A DNA stretch of 64,000 bases from positions 26,553 to 90,552 of the forward strand of contig JWIH01000005.1 in NCBI GenBank assembly GCA_000814665.1. The letters are read 5' to 3'. The notes under the pieces are model-generated. The model saw only the letters and a program-made list of their open reading frames with translations. It was not told the DNA's origin and made no database searches. The stretch is from Pseudoalteromonas flavipulchra NCIMB 2033 = ATCC BAA-314. GTDB lineage: Bacteria; Pseudomonadota; Gammaproteobacteria; Enterobacterales; Alteromonadaceae. Position numbers and translations under genes: made by a program. Shown in pieces: positions 1 through 64,000 of the stretch; the first letter of the stretch is position 1; each line of letters opens with the position of its first letter.

Positions 1-2
1 AA

Positions 3-404
3 GTGGTGGGTCAGTTAACTGACGGTTTTGATGTGCATTTGGGTTATTCACAATACAAAGCAGAGGATGCCAACGGCGTTGAAGTGAATACGGATAACCC
101 AAGAAAGCAATTTAAGTTGTATACGACTTACCAATTTGTGAATGCTTTACCTGAGTTGACGATTGGTGGTGGCGTGAACTGGCAGGATGACACTTATTCA
201 GTAACGGGCAACGATAGGCTAGAGCAAGATGCCTATGCACTGGTTAGCTTGATGGCAAACTACGTACTGGCAGACAATATGGCGCTACAACTCAACGTAG
301 AAAACCTCTTCGATGAAAAGTACTACAGCCAAATAGGCTTCTTTGATCAGTACCGCTATGGTGCGCCGAGAAATTACAGCTTAAGTTTTAGCTATGATTT
401 TTAG
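3..404 (+). CDS. TonB-dependent receptor, C-terminal fragment
   Basis: This is the 3' end of an outer-membrane TonB-dependent receptor; the gene begins before the window. The visible 133 residues are alternating beta-strand sequence typical of the last strands of the 22-strand barrel. They include the family's late-barrel motif NVENLFDEKYY and end in an aromatic residue (SFSYDF), the usual signal for insertion by the BAM complex. The closing segment (QYRYGAPRNYSLSFSYDF) resembles ferric-siderophore receptors of the FpvA/FhuE type, so siderophore uptake is the best guess; the substrate cannot be read from this fragment. A hairpin follows 18 bases after the stop. The GTG at position 3 is only the first complete codon in frame and not a real start. 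Confidence 0.85.
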   Translation: MVGQLTDGFDVHLGYSQYKAEDANGVEVNTDNPRKQFKLYTTYQFVNALPELTIGGGVNWQDDTYSVTGNDRLEQDAYALVSLMANYVLADNMALQLNVENLFDEKYYSQIGFFDQYRYGAPRNYSLSFSYDF

Positions 405-422
405 CAGACTGTAAACTAACAA

Positions 423-444
423 AGCGTGGCTAGTGAGCCACGCT
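423..444 (+). terminator. Hairpin terminator after the TonB receptor
   Basis: A perfect 9-bp stem (423-431 with 436-444) and a 4-base loop lie 18 bases after the receptor stop codon. The following bases are T-rich but interrupted (GTTGTTC). This is a likely intrinsic terminator, and it argues against translation of the next gene starting as early as 433. Confidence 0.6.
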
Positions 445-513
445 GTTGTTCATTGTTTATTTATTGCAAGAACTGTACGCTTGGAGGCAATACAGTCAAA
501 AAGGAATTTTGCA

Positions 514-1095
514 ATGAATTTATCCCCTGCTTTTTTGGTCGCTGGCTTTATAGTAAATATGAGTACAGCGTCCGCCACACCGGACTATCAAAATGTGCTT
601 AACCAGCTACCGCTGCCACCTAATGAACTTACCACTTTACTGCATGACCTAGCACTACATGGCCTTGAGCAGCACGCTATGGCTGAATTAATTAAGGGCT
701 ATAACCGATTACACAACAAACGGATAGAATGTGCCAACGTTGCGACTGTGTTGAAAAGGTCGCAATTGGACTCACTCAAAATGGATGTAGAGTACTACAC
801 CACTGTGCTTTTTTATGTTGATGGTTTGAACAAAAATCAGTGTGAATCTGCGGAGTTTGGCGCTTTTACAAGGACAGTCGCTATAAATTATGTGATGCAT
901 AAGAGCCCGAGGGAGCTTAAGCTGGTGAAAGCAATGAACGTGCTATCGTCTGGGCGTTACGCAAATTTTATTGAGTTTGAGGCTGAGTTTAACGCTTTAC
1001 CTGAGACCGTTAAAACGGCCACGCTAAAAGCGGATTTTCTTCGAGATAACTTTAATTTGTTTCAAAGCTTGGAGCAAGTTCACGGACACGAGTGA
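514..1095 (+). CDS. Secreted protein of unknown function, first of a related pair
   Basis: I do not recognise this 193-residue protein. I chose ATG 514 because it has an AAGGAA ribosome site 8 bases upstream and opens with a signal peptide (about residues 1-23, cleavage after ASA). A longer reading frame from 433 would begin inside the terminator hairpin. The mature part is predicted helical and holds two single cysteines (ECAN and QCES contexts) that could form a disulfide. It is clearly related to the next gene: both have a Cys-x(2) near the middle, a QCESAEFGAF-like block and an FNALPETVK-like block followed by a similar C-terminal helix. It is probably periplasmic or exported and co-transcribed with the downstream paralogue, 14 bases away. 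It follows a TonB receptor, but no functional link can be shown. Confidence 0.7.
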   Translation: MNLSPAFLVAGFIVNMSTASATPDYQNVLNQLPLPPNELTTLLHDLALHGLEQHAMAELIKGYNRLHNKRIECANVATVLKRSQLDSLKMDVEYYTTVLFYVDGLNKNQCESAEFGAFTRTVAINYVMHKSPRELKLVKAMNVLSSGRYANFIEFEAEFNALPETVKTATLKADFLRDNFNLFQSLEQVHGHE

Positions 1096-1109
1096 TAAAA
1101 GGAATATTT

Positions 1110-1646
1110 GTGAAACCCCTGCTATTAGTTTTGATATTGTTTGCGTTCGCGCCGCAAACTAACGCTGAAACAATGTCAGTAAATCTTACGCCGACTATTG
1201 AATATCCAGTCGAACAACTTGAACCAGTTCAAAAGACGCTGTTTAGTGAGCTGTTAAATAGCGTAACACAACTGGGTGATAGAAAAGCGGCATGCGAAAA
1301 TGCGCGTGTTATTACACCAAAACAATTACACAGTCTTAATATTACCCCGCAGCAGCGAGGTATCGTTTTATCTTATTTTTATATTCACCAAAAAAGAGAA
1401 TGTGAAGCCGAAGAATATGGCGAATTCGCCAGACTTGTTGCCGCGAATTTAGCGGTGCAAAAGCAGTCAGGAGTCTTAAGGTTCGTGAATGCGCTAAACA
1501 CGGTAAGCTCCAGCGTTTATTTCGATTATGTTGAAACGGAGTTGGAGTTTAACCAGCTACCAGAAAGTGTTCGCAATAAAACCTACCAAGCCGAGTTTTT
1601 ACAGCATCCGTTTAGTCTTATGCATACGCTAGAACAGTTCGAATGA
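1110..1646 (+). CDS. Secreted protein of unknown function, second of the related pair
   Basis: A 178-residue paralogue of the preceding gene. The start is most likely GTG 1110: AAAGGA stands 6-7 bases upstream and the first 19 residues then form a clean signal peptide (MKPLLLVLILFAFAPQTNA). A frame from GTG 1092 would overlap the upstream stop and add residues without signal character. Shared features with the upstream protein are two cysteines (ACEN and ECEAEEYGEF), the FNQLPESVR block and a C-terminal MHTLEQFE helix. The two genes look like a tandem duplication that has diverged strongly. No catalytic motif is visible. The function is unknown. Confidence 0.7.
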   Translation: MKPLLLVLILFAFAPQTNAETMSVNLTPTIEYPVEQLEPVQKTLFSELLNSVTQLGDRKAACENARVITPKQLHSLNITPQQRGIVLSYFYIHQKRECEAEEYGEFARLVAANLAVQKQSGVLRFVNALNTVSSSVYFDYVETELEFNQLPESVRNKTYQAEFLQHPFSLMHTLEQFE

Positions 1647-1675
1647 TTCGGCGTGCTGTTCTTATTAAGTAAAAT

Positions 1676-2254
1676 CTAAGCTGGCATAATACGGTTTAAT
1701 AATTCGTATGCGGTACGTTTTGCATCATCTACGGCTTGATCGGGTACTTGATGATTTGCAATCCAAAGTGCGAGACTCGTTAATCCACCATTGATAAATT
1801 GAGCGCTAGTTTTATGCGCTTGAGAACTCTGTTGCGGTGCGATTACACTTAGTAACTGTGTGATTGATGCCACACACCCTGACGCTGCTTTTTTGAGTTG
1901 TTCAGGCTCTAATACCGACTGCGCATCACGTAATATGATACGCTGTATCTCGGGCTCCGTAGCCATATCCAAGTAAGTTTCTGCACGTTTCAAAAGCGCT
2001 TGCTGAGGTGAGGTTTCACTACGTTCAATATCACGGAGCCGGAGATCCATTTCACTATCTAATTGCTGTACTACCGCGTAAAACAACCCTTTTTTGTTGC
2101 CAAAGTGATGATACAGCGCTCCTCGAGTGAGTCCTACGTCCGCTGTTAGCTCTTCTAATGCTGTCCCTGCAAATCCTTTACTTGCAAAAAGCACTCTGGC
2201 TTGGGCCAATAGCTCGCTGCGGGTTTTCTCCATCATGCTGCTTCTTGTTGTCAT
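1676..2254 (-). CDS. TetR/AcrR-family transcriptional repressor
   Basis: A 192-residue regulator. Residues about 10-60 form the TetR helix-turn-helix, with the typical LFASKGFAGTALEEL and GLTRGALYHHFGNKKGLF segments. The C-terminal ligand-binding part is variable, as usual. It is transcribed divergently from an MFS exporter, and the shared intergenic region carries two overlapping palindromes built on ACATACA/TGTATGT, the half-site type used by AcrR/TtgR-like repressors. It probably represses both itself and the exporter and is released by an export substrate; the ligand is unknown. A start at the second or third methionine (MMEKTRSELL) is also possible. Confidence 0.88.
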   Translation of the reverse strand: MTTRSSMMEKTRSELLAQARVLFASKGFAGTALEELTADVGLTRGALYHHFGNKKGLFYAVVQQLDSEMDLRLRDIERSETSPQQALLKRAETYLDMATEPEIQRIILRDAQSVLEPEQLKKAASGCVASITQLLSVIAPQQSSQAHKTSAQFINGGLTSLALWIANHQVPDQAVDDAKRTAYELLNRIMPA

Positions 2255-2286
2255 TTTGCGATCCTTATTAAAAAACTACGCAATTT

Positions 2287-2347
2287 ATAATTGACATACA
2301 GTGTGTATGTCAATTATTTTCACATACACACTGTATGTGAAAATAAT
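2287..2347. promoter_or_regulatory. Divergent promoters with two overlapping TetR-type operators
   Basis: Two inverted repeats fill the gap between the tetR-like gene and the MFS gene. The first (2287-2317) is perfect with a 3-base centre. The second (2313-2347) has 15-base arms around a 5-base centre. Both contain ACATACA/TGTATGT half-sites. The rightward strand has TTGACA at 2291-2296, and the leftward strand has TTGACA (2313-2308) followed after 18 bases by TATAAA. Each operator therefore overlaps a promoter core, as expected for steric repression of both genes. Binding is inferred. Confidence 0.75.
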
Positions 2348-2362
2348 CTCAAGGAGAGATCA

Positions 2363-3562
2363 ATGAATAATCCTTACTCCGAAATTTTTAAGACAAAAGG
2401 AACCAAGCATTTCAGCTGTGCTGGTTTTATTGCTCGTATGCCGCTCTCTATGATGGCGATTGGGTTAATCACTATGCTTTCGCAACTCTATGACTCATAT
2501 TGGATTGCAGGTTCCATTGCTGCGCTATTTACCTTCACCATGGCATTTGCTGCGCCGCAGTTGTCGCGACTGATTGATAGGGTAGGGCAACGCAAGGTTG
2601 TGATCCCTGCGGTTTTGTTTAGTGCAATATCTGCGCTGGCATTGTTGCTCCTAAGCCACTTGCAAGCGCCACTTTGGAGTCTCTATGTTTTAGCCATGTG
2701 TGCGGGCATTATGCCAAGTGTTCCGGCTTTAGTCCGGGCCAGATGGAGCGCGATACAATCAGATCAAGGTTTACTTAATACGGCATATTCTTTTGAGTCG
2801 GTACTGGATGAAATTACTTTTGTGATAGGGTCTCCTCTTGCGATTGCATTGAGCAGCTTGCTCTTTCCTCAAGCCGGTCCGTTGCTAGCGGTTATTTTGT
2901 TTGTGATAGGCAGTATCTGGTTAGTGTCGCAGAAGGACACGGAGCCAAAAATAGAACAAAGTGAAAATCAGACCCGAACTTCCGCACTGGCTAACTCCAC
3001 GGTTAAGTTGCTTAGTTTGGTGTTATTGGCGCTCGGTGTAATAGTTGGTGCTATCGATGTATTAAGTATCGCTTTTGCTCAGCAGCAAGGGATGCCAATT
3101 GCGGCAAGCTTAGTATTGTCGATGTACGCGCTTGGTTCTTGTATCGCTGGGTTTGGATTTGGGGCCGTTAAGTGGCGTGTGTCTATGCCAGTACTGCTTG
3201 TACGTTTTGCGATATTCACATTGATCGCGAGCGTACTATTACTCAGTGTTAACCACGTTTATGGTTTGGCAGTAGTGATGTTTATTTCGGGACTTGCGTT
3301 TGCTCCAACCATGATCATTGCCATGGGGCTTGTTGAGCAAAGCGTACCAAAACGCTTACTCACTGAAGCCTTAACTTGGCTAATTACCGGGCTCGGTGTG
3401 GGGATTGCAGGTGGGACTGCGTTGACCGGATGGGTCGTTGAACACTTTACCGTGGATCTTGGATTTGGGGTTGCAGTGGTCGCTGCTGCTACCGTGGTGT
3501 TACTCGCCAGGTATCAAAAACACGATGATAAAAGGCGAGCAACTCAAGTTGTCAGTGATTAG
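2363..3562 (+). CDS. MFS efflux transporter
   Basis: A 399-residue polytopic membrane protein with about 12 hydrophobic segments and the MFS loop 2-3 signature in degenerate form (RLIDRVGQRKVV). The cytoplasmic loop between the two halves is charged (about residues 197-215). ATG 2363 was chosen because AAGGAGA lies 6 bases upstream; a longer frame would begin inside the operator. It is divergent from a TetR regulator, the usual arrangement for drug or metabolite exporters. The substrate is unknown, and export rather than import is inferred from the context. Confidence 0.85.
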   Translation: MNNPYSEIFKTKGTKHFSCAGFIARMPLSMMAIGLITMLSQLYDSYWIAGSIAALFTFTMAFAAPQLSRLIDRVGQRKVVIPAVLFSAISALALLLLSHLQAPLWSLYVLAMCAGIMPSVPALVRARWSAIQSDQGLLNTAYSFESVLDEITFVIGSPLAIALSSLLFPQAGPLLAVILFVIGSIWLVSQKDTEPKIEQSENQTRTSALANSTVKLLSLVLLALGVIVGAIDVLSIAFAQQQGMPIAASLVLSMYALGSCIAGFGFGAVKWRVSMPVLLVRFAIFTLIASVLLLSVNHVYGLAVVMFISGLAFAPTMIIAMGLVEQSVPKRLLTEALTWLITGLGVGIAGGTALTGWVVEHFTVDLGFGVAVVAAATVVLLARYQKHDDKRRATQVVSD

Positions 3563-3571
3563 GATGTAAAA

Positions 3572-3592
3572 GCCGCGCTTACTTCGCGCGGC
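3572..3592. terminator. Hairpin between convergent genes
   Basis: A 7-bp GC-only stem (3572-3578 with 3586-3592) starts 10 bases after the MFS stop and overlaps the last codons of the convergent phosphatase gene. The T-run is poor, so it may work weakly or in both directions. Confidence 0.45.
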
Positions 3593-5024
3593 ATACCGCT
3601 TGTTTATCTGTAGTTTCGCTGCCGCAGGTTAGAAAAGCGGCACCACTTTCATCCAAAAACTCCCCTTGCCACGCGCCATCTTTGCCAAGCTTAATTGATA
3701 AAAAGCCGAACTTACCTTGCTCATTAACGAGTGCGTTTTGGCTATCAAGTGCATAACCAAATTCGCTAAAGGCATTGGTATCACTAAGGCTGACGCCGCT
3801 ATTGCCGACAACGATTTGCGCAGGACGTGCGGTACTCGCGGCAAAGGTTGAAGACTGATAAATATGCATATGTCCAGCGAGTGATAAAGTCACGTGTTCA
3901 GGCAACTTGCCTTGTCTGGTGTTCTTCAGCGCTGTTTGCAACATCACATTTAGTGTGTCTTTGGTTGTCGGGTCTTCAACGCCCCAAATAGGTCTGTGGC
4001 TCATAATCCACATGGGTTTGGTTTTTAGTAGTTCGCTTCTGACATTAAGTCGTTGATATTGCTGTTGGTAGACTTTTGTTAGGCCATTGTCTGCACTGGC
4101 ATCACAGGCATTGGCGCTATCCATTACCCACACACTGAGCGGTTTTAAGTTGATGGTATAGGAGTTTTGCACAATGATATGGGCACTTGCAGATTGTGGC
4201 GGTTGATTATAATCCCCCTGTACAGGACATTGCTGTTGCTCAATGGCATCAGGAAGGTTGGCTCCCGGGCCAAAAAAGTAAAACCAGCCAATTCCTGCGC
4301 GGCTACAAAGTTCATGATTGCCTCGTGCAAAAATCCATGGTGCGGTTGCTGAAAGATCCGTTGTTGCGGCAAAAAAGTCTGCTTGCCAGTTGATCCATGT
4401 ATCTGGTCTTGGGCTATTTAACGCGTTTTGACTGTAGTAGGTATCGTTAAGACCGCAGCTAGTACCGCCATATCCACCATCGCCTGCGTCATAAGCATAG
4501 GTATCACCGGAAATCGCACCACCGGTGCCTCGATAGTTGAAATCCCCCATATGGAGCAACAATTGTGGTTGTTGCTTTGCCCCTTGCTCTGCGAGGGTTT
4601 TAAACGGCTCGGCAGCAGTGTTGTTTTCGCAAACTGATGATTTGCAGCCGGTATCGCCAAAAACCGCAATTTTATTCGGATCGAATGTCACGGGCGCTAA
4701 CGAGAATTGGCTATCACTGACGGTATAAGCCGTGTTTGGGGAGATTTTTGCTTCACATACTGAAACCGGAAAGTGTGTTTGGTCTGGACGCATTGCTCGC
4801 AACTGCATCGGCATAGATTTTTTACCAAAGAGCAAGCTTGGGCATTGGTTGGCGTCGCTGAGCACGCCGTCAACAACGACGCGCGCGTAGATATTTGGGG
4901 CTTCAGTAGTGGAAGGCGCGAACATTGAGTAAGCGCCTAATACTTTGGTATTCGCTTGTTGGACTGCAAACGTGCTGCTACAAGCAATTAAATTGAGCGT
5001 CGCAATGGCGATGATGATGCGCAT
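3579..5024 (-). CDS. Calcineurin-like metallophosphatase lipoprotein
   Basis: A 481-residue exported phosphoesterase. The N-terminus is a lipoprotein signal with lipobox LIAC (Cys15). The metal-binding blocks of the calcineurin/purple-acid-phosphatase fold appear in order: GDTG (Asp124), GDFNYRG (Asp161), GNHEL (about residue 235), MSHRPIWG and AGHMHIY (about residue 385). It therefore probably binds two metals and hydrolyses phosphoesters at the outer or inner membrane surface. Several extra cysteines suggest disulfides. It is the last gene of a leftward run of three exported proteins, 91 bases from its neighbour, with an AAGGAA ribosome site. The substrate is unknown. Confidence 0.85.
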   Translation of the reverse strand: MRIIIAIATLNLIACSSTFAVQQANTKVLGAYSMFAPSTTEAPNIYARVVVDGVLSDANQCPSLLFGKKSMPMQLRAMRPDQTHFPVSVCEAKISPNTAYTVSDSQFSLAPVTFDPNKIAVFGDTGCKSSVCENNTAAEPFKTLAEQGAKQQPQLLLHMGDFNYRGTGGAISGDTYAYDAGDGGYGGTSCGLNDTYYSQNALNSPRPDTWINWQADFFAATTDLSATAPWIFARGNHELCSRAGIGWFYFFGPGANLPDAIEQQQCPVQGDYNQPPQSASAHIIVQNSYTINLKPLSVWVMDSANACDASADNGLTKVYQQQYQRLNVRSELLKTKPMWIMSHRPIWGVEDPTTKDTLNVMLQTALKNTRQGKLPEHVTLSLAGHMHIYQSSTFAASTARPAQIVVGNSGVSLSDTNAFSEFGYALDSQNALVNEQGKFGFLSIKLGKDGAWQGEFLDESGAAFLTCGSETTDKQAVCRAK

Positions 5025-5115
5025 GACTTCATTCCTTTTTGAACAGTTGAATGAAGTTTAATGCATTGTTAACAATTTGCGAGTCTTGAATACGAATATC
5101 CTTATTCTTAGCTGA

Positions 5116-7104
5116 TTATTGGTGGCTGCAGCGGTAGAAGCCGGTGACTGTGTCTTGGCTAAAACGTGTGCCGTTAACATAGGTGTCTTGGTTGATTTTA
5201 CCAAACTGCGCTAGGTTAAATTGCAGCCGTGCAAGCATTTCAGCACTCGAGGCCTGTTCAAAGATTTCTGTTACTGGTGGATCACCAACAAAGTTGGTAT
5301 ACCAAGGAAACCAAGAATTATCCTGCCCGCTGACTGTTTGATTCGGATAATAATTCCCCCCTTGCCAACGGTCGAAGGTAAGATCTTCGAGGCTAAATAG
5401 GCCAAATCCTGGCTGTGTCATACAAGCATCAGCCGCCTGATACTCAGGATAACCTGAGCTGGCAGCAAAATGGTTACAAACATTATGTGGCAAATTACTG
5501 CTATTCGCCGCTTGATATTCCACCTTTCTAAACATCACAGGATGTGCGGGGCTTCCCGATGGGTAGACGATATTTGCCGCGACAGGTGAGCCCCAGCGAT
5601 AATGGTACATGGCCACTGCCAATCCTAAATCTTCCTTACTGGTGGCAACATTATCTGGATGAGTCCACACTCCACCTGGATCGGTTGGCGTTGCCCCATT
5701 TTTAAAAATAATCCCATATTGATTGTTTTCTAATTGATTCATTAGATTTGGCGTTGTGTTGTCAACTACCGTCGTTGGGATCATTGTGCTTGCGGCATTG
5801 GGAGTATAGGTGAGTGTTGGGTTATTTAATGCCTTCCAGCATAACAAGCCATACCCATAGCCACTGGCTATCATCGGGCAGCCAGACATTGCCGATGCCG
5901 ATTGGTTGCTTTCATACGCATGTGTTGTTGAACGTGCCGAAACTTCGCCGGAGCTAATCAATATTCCCCAAGCATTGCGAGTAATGCGAATATCAGCAAA
6001 CTCGGTGTCAGGAATAAATACCGTTGTGGCCGAAATAACCTGTAGTCCTAAATCTAGTTCTAGTAGAGAGGTGGCAACGAGGGCATCTTCATGAAGCTTT
6101 GGATACTGCGTCATAATCGTTTGCTGCGATGGTTTAATCACAGCGTCTCTTGGTGATAATCCCAATAAATATAAGCGATCGTTATCAAGATAGCTTGCTA
6201 GTAAGCGTGATAGCTCAAGTTGTGCGATTGGACGCTTGGCTTGTATATTTGAGCGGGTATCCGTGAGGGTGAGGTCGGTATTTTGAAGCAACAACCAATG
6301 CTTATCACTTAGGCCAACAACCTGAGTTTGATTAAGGATATGGCGAGATACGCTATCAGCTTGGCGAGTAACAATTAAACTATCGTCATTCAACGAATAA
6401 CTAGACTGTGTGGTGTCATTGTGGTGATGACGCAGCGCCGGTGGCTGATATTGTCCTATTAAGGTGGTAAGTTCAATGCGAATGGCGTCGCGAGTACTTT
6501 GAATAAGCCAATTTCCGGTTTCATCTCGAACAAAAATAGCCGGACTATATTGGCCAGATTTATCCACGCTAAATGCTTGCCAAGTGGTATTACAGGCTTT
6601 GGCGCAGGAGGGGGAACTTCGAGTAAGGGATGACTTGTCTTTTGTCAGAGATTCGTCATAGTTATCATTAAACACAAAGGGCAACTCAGCTTTACCCGAC
6701 GCGAGTTGTAACGTGAACAGTAAGCGCCGTTGATTGCCGCTGGCATAGAGTCTGTTTTCTTTTAGATAACCGAGCTGGAGTTGAGAGTAACTCTCTAACT
6801 TTTTCATGTTTCCAGCTTCACCTTGATAGCTGGGCTCATACGTCTCGCTATTGAATGGTGCGGTTTGCTCTAATTGGGGAAATTGCAACGTTTGTTTGCA
6901 GGCATCTTCTGCGCATGTTTGTAAGGTGATCCTTTGGTCCTGATATTGAAAAGAATACCAAGGTGAAAGGGCTTGATAACCTTGTTGTCCTGCGTGAAAT
7001 AATAGCGGTAAGGTTGATGTATCGTAGTGCTCTGACTCTGCTGAGGCGTTAACGCTTAAAGACAAAGCCCAGCAGGTAAGCGTGGTGGCGATGAACTTAT
7101 TCAT
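5116..7104 (-). CDS. Large secreted protein of unknown function
   Basis: I do not recognise this 662-residue protein. It has a signal peptide (residues 1-22, cleavage after ASA) and an AAGGAAA ribosome site. The middle part is rich in short beta-strand-like stretches and reads like a beta-propeller or lectin-like fold, without a clear repeat. The C-terminal third (about residues 480-660) is rich in Trp, Tyr, Asn, Gly and Cys, which is typical of an extracellular carbohydrate- or surface-binding domain. About ten cysteines imply disulfides and export. It lies 50 bases downstream of another large secreted protein and upstream of a phosphatase lipoprotein, so the three probably form one operon. 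No catalytic motif could be assigned. Confidence 0.7.
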   Translation of the reverse strand: MNKFIATTLTCWALSLSVNASAESEHYDTSTLPLLFHAGQQGYQALSPWYSFQYQDQRITLQTCAEDACKQTLQFPQLEQTAPFNSETYEPSYQGEAGNMKKLESYSQLQLGYLKENRLYASGNQRRLLFTLQLASGKAELPFVFNDNYDESLTKDKSSLTRSSPSCAKACNTTWQAFSVDKSGQYSPAIFVRDETGNWLIQSTRDAIRIELTTLIGQYQPPALRHHHNDTTQSSYSLNDDSLIVTRQADSVSRHILNQTQVVGLSDKHWLLLQNTDLTLTDTRSNIQAKRPIAQLELSRLLASYLDNDRLYLLGLSPRDAVIKPSQQTIMTQYPKLHEDALVATSLLELDLGLQVISATTVFIPDTEFADIRITRNAWGILISSGEVSARSTTHAYESNQSASAMSGCPMIASGYGYGLLCWKALNNPTLTYTPNAASTMIPTTVVDNTTPNLMNQLENNQYGIIFKNGATPTDPGGVWTHPDNVATSKEDLGLAVAMYHYRWGSPVAANIVYPSGSPAHPVMFRKVEYQAANSSNLPHNVCNHFAASSGYPEYQAADACMTQPGFGLFSLEDLTFDRWQGGNYYPNQTVSGQDNSWFPWYTNFVGDPPVTEIFEQASSAEMLARLQFNLAQFGKINQDTYVNGTRFSQDTVTGFYRCSHQ

Positions 7105-7154
7105 AATCTTTCCTTATTGGAGTAGGGCAGCGTATAGCCACCCTTAACAAAAAC

Positions 7155-8756
7155 CTAGTGAATGATGCCTTGGCGTTGGCCTGCATTAACGGGTTTGTTG
7201 AGCTGCACAGAGAGCCAGTTTTCAACGTCACTACGTAATGATGCGTCGCTATCAGGACCTGATTGTGACGAATAGAACCATAACCCTGTTGGTGCTGGAG
7301 CATTGACATTGCTGCCACAGGTAAAGTGATTTGCCGCATACATCACCGCGCCTGAGCTACCATATTCGTAATGACTGTCCGAATAACCACCGTAGCCTCT
7401 GGCTTGTACCCGACCTTTTGAATCAAGGGTAAAGTGATACACCTCATTGGGTTGCAACAGAAAAGGACTGACGTCGGACGAATCGAAGCGCGCGCGCATT
7501 GTGGTGGTAACACTGGCTTGATTACCCGAACGCGTGATCATGCCTGCCAAGTTGGTGATAAGCGCATCGGCCAATTGACCGTCAAGCAAGCTGCCAGGGT
7601 TGCCATTGACGATTGCAGAAGTAATGCCAAGTGCGGCTTTGACGACTCCAATGGTGGAGTTTAAATTCCATGTGGTGTTGTATCCCATGGCTGCGCCACC
7701 GGCTTTATTGAACAAGATGACTTCAGGTGCAGCTCCTGGCAAATCGACCGCAAATTTTGCGCCGTCAGTTGCATGTGAATTGGTACCTTTTGACCAGATT
7801 TTTTTAGCTTGCCCGGTTACATGGTAGCGAGCTGAATAAGTGCCTCTGACTTCTAAATTTCCCGAGCAGGCATTGCTTTGATTACATGCAAATCCCCCAG
7901 TGTCTGCACACAACATTTTGACGTGGAACTCTGTCGAGTTATGGGCTGAGGTGTTGTCGAAACTGAGCGCTTTATTTTTTGACCAACGTTTCCCCTTAGC
8001 TGAGTGAAAGGCGCCGTAGGCTGAGGTATTGACATAAGCATGGTGCTTAGAAAAACCACTACCATCGCTGGTGGATGTGCTCCAAGGCGTTTGGGTTGAT
8101 GGGTAGTTAGTTACCACTTGGCCTGTGCTGGTTGAAGGGGTCACCATCTGACATGAACATTGTGACTTAGGTCCGAAGATGGGTTTTTTAGTCAGCAATT
8201 CTTTTAATTCGGCAAGAATATCTGACGGTAGCGTCCTATCGTATTCGAGTACCGAGAGCCCTTTATGTTTCGGAGCTGCGTACTCCTTATGCCAAGTGCT
8301 GTATAGCTGCGGTGCATTTAGCTCTAAATGTTGGCTGAGCGTTGGCACTTTTTGCTGTTGTGTCCATTTTTCGAATACCGTCGGTTTAAATTGAATAAGA
8401 TATCGAGAAAAGAAAAAGTTATCTTCAGGCGCTTGCTCGGTAAAAGCATTTTCCCATGCTGATAACACGTTTTGATCTATAGCTTTTGCTTGGCTTAGCA
8501 TCTCGCCATCTCGATAGTCGCGGATCAAGCTATCGACGTAGCGGTCTAATTCATATTCTTCGTCGTTGTCGGAGATATATTCAAGCAAGGAAACACGGTC
8601 TTGAGACCAGTTTGAAATGGCTTGCCACGCTTCTGGGCTTACTTGAGAGGGGGCCATTTCTCCATATTCTTCTGCGGCTTGTAGCGAAATACTACCCAGT
8701 AACAACGTGCTGGTAACTAGGCTGACTAATTTGGGGGTGAAATTTCTCTGTTTCAT
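7155..8756 (-). CDS. Secreted protein of unknown function, first gene of a three-gene run
   Basis: A 533-residue protein that I cannot assign. A signal peptide covers about residues 1-28. Residues about 30-185 are acidic and helical. After a CSC motif (about residue 200) the protein changes to a Ser/Thr/Gly/Asn-rich beta-type sequence with cysteines in LCADTGGFACNQSNAC. The composition recalls secreted surface-binding or pore-forming proteins, but no family signature was found. AAGGAA precedes the start. Its 368-base upstream region carries repeated TTGATAT elements. It likely forms an operon with the 662-residue protein (50-base gap) and the metallophosphatase. Confidence 0.7.
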   Translation of the reverse strand: MKQRNFTPKLVSLVTSTLLLGSISLQAAEEYGEMAPSQVSPEAWQAISNWSQDRVSLLEYISDNDEEYELDRYVDSLIRDYRDGEMLSQAKAIDQNVLSAWENAFTEQAPEDNFFFSRYLIQFKPTVFEKWTQQQKVPTLSQHLELNAPQLYSTWHKEYAAPKHKGLSVLEYDRTLPSDILAELKELLTKKPIFGPKSQCSCQMVTPSTSTGQVVTNYPSTQTPWSTSTSDGSGFSKHHAYVNTSAYGAFHSAKGKRWSKNKALSFDNTSAHNSTEFHVKMLCADTGGFACNQSNACSGNLEVRGTYSARYHVTGQAKKIWSKGTNSHATDGAKFAVDLPGAAPEVILFNKAGGAAMGYNTTWNLNSTIGVVKAALGITSAIVNGNPGSLLDGQLADALITNLAGMITRSGNQASVTTTMRARFDSSDVSPFLLQPNEVYHFTLDSKGRVQARGYGGYSDSHYEYGSSGAVMYAANHFTCGSNVNAPAPTGLWFYSSQSGPDSDASLRSDVENWLSVQLNKPVNAGQRQGIIH

Positions 8757-9124
8757 TTTTCTATTCCTTCATCGTTGTGCTGAGTCAACATGCCTCATGC
8801 ATTGTTAACTTGCCTTGTGATGTTGGAAACTTTTTCAGCGATTGAATAGGAGGTTGCGGGGCCAGTTAGGGTCAACTTGGGTAAAACCTTTGATATTAAA
8901 CGGACGCATTGGGTTAGGTAAGTTTTGATATCAAGCTGTGATAAATAAAAACTTAAATATCAAAGGTCTGCTTATATTTTTACCCGAATTTACCCAATTG
9001 CCCCGTAACTTTTGCTGCAATCAATATTCGCTTGAGGCAGGATTTTGCTATCGCCGTTATTGGAGTCTCAGCGTGAGTACATTCGCAATCGAATAACGGT
9101 GTCATAACCAATAAGGAGACAGTT
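8757..9124. promoter_or_regulatory. Divergent intergenic region with repeated TTGATAT motifs
   Basis: No gene is visible in these 368 bases between two divergent secreted-protein genes. An inverted repeat pairs ACCTTTGATATT at 8886-8897 with its complement at about 8956-8967. A third TTGATATCAA palindrome lies between them at 8925-8934. Two of the copies follow a GGTAA motif. This could be a regulator-binding cluster controlling the leftward operon; the regulator is unknown. The rest shows no further structure I could support. Confidence 0.4.
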
Positions 9125-9595
9125 ATGAGACGAGTAATAGTATTGGGAGCAACTTTGATTGCGAGCTTTGTACAAGCCCATAGCCCAGAAATGATAGCGC
9201 AGCTCGAAGTTGCTGATGGGGCGAAATGTCCAAAGCGGCAAACGATTCTGCTAGGTAAAATGACATTAACAGCTGGGACCTTTAAATATTTACACAGCGA
9301 AGGAAGTAACGTTTGCACCAGTCCTAAGCAAAGTATTTCTGGTCGCATTACACCACAACTAGATTGTGGCCAGTTTGATGATTGGCGGCTTGCTTATGAT
9401 ATGGGTAATAAAATGTGTCAATCTCTACATCAAAATATGAAAGGCTTTAGTAATAGCTTAAAGCCTGATATGGCAGTGTATCCACGCTTCGAAGGGCCTT
9501 TTGAATTCAAAGGAGATCGTCATCACCAAGAGTATGAGGCCGGTATGGGCGTGACTTTAGCATGCTATTTATGTGAGACCGCGACGGTTAACTAG
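9125..9595 (+). CDS. Small secreted cysteine-containing protein
   Basis: A 156-residue protein with a signal peptide (MRRVIVLGATLIASFVQA, cleavage before HSPEM) and a strong AAGGAGA ribosome site. The mature part has six cysteines, including a C-terminal CYLC pair, so it is probably disulfide-bonded in the periplasm or outside the cell. No known domain was recognised. It stands alone on the right-hand strand and is followed by an intrinsic terminator. Its gene faces away from the large secreted proteins across a shared regulatory region, which may mean common control. Confidence 0.7.
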   Translation: MRRVIVLGATLIASFVQAHSPEMIAQLEVADGAKCPKRQTILLGKMTLTAGTFKYLHSEGSNVCTSPKQSISGRITPQLDCGQFDDWRLAYDMGNKMCQSLHQNMKGFSNSLKPDMAVYPRFEGPFEFKGDRHHQEYEAGMGVTLACYLCETATVN

Positions 9596-9607
9596 GGCCT
9601 GTTTATA
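9594..9607. repeat. Solitary TAGGGCCTGTTTA repeat end
   Basis: This short stretch directly after the small secreted gene matches the terminal inverted repeat of the MITE-like element at 18038-18300 (right end, read on the other strand). No second end is seen nearby. It may be a decayed element end or a chance match. Confidence 0.35.
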
Positions 9608-9611
9608 CCAG

Positions 9612-9630
9612 AAGGGGCGAAAGCCCCTTT
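9612..9630. terminator. Intrinsic terminator, probably bidirectional
   Basis: A perfect stem AAGGGGC/GCCCCTT with a GAAA tetraloop (9612-9629) lies between convergent genes. It fits termination of the small secreted gene and of the leftward TPR gene. Confidence 0.7.
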
Positions 9631-9640
9631 GTTGTAGACA

Positions 9641-11248
9641 TCAAGTAGCGTTGGAGCACGCTAAGATTTGCTCCAGTTGTGCAACTTTTTCACAAAGAGG
9701 TGCTGTATCGAAATTAGCGTCTTGGCATTGAGTGAGTACATATTGTGCCGTGGTAACAATATTTCGAATACGCGGCTTTTTGGGCAGCGTTTTGATATTT
9801 AGATAGCGTTCAAGAGTACGCACTCGTAAGCGACCATCATCGATATTCACTTTCCACACTTTGCTTTCTTCCGCTAATTCGACACGAGTTTTGCCACTAC
9901 CTTGCTCCCAAAGCGTCAAAGTGAGTGTCATTACTTCAACCATCAATTGTCTAGCGGCCTGTTCGTCAATGCTCATATGTCCACCGTGCAATCCATTAGT
10001 ACCCGTGCGGGCGGTATAGTGAGCAAAGCTGTAAGTAACCAGCACACCCACTACAAATGCGATAAACCCGACGAGTACATGAGACAAAATACTTGTCTCT
10101 GTTTGGTGCTTAGGCGCGGCCAAGACGTTAGCGCTTTGAAGGCGAAATTGATAAAGGTTTTCACTTTGTACACGACTACTTTTAAGCATGTCATTATAAC
10201 GCTGTGCGGTCTCTACCGCTTCTTTATAAGCGTGTGTTTGTAATTGAGACTGCAATAAGGCAATGTAAAATAACTCCGTAAGCTGACTATTTTGCTGATT
10301 ATGTGCTTCAAGCCCCTGTTTAAGTAACGTTTGTGCTGTTAGGTTATCGCCCTCAAGCTGCTTGAGTTTGGCTTCAATAAGCAGTGCTCGCTGATCAACT
10401 TTACCGTGTTGAATAAGTTGCCGAGTGCGTTTGAACGAAGCAAGTTGCTGTTGTGCCTGAGCGATATGATTTTGAGCAATGGCAATTTCGGCCAATAATA
10501 AATAGGCTCGAGACAATTGAGTATAGGCACCGCTTTGTGTCAAAGGTTGAAGTAAATCTTCAATGATTTCAGTTGCTTTGTTGTAGTCGCGCTTTTTGTA
10601 AAATACCTCCGCGATGCTTAGCAAGGTGTGATTCGCTTTGACTTGGTCGCCAGCTTGCTGGTGGAGCGCATGGGCTTGGCGAAACGAGAGAATGGCATCA
10701 TCCAACTGATTAATATCCCTCGATACATTCCCTAAATTGTTAAGTGTGATTGCTTGTCTCTGTCGGTCATTTGTTGCTTTCGCTATTTGGTAGCTTTCTA
10801 AAAATAAAGTAAGGGCGGTGTCTAAATCTCCGAGTGCCTGATAAGCATTAGCTAAATCGTTTGCCGATTTACCCAAGAGTTCGTTTTGTTGCAACTTAGC
10901 CGCAAGCGTTTGCGCTTCGTGGAAGCTCTCCAACGCTTGAATATAATTGCGCTGGCGGTAACGATTAATACCACTTTGTCTTAACACCTGAAAGCGCTGA
11001 AGTGTGGTTAACTTCCATGCCATCAACTCATCCAGTATTTGATTGCTGAGCTTTATGTCACCCGCTCGACGATACAAGCTCACAAGCTCAAGATGTGCAT
11101 CAAAAGCTTGAGCACCCTTGGGTTCAAGCGTTTCAAGATGTTGCTTACAAGACAAAATTTGGCTTGTGAGGTTAGCATTATTAGCACTTGGGCATTCTGA
11201 ACCATGCGCCGGTAACACAACGAGCAGTAAAGCTAAAAGCAAAGGCAT
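9641..11248 (-). CDS. Membrane TPR protein with cytoplasmic C-terminal domain, sensor-like
   Basis: A 535-residue protein with a signal peptide (cleavage near AHGS), about six tetratricopeptide repeats between residues 50 and 340 (clear examples: SANDLANAYQALGDLDTAL and TLNNLGNVSRDINQLDDAI), one membrane segment (about 385-405) and a cytoplasmic domain of about 130 residues. The layout is a periplasmic protein-binding sensor joined through the membrane to an output domain. The output domain carries SKVWKVNIDDGRLRVRTLERYL, which looks like a compact helical/winged domain. I could not match it to a DNA-binding or kinase family with certainty. A regulatory role is inferred. It has no partner gene in an operon. 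No good ribosome site precedes the start. Confidence 0.65.
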   Translation of the reverse strand: MPLLLALLLVVLPAHGSECPSANNANLTSQILSCKQHLETLEPKGAQAFDAHLELVSLYRRAGDIKLSNQILDELMAWKLTTLQRFQVLRQSGINRYRQRNYIQALESFHEAQTLAAKLQQNELLGKSANDLANAYQALGDLDTALTLFLESYQIAKATNDRQRQAITLNNLGNVSRDINQLDDAILSFRQAHALHQQAGDQVKANHTLLSIAEVFYKKRDYNKATEIIEDLLQPLTQSGAYTQLSRAYLLLAEIAIAQNHIAQAQQQLASFKRTRQLIQHGKVDQRALLIEAKLKQLEGDNLTAQTLLKQGLEAHNQQNSQLTELFYIALLQSQLQTHAYKEAVETAQRYNDMLKSSRVQSENLYQFRLQSANVLAAPKHQTETSILSHVLVGFIAFVVGVLVTYSFAHYTARTGTNGLHGGHMSIDEQAARQLMVEVMTLTLTLWEQGSGKTRVELAEESKVWKVNIDDGRLRVRTLERYLNIKTLPKKPRIRNIVTTAQYVLTQCQDANFDTAPLCEKVAQLEQILACSNAT

Positions 11249-11498
11249 AAATATTAGTCTAGATACATTGTTTTTACATATTAATATAGTGGTAACAAAA
11301 AGTCGTGTCTGCCTTTAATAAATCTCAGGTGGACTATTTTTTGTATTTTGTTGCTGTCTAGCTGCTGTTGTTTAACTTTGCCAGTACGACCAAGTCTCGA
11401 TTTGTTAATATTGTTAGTTTAATGTGTTTTTGGTATGGTCTTGTTGCTAATTAAGGCCCGGCTGAAGAAGCTGGAAATCAATCCATAAGGAAATAAAA

Positions 11499-12230
11499 AT
11501 GAAGTTAAATACAATGTGGCTAAAGTCACTTAGCGTCGGTGTCGCGTTATTTGCACCATTAGTGAGTGCCGCTCCTCAGCTTGATAAAGCCATATTTGAG
11601 TACAATGCTGGATTAAACATCCAAGAGGAATTTAATATCTTTGCCGATGGTAACGTGACTGATCCAAATTATCCAAATAGTGAGCTACGTATTCAATTGG
11701 ATAGTAGCAAAAGCTACGATCAAATTGGCTTTTATGACAAAACTTACACTACATACGGTCAGGCGGTTGCATACAACACATTAGACAGACGTTGGGTTAA
11801 ATTTAAGGGTAAGGTGCTTTATTTTTCAGGCGAAGACAACGGTAACCAAAAGATAGATACGATTGCTTTTCGCATTGTTAATCCCGCTGGAGAAACATCG
11901 GAGTGGGGAGAGATCAGAGTTAGCTTAGACCAAGCGTTTGGTGGTAATTACGATGTGTATCCGAGTGATGACTCGGCACAAACCTTTGCTGGTCAATCTG
12001 TTGATGTGTACGTTAAAGATAACGATAGTGGCGTACCATATTATTATGGTGTTGAGATTTTTAGCTCACCAGCTAACGGTACAGTATCTGTTAACAGTGA
12101 CTATTCTATTACCTACACACCAAAAGCAGGGTTCATTGGCCAGGATTCGTTCCAATATCGCATTAAGGGTAACAACCTTTATGATATTACAAGCGCGCCA
12201 GCGACAGTTTCTATTTCGGTAGCAAATTAA
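11499..12230 (+). CDS. Secreted protein with C-terminal Ig-like (Big_9 type) domain
   Basis: A 243-residue exported protein. A signal peptide covers residues 1-24 (cleavage VSA|AP). Residues about 25-145 form an unrecognised beta-rich domain. The last 90 residues match the bacterial Ig/cadherin-like pattern found in large adhesins (ANGTVSVNSDYSITYTP, then GFIGQDSFQYRI). AAGGAA stands 6 bases before the start. A single such domain on a small secreted protein suggests a surface-binding or matrix role, but this is inference. It is monocistronic, with a strong hairpin after the stop. Confidence 0.75.
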   Translation: MKLNTMWLKSLSVGVALFAPLVSAAPQLDKAIFEYNAGLNIQEEFNIFADGNVTDPNYPNSELRIQLDSSKSYDQIGFYDKTYTTYGQAVAYNTLDRRWVKFKGKVLYFSGEDNGNQKIDTIAFRIVNPAGETSEWGEIRVSLDQAFGGNYDVYPSDDSAQTFAGQSVDVYVKDNDSGVPYYYGVEIFSSPANGTVSVNSDYSITYTPKAGFIGQDSFQYRIKGNNLYDITSAPATVSISVAN

Positions 12231-12242
12231 CCCCAAACTCAG

Positions 12243-12277
12243 GCCAATATGCACACATATTAAGTGTGTATATTGGC
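12243..12277. terminator. Hairpin between convergent genes
   Basis: A 14-bp stem with one wobble pair (12243-12256 with 12264-12277) and a 7-base loop, followed by TATCCTTTTAG on the right-hand strand. It probably terminates both the Ig-like gene and the leftward transporter gene. Confidence 0.65.
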
Positions 12278-13167
12278 TATCCTTTTAGCAATAAAAATAC
12301 TCCAGCCAAAGCAATTAGGCCTCCAAACATCATAGACTTAGTAATAGCTTCTCTGCGCAGTAGTCCAATCGTCATGACCATGAGCGGTGCCGTTGCAAAG
12401 ATGGTTTGTGCGATAGCGGGATCAGTATGATTAACGGAAATCAACTGTAGCCAAAGGCCAATAAAGGTGCCAAAAAACACTGCAACGAATAACCAGTTTT
12501 TACTGTCGATTTGTTTAAGTGTGAGTGCTTTAAACAGGCTTTGTGATTTCAAATAAACAACAATAAAGGCCACAAATAGGGTGCCGGACCCTAAGCGGAT
12601 AAGTGCCGCCCACAGACTACTAATGCTTTCGTTATTTAGCGCACCTTTGGACAGTACCATACCCGCCGCTTGGCAAATGGCAGCCGTGAGTGCAAAACAG
12701 ACTCCCAAGAGATAATGTTTTTTGTCTAATACCGGCTGGCTTCTACTTGGCTTAATCGCCAACATCACACCAACGGTCGTCACTGCAATGCCGAGCCAAG
12801 CGGATGCGCTGAGATAAACACCAAGGAGCACAATGTTTAAGATCCCCGCGATGGCAGGTGCAAGACTTTCAATAACCAAAGTGCGAGCAGGGCCTATATT
12901 TCTGAGTGCGGCAAAGTAAGCGCTGTCACCAATCGCTATGCCCAGTATCCCACTGGCTATCAGCCAGCCCCAGCTCGAGAGTAAGGTCGGATACATAGCA
13001 TCACCTGCGATGAGCAAACACAAGATCATCAAAGCAGAAGCGATGACGCCTTTGCTGACGTTCAACTCAAATGGACTAAGGTGATGGCTAAATCGTTTAT
13101 ACAGTATAGTTGAGCCAGCCCATACCCCAGCCGCCGCAATCGCTGCCGCTTCGCCAATACCAATCAT
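12277..13167 (-). CDS. DMT-family (EamA) transporter
   Basis: A 296-residue inner-membrane protein with about 10 hydrophobic segments in two homologous EamA halves. The second half begins near residue 147 (HYLLGVCFALTAAICQAAGMVLSKGAL). The early motif GVWAGSTILYKRF and the helix-end arginine repeats are typical. ATG 13167 was preferred to a TTG three codons upstream because family members start just before the first helix. The substrate is unknown; family members move amino acids, nucleosides or other metabolites. It is monocistronic and divergent from metA. Confidence 0.85.
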   Translation of the reverse strand: MIGIGEAAAIAAAGVWAGSTILYKRFSHHLSPFELNVSKGVIASALMILCLLIAGDAMYPTLLSSWGWLIASGILGIAIGDSAYFAALRNIGPARTLVIESLAPAIAGILNIVLLGVYLSASAWLGIAVTTVGVMLAIKPSRSQPVLDKKHYLLGVCFALTAAICQAAGMVLSKGALNNESISSLWAALIRLGSGTLFVAFIVVYLKSQSLFKALTLKQIDSKNWLFVAVFFGTFIGLWLQLISVNHTDPAIAQTIFATAPLMVMTIGLLRREAITKSMMFGGLIALAGVFLLLKG

Positions 13168-13266
13168 AAATATCAAGTTTCATGTGTTTATTAATATGGT
13201 GGCAAGTATACATAAATTGAAATAGTCAGTGAGAGGTGAGGCATTAAATTATTATTATAAATGTTT

Positions 13267-13315
13267 AGACGTCCATACATCTAGAGGTTGAATTTTTCCA
13301 GTTTTTGTCCATAAT
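13267..13315 (+). promoter_or_regulatory. MetJ-type operator and promoter of metA
   Basis: Three tandem 8-base boxes at 13267-13290 match the MetJ consensus AGACGTCT at 7, 6 and 5 of 8 positions. The last box runs into a TTGAAT -35 element (13288-13293), followed after 16 bases by CATAAT (13310-13315). This is the expected layout for repression of metA by MetJ with S-adenosylmethionine. MetJ binding is inferred from the match. Confidence 0.75.
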
Positions 13316-13344
13316 AATGCCATTCGATTAGTCTGGAGCAGCGC

Positions 13345-14292
13345 ATGCCAATCACCGTCACCGACGAACTCCCAGCCATTGCCCAATTGCGTCATGAAAA
13401 TGTGTTCGTGATGCCACAAAGTCGTGCATCAACGCAAGAGATCCGCCCAATGCGGCTCGCGATATTAAACTTGATGCCGAATAAGGTGGAGACTGAGGTG
13501 CAATTTATCCGATTACTGGCAAATACCCCTTTGCAGGTGAATGTTGATTTGTTGCGACTAGACACCCACCGCAGCTCTGAAAACTCAGAACAACATCTAG
13601 ATATGTTTTATCGCTATTTTTCGGATGTAAAAGAGCAAAATTATGATGCTTTGATAGTCACCGGTGCGCCGCTGGCGCATCTTGAATATGACGATGTGGT
13701 GTATTGGCAGGAATTACAGGCGTTTTTTGATTGGGCTGAGCACCATGTTACTTCAACTCTGTTTTCTTGTTGGGCCGCACATGCCGGTTTGTATCACCAT
13801 TATGGGTTAAAGCGAGCACTAAAAAATGACAAACTGTGTGGCGTATTTAAGCACCACTGTTATTTTGACCACGGGGCGCTCACTCGCGGCTTTGATGATG
13901 AGTTTTTGGTGCCACACTCACGTTATGGCCACATCGACATCGATAAAATTAATGCGTGTAAAGACCTAGTGGTGTTAGCAGGCTCTGAAAAAGTGGGCGC
14001 TTACTTAATTAAAAATCACTCAGGTAGCCAAGTATACATTACCGGTCATCCTGAATACGACGCCGATACGCTACAAAAAGAATATCTTCGCGATTGTGAA
14101 AAGATGGCCAACGCACCGCAGCCTGAGAACTATTTTCCTGAGAATGACACCAGCAAACGTCCATCTAAAACATGGCAAAGCCATGCATTCTTGTTATTCT
14201 CAAATTGGTTAAACTACTATGTTTACCAAACCACACCTTATGATATTAACTTAGTTAGCCAAGATGTAAGGACTAACAATTATGCCGAATAA
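13345..14292 (+). CDS. metA: Homoserine O-acyltransferase (homoserine O-succinyltransferase)
   Basis: A 315-residue cytoplasmic enzyme that acylates homoserine, the first committed step of methionine synthesis. The catalytic Cys142 ([11 protein letters not shown]) and the His235/Glu237 pair (ITGHPEYD) fall at the canonical family positions, and the length is normal. Whether succinyl- or acetyl-CoA is used cannot be safely read here; succinyl is the usual assignment in gammaproteobacteria. A GGAG ribosome site precedes ATG 13345. The gene overlaps the next one by 11 bases, so translation is probably coupled with the methionine synthase genes. A MetJ-type operator lies upstream. Confidence 0.95.
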
Positions 14293-15361
14293 TGTAGCCG
14301 TAAACGGTGAGCAAATAGCAGAGCAGCTTAAGCAAGCAATGCAGCAACGTATTCTGATCTTAGATGGTGCAATGGGAACCATGATCCAAAAGCACAAATT
14401 AGAAGAAGAAGACTATCGCGGTGAGCGCTTTAAAGATTGGCATGTCCTTATTAAAGGCAACAACGATCTGCTAAGTTTGACGCAGCCTGAGATAATCAAA
14501 CAGATCCATCGCGATTATCTAGCTGCTGGCGCGGATATCATTGAAACCAATACTTTTAATGCTACCACCATCTCGATGGAAGATTATGATATGGCAAGCC
14601 TAAGCCGTGAGATTAATCTTGAATCGGCGAAGCTTGCACGTGCGGTGTGTGATGAATTTACCGCCAAAGATCCTAGCAAGCCTCGCTATGTGGCTGGTGT
14701 GCTTGGTCCAACGTCAAAAACCTGTTCGATTTCTCCAGATGTAAACGACCCTGGTTTTCGCAATATCACTTTTGACAAATTGGTTGCAGCCTATGTTGAA
14801 TCAACGCTTGCTCTTATCGAGGGCGGTGCTCACCTTATTTTGATTGAAACTATTTTTGATACGCTCAATGCCAAAGCCGCCTCTTACGGTGTAGAAGAAG
14901 CGTTCGAGCAAGCGGGTGTCACTCTGCCTGTTATGATCTCGGGCACTATCACCGACGCTTCCGGTCGCACGCTGTCAGGGCAAACCACCGAGGCGTTTTA
15001 TAACTCCATTCGCCATATTAAGCCAATCTCTATCGGCCTCAACTGCGCGCTAGGCCCAGACTTATTAAGACAATATGTAGAAGAGCTGTCACGGGTTTGT
15101 GAGACCTTTACCTCTGTGCATCCAAACGCAGGGCTTCCTAACGAGTTTGGTGAATACGACCTAGAAGCCGACGACATGGCAAAAGAGATTATCGATTGGG
15201 GCAATGAAGGGTTTATCAATATTGTTGGCGGCTGCTGTGGTACCACGCCCGAACATATTCGCGCCTTCGCGAGAGGACTTGCACGAACTCAGCCGCGCAG
15301 CTTGCCTGACATCGAAGTGCGGATGCGTTTGGCAGGTCTTGAAGCCTGTAACTTAAATTAG
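14282..15361 (+). CDS. metH: Methionine synthase, homocysteine-binding part (split MetH)
   Basis: A 359-residue protein equal to the N-terminal homocysteine domain of cobalamin-dependent MetH. It has [24 protein letters not shown] and the zinc ligands in GLNCALGP and [11 protein letters not shown]. It ends with RLAGLEACN, exactly at the linker before the folate domain of E. coli MetH. A TAG stop follows, and the folate, cobalamin and activation domains are encoded in the next gene in the same frame after three codons. It must act together with that protein to move the methyl group from cobalamin to homocysteine. AAGGA lies 9 bases before the start, inside metA. Confidence 0.92.
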
Positions 15362-15370
15362 GAATTCACC

Positions 15371-17998
15371 ATGACACAAACAGCAGTATTTACCAATGTC
15401 GGTGAACGTACCAATGTAACGGGATCGGCAAAATTTAAGCGCTTAATTTTAGAAGAAGATTACGAAACCGCGCTGGATGTTGCCAGAGAGCAGGTTGAAA
15501 GCGGCGCGCAAGTGATTGATATCAATATGGATGAAGCCATGTTGGACTCAAAAGCTGCGATGGTGAAGTTTCTTAATCTGATAGCGTCAGAGCCGGATAT
15601 TTCTAAAGTTCCCATCATGGTCGACTCGTCTAAATGGGAAGTTATTGAAGCGGGCCTGAAATGTATTCAAGGTAAAGCCATTGTAAACTCAATCTCCTTA
15701 AAAGAGGGTGAGGCACCATTTATCCACCAAGCCAAAATCATCAAGCGCTTTGGTGCTGCTGTGGTGGTGATGGCATTTGATGAAGTTGGTCAAGCGGAAA
15801 CCGCAGAGCGAAAGTTTGAGATCTGTCAGCGTTCTTACAAAATCTTGGTTGACGAGCTTGGGTTTCCGCCAGAAGACATTATTTTTGACCCTAATATTTT
15901 TGCGGTCGCTACGGGTATCGAAGAGCATGATAACTACGCCGTAGAATTTATCGAGGGCACGCGCAGAATTAAACAAAACCTGCCGCACTGTAAAGTGTCA
16001 GGGGGCGTATCGAACGTTTCTTTCTCTTTTCGTGGTAACAACCCGGTGCGTGAAGCGATCCACTCTGTGTTTCTTTACCATGCGATTAAAGCGGGCATGG
16101 ATATGGGGATCGTCAATGCGGGTCAGTTAGCCGTGTATGACGATATTCCAAAAGAGCTCCGTGATGCCGTTGAGGATGTGATCCTCAATACCGACGCCGG
16201 TGCTGGCGAGCGATTGGTTGAAATCGCGCCTAAGTACTCGGGCATGGCGCAAGCCGAAAAACAGGAAGATTTAGAGTGGCGTTCTTGGCCAGTTGAAAAA
16301 CGCTTGGAGCACGCCTTAGTTAAAGGGATCACCGAGTTTATCGACGAGGATACCGAGGCCTGTCGCCAACAGTTTGATAAGCCAATTCAAGTGATTGAAG
16401 GGCCTCTGATGGATGGCATGAACGTGGTTGGCGACTTGTTTGGTGCGGGCAAAATGTTCCTGCCTCAAGTGGTGAAATCTGCTCGAGTGATGAAGCGCGC
16501 GGTTGCCTATCTTGACCCTTACATTGAGGCCGAAAAAGAAGAAGGCTCTAGTAACGGTAAAGTGATCATGGCCACGGTTAAGGGCGATGTACACGACATT
16601 GGTAAAAACATCGTGGGCGTGGTATTGCAATGTAATAACTACGAAGTTGTGGACTTGGGTGTGATGGTGCCGGCAGAGAAAATTCTGCAAACGGCCATTG
16701 ACGAAAACGCTGATGTTATTGGTCTGTCTGGCCTTATTACGCCTTCCCTTGATGAAATGGTGCATGTTGCAAAAGAAATGACACGTCGTGGCTTTGATAT
16801 TCCTCTACTCATTGGTGGTGCAACCACATCGAAAGCGCATACGGCGGTTAAAATTGAACCTCAGTACGACAAAGGTGTGATCTACGTCAATAACGCCAGT
16901 CGTGCGGTTGGTGTGGTATCTAGCCTGCTAAGTAAAACCCAAAAGCCAGAGTTTTTAGCAAAAACCGCAGACGAATACGTCAAAGTTCGAGAGCAGCAAG
17001 CGCGCAAAAAGCCACGTTCAAAACCGGTTACCTTGGCGCGTGCTCGCGATAATGCGGTAAAACTTGATTGGCAAAGCTACACGCCACCGGTCCCAAGTAA
17101 ATTAGGGATCACTGAATTTAAAGACGTGAGCATTAAAACACTACGCGATTATATCGACTGGACGCCATTTTTTATGACCTGGTCATTGGCCGGTAAATAT
17201 CCACGTATTCTACAAGACGAAGTGGTTGGTGAAGAGGCGCAAAAACTGTTTCATGATGCCAATGCCATGTTAGATCAGTTAGAAAAAGAGGGTACTTTGC
17301 AGCCACTGGGTGTGATTGGGTTGTTCCCTGCTAACCGCGTCGGTGATGATATTGAAATTTATACCGATGAGTCGCGCAGCGAAGTCTTGGTTACGTCATG
17401 TCAGTTACGTCAGCAAACCGAAAAAGCCGACTTCCCTAACTATTGTTTGTCTGATTATGTTGCACCTAAAGGCACACCTGATTATTTCGGTGCATTTGCC
17501 GTCACTGGTGGTCTTGAAGAAGATGACTTAGCAGATGCATTTGATGCTAAGCAAGATGACTACAACAAGATCATGATTAAAGCGGTCGCAGATCGCTTAG
17601 CCGAGGCATTTGCTGAATACTTACATGAGCAAGTGCGTAAAGTGCACTGGGGATTTGCAGCGGATGAAGCGCTAAGTAACGAAGAACTTATCCGTGAAAA
17701 CTATCAAGGGATCCGTCCAGCACCAGGCTATCCAGCGTGCCCTGAACACACCGAGAAACAAAAAATTTGGCAGTTGTTAGATGTCGAAAACCGTATCGGT
17801 ATGAAGCTGACTAGCTCATACGCCATGTGGCCGGGAGCAGCGGTGTCGGGTTGGTATTTCTCACATCCAGATTCTAAGTACTTTGCCGTTGCGAGTATTC
17901 AAAGAGACCAAGTAGAAGATTATGCAGCGCGTCAAGCGATGTCGCTAGAAGAAGCGGAGCGTTGGCTTGGTCCTAACTTAGGATATGAACCCGCATAA
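15371..17998 (+). CDS. metH: Methionine synthase, folate/B12/activation part (split MetH)
   Basis: An 875-residue protein with the remaining MetH domains in order: the methyltetrahydrofolate (pterin) domain (about residues 8-265), the helical cap (about 290-375), the cobalamin domain with the DxHxxG motif GDVHDIG (about residue 407) and ITPSLDEM, and the C-terminal S-adenosylmethionine reactivation domain with [19 protein letters not shown]. It opens with [18 protein letters not shown], as in the linker of intact MetH. Its own AGGA ribosome site overlaps the upstream stop codon. It needs the homocysteine-domain protein from the preceding gene. Codon use and sequence quality show no sign of decay. 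Confidence 0.93.
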
Positions 17999-18037
17999 TA
18001 GCCGAATTGAAGCCTAGCTTAACTTAATTCAAGACTA

Positions 18038-18300
18038 GGGCCTGTTGACCTTTGCTGTTTGATTTTTGTTCTTCTGAGTATGTTTTGGTCGCGACGCTCG
18101 ACTTGCCGCCTAGTAATCTAGGCAAAAGTTGAGCAACAATGAACAAAGCGCACTCAGGTGAACCCAAAGGGCAGCGCTTGATTGGCATTTCTACTTTGTT
18201 ATCGCCTGACTCACATAGAGCAACTATGCTACGCAGGCTCTGCCTTGTATAAATACCAATCAAACTGCTGCAAAAACAAACTTTAAAGATAAACAGGCCC
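18038..18300. mobile_element. MITE-like element with TA flanks
   Basis: This 263-base element lies in the 475-base gap after the methionine genes. Its ends are imperfect inverted repeats (GGGCCTGTTGACCTTT at the left, GGGCCTGTTTATCTTT read from the right). It is flanked on both sides by TA, which suggests insertion with TA duplication, as for IS630/Tc1-type transposition. It encodes no credible protein. Inside, a hairpin pairs GCCTG and CATAG arms with CTATG and CAGGC (about 18205-18240). Its mobiliser is not in this window. The other bases of the gap (to 18473) show only promoter-like AT-rich sequence. Confidence 0.65.
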
Positions 18301-18473
18301 TAAGGTAACCTAGGTTTTTTGTTGCCTTCACTTTGTGAGTTTTAACGGTTATTTGCGGGCTGATAAATTTCAAATCCAAATTCATTAGAATATGTTGTTT
18401 AGTGGTTAACAGAGCGCGCTAAATTCAAGTATACTGAATTGAATAACTGTTAATAATAAGGCTTTACTCAACA

Positions 18474-19358
18474 ATGAAGATGAAGTGGCTGTTTTCACTC
18501 CTTTTTATTTCCAATCTCTGTAGGGGGAGTAATCAGCTGGTTGTTGATATAATCAGTAGCGAAAATTTCAGTCAGCGTTATGAGCACTTTCTTGCTGGTC
18601 GTGACGTCTTAGACGTTGATTCTTTCTTTCCTACCACCAAAGGTTCTCATATTGAAATCATCGAAATGGTACTATTACAGCAGGCTCTATTTCTTGGTGG
18701 TGAAACACGTAAAGTCGTATTTAATCCAAAACCTTCGGTGAATATTCTAGAGTTTTCTGATCTGATCGCTGGGGAAAGTTTAATCCTTGCTCGTAGTGTT
18801 TGGCATGAAAATATCGTGGACTATCGCGGCTCATTATTTATCTCAGATCCGCTTGTTGAAGTTGGAGATTACGAAGCAGGACTTTACGTCACCAAGCGTA
18901 ACGTCGCACTGCAGCAAACGCCGCTTTCACAGCTTCGGCAGTTGAATGTTGTTTCTAACCCGCAATGGGAAGTGGATTGGCGTGCCTTGATGAATACAGA
19001 CTTACACATGGTGAGCTTTATTGGCCCGTGGGAAACCATGTTGGCAATGGTAGAAAGCGATGTCGTTGACACTATGTTGATTAATTTTAGCGTGAGTGAT
19101 TCTTTAACTCTAAATTTTGAAGGTAAAGAATATGTCCCAATCGAAAATATTAAGGTTGTCTTGCCAGACTCTCGGCATTTTGTCGTCAGTAAAAACCATC
19201 CTGAAGGCGTGCAAATATTTGCGGCACTCAATCGTGGGTTAAAAATACTTAAACGACGAGGCGTGCTAAAACGGGCGTTGACAGAATCTGGTTTTATCAA
19301 CAAAAAAGTGGCGAATTGGCAGGTGGCTAACGCTGAAATGCTGGTGGGGGGAGACTAA
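18474..19358 (+). CDS. Periplasmic solute-binding-like protein
   Basis: A 294-residue protein with a signal peptide (residues 1-18) and the general layout of family 3 solute-binding proteins: two alpha/beta lobes, with an early strand LVVDIISSENF and a late helix EGVQIFAALNRGLKILKRRGVLKRAL. No ABC permease or ATPase is nearby. Instead the stop overlaps the start of a membrane diguanylate cyclase gene (taATG). It therefore probably feeds a sensed ligand signal, directly or through the membrane, to that cyclase. The ligand is unknown. A weak ribosome site precedes ATG 18474. Confidence 0.75.
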   Translation: MKMKWLFSLLFISNLCRGSNQLVVDIISSENFSQRYEHFLAGRDVLDVDSFFPTTKGSHIEIIEMVLLQQALFLGGETRKVVFNPKPSVNILEFSDLIAGESLILARSVWHENIVDYRGSLFISDPLVEVGDYEAGLYVTKRNVALQQTPLSQLRQLNVVSNPQWEVDWRALMNTDLHMVSFIGPWETMLAMVESDVVDTMLINFSVSDSLTLNFEGKEYVPIENIKVVLPDSRHFVVSKNHPEGVQIFAALNRGLKILKRRGVLKRALTESGFINKKVANWQVANAEMLVGGD

Positions 19359-21226
19359 TGCAGCCAGCTGTGGTATCGCTTTGCATATTGGTAAGTGCGC
19401 TAATTACATTTTGTGGTTTTGCTTACGAATCTTCGGAACAAATACAGCGCAATTTAAATGCGCTACAAATGTCGGCTGAACAAGATTATGACTTGTCTTT
19501 ATTACCGGACATCAGAGCGCTGCGAGAACAAGCGCGTGCGCAAGGTAATAAGCCGCTGCAAATCAAAGCATTACTGTTAGAGGGTAGTATAGTTCAACAC
19601 TTTGGTGAGTTTGAGGATGGTTTGGACTTGCACCAACAAGCATTGCAGTTGGCCGAAGCAGATAACAATACATTTTTAAAGGCAAACACCTATCTCGCCA
19701 TCGCTCACCTTGATATTGACTTAGAGAGCTATGAGTTAGCACAGCGTTATTTAGATAAAGCCTCATTGCTGGCTGAGCAAATTGATGATAATGCCCAGAT
19801 AAAAGCCGATATCAGTTTATGGCAGTCGCGCTTGAATATGGATAAGGGCGCTTATCGTTTAGCGCTCAAGTCTTCTTTCGTACCAGAGATTTCAGGTATT
19901 CGGCAGGAGACACTCGCGCAGTTAAAGCTGACGCGTTCTTGGGCTCATTTACAGCTCGGTGAATATTTACCAGCTAAACAAATTCTAGATGAGTTAGACA
20001 ATGCAGGTTATTTGGTTCAAAACCAAAGAATGCGGATTATGGCAGCGGTGCAGCGTGCCAGAGTCGCTTTACAAAGTGGTGATTTTGCAGTTTCAATCGA
20101 TTTAGCTCAGGCAGGGCTGAGAGATACACTTGGCACACGTTTTTTACTTTTTCAATCTCAGTTGCAATGGATACTGGCTTCAGCCTATGCCCAGCTTGGA
20201 GACTATCAGCAAGCGCATCGTTATTTAAAACGCTATGCCGTTACTGAGCAGTCACTGAATTTGCAAAAGCGTAATAACAAACTACTTAAGCTAGAAGCGC
20301 AATATTCTCTTGCGCAACAAAAGCAGGCACTTAATGAGCTTGAGCGAGACAATGCCCAGCAGGCAAAGCAGATTATGGCGCATCAGCAACAGATAGAAAA
20401 CGCAAGATTAAGTCAGCAGCGTTGGTTGTTGATAGCCTTGCTTGCATTTACTTTGTTGCTGGTTTTTTATTGGCGTTGGCAGAATCGTCGATACACTAAG
20501 CTGTTAGAAAGTCAGGTTGCGCAACGGACCGAGGAACTGGCGGAGCGAAACAAACGTTTGCAAACCCTCAGTTTCACCGATAGCTTAACCGGGCTGAGTA
20601 ATCGACATCACTTTTTTAGCGTCATTGATGGCACCATTGAAGTATACAAACAAAGATGGCAAACACCTGAATTACAACAAAATACCGATCTGATTTTTGT
20701 GATTATTGATATCGATCACTTTAAAAATATCAATGATAGTTTTGGTCATGCAGCAGGAGATATCGTGCTGCAAGATTTTGCTGAAATCCTTAAGCAATGC
20801 ACACGTGAGTCAGATATTATAGTGCGCTGGGGTGGAGAAGAGTTTCTGCTGGTGATGCTGGATATGGACAGGGCGGCTGCGCACGAAGTGACAGAGCGGA
20901 TCCGTCGCCAAGTGGAGAGCTATCCATTTGTGGTGAACGATCAATCTATCAACTGTACTTGCTCAATCGGTTTTGCTCCATTTCCGTTTGATCCAACGCA
21001 ACCAGATAAGCTTAGCTGGGAGCATGTGTTGGAGTTAGCCGACGGTGGTTTATATCTAGCGAAGGAATCTCATCGTAATGCTTGGGTTGGTGTCCACACT
21101 GGAGACGAGGAAGTGCAAAGTCCGGCAGAACACGTGGTGCAAAACCTACGCTCATATTTACAAGCGGGCAAATTAAAAACGTGGTCAAATCTATCCGATC
21201 TTATTTATGCTTGTAATACCCGATAA
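19358..21226 (+). CDS. TPR-GGDEF diguanylate cyclase, membrane bound
   Basis: A 622-residue protein that probably makes cyclic di-GMP. It has an N-terminal signal or anchor (1-24), TPR-like helical repeats (about 45-300), a coiled-coil stretch, a membrane helix (about 350-368, WLLIALLAFTLLLVFYW) and a C-terminal GGDEF domain from about residue 400. The catalytic loop reads RWGGEEF (about residue 490), and an inhibitory RxxD site (RESD) stands five residues before it, so it should be active and product-inhibited. The periplasmic TPR part could read protein partners, perhaps the binding protein from the overlapping upstream gene. Confidence 0.9.
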   Translation: MQPAVVSLCILVSALITFCGFAYESSEQIQRNLNALQMSAEQDYDLSLLPDIRALREQARAQGNKPLQIKALLLEGSIVQHFGEFEDGLDLHQQALQLAEADNNTFLKANTYLAIAHLDIDLESYELAQRYLDKASLLAEQIDDNAQIKADISLWQSRLNMDKGAYRLALKSSFVPEISGIRQETLAQLKLTRSWAHLQLGEYLPAKQILDELDNAGYLVQNQRMRIMAAVQRARVALQSGDFAVSIDLAQAGLRDTLGTRFLLFQSQLQWILASAYAQLGDYQQAHRYLKRYAVTEQSLNLQKRNNKLLKLEAQYSLAQQKQALNELERDNAQQAKQIMAHQQQIENARLSQQRWLLIALLAFTLLLVFYWRWQNRRYTKLLESQVAQRTEELAERNKRLQTLSFTDSLTGLSNRHHFFSVIDGTIEVYKQRWQTPELQQNTDLIFVIIDIDHFKNINDSFGHAAGDIVLQDFAEILKQCTRESDIIVRWGGEEFLLVMLDMDRAAAHEVTERIRRQVESYPFVVNDQSINCTCSIGFAPFPFDPTQPDKLSWEHVLELADGGLYLAKESHRNAWVGVHTGDEEVQSPAEHVVQNLRSYLQAGKLKTWSNLSDLIYACNTR

Positions 21227-21302
21227 GCGAATTCGGCTGTTTGGAGACATCCAGTTTAGGTGTATCATATTGAGCAAGATAGAATAATAAAGCGTTATAG
21301 TT

Positions 21303-23813
21303 TTGCTGCCGATTGAAGCCTTCATCCCCGAGATCATTTCCACTTTAACCAATGATAACCGTCTGGTATTACAGGCCGAACCCGGCGCAGGTAAATCGAC
21401 CTTAGTGCCGCTGCGTTTACTGCAAGCTGATATTTTTTCAGGTAAAAAAATAATTATGCTTGAGCCACGTCGTGTGGCGGCAAAATCTATTGCGACCTAT
21501 TTAGCCAAACAGCTGGGAGAATCGGTCGGCGAGCGAGTAGGCTATCAAATTCGAAACGAGCAACGTGTTTCATCCAACACCCGCTTGGAAATCGTCACCG
21601 AAGGCGTATTGACTCGCCGTCTTCAAGCGGATCCTGAACTCAGTGATGTTGCGCTTATTATCTTCGATGAATTCCATGAGCGTTCGATTCATGCGGATTT
21701 AGCTTTAATGCTGGCGTTTGAAGTGCAACAAGCATATCGCGACGACCTCAAATTGCTGGTGATGTCCGCCACCATAGACACTGAGCTATTATCGAATTAT
21801 CTGGATGGCGCACCAAGGTTATCTTGCCCTGGTAAAACCTATCCTGTTGAAATTGAGTACGTCGGTAAAGCGAGTCGTTACTTGGCAGATCAGGTGTTAA
21901 GTGCGCTGCGCCATGCTTTCACTCTACAAAGCGATGGCGATGTATTGGTATTTCTCCCCGGGCAGGCTGATATTCAGCGCAGCATTCAGGCGTGCCAAGA
22001 GCTTGAACAAAGTAATATTGAGCTTCTGCCTTTGTACGGCGGATTACCCCTATCTGAACAAGAAAAGGTGCTGAGTAAAAGCGCTAGTGCATCAAGACGT
22101 GTTATTTTTGCGACCAATATTGCTGAGACCAGTTTGACTATAGCCGGGATCACTATGGTTATAGATTCTGGCCTTGAAAAACGCTTAACCTATGACGTTA
22201 AAAGCGGTCTCTCGCGGCTCGATACGGTGATGATCTCAAAGGCATCAGCAACACAACGTGCAGGGCGTGCGGGTCGTTTACAAGCGGGCCATTGTTTACG
22301 TCTTTGGCGCGAAAGTGAGCATAATAATTTAAGTGACTTTCAGCCAGAAGAAATAACCACCACTGACCTTTCTGACTTGGCGTTAGAGCTAAGCGCGTGG
22401 GGAGTGACACAATACAAGGACGCGAATTGGCTAACACCGCCACCGATGCAACATTTTTCGGTGGCCTGTCAATTGAATCAGTCGCTTGGCTTGGTCGATG
22501 CACAGAATAAAGTGTTAACTGCTGGGCAACGTGCACTACAACTAGGTGTTTCACCTCGTCTTGCCAGCATGCTGCTGCGATGTGAGATGCCCATTGCGCA
22601 ACAACTTGCTTGTTTTTTGGCGGCAATATTGAGCGAGCGCGATATTGTAGTACAAGCCAACACAAGCGATATATGTGAGCGAGTATTGGCGTTGATTGAG
22701 TTTGTGCAAGACCGTACCCGTGCCGCTAAAGCATATCGCTTACATAGAGCTGCCGTAGAGCAGGCCGTAAAATTGGCTAAATCATTTGCACACAAACTAG
22801 GAATTAGGCTCAAGAGTGAAGCAATCACCCTTGTAGATATTCAAACCTTAGTGCCTACTTTATTGCTCCATGCCTTTCCTGACAGAGCTGCACAAAAACG
22901 TCCTTTAGGGGACAACCGCTACTTGCTTGCGAATGGTCGGGGGGTGACATTACGTGACGGCGATCCGCTGCAAGGTCAGGCCTATTTGATTGTTTGTGAT
23001 GTGGATGGCAAAAATAAGGATGGCTTGGTATTTCTGAGCTGCGCAATCGAAAAGGGCACATTACTTGAGCAACTGGCGCCATATTTGAGTGAGGTGGTGC
23101 AGTATCAACTGGATAGTAAAAAAGAGGCGATTCAGGGCCGGCAACAAGTTAAATATCATGCTCTGGTATTAAAAGAGCAAAACCTGAGTCAGATCCCCAA
23201 AGAAGCGTTTGCTCAATGTGTGAAGGATATTCTCACATCGGAAGGGCTTGGTTTGCTCAATTGGTCGGTAAAAAGTCACGCTTGGCTCGCTCGAGCTAAA
23301 TGGTTAAGTGAGCACTTGAATACCTTCCCACAGATATCTGAGTCAAGTTTGATAGCGCAGCTTGATACTTGGTTATTGCCCTATTTGACGGGCGTAAACA
23401 CTCTCAGACAACTGAAGCAACTGGATATTTTTAACCTGCTTCAAGCGACACTCACTTGGGAGCAGCAACAGCAACTCGAGGCGCAAGCACCTGAGTTTTA
23501 CACTACGCCAAGCGATAAGCGAGTCGCGATCCGCTACGATGAGCACCAAGGGCCAACCGTTTCTGTGGTGTTACAAGAAATGTTTGGTCAATTGACGTCG
23601 CCAACGCTCGCCAACGGTCAAGTCGCAGTGCGATTTGAGCTGTTATCTCCAGCGAAAAGGCCAATCCAAACCACCAGCGATTTAAGCAACTTTTGGCAAA
23701 CTTCTTATTTTGAGGTGGCCAAAGAAATGCGTGGTCGATATCCGAGTCACCGATGGCCAGATAAACCGCTCGAGGAAAAGCCTGGCCGCTCCATAAAACC
23801 GAGAGGAAAGTAG
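21303..23813 (+). CDS. hrpB: ATP-dependent helicase HrpB
   Basis: An 836-residue DEAH-family helicase. It has Walker A GAGKST (about residue 30), the HrpB-type motif II DEFH (IFDEFHERS), SAT (VMSATID), motif VI QRAGRAGR, and the HrpB-specific C-terminal domain ending with SHRWPDKPL. The length and order match HrpB, a putative RNA helicase of unclear physiological role. The only in-frame start is TTG 21303 (stop codons lie just upstream); the ribosome site is weak. It is monocistronic. Confidence 0.93.
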   Translation: MLPIEAFIPEIISTLTNDNRLVLQAEPGAGKSTLVPLRLLQADIFSGKKIIMLEPRRVAAKSIATYLAKQLGESVGERVGYQIRNEQRVSSNTRLEIVTEGVLTRRLQADPELSDVALIIFDEFHERSIHADLALMLAFEVQQAYRDDLKLLVMSATIDTELLSNYLDGAPRLSCPGKTYPVEIEYVGKASRYLADQVLSALRHAFTLQSDGDVLVFLPGQADIQRSIQACQELEQSNIELLPLYGGLPLSEQEKVLSKSASASRRVIFATNIAETSLTIAGITMVIDSGLEKRLTYDVKSGLSRLDTVMISKASATQRAGRAGRLQAGHCLRLWRESEHNNLSDFQPEEITTTDLSDLALELSAWGVTQYKDANWLTPPPMQHFSVACQLNQSLGLVDAQNKVLTAGQRALQLGVSPRLASMLLRCEMPIAQQLACFLAAILSERDIVVQANTSDICERVLALIEFVQDRTRAAKAYRLHRAAVEQAVKLAKSFAHKLGIRLKSEAITLVDIQTLVPTLLLHAFPDRAAQKRPLGDNRYLLANGRGVTLRDGDPLQGQAYLIVCDVDGKNKDGLVFLSCAIEKGTLLEQLAPYLSEVVQYQLDSKKEAIQGRQQVKYHALVLKEQNLSQIPKEAFAQCVKDILTSEGLGLLNWSVKSHAWLARAKWLSEHLNTFPQISESSLIAQLDTWLLPYLTGVNTLRQLKQLDIFNLLQATLTWEQQQQLEAQAPEFYTTPSDKRVAIRYDEHQGPTVSVVLQEMFGQLTSPTLANGQVAVRFELLSPAKRPIQTTSDLSNFWQTSYFEVAKEMRGRYPSHRWPDKPLEEKPGRSIKPRGK

Positions 23814-23889
23814 GCTGGTGGAGCAATAGGCTTGTAAAGAAGTCATAATGGCTATAACGTGAACAGTCTAATGTAGAAAGGAGTGTGAA

Positions 23890-24687
23890 ATGCGGTCTAT
23901 TACGGGGTTCATCTTATTGGGCTTAATTGTTGCTCAGCCAACTTATAGCGGTGAGTTTGAAGTGCTTTATCAATCTGACACAGCAAAAGTCGTTAGAGAT
24001 AAAAGTTATGGCACAAACATTGGGATCTTTGCAACGAACAGGGGAGTGGTGATCATTGACCCCACAGTTGAAGATACAGATTTGCCAAAGCTCAATGATT
24101 TGATAAAGAATAGCTTTCAGACCGAGAAAAAATACCTGCTAAATACGCATAGTCATTCAGATCACACCGGTGGTAATGCTTTTTTCCAACAACAAGGTTT
24201 TACACTTGTTGAGAGCCCACAAGGGTTAAAGGAGCTTGGGGTGATAAAGCATACTCAAGCAGTCTCACATACCGCCAATGACAACATTCTCTATCATCCC
24301 TCGAGCAATATTTTGTTCACCGGGGACATTTACACCACAAACTGGCATCCAACATTTTATGCTGGGGGCTTAACGGGTTTTAATAAAGCAGTCGATTTGA
24401 TTTTGTCGATTGGCGATCAAAATACGCTGATTGTGCCAGGTCATGGCAAACCCACATCGAAACGTGAACTCGAACAACATAGAATTCAAACATTCGCTTT
24501 GGTTGAGCGAGTGAAGATTTTGAATCAGGCGGGTAAGTCGGTTGAGCAAATAAAGAACGATGAAAAGATTAAGCGCTTATTATCACAGTTTAATCTTGAA
24601 GGGCGACAACCTTTTCTTCCAGAGCGGGCGCTTACCCGCTTCATTGAGCGCACTATTACCGTGCTAGAGCAAGCAAACAAAGCTTAA
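23890..24687 (+). CDS. Exported metallo-beta-lactamase-fold hydrolase
   Basis: A 265-residue protein with a signal peptide (about residues 1-20) and the MBL-fold metal motifs THSHSDHTGGN (about 92-102), FTGDIY (bridging Asp) and VPGHGKP (last His). It should bind one or two zinc ions in the periplasm. Related proteins include quinoprotein-relay and subclass B enzymes. The typical B1-B3 lactamase active-site cysteine or second histidine set is not clear, so antibiotic hydrolysis cannot be claimed. AAAGGAG precedes the start. A membrane coiled-coil protein follows 27 bases later. Confidence 0.85.
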   Translation: MRSITGFILLGLIVAQPTYSGEFEVLYQSDTAKVVRDKSYGTNIGIFATNRGVVIIDPTVEDTDLPKLNDLIKNSFQTEKKYLLNTHSHSDHTGGNAFFQQQGFTLVESPQGLKELGVIKHTQAVSHTANDNILYHPSSNILFTGDIYTTNWHPTFYAGGLTGFNKAVDLILSIGDQNTLIVPGHGKPTSKRELEQHRIQTFALVERVKILNQAGKSVEQIKNDEKIKRLLSQFNLEGRQPFLPERALTRFIERTITVLEQANKA

Positions 24688-24714
24688 TAAAACTGCTAAA
24701 AGGCTGAGGCTGAT

Positions 24715-25824
24715 ATGCAAGCAAAAAGTGGAAAAATAGCATTATATTTTCTGTTGGCCATCCTTGTGGTGATAAGTTGGCTGCCAGAGTTTAATACCGC
24801 CATGATGACCTTTATTGATGATGCGCTACTACAGTCTTCGCTTGTCTATGCTTCAGCACGTACGGTAAATGGCGCTATTTCTTTGCTGCAATCTGCCGAG
24901 GTTGGGATTGGTGTTGCAAGCATTCAGCCTGCGCAGCTACTCGACCCTATCAATGATTTAGCCGAATACATTTCTGATGTGATGCAACTAGCCATTGGCT
25001 CTCTGTTTATCCAACGTATTCTCTACACTATTTCCACCCATATATTATTCAGTGTTGCTTTTACCGTCACCGTAATTGGATATTTCGTGTGCTGCTATCT
25101 AGGACTTTGGCAAACGGTAAGGACTAAAATATTAGCCACGATGCTACTGATCCGTTTTGTGGTTCCGTTTGTAATTCTATCGACGGGTCTCACTAGCCAA
25201 CTGTTACTGGACCAAGAAATAAATAAACAAAGTGAAGTGGTGTCGAGCAGTGTTGACCTCTTTCAATCTCAAGCAACAAAGACCAGCACACAAAGTGCAA
25301 AAATAAAGGCTCAAATCGTCAGTCAAAAGCAAAGCCATAGTGAACAAATAGCGTTATTGACTAAACAACAGATCCGTCTTCATGGTGAAGCGACTGAACT
25401 AAATGCTGAAATTACCGCGCTGGAACGTGATATTGAAGCGGCTCAAGCGAACCGAAGTTTATCCGAGTGGCTAACATTCACCAAAAGTGAAGAGGCTAAG
25501 CCACTGATTGAAAAGCAACAGCGATTGGCCAGCGATAAAACAAAACTCGACACTCAAATCGCGCTTATCAATAGAGAAAAAGATCAACATCAACACGCAA
25601 TCGAAAAGCTCAATGAGCAGCTTCACGGTAGCAATGAGGGGACGCTAAGCCGAGCAATTAAAGCGGTTTCTAGTGGTATTAGCGATATGCTCGACGCTGC
25701 TGAGTCACTCTTTATCGACTTCTTAAACGTGGTATCGCTTTTGGTACTGAAGTTAGTATTGATGCCGCTGTTATTTTTCTATTTGGCGAGTAAAACCTTT
25801 AAAGCAATTTGGCGAATTAAATAG
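24715..25824 (+). CDS. Coiled-coil inner-membrane protein of unknown function
   Basis: A 369-residue protein that I do not recognise. Membrane segments are visible at about 8-24, 105-130, 140-165 and 335-360. Between the third and fourth lies a long charged coiled coil (about 185-305, rich in Gln, Lys and Glu), probably in the periplasm or cytoplasm. It may be co-transcribed with the MBL-fold gene 27 bases upstream. The shape resembles scaffold or envelope-stress proteins, but no family is assigned. Confidence 0.65.
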   Translation: MQAKSGKIALYFLLAILVVISWLPEFNTAMMTFIDDALLQSSLVYASARTVNGAISLLQSAEVGIGVASIQPAQLLDPINDLAEYISDVMQLAIGSLFIQRILYTISTHILFSVAFTVTVIGYFVCCYLGLWQTVRTKILATMLLIRFVVPFVILSTGLTSQLLLDQEINKQSEVVSSSVDLFQSQATKTSTQSAKIKAQIVSQKQSHSEQIALLTKQQIRLHGEATELNAEITALERDIEAAQANRSLSEWLTFTKSEEAKPLIEKQQRLASDKTKLDTQIALINREKDQHQHAIEKLNEQLHGSNEGTLSRAIKAVSSGISDMLDAAESLFIDFLNVVSLLVLKLVLMPLLFFYLASKTFKAIWRIK

Positions 25825-25998
25825 GCTATCTGAACCTGTTGTTCTTTGCTGAGCGGCAGGTTTCCCACAACTGATATTACACAGTCCCAAGTTAGGGAAA
25901 GTTCATAAAGGCGAATTATTTTAACTTTATAAAAATCAATAGCTTAAATTTGGCCTAAATATCGTATTACCGTATAAAAATAATAACATGGTAATTCG

Positions 25999-27255
25999 AT
26001 GGATATTCACACTAGCCTTGCCAAAACGGCTAAAAAGCCATTTCGTCGGTGGTGGCTGTTAACGACCCTTATTGTGCTCGCTGCATTAGGCGTATGGATT
26101 GTGCCTCACGACCAGCAAATAGATGCTGAAAAGCTTAAATTTGCCACCGTTCAATCCGGACCGATACAGTTTAGTGTTAAAGGCTATGGCCGATTACGCT
26201 CAAAGATCAGTAGAGAGATCACGACCGCATTTGCAGCGCAAGTTGAAACCGTACTGCATCTTCCTGGCAGCAGGGTAGAGCCAGACACCGTTATTTTACA
26301 GTTAACCAATCCTGAGTTAACTCAGCAACTCCACCGAGAAAGACTAGTACTCGCTAGGCAAAAAGCCAATGTTGAAGCGTTAAGGCTAAGCCAAGAAAGT
26401 GAGCGATTAGTATTAAAAGGACAAAATACTCTACTCAGCAGTGAGCTTGAAAATGCCAAATTGCGAGAGCAGGCTGAGCGCCAATTAGTCACCCAAGGCA
26501 TAGTTTCAAGCTTAGATCATCAGCGCTCAATCTTAATGGTCGCCCAGTTAAGCGAGCGAGTAAAACTCGCTCAGCAGCAACTTAGCCAAACCAATGCATT
26601 ACATAAGCAAAGAATTGAGATTGAGCTAGAGCTATTAAAAGAATATGAGCTGAGCTATCAGGTCGCGCTTCAGGCAGTGGAGCAATTACAAGTCACAGCA
26701 GGGATCAGCGGCATGTTGCAGCAAGTACATGTCAGTCAAGGTCAAGCAATTACACGCGGGCAGGCGCTAGCCGTGGTGGGCAGTGAGCGAACTTTGGTAG
26801 CCGACTTACTGGTGCCAGAACGAGAAGCAAGCGAGATTATCTTAGGTCAACGAGCAGTAGTAGACACTTTTGTTGGTCAGGTTGAGGCAAAGGTTAGCCG
26901 CATTGTGCCCATCGTACAAGACGGGCGTATTGCGATAGAACTGACATTACTTGGAGAGCTGCCAAGCAATGCTCGCCCACTTTTGACTGTTGAAGGGCAA
27001 ATTTTTACAGCAAAAAAGACCGCCGCACTTTCACTGATTAAGCCACCGCGTGCAACTCCACAATCTCAGAGTCAATTATTTGTTTTAGATAAACAAAACA
27101 ACATGCTTATCAAAAAAAGTTTTAAGTTTGGTAAACTAGCCGGCAATGCCATAGAAGTACTCGAAGGCGGTTTATCCGGTGAGCAAGTGGTGGTGTCAGA
27201 AATGTCTGACTACCAGCACCTAGAAAAAATAACAATTAAATCACTCAATCGGTAA
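25999..27255 (+). CDS. Membrane-fusion (HlyD/MacA-type) periplasmic adaptor
   Basis: A 418-residue protein with one N-terminal membrane anchor (about 19-36), a lipoyl-like half (VEPDTVILQLTNPEL), a long alpha-hairpin (about 105-225) and a second lipoyl/beta-barrel part (GISGMLQQVHVSQGQAI). It would bridge an inner-membrane ABC exporter to an outer-membrane channel. The next two genes encode that exporter, 11 bases and then 1 base of overlap away. The start has no strong ribosome site. The substrate is unknown; related sets export peptides, lipids or drugs. Confidence 0.88.
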   Translation: MDIHTSLAKTAKKPFRRWWLLTTLIVLAALGVWIVPHDQQIDAEKLKFATVQSGPIQFSVKGYGRLRSKISREITTAFAAQVETVLHLPGSRVEPDTVILQLTNPELTQQLHRERLVLARQKANVEALRLSQESERLVLKGQNTLLSSELENAKLREQAERQLVTQGIVSSLDHQRSILMVAQLSERVKLAQQQLSQTNALHKQRIEIELELLKEYELSYQVALQAVEQLQVTAGISGMLQQVHVSQGQAITRGQALAVVGSERTLVADLLVPEREASEIILGQRAVVDTFVGQVEAKVSRIVPIVQDGRIAIELTLLGELPSNARPLLTVEGQIFTAKKTAALSLIKPPRATPQSQSQLFVLDKQNNMLIKKSFKFGKLAGNAIEVLEGGLSGEQVVVSEMSDYQHLEKITIKSLNR

Positions 27256-27266
27256 AGGAAGAACAA

Positions 27267-27989
27267 ATGGACAAGACAATTTTGGCATTACATCAAGTGA
27301 GCAAAGTGTTCTTTGGCGAGGATGTTGAAACTCACGCCATTAGCAACATTAACCTTGAAATTGAAACGGGCGATTACGTTGCGATAACTGGTCCTTCAGG
27401 ATCGGGAAAATCCACTCTATTGAGCATTCTTGGACTACTAGATGACATCACTTCAGGCAGCTATCGCATCCAAGATATAGAAACCAGTACGCTAGACGCA
27501 GACACGCAAGCAGAGCTGCGTAATTTGCATATCGGTTTTGTCTTTCAGTCATTTAATCTACTCGATGGGTTAACAGTATTTGATAATGTGGCTTTACCGC
27601 TTCAGTATCGAGAGCCTGCGCTTGCGACTGACGAAATTGAGCGCCGTGTGATGGGCGCGCTTAAGCAAGTTGAAATGTCTCACCGAGCAAAACATAAACC
27701 AAACCAACTATCTGGTGGACAGCAGCAGCGAGTGGCTATTGCGCGTGCGCTTGCAGGCGAGCCAAGTATCTTATTAGTTGATGAACCAACTGGAAACCTC
27801 GATTCTAAAAATGGGGATGCGGTAATGGCCTTGCTGGGAGAGTTGAATAGGCAAGGCACAACCATTTGCATGGTGACGCACGATATTCGCTATGCAGGTT
27901 ATGCCAAGCGGCAAATTCAGCTTTTAGATGGGGTACAGGTTTCATCAAGCGTTGCAAAACGCGATATTTGTACTGCGGAGGTGGTGTAA
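27267..27989 (+). CDS. ABC transporter ATPase (MacB/LolD type)
   Basis: A 240-residue ATPase with Walker A GPSGSGKST (about residue 42), Q-loop VFQSFNLLDGLT, signature LSGGQQQRVAIARAL and Walker B ILLVDEPTGNLDS. The LDGLTVFDNVALPL and NLDSKNG segments are typical of the MacB/LolD/FtsE subgroup, which power mechanotransmission rather than classical transport. AAAGGAAG precedes the start. The stop overlaps the start of the permease gene by one base. Confidence 0.95.
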   Translation: MDKTILALHQVSKVFFGEDVETHAISNINLEIETGDYVAITGPSGSGKSTLLSILGLLDDITSGSYRIQDIETSTLDADTQAELRNLHIGFVFQSFNLLDGLTVFDNVALPLQYREPALATDEIERRVMGALKQVEMSHRAKHKPNQLSGGQQQRVAIARALAGEPSILLVDEPTGNLDSKNGDAVMALLGELNRQGTTICMVTHDIRYAGYAKRQIQLLDGVQVSSSVAKRDICTAEVV

Positions 27990-30415
27990 TGGGGTTTTTG
28001 CAACTTCGGCGTCAATTAGGGCTGGCAATCAAAAGCTTGCTTCAGGTGCCGAATTTTTGTATCACGTTAGTACTGACGTTGGCACTCGCGTTAAGCTGCT
28101 TTTTTGTCGCACTGAGTCTGTTTAGTGGCTTTTTTATTAAGCCGCTTGAGATTGAAAATGAATCGCGATTTGTGGTGGTAGAACAAAAAAACGTATACCA
28201 AGATAGGGCGTCTGAAGGGCTGCAAAGCTTTCAAAATATGCTGAACTGGTATCAGAACCCCTCCATATTTGAAAAACGAGCTTTGATCAGTAGCTTTTCT
28301 GATGTGGTTGAAAATCTAGCAGGCAAGCCAAAGCTTACGCTGACTTTTGCAAGTTCGGATTATTTTAGTATGGTGAAAATGCCGCTAGCACTGGGGCGGT
28401 ACCTAACACCGACGAAAAGCATTAGCCAGAAAAATCCAGAGGTCATTATTTCCTATAAACTTTGGCAACAATACTTCAATGGTGATGACAATGTGCTTGG
28501 GGAGAGTTTGCGGATTGTTGGCAGACTGTACACCATCGTCGGTGTTGCTGCGCGTACGCATGGTGATCCTTACTTTTTAAGTGAAGGAAATGGGGCGCTG
28601 TGGCTTAGTTTTTCTGAAGATGAGCGATTTTTTGGTGAGCAGCGCGGCGAGTATCATCCGTGGAGTAGCAGACTAAACAACTTGAAGTTAATGGCGATAT
28701 TACCAGCCAATAGTGGTCAGGATATCCTCGCAGAGCAGCTATATCAAAATGCTCAACTGCACCAAAGCGAATGGAAATCGGCTGACGAAGCGTTACTTGA
28801 TATTGAACCTATAGTACGTTCATATCGTGAGGTAGAGCTGGCGGGACATGACAAGCTTGCCATTATCGTGTTGTTGAGTGTGTCATGCTTGGTACTCATT
28901 GCAATTTTTAATGTGAGTAATTTGTTTATCTCTCGAGCTCACACCATCCAGCAGCAACTGGCCTTACAAGCTATGCTCGGTGCGAAGCGTAAGCTGTTGT
29001 TTCGTGGAATTTTGCTAGAAGCGCTGTTATTGGTGTCAGGCGCTGTGCTGGTGGGGTTATTTATCGCCGCGTGGGAGCTGAGGTTAGTTAAATCGCTCAC
29101 CAGTGGTTATTTGCCGCTGATTGACACTTTAACCTTAGATACCACAGTGCTGTTCAGTGCTATCCTAACCGTACTGTTATTAGCTTTATTGTTTGCGTTT
29201 GTCACCTCACGCATGATTGATTTTAGCCAACTTAAACAAAGCATGCAGTCGTCAGGTAAGGGCAGCGTAAAAGCGGTACGCATAGCGACGACAAAAACAC
29301 TGGTTGCGGTACAGCTGTTTTTTACCACTGTGCTGGTGCTTGGGGCGACCTTGGTGTTGTGTAAAAGCGCCGATACCTTGCTTAGACCGCTCGGAACAAA
29401 GTTGGACAATATGTATAGCGTGATGCTACATATTCCCGCAGATCCCACTCCATTTCCCGCGCGTTACGCCAATATTGAAGGATTCAAACTCGCGTTGACT
29501 AACATTCCGGGCGTGTTAGGCGTCGCCCATGGAGAAAGTCCATTACAAAGCGATGTCCCTGTGGTTGCTATGCAGGATATGGCGGGTGAATGGACACCGA
29601 GTATGGTTAGAGGTAACGTTGGGTCGGATTATTTTGCATTAACTGGGCTTGAGCTCGTTGCCGGGCGCACTTTTAGCGAAGCTGCAATTCGAGGCGAAAA
29701 GGAAGAGGCTATTGTTTCTTGGGCTGCGGCACAGGCGTTAAAACCAGATGGTGATGTGATTGGTGAAACGTATTTTATTTTTAACCCAGATGTACCTGCT
29801 GAAATAGTCGGTATCTCAAAAAACTTCAATCACCCTAAACGTCACCATGAGCTTCAAGGTAAAACGGTTTGGCTACCCGCGCTGCCTTTGGGTTATCCAT
29901 TTATGATAGAAATGGAACCGGGAGCATCACTTACTCGCGCTCAGATCCAAAATGCCATCAGCACCGTGAATGGCCAGGCGGGAATATGGCGTTTTTCAAA
30001 CTTAACAAAGACATATCAGAGCATTACCTATTTGGAGCGCCTGACTTTACTGCTAAGCTTTGCGCTTTGTGGTTTTTGTTTGTTGTTATCTGGGGTGGGC
30101 ATTTACGGTGTGCTTAACTATAGCTTTCAACAAAGACGCTACGAGTTTGGGATGCGAATGGCATTTGGTGCCAAGAAACAACGTTTATATCGGTTGTTAT
30201 TGTCAGATACCATCGCACCCATGCTGGTGGCGATGTTGGCTGCCATTATGGTTGTTGCGGGATTTTATATAAGTGTTTCGTCAGATTGGTTGTTGGCAAA
30301 ATCTAGCTGGTTGTTTGTAGTGATTGTTACCATGTTGGCTTTTGCGTTAGCCACGGCGATTTACCCAATGAGACAGTTAATAAACTCGACACCAATGCGA
30401 GCATTAAAACATTAA
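27989..30415 (+). CDS. Duplicated MacB/FtsX-type ABC permease
   Basis: An 808-residue permease. I chose ATG 27989, which overlaps the ATPase stop by one base and has GGAGG seven bases upstream. A longer frame from 27866 would run through the ATPase gene. The protein holds two MacB_PCD-FtsX repeats: membrane helix about 22-45, periplasmic domain to about 285, three helices to about 410, then a second helix and periplasmic domain and three more helices near 660-800. Such duplicated permeases occur next to a single ATPase. The adaptor, ATPase and permease would form one export machine. Confidence 0.88.
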   Translation: MGFLQLRRQLGLAIKSLLQVPNFCITLVLTLALALSCFFVALSLFSGFFIKPLEIENESRFVVVEQKNVYQDRASEGLQSFQNMLNWYQNPSIFEKRALISSFSDVVENLAGKPKLTLTFASSDYFSMVKMPLALGRYLTPTKSISQKNPEVIISYKLWQQYFNGDDNVLGESLRIVGRLYTIVGVAARTHGDPYFLSEGNGALWLSFSEDERFFGEQRGEYHPWSSRLNNLKLMAILPANSGQDILAEQLYQNAQLHQSEWKSADEALLDIEPIVRSYREVELAGHDKLAIIVLLSVSCLVLIAIFNVSNLFISRAHTIQQQLALQAMLGAKRKLLFRGILLEALLLVSGAVLVGLFIAAWELRLVKSLTSGYLPLIDTLTLDTTVLFSAILTVLLLALLFAFVTSRMIDFSQLKQSMQSSGKGSVKAVRIATTKTLVAVQLFFTTVLVLGATLVLCKSADTLLRPLGTKLDNMYSVMLHIPADPTPFPARYANIEGFKLALTNIPGVLGVAHGESPLQSDVPVVAMQDMAGEWTPSMVRGNVGSDYFALTGLELVAGRTFSEAAIRGEKEEAIVSWAAAQALKPDGDVIGETYFIFNPDVPAEIVGISKNFNHPKRHHELQGKTVWLPALPLGYPFMIEMEPGASLTRAQIQNAISTVNGQAGIWRFSNLTKTYQSITYLERLTLLLSFALCGFCLLLSGVGIYGVLNYSFQQRRYEFGMRMAFGAKKQRLYRLLLSDTIAPMLVAMLAAIMVVAGFYISVSSDWLLAKSSWLFVVIVTMLAFALATAIYPMRQLINSTPMRALKH

Positions 30416-30416
30416 A

Positions 30417-30436
30417 GTTTGGGCGTAAGCCCAAAC
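30417..30436 (+). other. Short inverted repeat between permease and regulator genes
   Basis: An 8-bp perfect stem (GTTTGGGC with GCCCAAAC) and a GTAA loop lie two bases after the permease stop and 20 bases before the regulator start. No T-run follows, so it may slow or stabilise transcripts rather than end them. Confidence 0.4.
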
Positions 30437-30455
30437 AGAATATAAGTAGGAAGTG

Positions 30456-31790
30456 ATGACGCCAGTTTTAATCATCGACGACAACCCTGACGTGCGAATG
30501 TCAGCCACCATAGTGCTACAAAGTCATGGTTTTATGAGTCTTGAAGCCGCACACCCAGATGAAGCCAAAGCTATGTTATTAGAGCAGCCCGTTGCGCTTA
30601 TTTTGCTTGATATGAACTTCAATAGAGATACAACCTCAGGAAAAGAAGGGCTGCAATTTCTTAGTTGGTTGAGACAAGCGCAAATAAGTGTGCCTGTGGT
30701 TGTTATTACCGCGTGGGCCAAGGTTGAACTTGCGGTCCAAGCAATGCAGTTGGGCGCATGTGACCTCATTGAAAAACCTTGGCAAAACCAGCGACTACTG
30801 AACACCGTTAGACGCTACACCAAAAGTGCTGAAGCACTATCGTCATCACATGAACCACACGCAGACAATAACGCAACCACTCAGTTATTTAAGCAAGCTC
30901 TGCGCGTTGCAAAAACCAATGCCAACGTGCTTATTCTGGGAGAAAATGGCTGCGGAAAAAGTCAGTTGGCTAAATATATTCATGAGAAGAGCGGTCGCTC
31001 TGAGCACGCTTTTGTGAGCGTGAATATGGCCGCTATTCCAACGGAATTATTTGAAAGTGAGTTATTTGGCCATTGCAAAGGCGCATTCACCGATGCAAAA
31101 GCAAGCCGTACTGGACGGTTTGAAATGGCTGAAAATGGCACTTTGTTTTTAGATGAAATCGGCAGCTTGCCGCTGCCACTTCAGGGCAAGCTATTACGCG
31201 TGCTCGAAACGGGTGAATATGAAGTTGTGGGAGATTCTGAAACGCGCCGCAGTAATGCGCGGATCGTGTCTGCCACTAATACGGATTTGTCAGAAGCGAT
31301 TAACGCCGGGCAGTTTCGTCAGGACTTACTCTATCGCTTAAATACGGTGGTGCTAAAGGTGCCACCACTCAGAGCGAGATTAGCAGAGCTCCCAAGCTTA
31401 GCGGCGCATTTTTTAGCTAAACACACCCAGCGCCATGGTAATGATACTGGACGGGAGCGCTCGCTAACTGCTGCGGCGCTAGACAAATTATTGAGTTACA
31501 GTTGGCCTGGTAATATTCGTGAGCTATCTCATGTCATTGAACGAGCAGTGATCTTAGGACTTCAGCCTGAGATAACTGCGGATGATATTGAGCTTGAGGA
31601 AGGTATACCAGAGCAAGAGCTCCCACTTTTGAGCCTTGAAGAAGCCGAAAAACGCATGATTGTAAGAGCGATCCGCCATTTCGATGGCAATGTAGTGGCT
31701 GCTGGAGAATTTTTAGGTTTGAGTAAATCTGCAATTTATCGACGCCTAGAAAAGTACGATATTAGCCCAAAGGCAGAGCTTGATGGCTAA
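30456..31790 (+). CDS. Sigma54-dependent response regulator
   Basis: A 444-residue regulator. The receiver domain (about 1-120) has Asp8, Asp9, the phosphoacceptor Asp52 (LILLDMNF) and Lys of EKPW. A central AAA+ domain follows with Walker A GENGCGKS, a sigma54-contact loop GAFTDA (usually GAFTGA) and ENGTLFLDEIG. A C-terminal Fis-type helix-turn-helix (about 405-440, AAGEFLGLSKSAIYRRL) ends it. ATG 30456 was preferred to GTG 30453 because the ribosome site TAGGA would be too close to the latter. It overlaps the histidine kinase gene by 8 bases. It probably controls the transporter genes upstream. Confidence 0.93.
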   Translation: MTPVLIIDDNPDVRMSATIVLQSHGFMSLEAAHPDEAKAMLLEQPVALILLDMNFNRDTTSGKEGLQFLSWLRQAQISVPVVVITAWAKVELAVQAMQLGACDLIEKPWQNQRLLNTVRRYTKSAEALSSSHEPHADNNATTQLFKQALRVAKTNANVLILGENGCGKSQLAKYIHEKSGRSEHAFVSVNMAAIPTELFESELFGHCKGAFTDAKASRTGRFEMAENGTLFLDEIGSLPLPLQGKLLRVLETGEYEVVGDSETRRSNARIVSATNTDLSEAINAGQFRQDLLYRLNTVVLKVPPLRARLAELPSLAAHFLAKHTQRHGNDTGRERSLTAAALDKLLSYSWPGNIRELSHVIERAVILGLQPEITADDIELEEGIPEQELPLLSLEEAEKRMIVRAIRHFDGNVVAAGEFLGLSKSAIYRRLEKYDISPKAELDG

Positions 31791-33054
31791 GCTGGCATCA
31801 CTTGAGCACAAGTTACTTGTTGGCTTTGCGATACCTATAATCACACTTGCTATGCTCGCGCTTGGGTTGATCTGCTATTTTGAGCTTACGTTGTTAAGTG
31901 CAATCACTTTGTTGCTCGGTGTGATGATCCCCTCTGTATTAGCACTGAGTTACGGCTATCAATCAGTAATGCAGGTGCTTGAAAGTTTGGCGGTCCAGTT
32001 GGACGGTGTAACCAATGAAGAGTTTGGTGTATGGCAGTTAGCGCAATACCGCAAGGGTCGGGTTGAATTGCTCAAGGCCGAGCTCAAAAAAGCTGCCAAG
32101 CGATTACAGCAAAAGCGTCAAGAATATGGTCAGAATGAAGCTTTTGTATTTAATTTTATTAGCGAACTCACTCTGCCAATAGTGCTACTTGATGCGCATC
32201 ATCATGTGTATTTTGCTAATCATGCTATGAATACCGTGTATCCAGAGCAGGTGTTACATGGTGCACATGCTAAAGCACTGGCGCTTCAGTATGTGGATGA
32301 ACAATGGCAGCATACGCAGCAAATTTCTCGATTTAACATTGCGGCTCATAAACTATATCGGGGGCAGCGGGTCTATCAATTATTGGTGTTTTTTTCGGTG
32401 GAGCAAGCGCTGCGAGATAATGAAAAGCAGGTATGGCAAAAGCTACTATCGGTGCTCAATCATGAGGTGCGAAACACCTTAACTCCGGTCTACTCAATGG
32501 CGCAATCCCTACAACAAGATGGCAATATCATTTCACCTGAGATGCAGCAAACTATGCTCGGGGTAATAGAAAGCCGTGCCGCACATTTACAGCAATTTGT
32601 TGCAAACTACGCACAAGTAGCGCAGCTCCCACCCGTTGATATGCACAGCATTGAGGTAGAGTTGCTGGTATCGCGCTGGCAAGCTTTATTTCCCGGTGTT
32701 GAGATAAAGGCGCTTAATAAAGGCTTGGTTTATTGTGATGAAGCTCAGCTAACGCAGGCTATGATCAACCTTGTCAATAATGCTGAGCAAGCAAATCAAT
32801 CTGCGGGGAATGATGGCATAACGCTAACCCTAGATAAACCAAAAAATTGGCGCTTTACCCTAAAAGATAACGGCGCTGGTATCGCCAATCCAGATAACCT
32901 TTTTGTACCATTTTATTCCACTAAACCAAATGGCTCGGGTATCGGCTTGGTGTTGAGCAGGGAGCTTATTCGTAATCAGCAAGGGGAGTTGCATTTAGCG
33001 AATTTACCGGACAATAAAGGGGCTCAAGCTGTGGTTACTTTGCTTTCGCGTTAA
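31783..33054 (+). CDS. Sensor histidine kinase
   Basis: A 423-residue NtrB/NtrY-like kinase, cognate to the preceding regulator. Two membrane helices (about 12-34 and 36-58) with almost no periplasmic loop suggest sensing in the membrane. A PAS-like region follows (about 115-205), then the phosphoacceptor helix VLNHEVRNTLTP (His about 225), N-box MINLVNNAEQA, G1 DNGAGI and G2 GSGIGLVLSRELI. ATG 31783 overlaps the regulator by 8 bases. A kinase without an extracellular sensor beside an export system fits a response to membrane-embedded stress or substrate, but this is inference. Confidence 0.92.
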   Translation: MAKLASLEHKLLVGFAIPIITLAMLALGLICYFELTLLSAITLLLGVMIPSVLALSYGYQSVMQVLESLAVQLDGVTNEEFGVWQLAQYRKGRVELLKAELKKAAKRLQQKRQEYGQNEAFVFNFISELTLPIVLLDAHHHVYFANHAMNTVYPEQVLHGAHAKALALQYVDEQWQHTQQISRFNIAAHKLYRGQRVYQLLVFFSVEQALRDNEKQVWQKLLSVLNHEVRNTLTPVYSMAQSLQQDGNIISPEMQQTMLGVIESRAAHLQQFVANYAQVAQLPPVDMHSIEVELLVSRWQALFPGVEIKALNKGLVYCDEAQLTQAMINLVNNAEQANQSAGNDGITLTLDKPKNWRFTLKDNGAGIANPDNLFVPFYSTKPNGSGIGLVLSRELIRNQQGELHLANLPDNKGAQAVVTLLSR

Positions 33055-33058
33055 TAAT

Positions 33059-33090
33059 AAGTGGTGATAACTTGGTCGTTATCACCACTT
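33059..33090. terminator. Bidirectional hairpin terminator
   Basis: A perfect 13-bp stem (33059-33071 with 33078-33090) lies between the histidine kinase and the convergent lipoprotein gene. On the leftward strand it is followed by a TTATTATTAA stretch, so it most clearly terminates the lipoprotein gene. Confidence 0.65.
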
Positions 33091-33097
33091 GGCAGGT

Positions 33098-34552
33098 CTA
33101 ATCGTTGAGTGTTTTTTTAATGAACAAACCTGCCATAGAGATATCGGTAGAATGTGTCATGGGCGCATTCCCAAGTCCCACAGCGCTTAACACGCCATTT
33201 TGAATGGTTAAATCTTGGAAACTGGCGGAACGTGCTGTGCTAGTGGTTTCAACAGCAATATCGGCTAGGTTTTCAAGGTTGATTTTTCCAATAAACGCCT
33301 TGCTATGTTCAACCCAGCTATTTGTGTCCACTTGTACACCACCAGTATGGCCGTGCACAAATAATGTACCGTTGCTGATCTTTACTCCACGTAGCACATC
33401 TTCTTTATCTAAGTCATACCAATAACGCTCAGCAGCCCTTTCACCATGGTAAATTTTTACTAAGCCAATATCCCATTCGCTTGAATATCTTGTTTTACCC
33501 GTTTTGCTGCGGCGTGCCGATATACCAACAAATACACTGTCTTGATGTACTTGAACATCCTCAACTAACGATGAGTCAGTATCACTGATAAATTGTTCAT
33601 TGAGTTGTTCGCCGTCCACATTAAAGGTTTTTACAATCATGTGCATCGCACTTTGCTCTGTGTTATCGGGTATCGCATGGTTGGTTGAAAACTTATGATT
33701 GTAGGCAGGAATTGCATCAGTACTAATATTTTGCACTGTGTATAAAAATCCGTTCTCAGAGAGCGCCATTTCAATTGCTTCAGAAGCACGCGAACTGTTA
33801 GCCCAGTAACGAATATCGATCAGCTTTTGCCACTTAAGTTGGAGGTTTACGTCGTATTTCGCAATCTTTTGACCTCCGTTGTTATAACTGACGTACAAGT
33901 TGTTGTCATGGCAGGAGAATTTTACATTGTTAAAGCGCCACCATGTAATGCTAGTTTGCGTATATGGAATCTCGCTCAATGGATTGTCTGTCGGAATAAT
34001 AGTGAATGGCTTTTTAAGCCAAGCACTCTTATCAGCTGAGATATCATATTTAACGTCCATTGATAACGCCTTCATTTCAGCACTTTGTAGCAAAGTACCA
34101 GAGCCATCGTAGCGTTCAAGTTGTACACTGAACTGATCAATATCTTCACGTTTAAATCGGCCTATGACGTATTCTCCTGAGTCAAAAACACAGGCATCAA
34201 CAAATCCTTCTTGCGTTTGTTCATATTGATAAGTTTGGCCATCTAGGTTCGTGATCGCATAAAAACCTTCTTTATTACCTAGCTCTTCAACACTTGATGT
34301 TTCTCCGAGCACTAATAGTTTGTCGTCTTTTAAGTTGAAGACGCGCTCCAAAGTCGTGGTGTAACCCAAGTCGCTCGAGTAAACATGATTGTTTTGGTCC
34401 AGTGCCGTGATATTGAGTTTGTTTTCTGTGGGAGAGGGGGGTGGTGTGACCGTTTTGGGTGGCGGTGCCTGGTCTTGTGAGTCAGTTGAAGAGCCACCGC
34501 AACCAGTTAGTAGGGTAATAGTTGCAACTGCAATAGTTAATCCTAAACGCAT
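33098..34552 (-). CDS. Lipoprotein of unknown function, beta-propeller-like
   Basis: A 484-residue lipoprotein. The signal ends in lipobox LLTGC (Cys18), followed by a Ser/Pro-rich linker (about 20-42). The remaining sequence is made of short beta stretches with repeated Val/Leu/Asp-Gly turns (NLDGQTYQYEQTQEGF, SENGFLYTVQN, ISNGTLFVHGH), which look like a seven- or eight-blade propeller. No enzyme motif is visible. It is monocistronic, with a 237-base upstream gap that shows no further feature. Confidence 0.7.
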   Translation of the reverse strand: MRLGLTIAVATITLLTGCGGSSTDSQDQAPPPKTVTPPPSPTENKLNITALDQNNHVYSSDLGYTTTLERVFNLKDDKLLVLGETSSVEELGNKEGFYAITNLDGQTYQYEQTQEGFVDACVFDSGEYVIGRFKREDIDQFSVQLERYDGSGTLLQSAEMKALSMDVKYDISADKSAWLKKPFTIIPTDNPLSEIPYTQTSITWWRFNNVKFSCHDNNLYVSYNNGGQKIAKYDVNLQLKWQKLIDIRYWANSSRASEAIEMALSENGFLYTVQNISTDAIPAYNHKFSTNHAIPDNTEQSAMHMIVKTFNVDGEQLNEQFISDTDSSLVEDVQVHQDSVFVGISARRSKTGKTRYSSEWDIGLVKIYHGERAAERYWYDLDKEDVLRGVKISNGTLFVHGHTGGVQVDTNSWVEHSKAFIGKINLENLADIAVETTSTARSASFQDLTIQNGVLSAVGLGNAPMTHSTDISMAGLFIKKTLND

Positions 34553-34789
34553 AGTAAAATCCTTTCAAAAGTGAATCAAAGAAGTAGAGGTTACAAAATA
34601 TACTAACTTAGGAACAAAATAGAGTTGTAAAAGAATGTTATCGTAGCGGGATTTTTTGTTATGCCAGTTTTTGTGCGTCAATTTCATCAACTTCGCAATA
34701 TTTGAATATTTATCTTTGTTTGGAATTTGTAACCTCTCCAGATAAGTAGTTTTACCTTGCCATATTATGGCTACTGAGGATTAGTTTAC

Positions 34790-36163
34790 ATGAAAGATAA
34801 AAATCAATTAGGACTCGTGCAGCTCGCTGAGATGCCCATATTAGCGCTGTTTATTCGAACCTGTATTCCCATTTGTATCGGTTTACTCGTTGTGGGTTTA
34901 TATGCCTTGGTCGACGGCTGGTTTATTAGTCGCTATGTGTCAGAGATGGCATTTGGCGCGGTGGCTATGGTTTACCCGCTGCAGGTGTTAATGATAGCGC
35001 TAACCGCTATGATATCTGCAGGCATGGCGGCCACTATGACAAGATTAATCGGAGCAAAGCAAGTAGATAAAGCCGCGGAGGTTATCGGTCATGGACTGAT
35101 AATTGGCGGTATAGTTAGCGTGGTATTCTTGGTACTTGGTTGGCTTTATCCACTTGAGCTCTTATCACTTTTGCAAGTGGAAGCGGTTTTTGTAAAGGAT
35201 GCGCTTAGCTACATACAGCCGTTATATCTTTGTGCCATTACCGGGGTTTTATTACCCATTGTGGCTGATATGTTCCGTGGTCAGGGTAAACCGCAGTTGA
35301 TGATGCTGTTGTTATTAGTCTCAGCTGTGCTCAATATACTACTTGATTATCTATTTATCGCGCAATTTGGTTTGGGGGTTGCAGGTGCGGCATATGCGAC
35401 AATCGCAGCGCAATTGGGGGCATTGATTATTGCGCTTCAGCTCAAAAGAAAGCGTAGTGACTTGCTTGCGGTTAAGGTGTGTTGGAAACCTCGTGCTTGG
35501 CTACCGATCCTCGCAATCGGTATGCCTATCTTGATCACGCAATTTTGCCTTGGCGTGCAAACTGCGGTGGTTAACTGGCAGCTGTTGTCTTTTGCAAACG
35601 AAAATTGGGTAGTCGCCCACGGCATGCTGGGACGTATTATTAATTTCGCAATTCTGCCCGCGATTGCAATGTTGATCGCATTTCAAACTATTGTCGGCTA
35701 TAACTTAGCGGCAGGACATAGTGGGCGAGTAAAAGCGTGTACGCGTGTTTCTTTTTTAGGTATGACAGGATTTGCGCTGTTATTGACGCTAGGGTTGATG
35801 GGATTGCCGAGGCTATGGCTGAGCCTGTTTACCGAAGCGAGTGAATTTCTCGAAATAGGAGAGCGCGTTTTTCGCTCAGCACTTTGGGGGATGCCGCTGT
35901 TTGGTGTGGTAATTTTAGCGTCTGGATTTTATCAAGCGAAAGGTGATGCCAAACGCGCTTGTTTTTACAGTGCCTTGAAGGTGATGTTTATTCTAGTTCC
36001 ATTAATCGTTATTGCGCCACACTATTTTGGCTTAAATGGTGTATTTATGGCACTTGTGGGAGCTGATTTTATAGCGGCAGGGTTAACACTTATACTGTGT
36101 TGGCGACACTATCAACAAGCTAAGAGCCAATCGGGAGAGATACAGCTTGCATCAATCAACTGA
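34790..36163 (+). CDS. MATE-family multidrug exporter
   Basis: A 457-residue membrane protein with 12 hydrophobic segments and MATE features. It starts with FIRTCIPICIGLLVVGLYALVDGWFISRYV, and the family's internal repeat is visible in ADMFRGQGKPQLMML and ASGFYQAKGDAKRACFYS. It uses an ion gradient to export cationic compounds. A GAGGA site precedes ATG 34790. The 3' end overlaps the start of an AraC-type regulator by 17 bases, so the two are probably translationally coupled. Confidence 0.93.
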   Translation: MKDKNQLGLVQLAEMPILALFIRTCIPICIGLLVVGLYALVDGWFISRYVSEMAFGAVAMVYPLQVLMIALTAMISAGMAATMTRLIGAKQVDKAAEVIGHGLIIGGIVSVVFLVLGWLYPLELLSLLQVEAVFVKDALSYIQPLYLCAITGVLLPIVADMFRGQGKPQLMMLLLLVSAVLNILLDYLFIAQFGLGVAGAAYATIAAQLGALIIALQLKRKRSDLLAVKVCWKPRAWLPILAIGMPILITQFCLGVQTAVVNWQLLSFANENWVVAHGMLGRIINFAILPAIAMLIAFQTIVGYNLAAGHSGRVKACTRVSFLGMTGFALLLTLGLMGLPRLWLSLFTEASEFLEIGERVFRSALWGMPLFGVVILASGFYQAKGDAKRACFYSALKVMFILVPLIVIAPHYFGLNGVFMALVGADFIAAGLTLILCWRHYQQAKSQSGEIQLASIN

Positions 36164-37112
36164 GCAAAAGTTAAGCGCTGAAGAGGTATATTTAGGGCGG
36201 TTACAGCCTGTCATTGAATGGGTGCATAGCAATCCAAGTTCGCCGCTTTCGTTACAGCAAGCGGCGAGCCTGAGCCATTTTTCTAAGTTTCATTTCCAGC
36301 GCATTTTTGCAGCTGTGATTGGTGAGTCTTTGAGCCAGTACACTAATCGCGTGAGGTTGGAGCGCGCGGCCAATATGCTGTTGCTAGCCGAAGAGTACAA
36401 TGTGACAGATATTGCGCTACAGTTTGGTTTTTCTGGTAGCGCAAACTTTTCGCGAGCGTTTAAAGAGCACTTTGGTGTGACTCCATCAAGTGTGCGAAAA
36501 ACAGAACAACTAAGGAAGCTGGTGGCAAAAAATAACATTGAGCCGGCCTTTAACACGACACAACTTACCCGGATACACGCATTAAGAGCTGAGCGACACA
36601 GTGTTATTCAGCCGGTTAAACTACACTCTATTTCACAGCTACCCTTATGTACATTACGCGCGTCACAAGGCTACCAATTGCAAGGAATTAGCGCCTGTTG
36701 GCAGCAGCTTGCAGCGTGGGCTAGTGCACATGGACTGGATTATAGCCAAGTACAAAAGTTTGGTTTTGGTCATGATAATCCCGTTTTTACGCCACTAGAT
36801 AAAGCGCGTTACGATGGCGCAATTGTGATTAACGATGAATTAAAATCTGCGGTGACTCGGCCATATCAACTCAATGTGCTCAGTGCCGGAATATACGCAA
36901 TTTTTGACTACCGTGGAGCAATTAAAGACTTGTTGAGTTTCCAATTAGATATTTTTGCAAAGTGGCTGCCACAAAGCGGGTACGAGCCAGAAGATGCGCC
37001 CTTAATAGAACATTATCCTGAAGTAATTTCACAAGAAAATGGAGGCTCGCCAAGTGAAAAGGTGATTGCGCTGGAAATTTGGTTAAAGGTCAAGCCGCTA
37101 AAATTCAAATAA
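36147..37112 (+). CDS. AraC-family regulator with effector-binding domain
   Basis: A 321-residue regulator. The N-terminal AraC HTH (about 18-115) has LSLQQAASLSHFSKFHFQRIF and FGFSGSANFSRAFKEHFGVTPS. The C-terminal half (about 150-320) is of the GyrI/Rob ligand-binding type, ending with SEKVIALEIWLKV. The layout resembles Rob and BmrR-like multidrug regulators. The start is TTG 36147 with GGGAGAG seven bases before it. It overlaps the MATE gene and probably controls it. Confidence 0.88.
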   Translation: MHQSTEQKLSAEEVYLGRLQPVIEWVHSNPSSPLSLQQAASLSHFSKFHFQRIFAAVIGESLSQYTNRVRLERAANMLLLAEEYNVTDIALQFGFSGSANFSRAFKEHFGVTPSSVRKTEQLRKLVAKNNIEPAFNTTQLTRIHALRAERHSVIQPVKLHSISQLPLCTLRASQGYQLQGISACWQQLAAWASAHGLDYSQVQKFGFGHDNPVFTPLDKARYDGAIVINDELKSAVTRPYQLNVLSAGIYAIFDYRGAIKDLLSFQLDIFAKWLPQSGYEPEDAPLIEHYPEVISQENGGSPSEKVIALEIWLKVKPLKFK

Positions 37113-37119
37113 AATTAAA

Positions 37120-37626
37120 TTGTTAAAATACTTTATTGGTGTTTTTTTTAAACTTCACAATTCGCCCACAAACTTTAAGCATGATCAACCGTACACCAAG
37201 CGGGAGATTAGAAAAGTGGTTGAACTAGAGTTAATTCGAGTTGATAAATACAGCGAGCAGACTTTTACACATTTGCTAAAAGCGAGCCATTATCAAAAGC
37301 AAGTGGGCTCGTTTGAACTGTGTAGCGCAACCAATATCGCTTATCTTTTTTATGCAGATGGTAAGCTGGTTGGCTTTACCGTAATTGGTATTTCAAACCG
37401 CCGAGAGTTTGAAGTCTACGCGCTTTATATTACCCCTTCCGAGCGCAGAAAGCGTTACGCCACTGAGTTTATGGCACACATTTGGTCGGTATACAAAGGT
37501 CGTTGGAAAGTACGTATGCAAGATAAGATTGAAAGTTCGTGCGGGTTCTGGCGCAAAACCTTGGCTGACATGACCAATCAATCGCTTGGACGAGAAAGCG
37601 AGTTTGAACACGCTTTTGCTGTTTAG
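37120..37626 (+). CDS. GNAT-family acetyltransferase
   Basis: A 168-residue protein with a GNAT fold in its second half. The acetyl-CoA loop is degenerate (ERRKRYATEFM), preceded by a beta strand (FEVYALYITPS). The start TTG 37120 has no ribosome site, and no ATG occurs in frame upstream of the domain, so the 5' end is uncertain. It follows the AraC gene by 7 bases and may be in the same operon. The last bases overlap the convergent HugZ-like gene by four. The substrate is unknown. Confidence 0.65.
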   Translation: MLKYFIGVFFKLHNSPTNFKHDQPYTKREIRKVVELELIRVDKYSEQTFTHLLKASHYQKQVGSFELCSATNIAYLFYADGKLVGFTVIGISNRREFEVYALYITPSERRKRYATEFMAHIWSVYKGRWKVRMQDKIESSCGFWRKTLADMTNQSLGRESEFEHAFAV

Positions 37627-38075
37627 TACCATTCCTGTTTTTCTAGCCAAAATGCACGGCCAAAACCGCCTACATATCGAACCCTAGCCACTTCAATTCG
37701 CCACAGGTGAAAATCACCGAGCATGGCATATTGCTGAGCTTTTTCGTGCTTTATTACGAATTGTGCAATCAGGCTTTCGCTATCCGCTCTTGGCAGCTTG
37801 TGTGCATGCCCAAGAATAGTAACTCGCGCATTTTCAACATCTTCAACCGCGCCATCACCAAGCACCATAAACGAAAGTGCCGGGTGCTTGGCTAAATTCT
37901 TGGTGTGCTGGGCGATATCACTAATAAAGAAGTAAAAGTGATTATCTTCAAGAAAAACATATTGAGCGATAGAAGAAAACGGAAAACCCTTTTGATTGTT
38001 AGAGAAGGTAGATAAAAATGCGCTCTTATGGCTTTGGCATAAGGCCTTTGCTTCGTTGATTGCGGTTTCTCTCAT
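37623..38075 (-). CDS. HugZ-like heme-utilisation protein (PNPOx fold)
   Basis: A 150-residue split-barrel protein of the pyridoxamine-phosphate-oxidase fold. Its C-terminal RYVGGFGRAFWL is the motif seen in the HugZ/HutZ heme-degrading or heme-binding family, and the early part (KGFPFSSIAQYVF, HFYFFISDIAQH) fits the flavin/heme split barrel. It is shorter than full HugZ proteins (about 250 residues). It may bind or break down heme in the cytoplasm. A full heme-uptake operon with a heme oxygenase lies 2.2 kb away. Its 3' end overlaps the convergent GNAT gene. Confidence 0.78.
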   Translation of the reverse strand: MRETAINEAKALCQSHKSAFLSTFSNNQKGFPFSSIAQYVFLEDNHFYFFISDIAQHTKNLAKHPALSFMVLGDGAVEDVENARVTILGHAHKLPRADSESLIAQFVIKHEKAQQYAMLGDFHLWRIEVARVRYVGGFGRAFWLEKQEWY

Positions 38076-38273
38076 CTTGTTATGCGCTTAAGTAATACAA
38101 CTCCTAACTGCTATGATCGCTAAAACTAAAAATAAAATCAAAAACTAAGTAAGCAAATCTGCAAATTTGAAGCTACCTTTTTAAAAGGTATGTTGGTAAT
38201 TTTTAGAGTATTTACTTGGTTTTTTATCTCGTTTGTAACATAGTTTGTTTACTCAAAATAGAGCAATGACATT

Positions 38274-40298
38274 ATGCTAAGTAAACTAACAATAAAACAA
38301 AAAATTACTTTAGGCTTTAGTGCATTAGGCGTGCTGCTGTTACTTGCGTGCGTGCTTGCCTATTTAGCATTGGCGCAAATAAAGTCCGCTAATCAAAATA
38401 TGGGGCAAGTTACTTTACCTATTCAGCGCAGTGCTGACGCCTTGCAACTTGAGCAGCTTAAGCTCAGCAAATTGATTTCCCAAGCTTATACCCTCGAAAG
38501 CGAGCAAGATATCAATCGGGCTCGACAGCAATTTACCTCACAGCAGCAACTGTATGTTGAGCGCCAGCAGCACTTAACGTCATTGACGCAAGCCATGCCT
38601 GAATTTGTCACACCATTAAAGCAAACTCTGGCGCTGGGTGAGCAGCTCAGTCGTGCCGCAGAACAAATGTTGCAGGCTAAGGCAGACGTTGTACAGGCGC
38701 AGCAACGGATCCAATCTCAATATCAAGCACTTAAACAGGATAAAGAACAGGCCAGCAATGCCATGCTGGATCTTGAGTTAATCGAGACAGACAAAACACG
38801 GCAGTTGGAAGAAATGGTCGGGACCGGTGTTCGTATCGACGACATGTTGTTTACCCTGGAAAACAACAGTCAGCGGATCAGCGGGTTAACGCTAGAGCAA
38901 GTTGATCAGCATCAGCAAGACATGCTGTTTTTGTTAGATAATATTGAAAACAACTTAACGTTTTTGAAGCGCCAAGCCTATGGTATGGATGCAGATGATT
39001 TGTTAAATCAGTTTAGTGAGGGTATGACTAAGCTCAGAGCAAAGCTGGGTGAGCCAGGTCATCTTTATGTTGCGGTACAAGAGAAACTGCGTCAGCAGCA
39101 GCAAGCTGCAATGTTATATAAGCAGTCAGAGCAACATGCATTTGCCATTTTAACCGAGCTTGAGAAAATGCAGCAAAGCGCCAATGCGGCGTTTAATCGT
39201 TCTCAAAATAATGCTGAAACCCTTATCGAGCGGGCGCAAAATACCGCCATCTTATTGGTGATTGTCTTTATTGCTTTAGGTGCGTTTATCTCGGTTTCAA
39301 CCAGCCGGGCAATGCTTGGGCCGTTGGCTGCGGTGAATAAAATGCTTAAATATCTTGCTGCTGGAGACTTTTCGAAGCAAATGAGTAAGCGCAGTGATGA
39401 TGAATTTGGTCAGTTAATTGATAATATCAATCAGGTTAAAGACAATCTCCGTGCTTTGCTAGAGTCAATCAATAGTCAGGTTCATGAGTTAGAAGGGCTA
39501 TCGGAGTCATCATTAAGCGAAAGTAAACAAATAGCCAATAATGCGACTGAGCAAATGCGCCGCATGGATAATGCCAATCGCTTAGCACAAAGTATTTCAG
39601 CCAGTGCTTTGGCGGTTTCCGAACGCTCGTCAGATAGCCTCGCGAGCATCCATACCGCTAACCAGCATAAAACCGAGGTCAGTAAATACACACAAGACAA
39701 TAAAGAACATATTCTATCGCTCAGCACGCGCATGAGTGAAGCGGTAGAGAGCATGACCAAGTTGACCACACATAGCGAGAATATCGGCAGTATCTTGGAT
39801 ACCATTGTTTCTATCGCTGAGCAAACCAATCTGTTGGCGCTAAACGCAGCAATTGAGGCGGCTCGAGCTGGTGAGCAGGGAAGAGGGTTTGCTGTAGTCG
39901 CCGATGAGGTTAGAACGCTTGCGTCTAGGACGCAGGAGTCAACCAATGAAATTAACCAAATGATCGCAGCACTGAGACAGGATACACATACCGCCTCTGA
40001 GGCCATTAATTCCGGCCAACGTGATGTTGCTTCATGTGTTAAACAAAGTGAGGCGCTTGCCAGTGCTATGGATGAAATTGCCAACGCTATTTTACAGGTT
40101 ACGCAGTTGAGTGAAGAAGTCAGCCAAGCCGCTGATCACCAAGCGACGGATTGTCAGCAAATTGAGCAGGTGATGCTAGATGCACAAAGTACCGCAAACG
40201 ACAACGCTCAGGCGATGCAAAGCTTGGCGAAAGGGAGCGAGTCACTCAGTAGCTTCTCGCATCGTCTTGCAACACTGGTTGAGCGTTTTAAATTGTAA
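38274..40298 (+). CDS. Methyl-accepting chemotaxis protein
   Basis: A 674-residue transducer. It has a first membrane helix (about 13-35), a long helical periplasmic domain (about 36-320) of the four-helix-bundle type, a second helix (about 322-345), HAMP ([23 protein letters not shown]) and the signalling domain with hairpin tip [37 protein letters not shown]. It controls CheA through CheW. The ligand is unknown. It stands alone among heme-related genes, and its cue could be unrelated. Confidence 0.93.
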
Positions 40299-40313
40299 AA
40301 ATGTAAATTGGTA

Positions 40314-40703
40314 TTACACACGCTTTGATGGTCTGGAATAAATATAAGACATCACTGCGATTTTTATACTGCCAACTACACAGGCCAACCAAGCCGCTGG
40401 TGAGAGCAAAATAAGTAAAGCATAACTTGCAGCAATGCCCACTGTTGCCATGATTTTGGCCTTAAGCGGAATAACCTTATATTGCTTCCATTGCGTTAAT
40501 GAAGCGCCAAACCTTGGGTGATTTAGCAGCCACAAGGCAAGCTTAGGAGAAGCTTTTGAAAAGCACGCCAAAGCCAGAATAAAAAACACAGTGGTTGGCA
40601 TGACGGGCAAAACAATACCAATAACACCGAGGGCTACAAATAGGTATCCGCATAGCAGTAGGGCTATTTTTTTATAGTTGGCTAAGGCGGCTTTAAATAT
40701 CAT
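40314..40703 (-). CDS. DUF454 (YbaN-type) membrane protein
   Basis: A 129-residue inner-membrane protein with about four hydrophobic segments and the family signature LGVIGIVLPVMPTTVFFILALACFSK. The start overlaps the stop of the heme oxygenase gene by four bases (ATGA), so the two are translationally coupled. The function of the family is not established. Its place at the end of the heme operon suggests a role in heme or iron handling. Confidence 0.88.
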   Translation of the reverse strand: MIFKAALANYKKIALLLCGYLFVALGVIGIVLPVMPTTVFFILALACFSKASPKLALWLLNHPRFGASLTQWKQYKVIPLKAKIMATVGIAASYALLILLSPAAWLACVVGSIKIAVMSYIYSRPSKRV

Positions 40704-41290
40704 GAATAAACGTGTGCCTGAAATGCTTGGAAACGGGTGAATGCCTGACGAGCACCTTCAATTAGCGCCTGTTCTTGCTGTTCGCTCAATTCAATTGCGT
40801 CTATGATTTGCACAAGCTCTCGCCAAGCGCTGCCGCGACCAGCTCCTGGGCCTGCTAAATATCTAGCTCCATGCTGCGCATCAAAATTGAGCTTGGCCCC
40901 AACTTGTTTACCCAACATGGCTGCACCTACCTTTGAGCCCTCAACCACATACAGCCAGCCGAGGGCTTTGGCGACGTCGGTATGATTGGTTACTTCTGGC
41001 ATTAAATAGGGAGTAGGGATGGTGGTTCCAAGGTCGATAAAGTCTTGTTCAAGCAAACCTAAGCGGCGGCGCGCGGCCAAATCAGGAATAAGCGCCGACA
41101 ACTCTGGGTGTTCATAAAGAGCGCTCACATCTTTTAAAAAATAAAACTGTAGTCTTAAGAAATCGAGATAGCTTTGTGTATTGGCGAATGGGTCTTGCGC
41201 CATAATGGATTTGTCTACATTGTCGTGGGTATCTGCAGTTGCATGTTTTAAGTTTTGCGCTCGAGAAAGTGCAGAGGTAACGGTAGTCAT
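40700..41290 (-). CDS. Biliverdin-producing heme oxygenase
   Basis: A 196-residue bacterial heme oxygenase. It has the proximal-His helix (LKHATADTHDNVD, likely His about 15) and the distal helix LGWLYVVEGSKVGA. It would open the heme ring to release iron, biliverdin and CO. ATG 41290 was chosen because TTGGAG lies 7 bases upstream; the longer frame from 41335 adds residues with no family match. It lies 67 bases after the TonB receptor and overlaps the DUF454 gene, which fits a heme uptake and degradation operon. Confidence 0.9.
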   Translation of the reverse strand: MTTVTSALSRAQNLKHATADTHDNVDKSIMAQDPFANTQSYLDFLRLQFYFLKDVSALYEHPELSALIPDLAARRRLGLLEQDFIDLGTTIPTPYLMPEVTNHTDVAKALGWLYVVEGSKVGAAMLGKQVGAKLNFDAQHGARYLAGPGAGRGSAWRELVQIIDAIELSEQQEQALIEGARQAFTRFQAFQAHVYS

Positions 41291-41357
41291 TGATGCTCCA
41301 AGGTGATGTAAAAATATAGCGCTGTCTTTAAGCAAAAGTACAGCGCTTAAGTGTTGA

Positions 41358-44081
41358 TTAAAGTTTGAGTTCTAAGCCAATTGAAATGGTCTGGCCAGGT
41401 TCAGGCATCGCAACGATCGAGCCGCTTGAAACTTTATACTGATCGGTCAAGTTGGTGATCGCTAGGTTGCCTTTGATGCTATCGCTAAAGATATAATCAA
41501 GGTAAAAGTCGAGCTGATAGCCTGCTGGAATATACTCAAGCGCAGTTACTCCAGTCCCTGCCAAAAAGCCGCCTGGGTGATGTTTCTCAGAGTGTTTTTT
41601 GTAGGTAAAACCCGTATCAATTGTGTCGTTAAAGAGTGTCATACCAAGCGTTGCGATATAGCTTTTTTCAGGAGGCACACGAAGTGGTGTTAAACTCCCC
41701 GCAAAGCCGGTCGTATTACAAGTATCAACACCTGCAGCCTCAGCCATTAAGCGTGAGCACATTTTGACGTCGGTGTACTTTGTGTAAGATAACCTGCTGT
41801 AAAATAAGTCGCTTTGGTAATGAAGACCAAATTCCGTGCCAGGCAGTTCAAACTGATCATAGTTGGTAAAAGTGAACTTTTGATCCCATGAAGGTGCATC
41901 GGGTTTAGGCAAGAAGCCTGTTGCCAACATACTTTCAATATTGGTGTTGAAGTACTCCGCCGAGATAATTAGCTTATCCCCGTGGCTGAGTAAGTTGCTA
42001 AAGTCACTCTCAAAGCCAATATCATACGACTTCGTTTTTTCAGGGGTGATCGGGTACTCACTAGAGTAGGAAAACACCTCATTAGAAACCGTTGTTTCGT
42101 ACAGGTTTGGCATTCGATATGCGTTGCTATATTTGGCTTTAATGACTGTATTATCAAGTAGTTGATAATTTGCTTGTACAGTCACATCCGCTTTGGCATC
42201 AAATGTAAGCTTTTCGCCTGTTTGATAGTCCTCGTTTACCGAGTCATGAAGGTTTACGTTCAGTGCAAGCTCTACCGGGGAAAGATCGACATTGGCATTG
42301 GCAAATAATGCTCGCTTTGTTTGTTTACCGTGTCGCGAAGTCGCTTTTAAATTGAAGTCAGCAGGGTACCAGTCTCGATTAAAATTGTCTTTCCAGTCTT
42401 TATGAGGGCTTAATTTTTCAACCTGCCAAGATAGGCCATACGTCAAAGTAATTGGTGTACTGGCCAGCGATAATGCAGAGGTGTTGAACGCACTTATCCC
42501 ATGACGCTTATTGTTATAACGGTGAAAATATTGCCCCGCATTTGCTCCTAGGTTACTGCCAAGCGCATTATATTGCTGTAACCTCGCGCTGGTACGCCAA
42601 ACGTTAACACTAAGATCGACTAATGAGTTATTACTCGGTAAAAAGCGGTATAACGCACTGGCGCTGTTTACCAAAGCTGAGCCCGGAGCCCACTGCGGCA
42701 TGGTTTCTACACCTTCTGGAATTTCTTCGGACATCCATTGTTCTTGGCCATTTTCATCGATCACCTTCCAAAACTTGGTGTCACCGGCTCTTTGTTTGTA
42801 CCAGTAGGTGGCCAGCATTTCTCCCGCTTCTTGCTTATGGTAGCGTGTATTCACCTCTAACGATTGTTCTTCTGTAAACGCATAAGTTAGTTTGGCAAGA
42901 TATGAGTCGCTTTCAAAGCTTGTATTGACGACTTCGCCATTTTGATTAACCGGAGGTGGGATAAAGTCGACTACTGTGACTTCATCATATTTCCCTTGGT
43001 GTTCAGTTGAAGGCACCCAACGCACGTACTCCTTGGTTTCAACAAAGTCGTTAAAGCCATTTTTACCAGCAAAGTAGTTACCAACCTTTTTCTTACTATA
43101 AGCCAGTACCGCTTGTAAGTTATCCTGTTGATAAGCGGTTGCTAGCGTAAACCCGCCGCCTGCAAAGTCGAGTGTGTCATTGTGGTTGCTGATTTCATAA
43201 TAACTTTGCAGGCCAAAGCTCTCTGGTACTTCAGGTGTTTTATTGTTGTTATGCGTATTTACCTTAACTAAAGCGCCAAAACGCTTACCGTCTTGGAGAA
43301 TATCTTGCGTGCCCAATGTTCGGATATTGACTGTTCCGCCGATTGCACCTGAGCCAAAAGGTGATGCTTTGGCCGATGCGCCTTTTTCGACATTAACCGA
43401 GCTTATCAAGTTTGAATCGATATAGGTTCTGTCAGACGAGCCCATATAGCCGCGGTTTGTGTGCGTTGATTGCAAACTACCGTCAATGAAAATCGGCACT
43501 CGACCTTCGCCTTGCACGCCGCGAATACCAATATCAAGTGCGCCAGCTTCGTTTCGAATATTGTTTGCCTCTATACCAGAAAACGTTGAGAAAATATCCG
43601 AGTTAGATAAACCCTTGGTTCGAGTAATCTGTTCACGATTAAGGTTGAGTTTATCGCCTTTGACAGTGATAACTTCAATATTATCTTGCGGATTTGGTAT
43701 TTGCTTGTGCTTAGCCTGAGTGTTGTTGGATTGGCCTTTTGCTGGCGTTAACTCGCTAATCGCCGCTTTAATAACGATGTTATTGTCAATAATACTCGCC
43801 GTTAGCGGGCTGCCTTTCAATGTACGCTCTAGCGCCTCGGTTAAACTTACCTCTCCTTTAAGTGCTGGGGCTTGCAGGCCATTTAAGAGTTTCGCATCGG
43901 CAATTAGATTCATACTCGCAGCCTCAGCTACCTGCGTTAAGGTATGGCTAATAGGTTGCTGCGTAAGATTAAATTGATATATAGCAACTTGACTCTGCGC
44001 GGTTGCAGGCAGGCTCAGGCTAAGCCCGAGTGCAAATGCTAAGGGAGTGAGTCTTGTGTTTAAAACAGAGCGAGTTCTCAT
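41358..44081 (-). CDS. TonB-dependent receptor with STN signalling domain, probably heme-type
   Basis: A 907-residue outer-membrane receptor. It has a signal peptide (about 1-28), an STN secretin/TonB N-terminal domain (about 35-88, LTQQPISHTLTQVAEAASM), a plug from about 150 (GIRGVQGEGRVPIFIDG and ASPFGSGAIGGTVNIRTL) and a 22-strand barrel with YRMPNLYE and a terminal Leu-rich strand. The STN domain signals through FecR to FecI, encoded just upstream. Heme as substrate is inferred from the heme oxygenase in the same operon, since the plug and barrel motifs alone do not prove it. Confidence 0.9.
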   Translation of the reverse strand: MRTRSVLNTRLTPLAFALGLSLSLPATAQSQVAIYQFNLTQQPISHTLTQVAEAASMNLIADAKLLNGLQAPALKGEVSLTEALERTLKGSPLTASIIDNNIVIKAAISELTPAKGQSNNTQAKHKQIPNPQDNIEVITVKGDKLNLNREQITRTKGLSNSDIFSTFSGIEANNIRNEAGALDIGIRGVQGEGRVPIFIDGSLQSTHTNRGYMGSSDRTYIDSNLISSVNVEKGASAKASPFGSGAIGGTVNIRTLGTQDILQDGKRFGALVKVNTHNNNKTPEVPESFGLQSYYEISNHNDTLDFAGGGFTLATAYQQDNLQAVLAYSKKKVGNYFAGKNGFNDFVETKEYVRWVPSTEHQGKYDEVTVVDFIPPPVNQNGEVVNTSFESDSYLAKLTYAFTEEQSLEVNTRYHKQEAGEMLATYWYKQRAGDTKFWKVIDENGQEQWMSEEIPEGVETMPQWAPGSALVNSASALYRFLPSNNSLVDLSVNVWRTSARLQQYNALGSNLGANAGQYFHRYNNKRHGISAFNTSALSLASTPITLTYGLSWQVEKLSPHKDWKDNFNRDWYPADFNLKATSRHGKQTKRALFANANVDLSPVELALNVNLHDSVNEDYQTGEKLTFDAKADVTVQANYQLLDNTVIKAKYSNAYRMPNLYETTVSNEVFSYSSEYPITPEKTKSYDIGFESDFSNLLSHGDKLIISAEYFNTNIESMLATGFLPKPDAPSWDQKFTFTNYDQFELPGTEFGLHYQSDLFYSRLSYTKYTDVKMCSRLMAEAAGVDTCNTTGFAGSLTPLRVPPEKSYIATLGMTLFNDTIDTGFTYKKHSEKHHPGGFLAGTGVTALEYIPAGYQLDFYLDYIFSDSIKGNLAITNLTDQYKVSSGSIVAMPEPGQTISIGLELKL

Positions 44082-44115
44082 TGTGATGCATCCAAATAAA
44101 TTACCTAAGATGAAA

Positions 44116-44133
44116 ACGAATGAGAATGAGAAC
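44116..44133. promoter_or_regulatory. Possible Fur box upstream of the TonB receptor
   Basis: Three tandem hexamers here (ACGAAT, GAGAAT, GAGAAC) resemble the GATAAT repeat of Fur boxes, in the 83-base gap between fecR and the receptor. Iron control of the receptor is plausible; a match to the consensus is only partial. Confidence 0.45.
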
Positions 44134-44164
44134 TCCTCAATAAAAAATTGAATATTTTATCTTG

Positions 44165-45130
44165 TTATCGAGAATTAACTATAACTATATGATTATTATA
44201 CTCTTTAACTTCTACAGGGAGAACATGTGGAAGTAAGTTTAAAAAGCTTTCGAGCTCTGATGCCAAAAAAGTACCCGAAATAACCAATTGCTCAGTTGAT
44301 TGAGTGCTTAAGGTGTAACTCATCGCATGATGTCGTTTAAATTCCTCAAGTGCTTCGTTAAGTGGTGTATTGTCGAACACGAGTCGTCCTTGCTTAAACG
44401 CATCGACGAGATTGAGGTTTGGATCAAACTCAGCCTTGACAATGCCGTCACTGTCCACGACCGCCATTTGTCCTTTTGTCAGCGTTATTTGCTGATGTTG
44501 GCTTTGCACGTTTACACGGCCATGATCCACCACAATGCGAACGCTATTGGGTTTTTTATCAACAGAAAAGCGGGTACCTAATACGGTAATTTTTGTGCTA
44601 CCGGCGCTGATAACAAATGGTCGGCTTTTGTCACTGGCAACGTCAAACAATACGCGTCCACTGAGTAGCTTATTACGGCGCCGATTGCCATCAAAATCAA
44701 TAGCGAGGGACGTTTTGGCATCTAAGGTCAGTAGAGAGTTATCGGGCAGTGAGATAGTGCGTAATTCGCCTCGAGGTGACTGATAGCTGGCGTGAAAGGT
44801 GTCTTTGTTTACTTGAAAGAACCACGTTTGATAACCAACGAAACTCAACGCAAAAAGTGCAAAGCATGCAGCAATGGCGAAGTACCGCTGAGTTGTCTTT
44901 GGTTTAAGTTTAGAGTGTGTAACTGGATTCTCTAATTGTGCAATGTCTTGCTCTGAAAATTGCGATAACAGTCGCTCAACCTGTTTACTTTCTTGATAGG
45001 CTGTTTGGTGCGCACGGCTTTCACCAAGCCAACGATTGAGCGCTTGCTGCTGCGCTTTACTGAGCCCTTGCCTTTCGAGTTCCAGCCAGTGGTTTACTTG
45101 CTGCTGTATTGATACATTATGACGGTCCAT
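44165..45130 (-). CDS. fecR: FecR-type anti-sigma factor
   Basis: A 321-residue inner-membrane regulator. It has a cytoplasmic N-terminal part (about 1-80, VNHWLELERQGLSKAQQQALNRWL), one membrane helix (about 85-103) and a periplasmic FecR domain (about 115-320, PRGELRTISLPDNSLLTLDAKT, VLGTRFSV). The C-terminal part (LNEALEEFKRHHAMSYTL) is like an STN domain and contacts the receptor. It holds or activates the sigma factor encoded 10 bases upstream. The ribosome site is AAGAGA. Confidence 0.92.
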   Translation of the reverse strand: MDRHNVSIQQQVNHWLELERQGLSKAQQQALNRWLGESRAHQTAYQESKQVERLLSQFSEQDIAQLENPVTHSKLKPKTTQRYFAIAACFALFALSFVGYQTWFFQVNKDTFHASYQSPRGELRTISLPDNSLLTLDAKTSLAIDFDGNRRRNKLLSGRVLFDVASDKSRPFVISAGSTKITVLGTRFSVDKKPNSVRIVVDHGRVNVQSQHQQITLTKGQMAVVDSDGIVKAEFDPNLNLVDAFKQGRLVFDNTPLNEALEEFKRHHAMSYTLSTQSTEQLVISGTFLASELESFLNLLPHVLPVEVKEYNNHIVIVNSR

Positions 45131-45140
45131 TGCGATTCTC

Positions 45141-45611
45141 TTATTGTTTTTGTAATGCGTTACGGCAAGCGAGCATGGCAGTTGCCAAGTGTTTTTCGAC
45201 CATGCTGACAGATATCCCCATTTGCTCTGCTATTTGTGGCTGGCTTAAGTTTTTAAATTTATAGAGCACAAATGCTTGCTTGGTTTTTAGAGGTAAGGAG
45301 TCGATACTTCGATTAAGTAATGCCAGTTGTTGTTGACTTGCGAGCTTAGCCTCGGGCTCATAATAACTTGGCGCGACTAATTCGAAGTCGTCGGGCTCAG
45401 CAACGGTTTGATTTTTGCGATACTGATCAATCACAATGTTTTTCGCGGCTTTAAAAAATAGTGCGCGCTCTTGCGTGTTATCCTGCTTTGGATTGCTGTT
45501 TTTATAACTTAGTATTCGGGTATACGCCTCTTGGACTATATTTTGAGCCTTATCTTTGCACCCCACTGAACGAGCGATATAACTTAATACTTCTGAGTAA
45601 TAACGTTCCAA
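45141..45611 (-). CDS. fecI: FecI-type ECF sigma factor
   Basis: A 156-residue ECF sigma factor with region 2 (AQNIVQEAYTRIL) and region 4 (SQPQIAEQMGISVSMVEKHLATAM). The start is TTG 45611, because stop codons lie just upstream in frame; the length is normal for the group. With FecR and the STN receptor it forms a cell-surface signalling chain that turns on the uptake genes. The upstream region has a Fur-like TTATTGAGAATTG stretch (about 45662-45680), which is a weak match. Confidence 0.9.
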   Translation of the reverse strand: MERYYSEVLSYIARSVGCKDKAQNIVQEAYTRILSYKNSNPKQDNTQERALFFKAAKNIVIDQYRKNQTVAEPDDFELVAPSYYEPEAKLASQQQLALLNRSIDSLPLKTKQAFVLYKFKNLSQPQIAEQMGISVSMVEKHLATAMLACRNALQKQ

Positions 45612-45820
45612 AATACACCAGTTTGCTTTTCAAAAGTCGCGCATACTAGCATTAATTTTTGTTATTGAGAATTGTTTTTATTTGCGTTTATTGGTTTTAA
45701 ACTGTTCGTTAATAGGTTTTATGTCTTTAGTGCTTTTACTTAATGTTTTATTGTAAGGTTATGAAAAAACTTAGCTTTATTTTAAATTGCTTTGGTTCCA
45801 AACACTAAGCGCAGTGCTTA

Positions 45821-47023
45821 TTAAGGCGTAGGAGCGATACCTTTGATAATGCGCTGGCAGGCGCTGGGATCCATAAAATGGGGCACCGGATAATCCGGAT
45901 GTGCTTCTTTTAGCGCCAGCTCTGCGAGTAGTGCAGCATCATCAGGAAGTACTTCGGCGAGCGTGGTTTGGATATGTAAATCAAGCAGTAAGCGCTCAAT
46001 GTGCTCTAAAAGATCATCTGCTTGGCGCTCGATGGGATAGTCTAACGAGGTTAATCCACAGTATCTGGCGATGAGCGCGAGTTGCTGATTAATGCGCTCG
46101 CCATACCAGGTTAGCACGGGCATGAGTAACACCGCATTGGCAAGCCCGTGCGGCGTACCATATTGAGCGCTCAATTGGTGTGAAATTGCATGCACGTAGC
46201 CGACAGAGGTTCTGGTAAACGCTTGTCCTGCGTAATGGGAAGCGAGTAGTAGCTGTGTTCTTGCTTCTAAGTTTTGTGGGTCTTGTTGCGCTTTGGGTAG
46301 ATATTCAAAGATGGCTCTACAGGCTTCAAGAGCACGTTCGCGGCTAAACTTAAGACAGTTAATGCTCAGTAGAGCCTCAATGGCGTGGGTTAGTGCATCA
46401 ATTGCTGTAGTCGCGGTGATATGTGCGGGCATACTTGTGGTTAATTCTGGTAATAACACGGCATGGTGTGGCACTAAACAAAAATCAGTCGCGGCATATT
46501 TGGCGTGATTAGTAGGATCGTTAACGACGGCGGCAACGGTGGTTTCCGAGCCGGTTCCTGCTGTTGTTGGGATCGCGATATTCGGCGGTAGGCGTTTTAA
46601 GACTTTAAACAACCCTTTAAGTTTAGTCACCGGTTTGTTCGGCTTGACAGCCCGAGCACCGATCAGCTTGCCCGTGTCGAGTACCGAGCCACCGCCAAGC
46701 GCGATAATTGCTTTACACTGATGCTGTTGGTAGACCTTTAGACCATCTTCAACGTTTGTTATGGTTGGGTTGGGTAAAACATCTGCGTAATAATGCGTGA
46801 CTAACTCTGACTCACGTAGTGTGTTTTCCACAACCTGATGCAAGTTGAGTTTGAGCAGCACTTGATCGGTCACGACTAAGACGTTATCTCCACTTTTTAA
46901 CCCCAGCGCTTTAATGGCGTCTAACAACCCCGTTTTTCCCTGATGTAATTTGGGGTTCGGGATCCCGATAAAAATAACAATGCACTTTAGGGCAAAGTGG
47001 TAAATACGGTAAAACCAACTCAT
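45821..47023 (-). CDS. Iron-containing (type III) alcohol dehydrogenase
   Basis: A 400-residue Fe-ADH family enzyme. It has the nucleotide-binding GGGSVLDTGK and PTTAGTGSE motifs. The metal ligands appear in order: Asp of TAIDALTHAIE, His of that motif, His of YVHAISHQL and His of TPHGLANA. The family reduces aldehydes or oxidises alcohols with NAD(P). The exact substrate cannot be read. The N-terminus (MSWFYRIYHFALKCIVIFIG) is hydrophobic, unusual for a cytoplasmic enzyme, and may mark a membrane-associated form. It lies 78 bases downstream of the glycosidase gene. Confidence 0.9.
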   Translation of the reverse strand: MSWFYRIYHFALKCIVIFIGIPNPKLHQGKTGLLDAIKALGLKSGDNVLVVTDQVLLKLNLHQVVENTLRESELVTHYYADVLPNPTITNVEDGLKVYQQHQCKAIIALGGGSVLDTGKLIGARAVKPNKPVTKLKGLFKVLKRLPPNIAIPTTAGTGSETTVAAVVNDPTNHAKYAATDFCLVPHHAVLLPELTTSMPAHITATTAIDALTHAIEALLSINCLKFSRERALEACRAIFEYLPKAQQDPQNLEARTQLLLASHYAGQAFTRTSVGYVHAISHQLSAQYGTPHGLANAVLLMPVLTWYGERINQQLALIARYCGLTSLDYPIERQADDLLEHIERLLLDLHIQTTLAEVLPDDAALLAELALKEAHPDYPVPHFMDPSACQRIIKGIAPTP

Positions 47024-47101
47024 TGCGATCCGTCTAATTTTGCTTTTGTATCATTTAAAAAATGTAGACGGATCATCACTGAATTGCTAGCAAATTTTCG
47101 G

Positions 47102-49516
<2,415 letters not shown>

Positions 49517-49534
49517 TCAGTAGCAAACGATGAA

Positions 49535-50281
49535 TTACTCGTCGATGGGGCAGCCGACGTCAACCTTTTTGCGTTGCATCTGTACTCGTTCAGCGGCGGC
49601 GCGTAGCCGATTTATATATTCTGGAGGGGCGCTGGGGTTGGCGGTTAAATAGAGGGTTTTACTTAACTCTGGAACTTCTAGCACTTTGTCCCATTGCTCC
49701 ACTAAACCCATTCTAGCAGCCATTCTATCCACAAAATTTTCGGCACCAAAAATAAAGTCAATTCTACCTCTTTCAAGCAGCTCACCTGCACGACTCAAAC
49801 TAGTTACTGATAGCATGTTCTTATCGGCGATAAAGCCTTGTGCTTTTAAATAGTTTTCGGAAAGTTGATCGGCCGCAACAGCGACAACATGTTGTTTGAT
49901 TTTCCATATTTCCCACTCTTGCTGATCGGCGATATCAGCACGCTTATAAAAGGCGACCTTTAGCTCACAAAGTGGCGCAATCCAGATATGGTTTGCTTCA
50001 CGTTGCTCCGTTCTGGCGATTGAGTAGAGCAATGAATAAGGGGATTTTTTGGAGAAGGCTTTTGCGCGAGTCCAAGGCAACATATAAATTTGATAGCTTA
50101 GCTCTGCTTCCCACATAATGAGGCGTACGATATCAGTGGCAAGCCCAGTAATGGTGCCGTTCTTTTGCTCTATCTGGTACGGAGGAAAATGCTCGGTATA
50201 GATATCTACTTTTGTCGGTGCTGCGGCTAAGGCACTAAATACACTAAATATCCCTATAACGCTCCCAATTATATACTGCAT
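49535..50281 (-). CDS. Family 3 solute-binding-like periplasmic protein
   Basis: A 248-residue exported protein with a signal peptide (about 1-20) and the SBP_bac_3 layout. It opens with VDIYTEHFPPYQIEQKNGTITGLATDIVRLI and includes MLPWTRAKAF and RGRIDFIFGAENFVDRMA. Members without a permease partner, like this one, are common in marine gammaproteobacteria and may sense amino-acid-like ligands. No transporter genes are near. The ligand is unknown. Confidence 0.82.
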   Translation of the reverse strand: MQYIIGSVIGIFSVFSALAAAPTKVDIYTEHFPPYQIEQKNGTITGLATDIVRLIMWEAELSYQIYMLPWTRAKAFSKKSPYSLLYSIARTEQREANHIWIAPLCELKVAFYKRADIADQQEWEIWKIKQHVVAVAADQLSENYLKAQGFIADKNMLSVTSLSRAGELLERGRIDFIFGAENFVDRMAARMGLVEQWDKVLEVPELSKTLYLTANPSAPPEYINRLRAAAERVQMQRKKVDVGCPIDE

Positions 50282-50461
50282 ACCACATTCTCAAGATCGT
50301 TTTTAACAGTATAACTCATAATTTGTTATTGGTTTTGGTTAAATTAATGTACCCATTAAAATTCCATATTGGTGCTTTATTGGCAATTATCATATGGTTT
50401 TTTGGTGTCTTTTAAGAATTAAATAACGGCGTAAAATTGCCCTTGTTGTAGAGGAGTCGTT

Positions 50462-50977
50462 ATGCGCTTAGTTTTATTCTTGCTTATGTTGTTTGTGTCT
50501 ACTTACTCACATGCTAGTGAAGTTGCAGTTGATTATGTGGTGGGAGAGGGGGATGTAAAAGGACTGCGGCTTGGGTATCGTCCCTTGCATTATAGTTTAG
50601 CGGATTATGGTTTTGGCGAAGGTGCCTATGTTTATTTTGAGTTGAGCACCAACTATTGGGAATACGGCAAACCAAAACGCTCAGACACGACGTTTGCTAT
50701 TGCACTGTCACCTGTGCTTAGTGTTCCGCTGACCGAGTTTGCTGGAAAGCCGGTAAATTTTGAGTTTGGGATTGGCATGACCTACGTCAGTGATACTCGA
50801 TTTGCGGGCAAAGACATTGGTGTTCACTATCAGTTTGAAGACCGCATTGGGCTTAGTGTTAATTTGAATCCCAGTACTAAAGTTGGGATCCGATATCTGC
50901 ATTATTCTAATGCAGGTTTGAGCGACCACAACCCCGGTCTTGATTTTTTAAATGTGTTCTACGTTAAGCGGTTTTAA
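50462..50977 (+). CDS. PagL-like lipid A 3-O-deacylase
   Basis: A 171-residue outer-membrane enzyme candidate. After a signal peptide (about 1-19) it has eight-stranded-barrel-like alternation and the PagL active-site segment RYLHYSNAGL, with His147 and Ser149 in the catalytic positions. The third acidic residue falls at Asp161 (NPGLDFL), where Glu is the known residue in P. aeruginosa PagL. It would remove an acyl chain from lipid A. It ends in aromatic YVKRF. GAGGAG precedes ATG 50462. It is monocistronic. Confidence 0.82.
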   Translation: MRLVLFLLMLFVSTYSHASEVAVDYVVGEGDVKGLRLGYRPLHYSLADYGFGEGAYVYFELSTNYWEYGKPKRSDTTFAIALSPVLSVPLTEFAGKPVNFEFGIGMTYVSDTRFAGKDIGVHYQFEDRIGLSVNLNPSTKVGIRYLHYSNAGLSDHNPGLDFLNVFYVKRF

Positions 50978-51146
50978 CGCTTAATGTCATTGATTTAGTT
51001 TTATCTCCCTTTGTGATTTCAAGGATGAAATTTTTTCTTTATAGAGTTCCAGTTTCCAAGATAATAGAATGCAGTTAAACGCTTGACCTAAACTAAGGTT
51101 TAGGAATTAGGGTTCTGCGTAAATCAATAATAATCAAGGAACATCA

Positions 51147-52382
51147 ATGGAGAATAGCTCTGCAATTGAGCGGTTAAAGCGCTTTACACCTTTAGTTTGG
51201 GTAATGCTTGTTGGTAACTTTTTCGTTCGCGCTAGTTACTACATGGTATGGCCTTTTTTGGCTGTTATTCTTTATGAAAATTATGGACTGAGTGCAACAG
51301 AGGTCGGTTTATTGCTGACGGTGTCAGCGACTTTTGCCGTATTTTTGGGGTTTTATACGGGGAATCTCGCTGATCGCTTTGGTCGCACCAAAATGCTCTA
51401 CACGGCAGTGTTTGTTGGTGTGATTTCTTTTTCACTGTTGGCTGTGGCTGAGTCGTTGTGGTTGTTTGCAACCTCAGTGTTTTTAGCTTGTCTACCTAGG
51501 ACGCTTTGGGATGCGCCTAGTAAAGCGTTACTTACTGAAGAACTTGCCGACGCAAAAGACAGAGAGCTTGCACTGCATTTACTCTATTTTCTCGTGAATG
51601 TGGGAGCGGCTTTAGGACCATTGTACGGGCTATGGGCGGGGCTTAATGGTGAGCAGTTTAGCTTTATCTATACTGGTATTTCGTATATTGGTTTGTTGCT
51701 CGCGCTGCTTTACTTTAGACCTAAACTGAGTGAAGCGCAGACTTTCGCTTTGCAGTCTGCCGCTCAGTCGGTACCGAAGTTCGCAAAATGGCTGGGGATC
51801 TTACGAAAAGATAAAGTCTTTTTAATTGTGCTCATCGCTACAACTTTAGTGTATTTGGTTTATGCGCAATGTGACTCTAGCCTAGTGCAGTATTTGACGC
51901 GTGCAGAGGTCCCCGATCTGGCTTGGCTAATTTCTAGCTTAATCATCGCAAATTCTAGTGTGATCATCGTTTGTCAGTTTCCATTACTACATCTGATGCG
52001 TAATTGGCGTATTGAAAATAGACTCTATGCGGGTGGCGTGATATTGATCATTTCACAAATCATGATGGCCTTGAATGATGTGCAAAATATCTGGGGATGG
52101 ATTGCAGCCATGATGGTGTTGAGTCTGAGCGAAGCAATTATGTTTACTAACATTAGTGTCTATATTGACAGGTTGGCACCAGATAACCTGAAAGCTAGCT
52201 ATTTTGGTGCTGCTGGCTTGTGTTCATTAGGATATGCATTAGCACCCATTTTAGGCGGTCTTATATTAGATTTTTACTCCGGCATGATGCTGTTTATCAT
52301 CATGACCTTAGTATCTATCACCGCGCTTGGGTTTTATCGCATTGCTGAGCTGAAGCCTAAGACGACGGCTGAAGCGATATAG
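51147..52382 (+). CDS. MFS transporter (DHA1, MdtH/YdeE-like)
   Basis: A 411-residue membrane protein with 12 hydrophobic segments and the MFS motif A form LADRFGRTK after helix 2. The N-terminal sequence (LVWVMLVGNFFVRASYYMVWPFLAVIL) is like drug/H+ antiporters of the MdtH/YdeE group. The substrate is unknown. An AAGGAA site precedes ATG 51147. A strong terminator follows. Confidence 0.9.
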   Translation: MENSSAIERLKRFTPLVWVMLVGNFFVRASYYMVWPFLAVILYENYGLSATEVGLLLTVSATFAVFLGFYTGNLADRFGRTKMLYTAVFVGVISFSLLAVAESLWLFATSVFLACLPRTLWDAPSKALLTEELADAKDRELALHLLYFLVNVGAALGPLYGLWAGLNGEQFSFIYTGISYIGLLLALLYFRPKLSEAQTFALQSAAQSVPKFAKWLGILRKDKVFLIVLIATTLVYLVYAQCDSSLVQYLTRAEVPDLAWLISSLIIANSSVIIVCQFPLLHLMRNWRIENRLYAGGVILIISQIMMALNDVQNIWGWIAAMMVLSLSEAIMFTNISVYIDRLAPDNLKASYFGAAGLCSLGYALAPILGGLILDFYSGMMLFIIMTLVSITALGFYRIAELKPKTTAEAI

Positions 52383-52393
52383 CTTAGCTAACT

Positions 52394-52416
52394 CGGTGAC
52401 CTAAAAAGGGTCACCG
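52394..52416 (+). terminator. Intrinsic terminator after the MFS gene
   Basis: A perfect 8-bp stem (CGGTGACC at 52394-52401 with GGTCACCG at 52409-52416) with an A-rich loop, followed by TTTAATT. It ends the MFS transcript just before the convergent gene. Confidence 0.75.
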
Positions 52417-52446
52417 TTTAATTATCCGAAGCAAAGGTTAGTTACT

Positions 52447-53514
52447 TTACTTACCCGCCATTTTTTGCAAGTAACCCAGACGTTGACGCTCGGCAGCCGA
52501 GGGCTGATATGGGCGCTTCTCCAGTGCGTCAAAGTAGAAATCAGTGATGTGGTATTCGGTTATTTTGCTATCACCAAACTGCGCAAGCTCTCCGGGCATT
52601 GGCGACATTCTCTCAATCACAAATGTCTTTAACGTGAACTGGGATGGGCCTGATTTAGCTGAAAAAGGAGCAAGCACTGACTGATGTGCTTTTAAGTTGA
52701 ATACCTGTTTCCCTTCGCTTAACTTTTGTTTTTCAATCAAATGACTGATTGGTATGCCATCGCGAGTAAATAGGTTTGCACGGATACGATAAGTACCACT
52801 TTGCTTTACTTCAAGCTGCAATGGAATTATCAAGTCTGCTTGCTCGGGGTAAGGTTTAGCAATAGCGAGCAGTGTGGCGCTGGGTTGGTAATAACGGATA
52901 CTTGCCGTTAATGCAACAGCCTTAGCCGAGCTTGGCTTAGCACGCACGACGACATTCAGCTCTTGAGGCCATGTTGTCTCGCCATCGACTGCACCAAGCC
53001 AAATACCATCAGACTCTTTGAGGCGGGTGGTGGATAAGGTTTGCTGTGATGTAGGGTCAAGTATCGTTGCGGTTGCATTAGAAAATTGACTACCAGATAA
53101 ACTTATCTCGATAGTAGCGGGGTGCACAAAGCGATATTGATTCAGCGACAAAGACACCTGTTCGTTATTTTCTTCAATTGGCATTTCGACGGCATAAAAA
53201 TGATTTGGATTGAGCCTATCAAAATCACCTTTGCCAAGGGGCTGTGAATAAGGAGGTAGAGAAATACTATACTCATAATGTGCCGCAGCTGTTTGCGCAG
53301 CTTGTGCCAGTGGTAGTGATTCAACCAGTGATTGTTTTTGTGTTATCGCAGTTTTAGGTGTAGTGGGTTGCGTTGTTGGTGGTGTCAAAATAGCTGTGGT
53401 GACTTGTGGTGCTGGTAACTCAGGTGAGGGTAGAGCTTCGCGCTGCAAGGCAAAATAGCCTGCAGTGATACAGATCACAATAAGAATGACACTAATCAAC
53501 AAAAATTTTTTCAT
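52447..53514 (-). CDS. Membrane-anchored periplasmic protein next to the lipase
   Basis: A 355-residue protein with one N-terminal membrane anchor (about 4-22), a Pro/Thr-rich linker (about 28-58) and a beta-rich periplasmic part (about 75-330, with an Ig-like stretch near SGTYRIRANLFTRDGIPISHLIE). It resembles DUF4785-type proteins as I recall them. It lies 75 bases after a secreted lipase-like gene on the same strand. The layout (anchor, Pro-rich linker, downstream of a lipase) recalls lipase foldases, but the Lif motif RxxFDY is absent, so a helper role is only a guess. Confidence 0.65.
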   Translation of the reverse strand: MKKFLLISVILIVICITAGYFALQREALPSPELPAPQVTTAILTPPTTQPTTPKTAITQKQSLVESLPLAQAAQTAAAHYEYSISLPPYSQPLGKGDFDRLNPNHFYAVEMPIEENNEQVSLSLNQYRFVHPATIEISLSGSQFSNATATILDPTSQQTLSTTRLKESDGIWLGAVDGETTWPQELNVVVRAKPSSAKAVALTASIRYYQPSATLLAIAKPYPEQADLIIPLQLEVKQSGTYRIRANLFTRDGIPISHLIEKQKLSEGKQVFNLKAHQSVLAPFSAKSGPSQFTLKTFVIERMSPMPGELAQFGDSKITEYHITDFYFDALEKRPYQPSAAERQRLGYLQKMAGK

Positions 53515-53533
53515 AGCAATACTCGGTTAATAT

Positions 53534-53558
53534 AAGGAACTGCATGGAGCAGTTCCTT
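53534..53558 (-). terminator. Hairpin after the lipase-like gene
   Basis: A perfect 10-bp stem (53534-53543 with 53549-53558) and a 5-base loop lie about 30 bases after the lipase stop on the leftward strand, followed by ATATTAA. It may end or weaken transcription into the next gene. Confidence 0.6.
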
Positions 53559-53589
53559 GGGTATCGAAATTAGCAAAATAACCGTTAAG

Positions 53590-54642
53590 TTACAGTGAGT
53601 TTAGTATTAACTGTGAAAAACTTTGTGAGTTAGACTCGCTTACATAACGGTAAGTTTTTTTCCAAAACCAGCTACCCGTTGTTTCTTCATAGGTGTTGTA
53701 GCTAATCGTTTTATAACCCGCGTTAAACTGAGTACGAGCCGCTGTTACTTTGCCTTGGTATCCAGCATCTGGCAGGTTACCGTGGCTATATTCCGCGCTC
53801 ATTAGTAATGGGTAGTGGTATGGCATAAAGCTAGTTACTGCATCATCTTGAGAGGCTAGCTGACCGTTGATAGCAACGCTTGTACTACAACTACCAAAGT
53901 CACCTTTTGTCGATGCACCACAAGAAGAGTGTGTTGATACAACACCATCATCATTACCTGGTAAGAAACCTGAAGTGAGGCCGTAGTAGTCGCTTGCATC
54001 AGCGACGAAACGTAGGCGAGGTGCGTTGTCACTTGGGTACTGAGCAACTTGTCGCGCGTTATTTACTTTTAAATCCCACATGATACCAAACTCTTCAGGC
54101 ATGCTACCAAGCCAAGCCTCAACAGCTTGGCGAGTTAGTTCACCAACTACACCACCAGAAGTCGCAGCGTTGATAGCAGTGTCTGCGAGTTCGCTTCCGC
54201 CGCCCGCACCTGCAAGGTCAAAAGTAGCAACGATATTAAGTGGTTGAAGGCCCGCATTTTCAAGCCAAGTTGCTTGATTATCTAAGATATAGCGCGCAAC
54301 CAAATCACCCGTTGAGTGGGTAACAAAGACGCAGCCAGGATTACAAGTGCCATTTTCTGCAAATGCTTTTAGCTTTGGCCAAATATAATCTGTTGCGATT
54401 TTGCCTTGCAAGCGTTCATAAGAAGGCCAATCAATACGTTCATCAGCGTGGTTTATCCAAAAAGATGACCAATATTCTTCACCCTCAAGCTCGACATTGG
54501 TACTGTTAGGGCGGTTAAGTTGGTCCGCTTGAAAGCCATGAATTAGAATTGTTTTATATTCAGCGGCCTGCGCGGGAGTTGCAAGTGCAGCGCCTGTTAA
54601 TAACGCAGAAAGTGCAGCAGTGTATACAAAGTTAGTTTTCAT
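53590..54642 (-). CDS. Secreted lipase-like alpha/beta hydrolase
   Basis: A 350-residue exported hydrolase. The signal peptide covers about 1-27. The oxyanion strand ILIHGFQAD is followed by the nucleophile elbow FVTHSTGD (Ser of HSTG, a variant of GxSxG). Cysteine pairs (CNPGC and CGASTKGDFGSC) suggest disulfides. The Asp and His of the triad are likely in VADASDYYG-GNDDGVVS and near SAEYSHGN. It fits class-I-like bacterial lipases. AAAGGAC precedes the start. The substrate is unknown; it lies just past the NRPS-halogenase genes and could be unrelated to them. Confidence 0.8.
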   Translation of the reverse strand: MKTNFVYTAALSALLTGAALATPAQAAEYKTILIHGFQADQLNRPNSTNVELEGEEYWSSFWINHADERIDWPSYERLQGKIATDYIWPKLKAFAENGTCNPGCVFVTHSTGDLVARYILDNQATWLENAGLQPLNIVATFDLAGAGGGSELADTAINAATSGGVVGELTRQAVEAWLGSMPEEFGIMWDLKVNNARQVAQYPSDNAPRLRFVADASDYYGLTSGFLPGNDDGVVSTHSSCGASTKGDFGSCSTSVAINGQLASQDDAVTSFMPYHYPLLMSAEYSHGNLPDAGYQGKVTAARTQFNAGYKTISYNTYEETTGSWFWKKTYRYVSESNSQSFSQLILNSL

Positions 54643-54793
54643 TGTCTAAGTCCTTTAAAGCGCCAAGTGCCACATCTATGGTCGGCCTACAATAAAATTC
54701 TCCCACTTTGCTTAATCATCAATTAGGGAAACTATAGGCATCACACAACTACTTTCACTACTACTGAAACGCATCTTTGTTAGTATATTATGT

Positions 54794-54817
54794 GGCGTGA
54801 GAAACTATTCCCACGCC
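54794..54817 (-). terminator. Terminator after the halogenase gene
   Basis: A 10-bp stem with one wobble pair (54794-54803 with 54808-54817) and a 4-base loop lies 18 bases past the halogenase stop. AT-rich sequence follows on the leftward strand. It marks the likely end of the NRPS operon. Confidence 0.6.
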
Positions 54818-54834
54818 GGTCTAAAAAGCTAAAA

Positions 54835-56073
54835 TCACGCCATTTCAGGGTTGTTATGGAGTTCAGATAGCAGGTTCAGGGTTTTCTCGCTGCGGTTTAC
54901 AAATGGGTTAGTCTCATCCCATACATAGCCCGCAAGCACAGAAGTGATTTGGCTCTTAATTTTTTCAGGCTTGTTGTCTGAGAAAAATAGGCGGCGCAAA
55001 CGTCCGTCGTACCAGCCTTCAATGTAGGTGCGCATGACAGCAATACCTTTAAGCATATGCGCCTCATAATCTTGCTGCCAATCTGCTTCCTCGCCATTTA
55101 ACTGAGCGACTATGAGATCAGCGGCGCGCGCGCCTGATTCAATCGCAAACATAACACCGGCTGAAAATACAGGGTCAATAAATTCACTGGCGTTACCGGT
55201 TAGCACAAAGTTTTTGCCGAACAGTTGTTTAATACCTTTTGAGTAGCCTTTAATTTCCTTTGGCTCCATACACAGTGCCATTCCTTCCAACATTGCTGAT
55301 GCATGTTGATCGCGAGCAAGGTAGGTTAGAAAGCGTGTTTTAGCATCGCCCTCTGCACTTTCCAAATACTCAGGGTTACCAACAAAACCGACTGAAACAC
55401 GACCGTCAGAGAAAGGTATTAGCCAAACCCATACATCCTCTTCGTGAACCAGAATCGTTACTTTATTGTTTTCAGCCCCAGTCTCTATGCCATCAGCAGG
55501 TTTAAATTGCGCGAACAAAGTTGCGCGAGTTGGCGCCGATGAAGGTTCATTTAAATCAAGCAGGTTTGCGAGTACTCGGCCATAGCCGCTTGAGTCAACA
55601 ACGAATTTGGCTTGAATTTCCTGCACATCACCGGCCTCATTGACTACCTTAATAATAGGCTCTTCTAGATCCATGTTGGCATCGACTACTGAAGTGCCAA
55701 ATTCGATAGGTGCACCCATTTTTTGCACTTCTTCAGCCAATACATTGTCAAAGTCATCTCTTGGAACTTGCCATGTCCATGTCCAGCCATCGGTGTAATT
55801 TTTAGAGAAATCGAAAAACTCTTGGAAGTCATCTTGTTTAAAATTAGCACCGATTTTCTTTTGGTAATTGCGTGCAACTAACGCATCCATAAATCCAGCA
55901 TCTTCCAAATGCTGCATACTTTGTGGTAGAAGACTTTCACCGATGACATAGCGCGGAAAGTGGCTACGTTCAACGATCTTCACGGTTAATCCTGCTTGAA
56001 TTAGCTTTGCAGCGGTCATTGTCCCAGCAGGTCCAGCGCCGATAATAAGTACATCTACATTTTCCTTAGCCAT
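54835..56073 (-). CDS. FAD-dependent halogenase (CmlS/PltA-like), possibly the alterochromide brominase
   Basis: A 412-residue flavoenzyme. It has the FAD motif GAGPAG (residues 12-17), RSHFPRYVIGESLLP typical of the halogenase/geranylgeranyl-reductase superfamily, the candidate catalytic lysine (KxGxxF, Lys73) and the halogenase signature WxWxIP (WVWLIP, about residue 213). This separates it from simple hydroxylases. It probably needs a separate flavin reductase, not seen here. It lies 128 bases after a terminal NRPS gene with a likely Asn-aliphatic product end. In Pseudoalteromonas the alterochromide pathway has such a brominase (AltN), and that role is the leading guess. AAGGAATT precedes the start. 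Chlorination or bromination cannot be read from sequence. Confidence 0.85.
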   Translation of the reverse strand: MAKENVDVLIIGAGPAGTMTAAKLIQAGLTVKIVERSHFPRYVIGESLLPQSMQHLEDAGFMDALVARNYQKKIGANFKQDDFQEFFDFSKNYTDGWTWTWQVPRDDFDNVLAEEVQKMGAPIEFGTSVVDANMDLEEPIIKVVNEAGDVQEIQAKFVVDSSGYGRVLANLLDLNEPSSAPTRATLFAQFKPADGIETGAENNKVTILVHEEDVWVWLIPFSDGRVSVGFVGNPEYLESAEGDAKTRFLTYLARDQHASAMLEGMALCMEPKEIKGYSKGIKQLFGKNFVLTGNASEFIDPVFSAGVMFAIESGARAADLIVAQLNGEEADWQQDYEAHMLKGIAVMRTYIEGWYDGRLRRLFFSDNKPEKIKSQITSVLAGYVWDETNPFVNRSEKTLNLLSELHNNPEMA

Positions 56074-56124
56074 TTTGTAATTCCTTAATCATATATTGTG
56101 AGAAAATGTGGCAATTAATTAATC

Positions 56125-56165
56125 CTAGAGTGAAGAGGGGAGCTCCCTTTAATGCCTCACTCTAG
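56125..56165 (-). other. Inverted repeat between NRPS and halogenase genes
   Basis: The arms CTAGAGTGA (56125-56133) and TCACTCTAG (56157-56165) enclose a partly palindromic AGGGGAGCTCCCT centre. No T-run follows on the leftward strand. It might be a weak attenuator between the two genes or a processing site. Confidence 0.4.
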
Positions 56166-56201
56166 AAAATCTAATTTAACATTATATTAACGAATAAAAT
56201 G

Positions 56202-59200
56202 TTAAAGAGTGTTCATAATTTCTGACATTTTTATTAAGTCTTCCGGTGTTTTTACCCAACTGTTGTGCGACCCTTTCATGGTGAACACTTGAACCTGACT
56301 GGGTTGCATTGCTTCTTCGATAAGATTTTGATTCTTATCAAGGTATCGGTTGATTATATGACTGGAAAGTTGCAACTCTAGGCTATCCGACTGAGTCACT
56401 TCAACCGCACAACCAGCACTAAATAGCGTCACCTTTGCGGTGCTAGAAAATGCTGGATCATTTTGGTAGTGATAATTAATTCTATCGGGCTCAAGATGAC
56501 TGAACTCTGGGTGTAGAGCAAAAACTTCATCATGCATCGCGGCATAGTCAAAACAAGGGTCGACGAACACCAAGTGTTCGACTGTGTCCCCCTCATTTTG
56601 CAGCAGTTTGGCAACCTCAAGTGCCAGCGTTGCGCCAAAACTCCAACCAAAAATCCGATAAGGACCACTAGGCTTTAGCTTTTTAAGATGAATAGCATAC
56701 TGCAACGCCAATGTTTGGAACTGATAATAGTCATAGGCGAGCGAGCCCTTTGGTTTTTCCTGTGCGGCATAGATGTTATTGAAGCAATAACAAGGCGCGG
56801 AAATCTTGGGAGCAATGGATTGCAAGTAACTCTCAGCACCACCGCCACCCGGAGGGAAGAAAAACCATTCAATAGGAGCATCGGCTTCATTCACCAATAC
56901 GCCGATCTCAATATCACTTAGGGTTTTTATGCCTTGGGGATTTGCGGCTGTAATCGAATGTGAAACGACGGCTCGAAGGGCAGCATCGAACTGCTCTATG
57001 AATGCGGTGGTTTGCGTCTCATCTAACTGACTTGCAATGCTCACTTGCAGTTTCATTTGACGCACTTCGGCATTAACGATGAGTGCCATTTCATCCTGAT
57101 TATCCTTGCTGCTGGCATCGCCTGAGTGTGCATTTAGCATTCGTATACCCTGATCTTGTGCATCATTGTTGCTATCAAGTTGTCCCAAATAATTAAAGCT
57201 AACTTTAGGTAATTGATTGAAGGAAAATTCCCCACGTCTGACCAACTCGCTGAAGCCTAGCCCTTTATCTGGAATGGCACGAAGCGTTTCTTTGCTTTGA
57301 ATAATCAGCGTCGATAAATCCGTGTCATTTTTCAGGGCAACCGGAAACATACTAGTAAACCAGCCTAGTGTTCTTGAGGTATCAATATGGTCACTCAGAT
57401 GTTCTCGGCCGTGGCCTTCTAACGTGAGATGGCAATAGTTTGTAGCAAAGGTATTGCACCAAGCCCGAGTAAACGCACTCATTAAGAGATCATTGATTTC
57501 TGTGTTAAACCCAGCAGGAGCAAGGCGTAGCAATTGCTCAGTAAGCTGAGTATCAAATTGATGCGTAAGACGCTGTTGTGATTTACCGTAAGGTACGTTT
57601 TGTTGTGTGCTTAGCACATTTTGCCAATACGGTATTTGTTGTTCAAAAGGATGCAGGGCCACAACGTCTGACCATTGGCGATAACTGCTGGTTTTGTCGC
57701 TTAAGGTGTCGCCTTGCAGCAAGCGACTTAAGTCTTCGACCAAAATACGCCACGAAACACCATCAATAACAAGGTGATGAACGATAAGTACAAGCCTAGT
57801 TAGCGGTGTATCATCGCTGAGTAAAACCGGTTGCCACAAAGCACCTGAACCGAGTTCAAAACAGGCGTGTATTTTAGTCAACGCCAGAGCGGTTTGCTGC
57901 TCATCAAGCCCCGAAGTGTCCAAATGGATAAGCTTTGGTGTTGGACACGCAGCAACGCTTTGATATTGGGATTGCCAAGTCTCGGTTTTGCTAAACTGAG
58001 CGCGCAACATGTCATGTTGTTGATGCAGCTGCGCAAGTGCACGCTCCAAAGTATCCAGCGCGGTATTGTGCGGAAGGGCGAGCATGACCGACTGATTAAA
58101 ATGCGCTTTATGACGGTAATGGGAGTTGAGGAACCATTGCTGGATAGGTAATAACTTGATTTCTCCGCTGAGCTCACCTTGTTCAGCCTCGATTTCTACC
58201 TGTTCATTATTTGCCAAAAATGCACAAAGCGCTTCTAGGGTTGGATAAGTAAATATGTCTTTGGTCGACAGCGAATAGCTAGCACGTTTGAGAGCCGACA
58301 TGAGCTGAATGCTCATAATTGAGTCACCACCAATATGGAAGAAGTTATCTTCCAAGCCAATCTGCTTAATCCCTAATACAGCACACCAGATTTTAGCGAT
58401 GTGCTTTTGCTGTTCTGTGTTTGGAGCATGGTGAGTCTCAGTTTGGCTAAAATCGGGCTGCGGCAGTGCTCGGGCATCAATCTTGCCATTAACCGTAACC
58501 GGTAGGGCGTCTAATGTGAGGTAGGCACTTGGCAGCATATAACTCGGTAGCATGTGAGAGAGTGTTTGCTTGAGCTTTGCCTCATCTAGTGACTCAGTAT
58601 TTGCCATGACCAAGTAGGCCACGATACGTTTAACCCCATCTTGTTCATTCACGTTTACAAACGCAGTATGAATTTGCGCTTGTTGCTTAATTGCAGTTTC
58701 AATCTCGCCAAGTTCGATGCGGTAACCACGAATTTTCACCTGAAAATCATTACGACCAACATACTCTAATAAGCCATCTTCACGCCATTTAACCAAATCT
58801 CCCGTTTTATACATTTTGTTCCAACCGCTTGCGAGGTATCTATCCGATGCGAACGGATTAACTAAGAATGCTTGTTCGGTTAAATCTGAACGGTGTAAAT
58901 AGCGTCTTGCCATACCCGCGCCGCCAATATAAAGTTCTCCTGCCACGCCCGGTGGAAGTATTTTGCCAGCAGGTGACAACACGTAAGCAGATTTATTGGC
59001 AATAGCGCGGCCAATAGGTGCTCCGTGATTTACAGAGTTGAGTAAGCAGCAAGTCGCATAAACGGTGGTCTCTGTTGGGCCATAGGCGTGGTAAAGCATC
59101 AGCTCTGGCGCTTGATGCTTTACTCGCTCAACCATAGCTAAGTCGACCGCCTCTCCACCAAAATTAATCTGTTTAAGTCCGGCGTGTAAGAAGAAGTCTT

Positions 59201-62200
59201 CGCTAGCTAAACGATTAAATAGCGCAGTGGTTACAAAGCACGTATCAATCTGCTGTGCTTGGCAGTACTCAATCAGTCGTTCTGGATCAAGTTGAGTCTG
59301 TTTATCTATCAGGTGTAGCGCTGCGCCATTACTGAGTGTGACAAAGCAGTCAAAAATAAACGCGTCGAAGCTAATACTCGATAAGCTAAGTACCTTGTTC
59401 AGTTGTGTGGGGTCGATAAAATGGTCGTCCGTGGCATAGTTTAATAGTGCCTCATGGTTGATTTCTACGCCTTTAGGATTACCTGTGGTGCCAGAGGTAT
59501 AGATAATATAAGCCAAATCAGACGGGCTCACCGATACCGCTTGGTCTAAGCTTGTTTCCTCCATTGGTGCATCGCTAAGTACACGTGACAGTGAGGCAAG
59601 TGTTGTACTCTCAACTCTATCCATTAATCCCGATTGGGTGACCACGATTTTCGCACCACAGTCCTTGGCAATATATTCAATCCTTGAGTCAGGAAATTCC
59701 GGTGATACAGGAACATAACCACCGCCAGCTTTAAGAATAGCGAGGATCGCAACGATAGAATCCAACTGTTTTTCATGCAGCAATAAGACTGGGAAATCAC
59801 CTTGATACTCGTTGCCGTAAATCTCAGCCTTAATCACCAATAATTGTTGGGCAAGCAGGCAAGCCTGGCGGTTGAGTGCTTGATAGCTTAGTGCTTCATC
59901 TTGCCAGACCACAGCGGTTGCATCCGAGAATACGGCGACTTTTTCACTAAATAAGTCGTTGAAGTTCTCGAAGCCACATGACTGGCGCTCGGTTTCATTC
60001 CACTCGTTGAGAATACGGGCCCTTTCCACTGTATTGGCAATTTCAATGTGTTGATGCGGTAAGTGAGTATTGTCAGCGACTTGCTTGAGGATAAGCAGCA
60101 GTTGAGATTGCAGTTGTACGGCACGTGCTGGCGAAAGCAAACTGGCGTCGTACATCAGCTCAAGTTGCAGCTCTCCTTGCTCCTTTGCTATCAATGCAAG
60201 TGGGTATTCAACTTGCTCTGGTGCTGCGTCAAACTGCCAGCGAGCTTGTTGTGCCTCTGCTTGTTCATTTTCAAGGCTTGGGTAGTTTTCGAAAACGACT
60301 AGGCTTTGGAATAGCCGATTACCGCCTTGTTGCAGTGACGCAAGTGACACATTCGCATGGCTATTTAAGTCCAAAATGGCAGTTTGGATCTTCTCGAGTT
60401 GTTGCGCGATGGTAGCATCTGTAGGCCAATCAAGATAAAGCGGTAGCGTATTGATGTAAGCTCCAACACTTTGCTCTATGCCGTCAATTGGTAAGTCACG
60501 ACCTGCGATAGTTGTACCTACTAAAGTAAATTCGTCGCGAGTATAGATTTGGATAAGCTTATGCCAGGCAAATTGTACCGCAGCATTGAGCGTGACAGAA
60601 TGTTGCTGACACGCTTGCTGCAACTTACTTAACGCCTCGTTTGGTAGAGCAAAATGCAGCGTCTGCGGGTCATGATTATGACGGAGCGTTTCTAAATCTG
60701 TTGAGTGACTAAACAGGGTGTTAAGATCGTTTGCTTGTGATAAATCAGCGACATGATATTGCCAAAATGCTTTGGTGGCGGCCTGATTATCTCTTAGGTA
60801 AGCATGGGCATCTAAATAGGCGTTATCCATCTGTAAAACAGGTTCTTGACCTTGTAGTAATTGCGTATAGTTCTGGTGAACGGTCTGCATAACTAACGGG
60901 CCACTCCAGCCATCACAAATGCTGTGATGCTCTGTTTTTATTAGGTGATAATGCGCTTCACCGCGTTTTACCAAATGCAGTGTAAATAACCCCGGTCTTG
61001 CAAAATTAAATGGCTGATTTAGCACTTGGTTTGCAAGCTTTTCTATGTGTGCTTGTTGTTCTGCTTTTGAGTATTGACTGATATCAATCACGCTAAAGTT
61101 ATCTTCATCAACACAGGTGTGATCCACGATAAGTTGCAGCATGGTTTCTTCAACATCGAAAGCACAGCGCAGCGCTGGATATTGCAGTGAGGTTAGTTGC
61201 CACGCACGACAGTATAGCGCAGTGTCAATTTTATCGAAATACTGCATCTGTGACTGCACCCGATAGGCGGTATCTTCTGGACTATTAAGCTGGTGGAAAA
61301 TAAAACCTTGCTGCAAGTTTGTTGCGGGATAAACCGCAGCTAGGTCGTAACGTGTGCGCAGTGCATCTAAGTGGGCGAAGCTGACGCCCGTCAGATTATA
61401 GTCGCTTGGCGTTTGTTTGGCGCCAAGCGCTTTGGTATGTAATGCCGTGTCCAGCACCGCTTGTAGGCTGGCAGTGAACTGACTTTGGAATAGGGCAAAT
61501 TCGGTTTCAGACAATGCTGTGGTGCAATTTAAGACAAGCTGACCATGAATAATAGCCGCGTTGATATCAAGAACGTAATGCCCATTATTTTCGCTCGCGA
61601 CTGGTTGACCTGTAATGGCTTCGGTCAAGTAAAAGTCGCCATGAGGTTGCTGCGTTTTAGTGCCACCGATTTGGCCTAAATAGTTGAATGCAACGGTTGG
61701 TAAAGTCCCCGTCACTTGTTTGGAAAAATAGAATTGACCAAAACCAACGCCATTGTCTGGCAATTTACGCAGCTGCTCTTTGGCATTGACGATAGCGCTT
61801 TCGAGACTAGAACCCGCATGGAGTGCTAGTGGATATAATGACGTAAACCAGCCTACGGTGCGTGAATGATCTATATCTTCGGCGATGTGTTCACGACCAT
61901 GTCCTTCAAGCGCAATAACCTGATCATTACTACCAGTGATATGAGCGAGAGTTAGTGAAAGCGCAGCGACGACAAGGTCTCGAGGCTCTGTGTGGTAGCC
62001 TTGATTAGCGTCAAACAGCAGCGTTTGTGTAAATGCAGAGTCAAGTCTAATCACTTGGTTTGTCGGTGTGTTCTTCGCTGTTAAGTGTGTTTGACAAGTA
62101 TCAAGTACTTCTTGCCAGTAATCGATTTGTTCGGCTTGAACATGTGCATATTGGGCTAAGGTCTCAACCCATTGACGATAGCTTGAGGTTTTTTGCGCTA

Positions 62201-63998
62201 ATTTTTTGCCTTGATAAAGACTATTTAAATCCTCAATTAGGATCCGCCAAGAGACAAAGTCAATGATCAGGTGGTGGAAGGCCAGTACCAATACATCTTG
62301 GCTTTGGCGTTTGACACGAATTGGCTGCCATAAAGGGCCTGAATTTAACGCAAACTGTGACTGCAAGCGGGTTAATTGCTTGGCAAGCTCGTCGTCACTG
62401 AGTGTGTCTGCATCAAGTTTAACTAGAGGCGCCATGGTATTATTTTGTTGGTACTGCTGGGTAATATGCGCCGTCTTTTGATTGAAAACAAGGCGTAGCA
62501 CATCATGTTGCTCAGCAAGCTCGGACAATAGCTCAACTAATCTCTCATCACTGATTGCGCTTGGCATTACAGTGGCAAAAGTTTGGGCAAAGTGTGCGGG
62601 ATTAGCAAACTGATTTGCGAAGAACCACCGCTGGATAGGCAGCAGATCAAACTCCCCTTCAAGCTGACCTTGTTCGGCTTTTATCGTAACCTTCTTGTCG
62701 CCATTAGCATGGATAAGTTTTGCCAGCCGCGCGGGAGTTGGGGCGGCAAATATCTCTTTAACTTGTACCGTTAACCCAGCTTCTCTTAAGCGTGAAACCA
62801 GCTGAATACTGACAATTGAGTCGCCGCCGATTTGGAAGAAATTATCCTCAATACCCACTTGCTCAAGGCCAAGTACCTGCTGCCAAATCTCACAAAGCTG
62901 GGTCTCTAAAGCATTGCGTGGTGCCACATAAAGGTTGTCAGCTTGAAGTTCTGGCGCGGGGAGTGCCTTGCGGTCAAGCTTACCATTACCCGTAAGTGGA
63001 ATATGCTCGATTAAGGTAAAGTGGCTGGGCACCATGTATTCAGGTAAAGCAGCACTTAGGGCGAGCTTTAACTCGGTAATTTCAAGGTCAGGCTCTGCAA
63101 CAAGGTAAGCGGCCAGCGCTTTGCCTTGCGGTGCAGGTACATCAATCACTACTGCGTTTTGTACGCCTTGCTGGTCGACAATAGCTGCAGCAATCTCTCC
63201 TAATTCGACACGATAACCACGAATTTTCACCTGCTCATCGTTACGACCGAGATATACCAAGTCGCCGTTGTCTAGGAAACGGGCAAGGTCACCGGTTTTG
63301 TAAAGCTTGCTATGGGCGGGGTCGTGACTAAATGGATTATCAATAAAGCGCTCAGCATTGAGTTCAGGGCGGTTTAAGTAACCACGGGCAACCCCAAGGC
63401 CTGAAATATATAACTCACCCGGCGCACCAATGGGCATGGGCTGCAGCGACTCAGATAATACATGAAGATTAACGTTAGGGTAGGCTTTACCTATGCCTTG
63501 ATGAAGGCGTGGATAGGCCTGTGCTAGCATCGCACCGACTGTGGCTTCCGTTGGGCCATATTCATCGAAAATAGCGTTTACATGGTCGCTTAATGCGGCA
63601 ATGGCCTGCTCAGTCAGTGCCTCACCACCGAGCATTAGGGCATCAACTTGTGCATCGCTGCCAGGCAATAGCGCCATGGCAAGACTCGGTGTGGTTTTCA
63701 CAAAGCCAACGTTCGCGGTATTTAGATGAGCTCTAAAGGCGGCGGCATCAAGAATATCGCCTTCATAAACACACACCGTTTGTCCAGCAAGGAGCGGGCA
63801 TAAGGTGGTGGTCACCGACAAGTCAAAACAGTAATTAGAAGAAAAGTCGATATTACGATACTTGTCACCTAACTGGCGGGTTAAGGCGTGAAGATAGTAA
63901 AGCACATTGTGCTGCGTGAGCATTACGCCTTTTGGTTGTCCGGTTGTCCCTGAGGTGTAGATGATATAAGCCAAGTTAGCCAACGCGGTTGGACGCAC
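56202..63998 (-). CDS. NRPS, last two modules (A-T-E-C-A-T-E-TE), partial
   Basis: A 2,598-residue C-terminal part of a nonribosomal peptide synthetase; the gene starts beyond the window. Domains: adenylation 1 (1-365, begins at YTSGTTG), carrier 1 (GGDS, Ser about 391), epimerisation 1 (HH about 574), condensation (HHSICDG about 1023), adenylation 2 (about 1340-1845), carrier 2 (about 1888), epimerisation 2 (HHLVIDG about 2074) and thioesterase (about 2370-2598, GWSFGA about 2451, Asp about 2478, His about 2576). My hand-read codes are DLTKMGEVG(K), expected for Asn, and DAFFNGAVY(K), aliphatic. Epimerisation 1 has HHLIIDF, not DG. The product end would be D-Asn then a D-aliphatic residue. 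Alterochromide's Asn-Asn-(Leu/Ile) end agrees, so this may be an AltM-type protein. Confidence 0.9.
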   Translation of the reverse strand: MRPTALANLAYIIYTSGTTGQPKGVMLTQHNVLYYLHALTRQLGDKYRNIDFSSNYCFDLSVTTTLCPLLAGQTVCVYEGDILDAAAFRAHLNTANVGFVKTTPSLAMALLPGSDAQVDALMLGGEALTEQAIAALSDHVNAIFDEYGPTEATVGAMLAQAYPRLHQGIGKAYPNVNLHVLSESLQPMPIGAPGELYISGLGVARGYLNRPELNAERFIDNPFSHDPAHSKLYKTGDLARFLDNGDLVYLGRNDEQVKIRGYRVELGEIAAAIVDQQGVQNAVVIDVPAPQGKALAAYLVAEPDLEITELKLALSAALPEYMVPSHFTLIEHIPLTGNGKLDRKALPAPELQADNLYVAPRNALETQLCEIWQQVLGLEQVGIEDNFFQIGGDSIVSIQLVSRLREAGLTVQVKEIFAAPTPARLAKLIHANGDKKVTIKAEQGQLEGEFDLLPIQRWFFANQFANPAHFAQTFATVMPSAISDERLVELLSELAEQHDVLRLVFNQKTAHITQQYQQNNTMAPLVKLDADTLSDDELAKQLTRLQSQFALNSGPLWQPIRVKRQSQDVLVLAFHHLIIDFVSWRILIEDLNSLYQGKKLAQKTSSYRQWVETLAQYAHVQAEQIDYWQEVLDTCQTHLTAKNTPTNQVIRLDSAFTQTLLFDANQGYHTEPRDLVVAALSLTLAHITGSNDQVIALEGHGREHIAEDIDHSRTVGWFTSLYPLALHAGSSLESAIVNAKEQLRKLPDNGVGFGQFYFSKQVTGTLPTVAFNYLGQIGGTKTQQPHGDFYLTEAITGQPVASENNGHYVLDINAAIIHGQLVLNCTTALSETEFALFQSQFTASLQAVLDTALHTKALGAKQTPSDYNLTGVSFAHLDALRTRYDLAAVYPATNLQQGFIFHQLNSPEDTAYRVQSQMQYFDKIDTALYCRAWQLTSLQYPALRCAFDVEETMLQLIVDHTCVDEDNFSVIDISQYSKAEQQAHIEKLANQVLNQPFNFARPGLFTLHLVKRGEAHYHLIKTEHHSICDGWSGPLVMQTVHQNYTQLLQGQEPVLQMDNAYLDAHAYLRDNQAATKAFWQYHVADLSQANDLNTLFSHSTDLETLRHNHDPQTLHFALPNEALSKLQQACQQHSVTLNAAVQFAWHKLIQIYTRDEFTLVGTTIAGRDLPIDGIEQSVGAYINTLPLYLDWPTDATIAQQLEKIQTAILDLNSHANVSLASLQQGGNRLFQSLVVFENYPSLENEQAEAQQARWQFDAAPEQVEYPLALIAKEQGELQLELMYDASLLSPARAVQLQSQLLLILKQVADNTHLPHQHIEIANTVERARILNEWNETERQSCGFENFNDLFSEKVAVFSDATAVVWQDEALSYQALNRQACLLAQQLLVIKAEIYGNEYQGDFPVLLLHEKQLDSIVAILAILKAGGGYVPVSPEFPDSRIEYIAKDCGAKIVVTQSGLMDRVESTTLASLSRVLSDAPMEETSLDQAVSVSPSDLAYIIYTSGTTGNPKGVEINHEALLNYATDDHFIDPTQLNKVLSLSSISFDAFIFDCFVTLSNGAALHLIDKQTQLDPERLIEYCQAQQIDTCFVTTALFNRLASEDFFLHAGLKQINFGGEAVDLAMVERVKHQAPELMLYHAYGPTETTVYATCCLLNSVNHGAPIGRAIANKSAYVLSPAGKILPPGVAGELYIGGAGMARRYLHRSDLTEQAFLVNPFASDRYLASGWNKMYKTGDLVKWREDGLLEYVGRNDFQVKIRGYRIELGEIETAIKQQAQIHTAFVNVNEQDGVKRIVAYLVMANTESLDEAKLKQTLSHMLPSYMLPSAYLTLDALPVTVNGKIDARALPQPDFSQTETHHAPNTEQQKHIAKIWCAVLGIKQIGLEDNFFHIGGDSIMSIQLMSALKRASYSLSTKDIFTYPTLEALCAFLANNEQVEIEAEQGELSGEIKLLPIQQWFLNSHYRHKAHFNQSVMLALPHNTALDTLERALAQLHQQHDMLRAQFSKTETWQSQYQSVAACPTPKLIHLDTSGLDEQQTALALTKIHACFELGSGALWQPVLLSDDTPLTRLVLIVHHLVIDGVSWRILVEDLSRLLQGDTLSDKTSSYRQWSDVVALHPFEQQIPYWQNVLSTQQNVPYGKSQQRLTHQFDTQLTEQLLRLAPAGFNTEINDLLMSAFTRAWCNTFATNYCHLTLEGHGREHLSDHIDTSRTLGWFTSMFPVALKNDTDLSTLIIQSKETLRAIPDKGLGFSELVRRGEFSFNQLPKVSFNYLGQLDSNNDAQDQGIRMLNAHSGDASSKDNQDEMALIVNAEVRQMKLQVSIASQLDETQTTAFIEQFDAALRAVVSHSITAANPQGIKTLSDIEIGVLVNEADAPIEWFFFPPGGGGAESYLQSIAPKISAPCYCFNNIYAAQEKPKGSLAYDYYQFQTLALQYAIHLKKLKPSGPYRIFGWSFGATLALEVAKLLQNEGDTVEHLVFVDPCFDYAAMHDEVFALHPEFSHLEPDRINYHYQNDPAFSSTAKVTLFSAGCAVEVTQSDSLELQLSSHIINRYLDKNQNLIEEAMQPSQVQVFTMKGSHNSWVKTPEDLIKMSEIMNTL

Positions 63999-64000
63999 TA

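Follow-up and report, generated by a model that had tools for sequence, protein, structure and literature searches.

The stretch of Pseudoalteromonas flavipulchra DNA analysed here (the ‘window’: 64,000 nucleotides, G000:C21:26553-90552) closes with the last modules of a non-ribosomal peptide synthetase (NRPS) next to a halogenase, its final base being also the final base of contig C21. The initial annotation, made from the letters alone, had suggested an alterochromide-type cluster, an interpretation supported by the alt gene set, gene order and adenylation codes that we find in the same genome. We are now almost certain that what the window cuts at its end is altM, and that this gene belongs to an alterochromide (bromoalterochromide) cluster of 14 genes, altA–altN, ~34 kb in length and split over the three contigs C15, C7 and C21.

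The open reading frame at 56202–63998 (minus strand) is present as first described and ends in a thioesterase, its Pfam matches comprising three Condensation, two AMP-binding, two PP-binding and one Thioesterase stretches. Two of the three Condensation-family stretches carry the motifs of epimerisation (E) domains (HHxxxDxVSWRIL and NYLGQ), and we therefore assign the order A(Asn)-T-E-C-A-T-E-TE to the part of altM found in the window (Table 1); both E domains were absent from the earlier hand reading. The two adenylation (A) codes given there, DLTKMGEVG (an Asn module) and DAFFNGAVY, were recovered unchanged by motif anchors, apart from the fourth letter (position 278), which we took by visual inspection of the printed surroundings. 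The gene does not truly begin at the GTG ‘start’ at 63998: because the window stops at the end of C21, the frame has no real beginning here, and the gene goes on in another contig.

Table 1. Features of the altM–altN end of the window (window coordinates)
Feature	Position	Strand	Basis or remark
altN, flavin-dependent halogenase, 412 aa	54835..56073	-	Pfam PF04820 (Trp_halogenase)/PF01494 (FAD-binding), motifs, conserved neighbourhood
altM C-terminal part, A(Asn, truncated)-T-E-C-A-T-E-TE	56202..64000	-	cut by the end of C21; 5' part on contig C7
Thioesterase domain (predicted macrolactonisation and release)	56202..56864	-	PF00975 aa 2379-2480, GWSFG
Epimerisation domain, last module (predicts D-Leu/D-Ile)	56955..58166	-	PF00668 at C21:83507-84718, HHLVIDGVSWRIL, NYLGQ
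T domain, last module	58209..58403	-	limits approximate, around GGDSI at residue 1890
A domain, last module, code DAFFNGAVY, aliphatic	58464..59951	-	Pfam, motif anchors
Condensation domain, last module	60012..61334	-	PF00668 at C21:86564-87886, HHSICDGWS
Epimerisation domain, second Asn module (predicts D-Asn)	61443..62657	-	PF00668 at C21:87995-89209, HHLIIDFVSWRIL, NYLGQ
T (carrier) domain, second Asn module	62712..62900	-	Pfam PP-binding aa 367-429
Homogenised Asn A-domain tract, portion within window	62814..64000	-	reaches the T-domain motif GGDSI
A domain, code DLTKMGEVG (Asn), from A3 motif on	62964..63998	-	motif anchors

A search of our own genome for aromatic lyases returned two matches, one of them on C15 (38181 b), and it is here, on the minus strand, that altA to altK and the start of altL are located. 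In order, we see a Lyase_aromatic protein, a PP-binding ACP, an AMP-binding ligase, a ketoacyl synthase, an ABC ATPase and an ABC permease, followed by a FabA-like dehydratase, an SDR reductase, a protein with no Pfam family, a thioesterase, a one-module NRPS and a longer NRPS. The one-module NRPS (altK) has the arrangement C-A-T-E and the code DFWNIGMVH, which we take to be that for Thr; the longer (altL) reads C-A-T-E-C-A, with DAFWLGATF, presumably for Val, then DLTKMGEVG, presumably for Asn, before running off the contig end. C7 (4235 b) begins inside an Asn A domain, passes through a T domain to a stop (the end of altL) and then opens with C-A(Asn), the start of altM. Together with the window this gives three NRPS genes, with altL and altM in pieces on C15, C7 and C21, whose five modules fit Thr-Val-Asn-Asn-Leu/Ile and close with a terminal thioesterase, the halogenase gene altN lying beside altM. 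The ammonia lyase and aryl-polyene genes that had been proposed as a check are thus in place (lyase, ACP, ligase, ketosynthase, dehydratase, ketoreductase, ABC transporter and thioesterase, all on C15), as are the Thr, Val and Asn codes upstream (C15 and C7); of the outcomes named beforehand as contrary—unrelated upstream modules, no aryl-polyene genes or differing codes—none occurred. When compared with NCBIfam, AltA scores above no curated cut-off, the best match (387 of 1000 bits) being to tyrosine ammonia-lyase. From altA, altB, altC and altD through altE/F, altG and altH to altI and altJ, the order on C15 is that given in the table of PMC7333567, where altI, here the gene without a Pfam family, is entered as ‘hypothetical protein’; the parts sum, by arithmetic from the contig pieces, to the size of about 34 kb stated in the passages of PMC5577590 on the alt cluster.

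Of 108 genomes of the genus, 17 (our own included) match the start of AltM at E 1e-100 or better; six of the others do so along the whole query, at 58–98%, and a further ten at 38–44%. A scan of genome contigs confirmed four loci, that of P. peptidolytica at 90% and the other three at 29–35%. All 13 protein queries (altA–K, altM start and altN) are matched in each of the six relatives, with partial alignments in G045 (locus L071; altK 1350 of 1527, altC 470 of 525 and altD 768 of 800 residues), whose AltK open frame is shorter and has no C-domain motif; the A-T-E motifs of AltK are found in all seven genomes and C in six. AltL forms a single open frame, C-A-T-E-C-A-T, in 6/6 relatives, as does AltM, C-A-T-E-C-A-T-E-TE, some E domains in G039 and G009 being recognised by NYLGQ and HHxxxD alone, having been missed by a narrower E pattern. 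The code of both Asn modules, that of the last module and the Thr code are identical in 7/7 genomes, the Val code varying slightly (LGATF, IGGTF, IGATF). Compared with P. peptidolytica DSM 14001 (L043/G039), we find the same genes, AltL/AltM domain order and Thr/Asn/Asn/last codes, at 78.4–95.5% protein identity over the 13 queries, the Val code being DAFWIGGTF there as against DAFWLGATF in our genome. AltM frame lengths in the relatives step by five residues (3270, 3275, 3280, 3285), perhaps as a result of a short repeated peptide (ALGVK/AFGVK) seen just before A3 of the altL/altM Asn A domains (e.g. L028, about 3190–3240), where the two copies differ in our own genome.

The cluster is split over contigs because the A domains of its two Asn modules, at the end of altL and the start of altM, are nearly identical. 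We aligned both modules from the six genomes in which the genes are intact, our own being left out of the trees as its copies are fragmented. Between the two modules of one genome the A tract is 93.7–99.9% identical, whilst the flanks are not alike, at 39.5–48.1% for the upstream C regions and 51.7–56.6% for the downstream T regions; by pairwise identity, each of the 12 tract copies is closest to its partner in the same genome, whereas the C and T flanks are in every case (12/12) closest to the same-position copy of another genome. In G009, where other cluster genes fall to 39–86% protein identity, the tract shares 61.6–62.9% identity with its counterparts in the other five species, yet its own two copies are 99.5% identical, with no difference at any of 175 four-fold sites between the A3 motif and GGDS. 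The trees agree in part: FastTree recovers all six within-genome pairs and IQ-TREE five (four strongly supported), leaving unpaired the copies of G044, which are only 93.7% alike; the copies of G044 and G045 are intermingled in a tree of the 5' half, and those of G044 are again unpaired in one of the 3' half. An AU test against all AltL copies forming one clade gave p 5.67e-52, a value that leans on the long G009 branch. The edges of the tract fall in 6/6 genomes within approximately five residues of W(H/N)(N/D)N or WNNTE in the C-A linker and at the GGDSI of the T domain, and may mark merely where homology ends.

Could such near-identity be an artefact of assembly, or the outcome of plain purifying selection? 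In our own genome the exact core shared by the contig ends (below) is indistinguishable from collapsed reads, and the two copies in G044 show four-fold differences at 31 of 192 sites, much like the AltL orthologues of G044 and G075 (30 of 190). The near-identity recurs, however, in four two-contig genomes, in G039 and in G009, and four-fold differences between a genome's own copies (0–31 of 175–200) contrast with those between orthologues (30–73 of 185–194 for the five closer species; 75–86 of 122–127 to G009), such that we regard either explanation as very improbable. These comparisons of the copies indicate instead a concerted evolution of the paired Asn A domains, which are kept near-identical, we suggest, by repeated copying within the genome, for which gene conversion would be the probable mode. 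We favour, with moderate confidence, a picture in which one large unit, from the last part of the C-A linker through the complete A domain to the pantetheine serine of the T domain, has been copied repeatedly between the last AltL and first AltM module across a split as deep as that of G009, with fixed edges and not as the A-core alone, serving to keep the Asn-Asn pair matched and not to diversify it.

At the contig ends themselves we observe exact overlaps of 941 b (end of C15 with the window end of C21), 974 b (end of C7 with the same) and 816 b (start of C7 with end of C15); window positions 63060–64000 are identical to the end of C15, 63027–64000 to the end of C7 and 62986–63875 to the start of C7, and, were both Asn copies identical over their full length, the exact core would amount to 1037 b. 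Taking the 941-b overlap at face value, C15 might be joined directly to C21, giving one Asn module and a tetrapeptide synthetase, with C7 belonging elsewhere. Beyond the core, however, the copies diverge, C15 from the end of C7 on its left side (97.5% identity over 1434 b in all) and the start of C7 from the window on its right (98.4–98.5% over about 1060 b); there are therefore two Asn A domains. Moreover, C7 holds the intervening end of altL and start of altM, precisely what lies between the two A domains in 6/6 intact relatives, and we reject the direct join as scarcely credible. The order C15, C7, C21 is the one that we propose from the exact end overlaps together with the gene order of the six relatives.

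Breakage of this kind recurs within the genus: of the ten genomes with altN, altL and altM are single frames in six and not in four. In all four the altM piece stops at a contig end inside the homogenised tract (residues 518–1077, G072 numbering), at residue 1061 in G083, 707 in G071, 908 in G046 and 684 in our own genome, G000; the altL pieces of the first three (open frames of 2103, 2034 and 2023 aa, respectively) presumably end in the tract likewise. The middle piece, carrying the altM start, forms a contig of its own in G000, and in G083, G071 and G046 we found no match to it above 34% identity at E 1e-60 or better. Elsewhere in the 5.45 Mb G000 genome, 64 Condensation-family matches (some of those on C1 and C24 looking like copies) point to many further NRPS modules. 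C1 (29487 b; L077, L078) is largely 99.9–100% identical, in permuted order, to stretches of the C24 NRPS locus (L079, L080), with ~8 kb between them less alike, which points either to a near-identical duplicate of the NRPS or to an assembly repeat; and a 667-b exact overlap between C6:1-667 (L033, NRPS) and the end of C11 (L037:11770-12436) suggests that another cluster has probably been split by assembly.

As to what the cluster makes, the pathway outlined in the passages of PMC5577590 has AltA supplying coumarate, AltB/D/H/G the polyene, and a collinear NRPS whose product is cyclised by the AltM thioesterase. Applied here, AltA would convert Tyr to coumarate and AltC, AltB, AltD, AltG and AltH would assemble the aryl-polyene acyl chain; AltK would then add D-allo-Thr, AltL D-Val (or D-Ile) followed by L-Asn, and AltM D-Asn followed by D-Leu/Ile, with the AltM thioesterase closing the lactone on Thr and AltN brominating the phenol ring. 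The antiSMASH prediction for module 2 given in the text of PMC13097078 is Val, and a Leu/Ile specificity for the last A domain is likely by comparison with known producers. E domains are found in modules 1, 2, 4 and 5 with none in module 3, a pattern that predicts D-Thr, D-Val, L-Asn, D-Asn and D-Leu/Ile. At this level of domain prediction there is agreement with the Marfey analysis described in passages of PMC13097078, according to which BAC E/E' contain D-allo-Thr, D-Leu, D-Ile and Asn of both L and D configuration, and which places L-Asn1/D-Asn2 only tentatively owing to gaps at the Asn modules; since module 3 is without, and module 4 with, an E domain in six intact genomes, our data support that placement. 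That the product is instead a different brominated or chlorinated lipopeptide ending in Asn and an aliphatic residue, unrelated to the alterochromides, has next to nothing to recommend it beyond the window by itself holding just two modules and a halogenase of a broad family, and is ruled out, short of chemistry, by the altA–altN set in the genome with its matching codes and order, and by the closeness of the altM start (90–91% identity) and altN (92%) to their counterparts in the published producer P. peptidolytica, for which (strain DSM 14001) passages of PMC7730127 record bromoalterochromide A together with traces of alterochromide A and dibromoalterochromide A.

The halogenase after the NRPS, first noted for its WxWxIP motif, is borne out by matches to PF04820/PF01494: AltN has both the GxGxxG FAD motif (GAGPAG) and the WxWxIP-type motif (WTWQVP at residue 99, WVWLIP at residue 215) of a flavin-dependent halogenase, with GxGxxG and two WxWx[IV]P motifs present in all seven AltN proteins compared (own genome and relatives). 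An altN orthologue adjoins altM in 6/6 relatives, at 76–99.8% identity. The solved chain nearest to AltN is 3nix, labelled only flavoprotein/dehydrogenase, the nearest chains named as halogenases being 5buk, 3i3l (CmlS) and 7fco (ChlB4); in NCBIfam nothing lies above the curated cut-off, the best match (168 of 900 bits) being CmlS. At E 1e-110 or better, AltN is found in 1/394 genomes drawn evenly from the order (at least four being of the window's genus), namely our own genome only, and in 10/108 genomes of the genus. A role for AltN in bromination would be consistent with the loss of brominated alterochromides on deletion of altN from the cloned cluster, as described in passages of PMC5577590. 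After altN there is a lipase-like open reading frame (our own reading; no Pfam family) at 53590–54642 on the minus strand, a match to which also follows altN in 6/6 relatives (in G009, 77% over the part within the fetched stretch).

The alt cluster of P. piscicida JCM 20779 is cited as MIBiG BGC0000314 in PMC7551054 and as BGC0000299 in PMC7730127, and the altA–altL order is also tabulated for Pseudoalteromonas sp. JC28 in PMC7333567. Compared through these published descriptions and the sequences of six other genomes, our cluster has the same 14 genes in the same order, the altK-L-M NRPS genes, altN last and a thioesterase at the AltM end, with module codes that fit Thr-Val-Asn-Asn-Leu/Ile and no gene-content difference found. 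It is therefore a further member of a well-described family, and only the homogenised Asn unit goes beyond. Copying of A-domain DNA between modules of one genome is described likewise in passages of the survey by Baunach (PMC8097286) and of Booth et al. (PMC9205934), the latter presenting gene conversion/concerted evolution as a homogenising force in NRPS genes. In the passages of the former, however, exchange is mostly of the A-core, with the native C-A linker, A-sub and A-sub-T interface kept, whereas the alt unit is larger (taking in the greater part of the linker, the A domain in full, and T to GGDSI) and its specificity is preserved. In the literature on A-domain gene conversion, recombination and exchange units, judged by title and abstract opening and by passages of PMC5577590, PMC9205934 and PMC8097286, none of the titles found deals with concerted evolution of the alt genes.

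The alt cluster is thus an ordinary one for yellow marine Pseudoalteromonas, and the useful part of the present analysis is the reason for its recurrent breakage. The homogenised unit is a naturally repeated swap and, as such, may interest NRPS engineers: if true, nature would repeatedly swap a unit with one edge in the C-A linker, an edge that those engineers also use.
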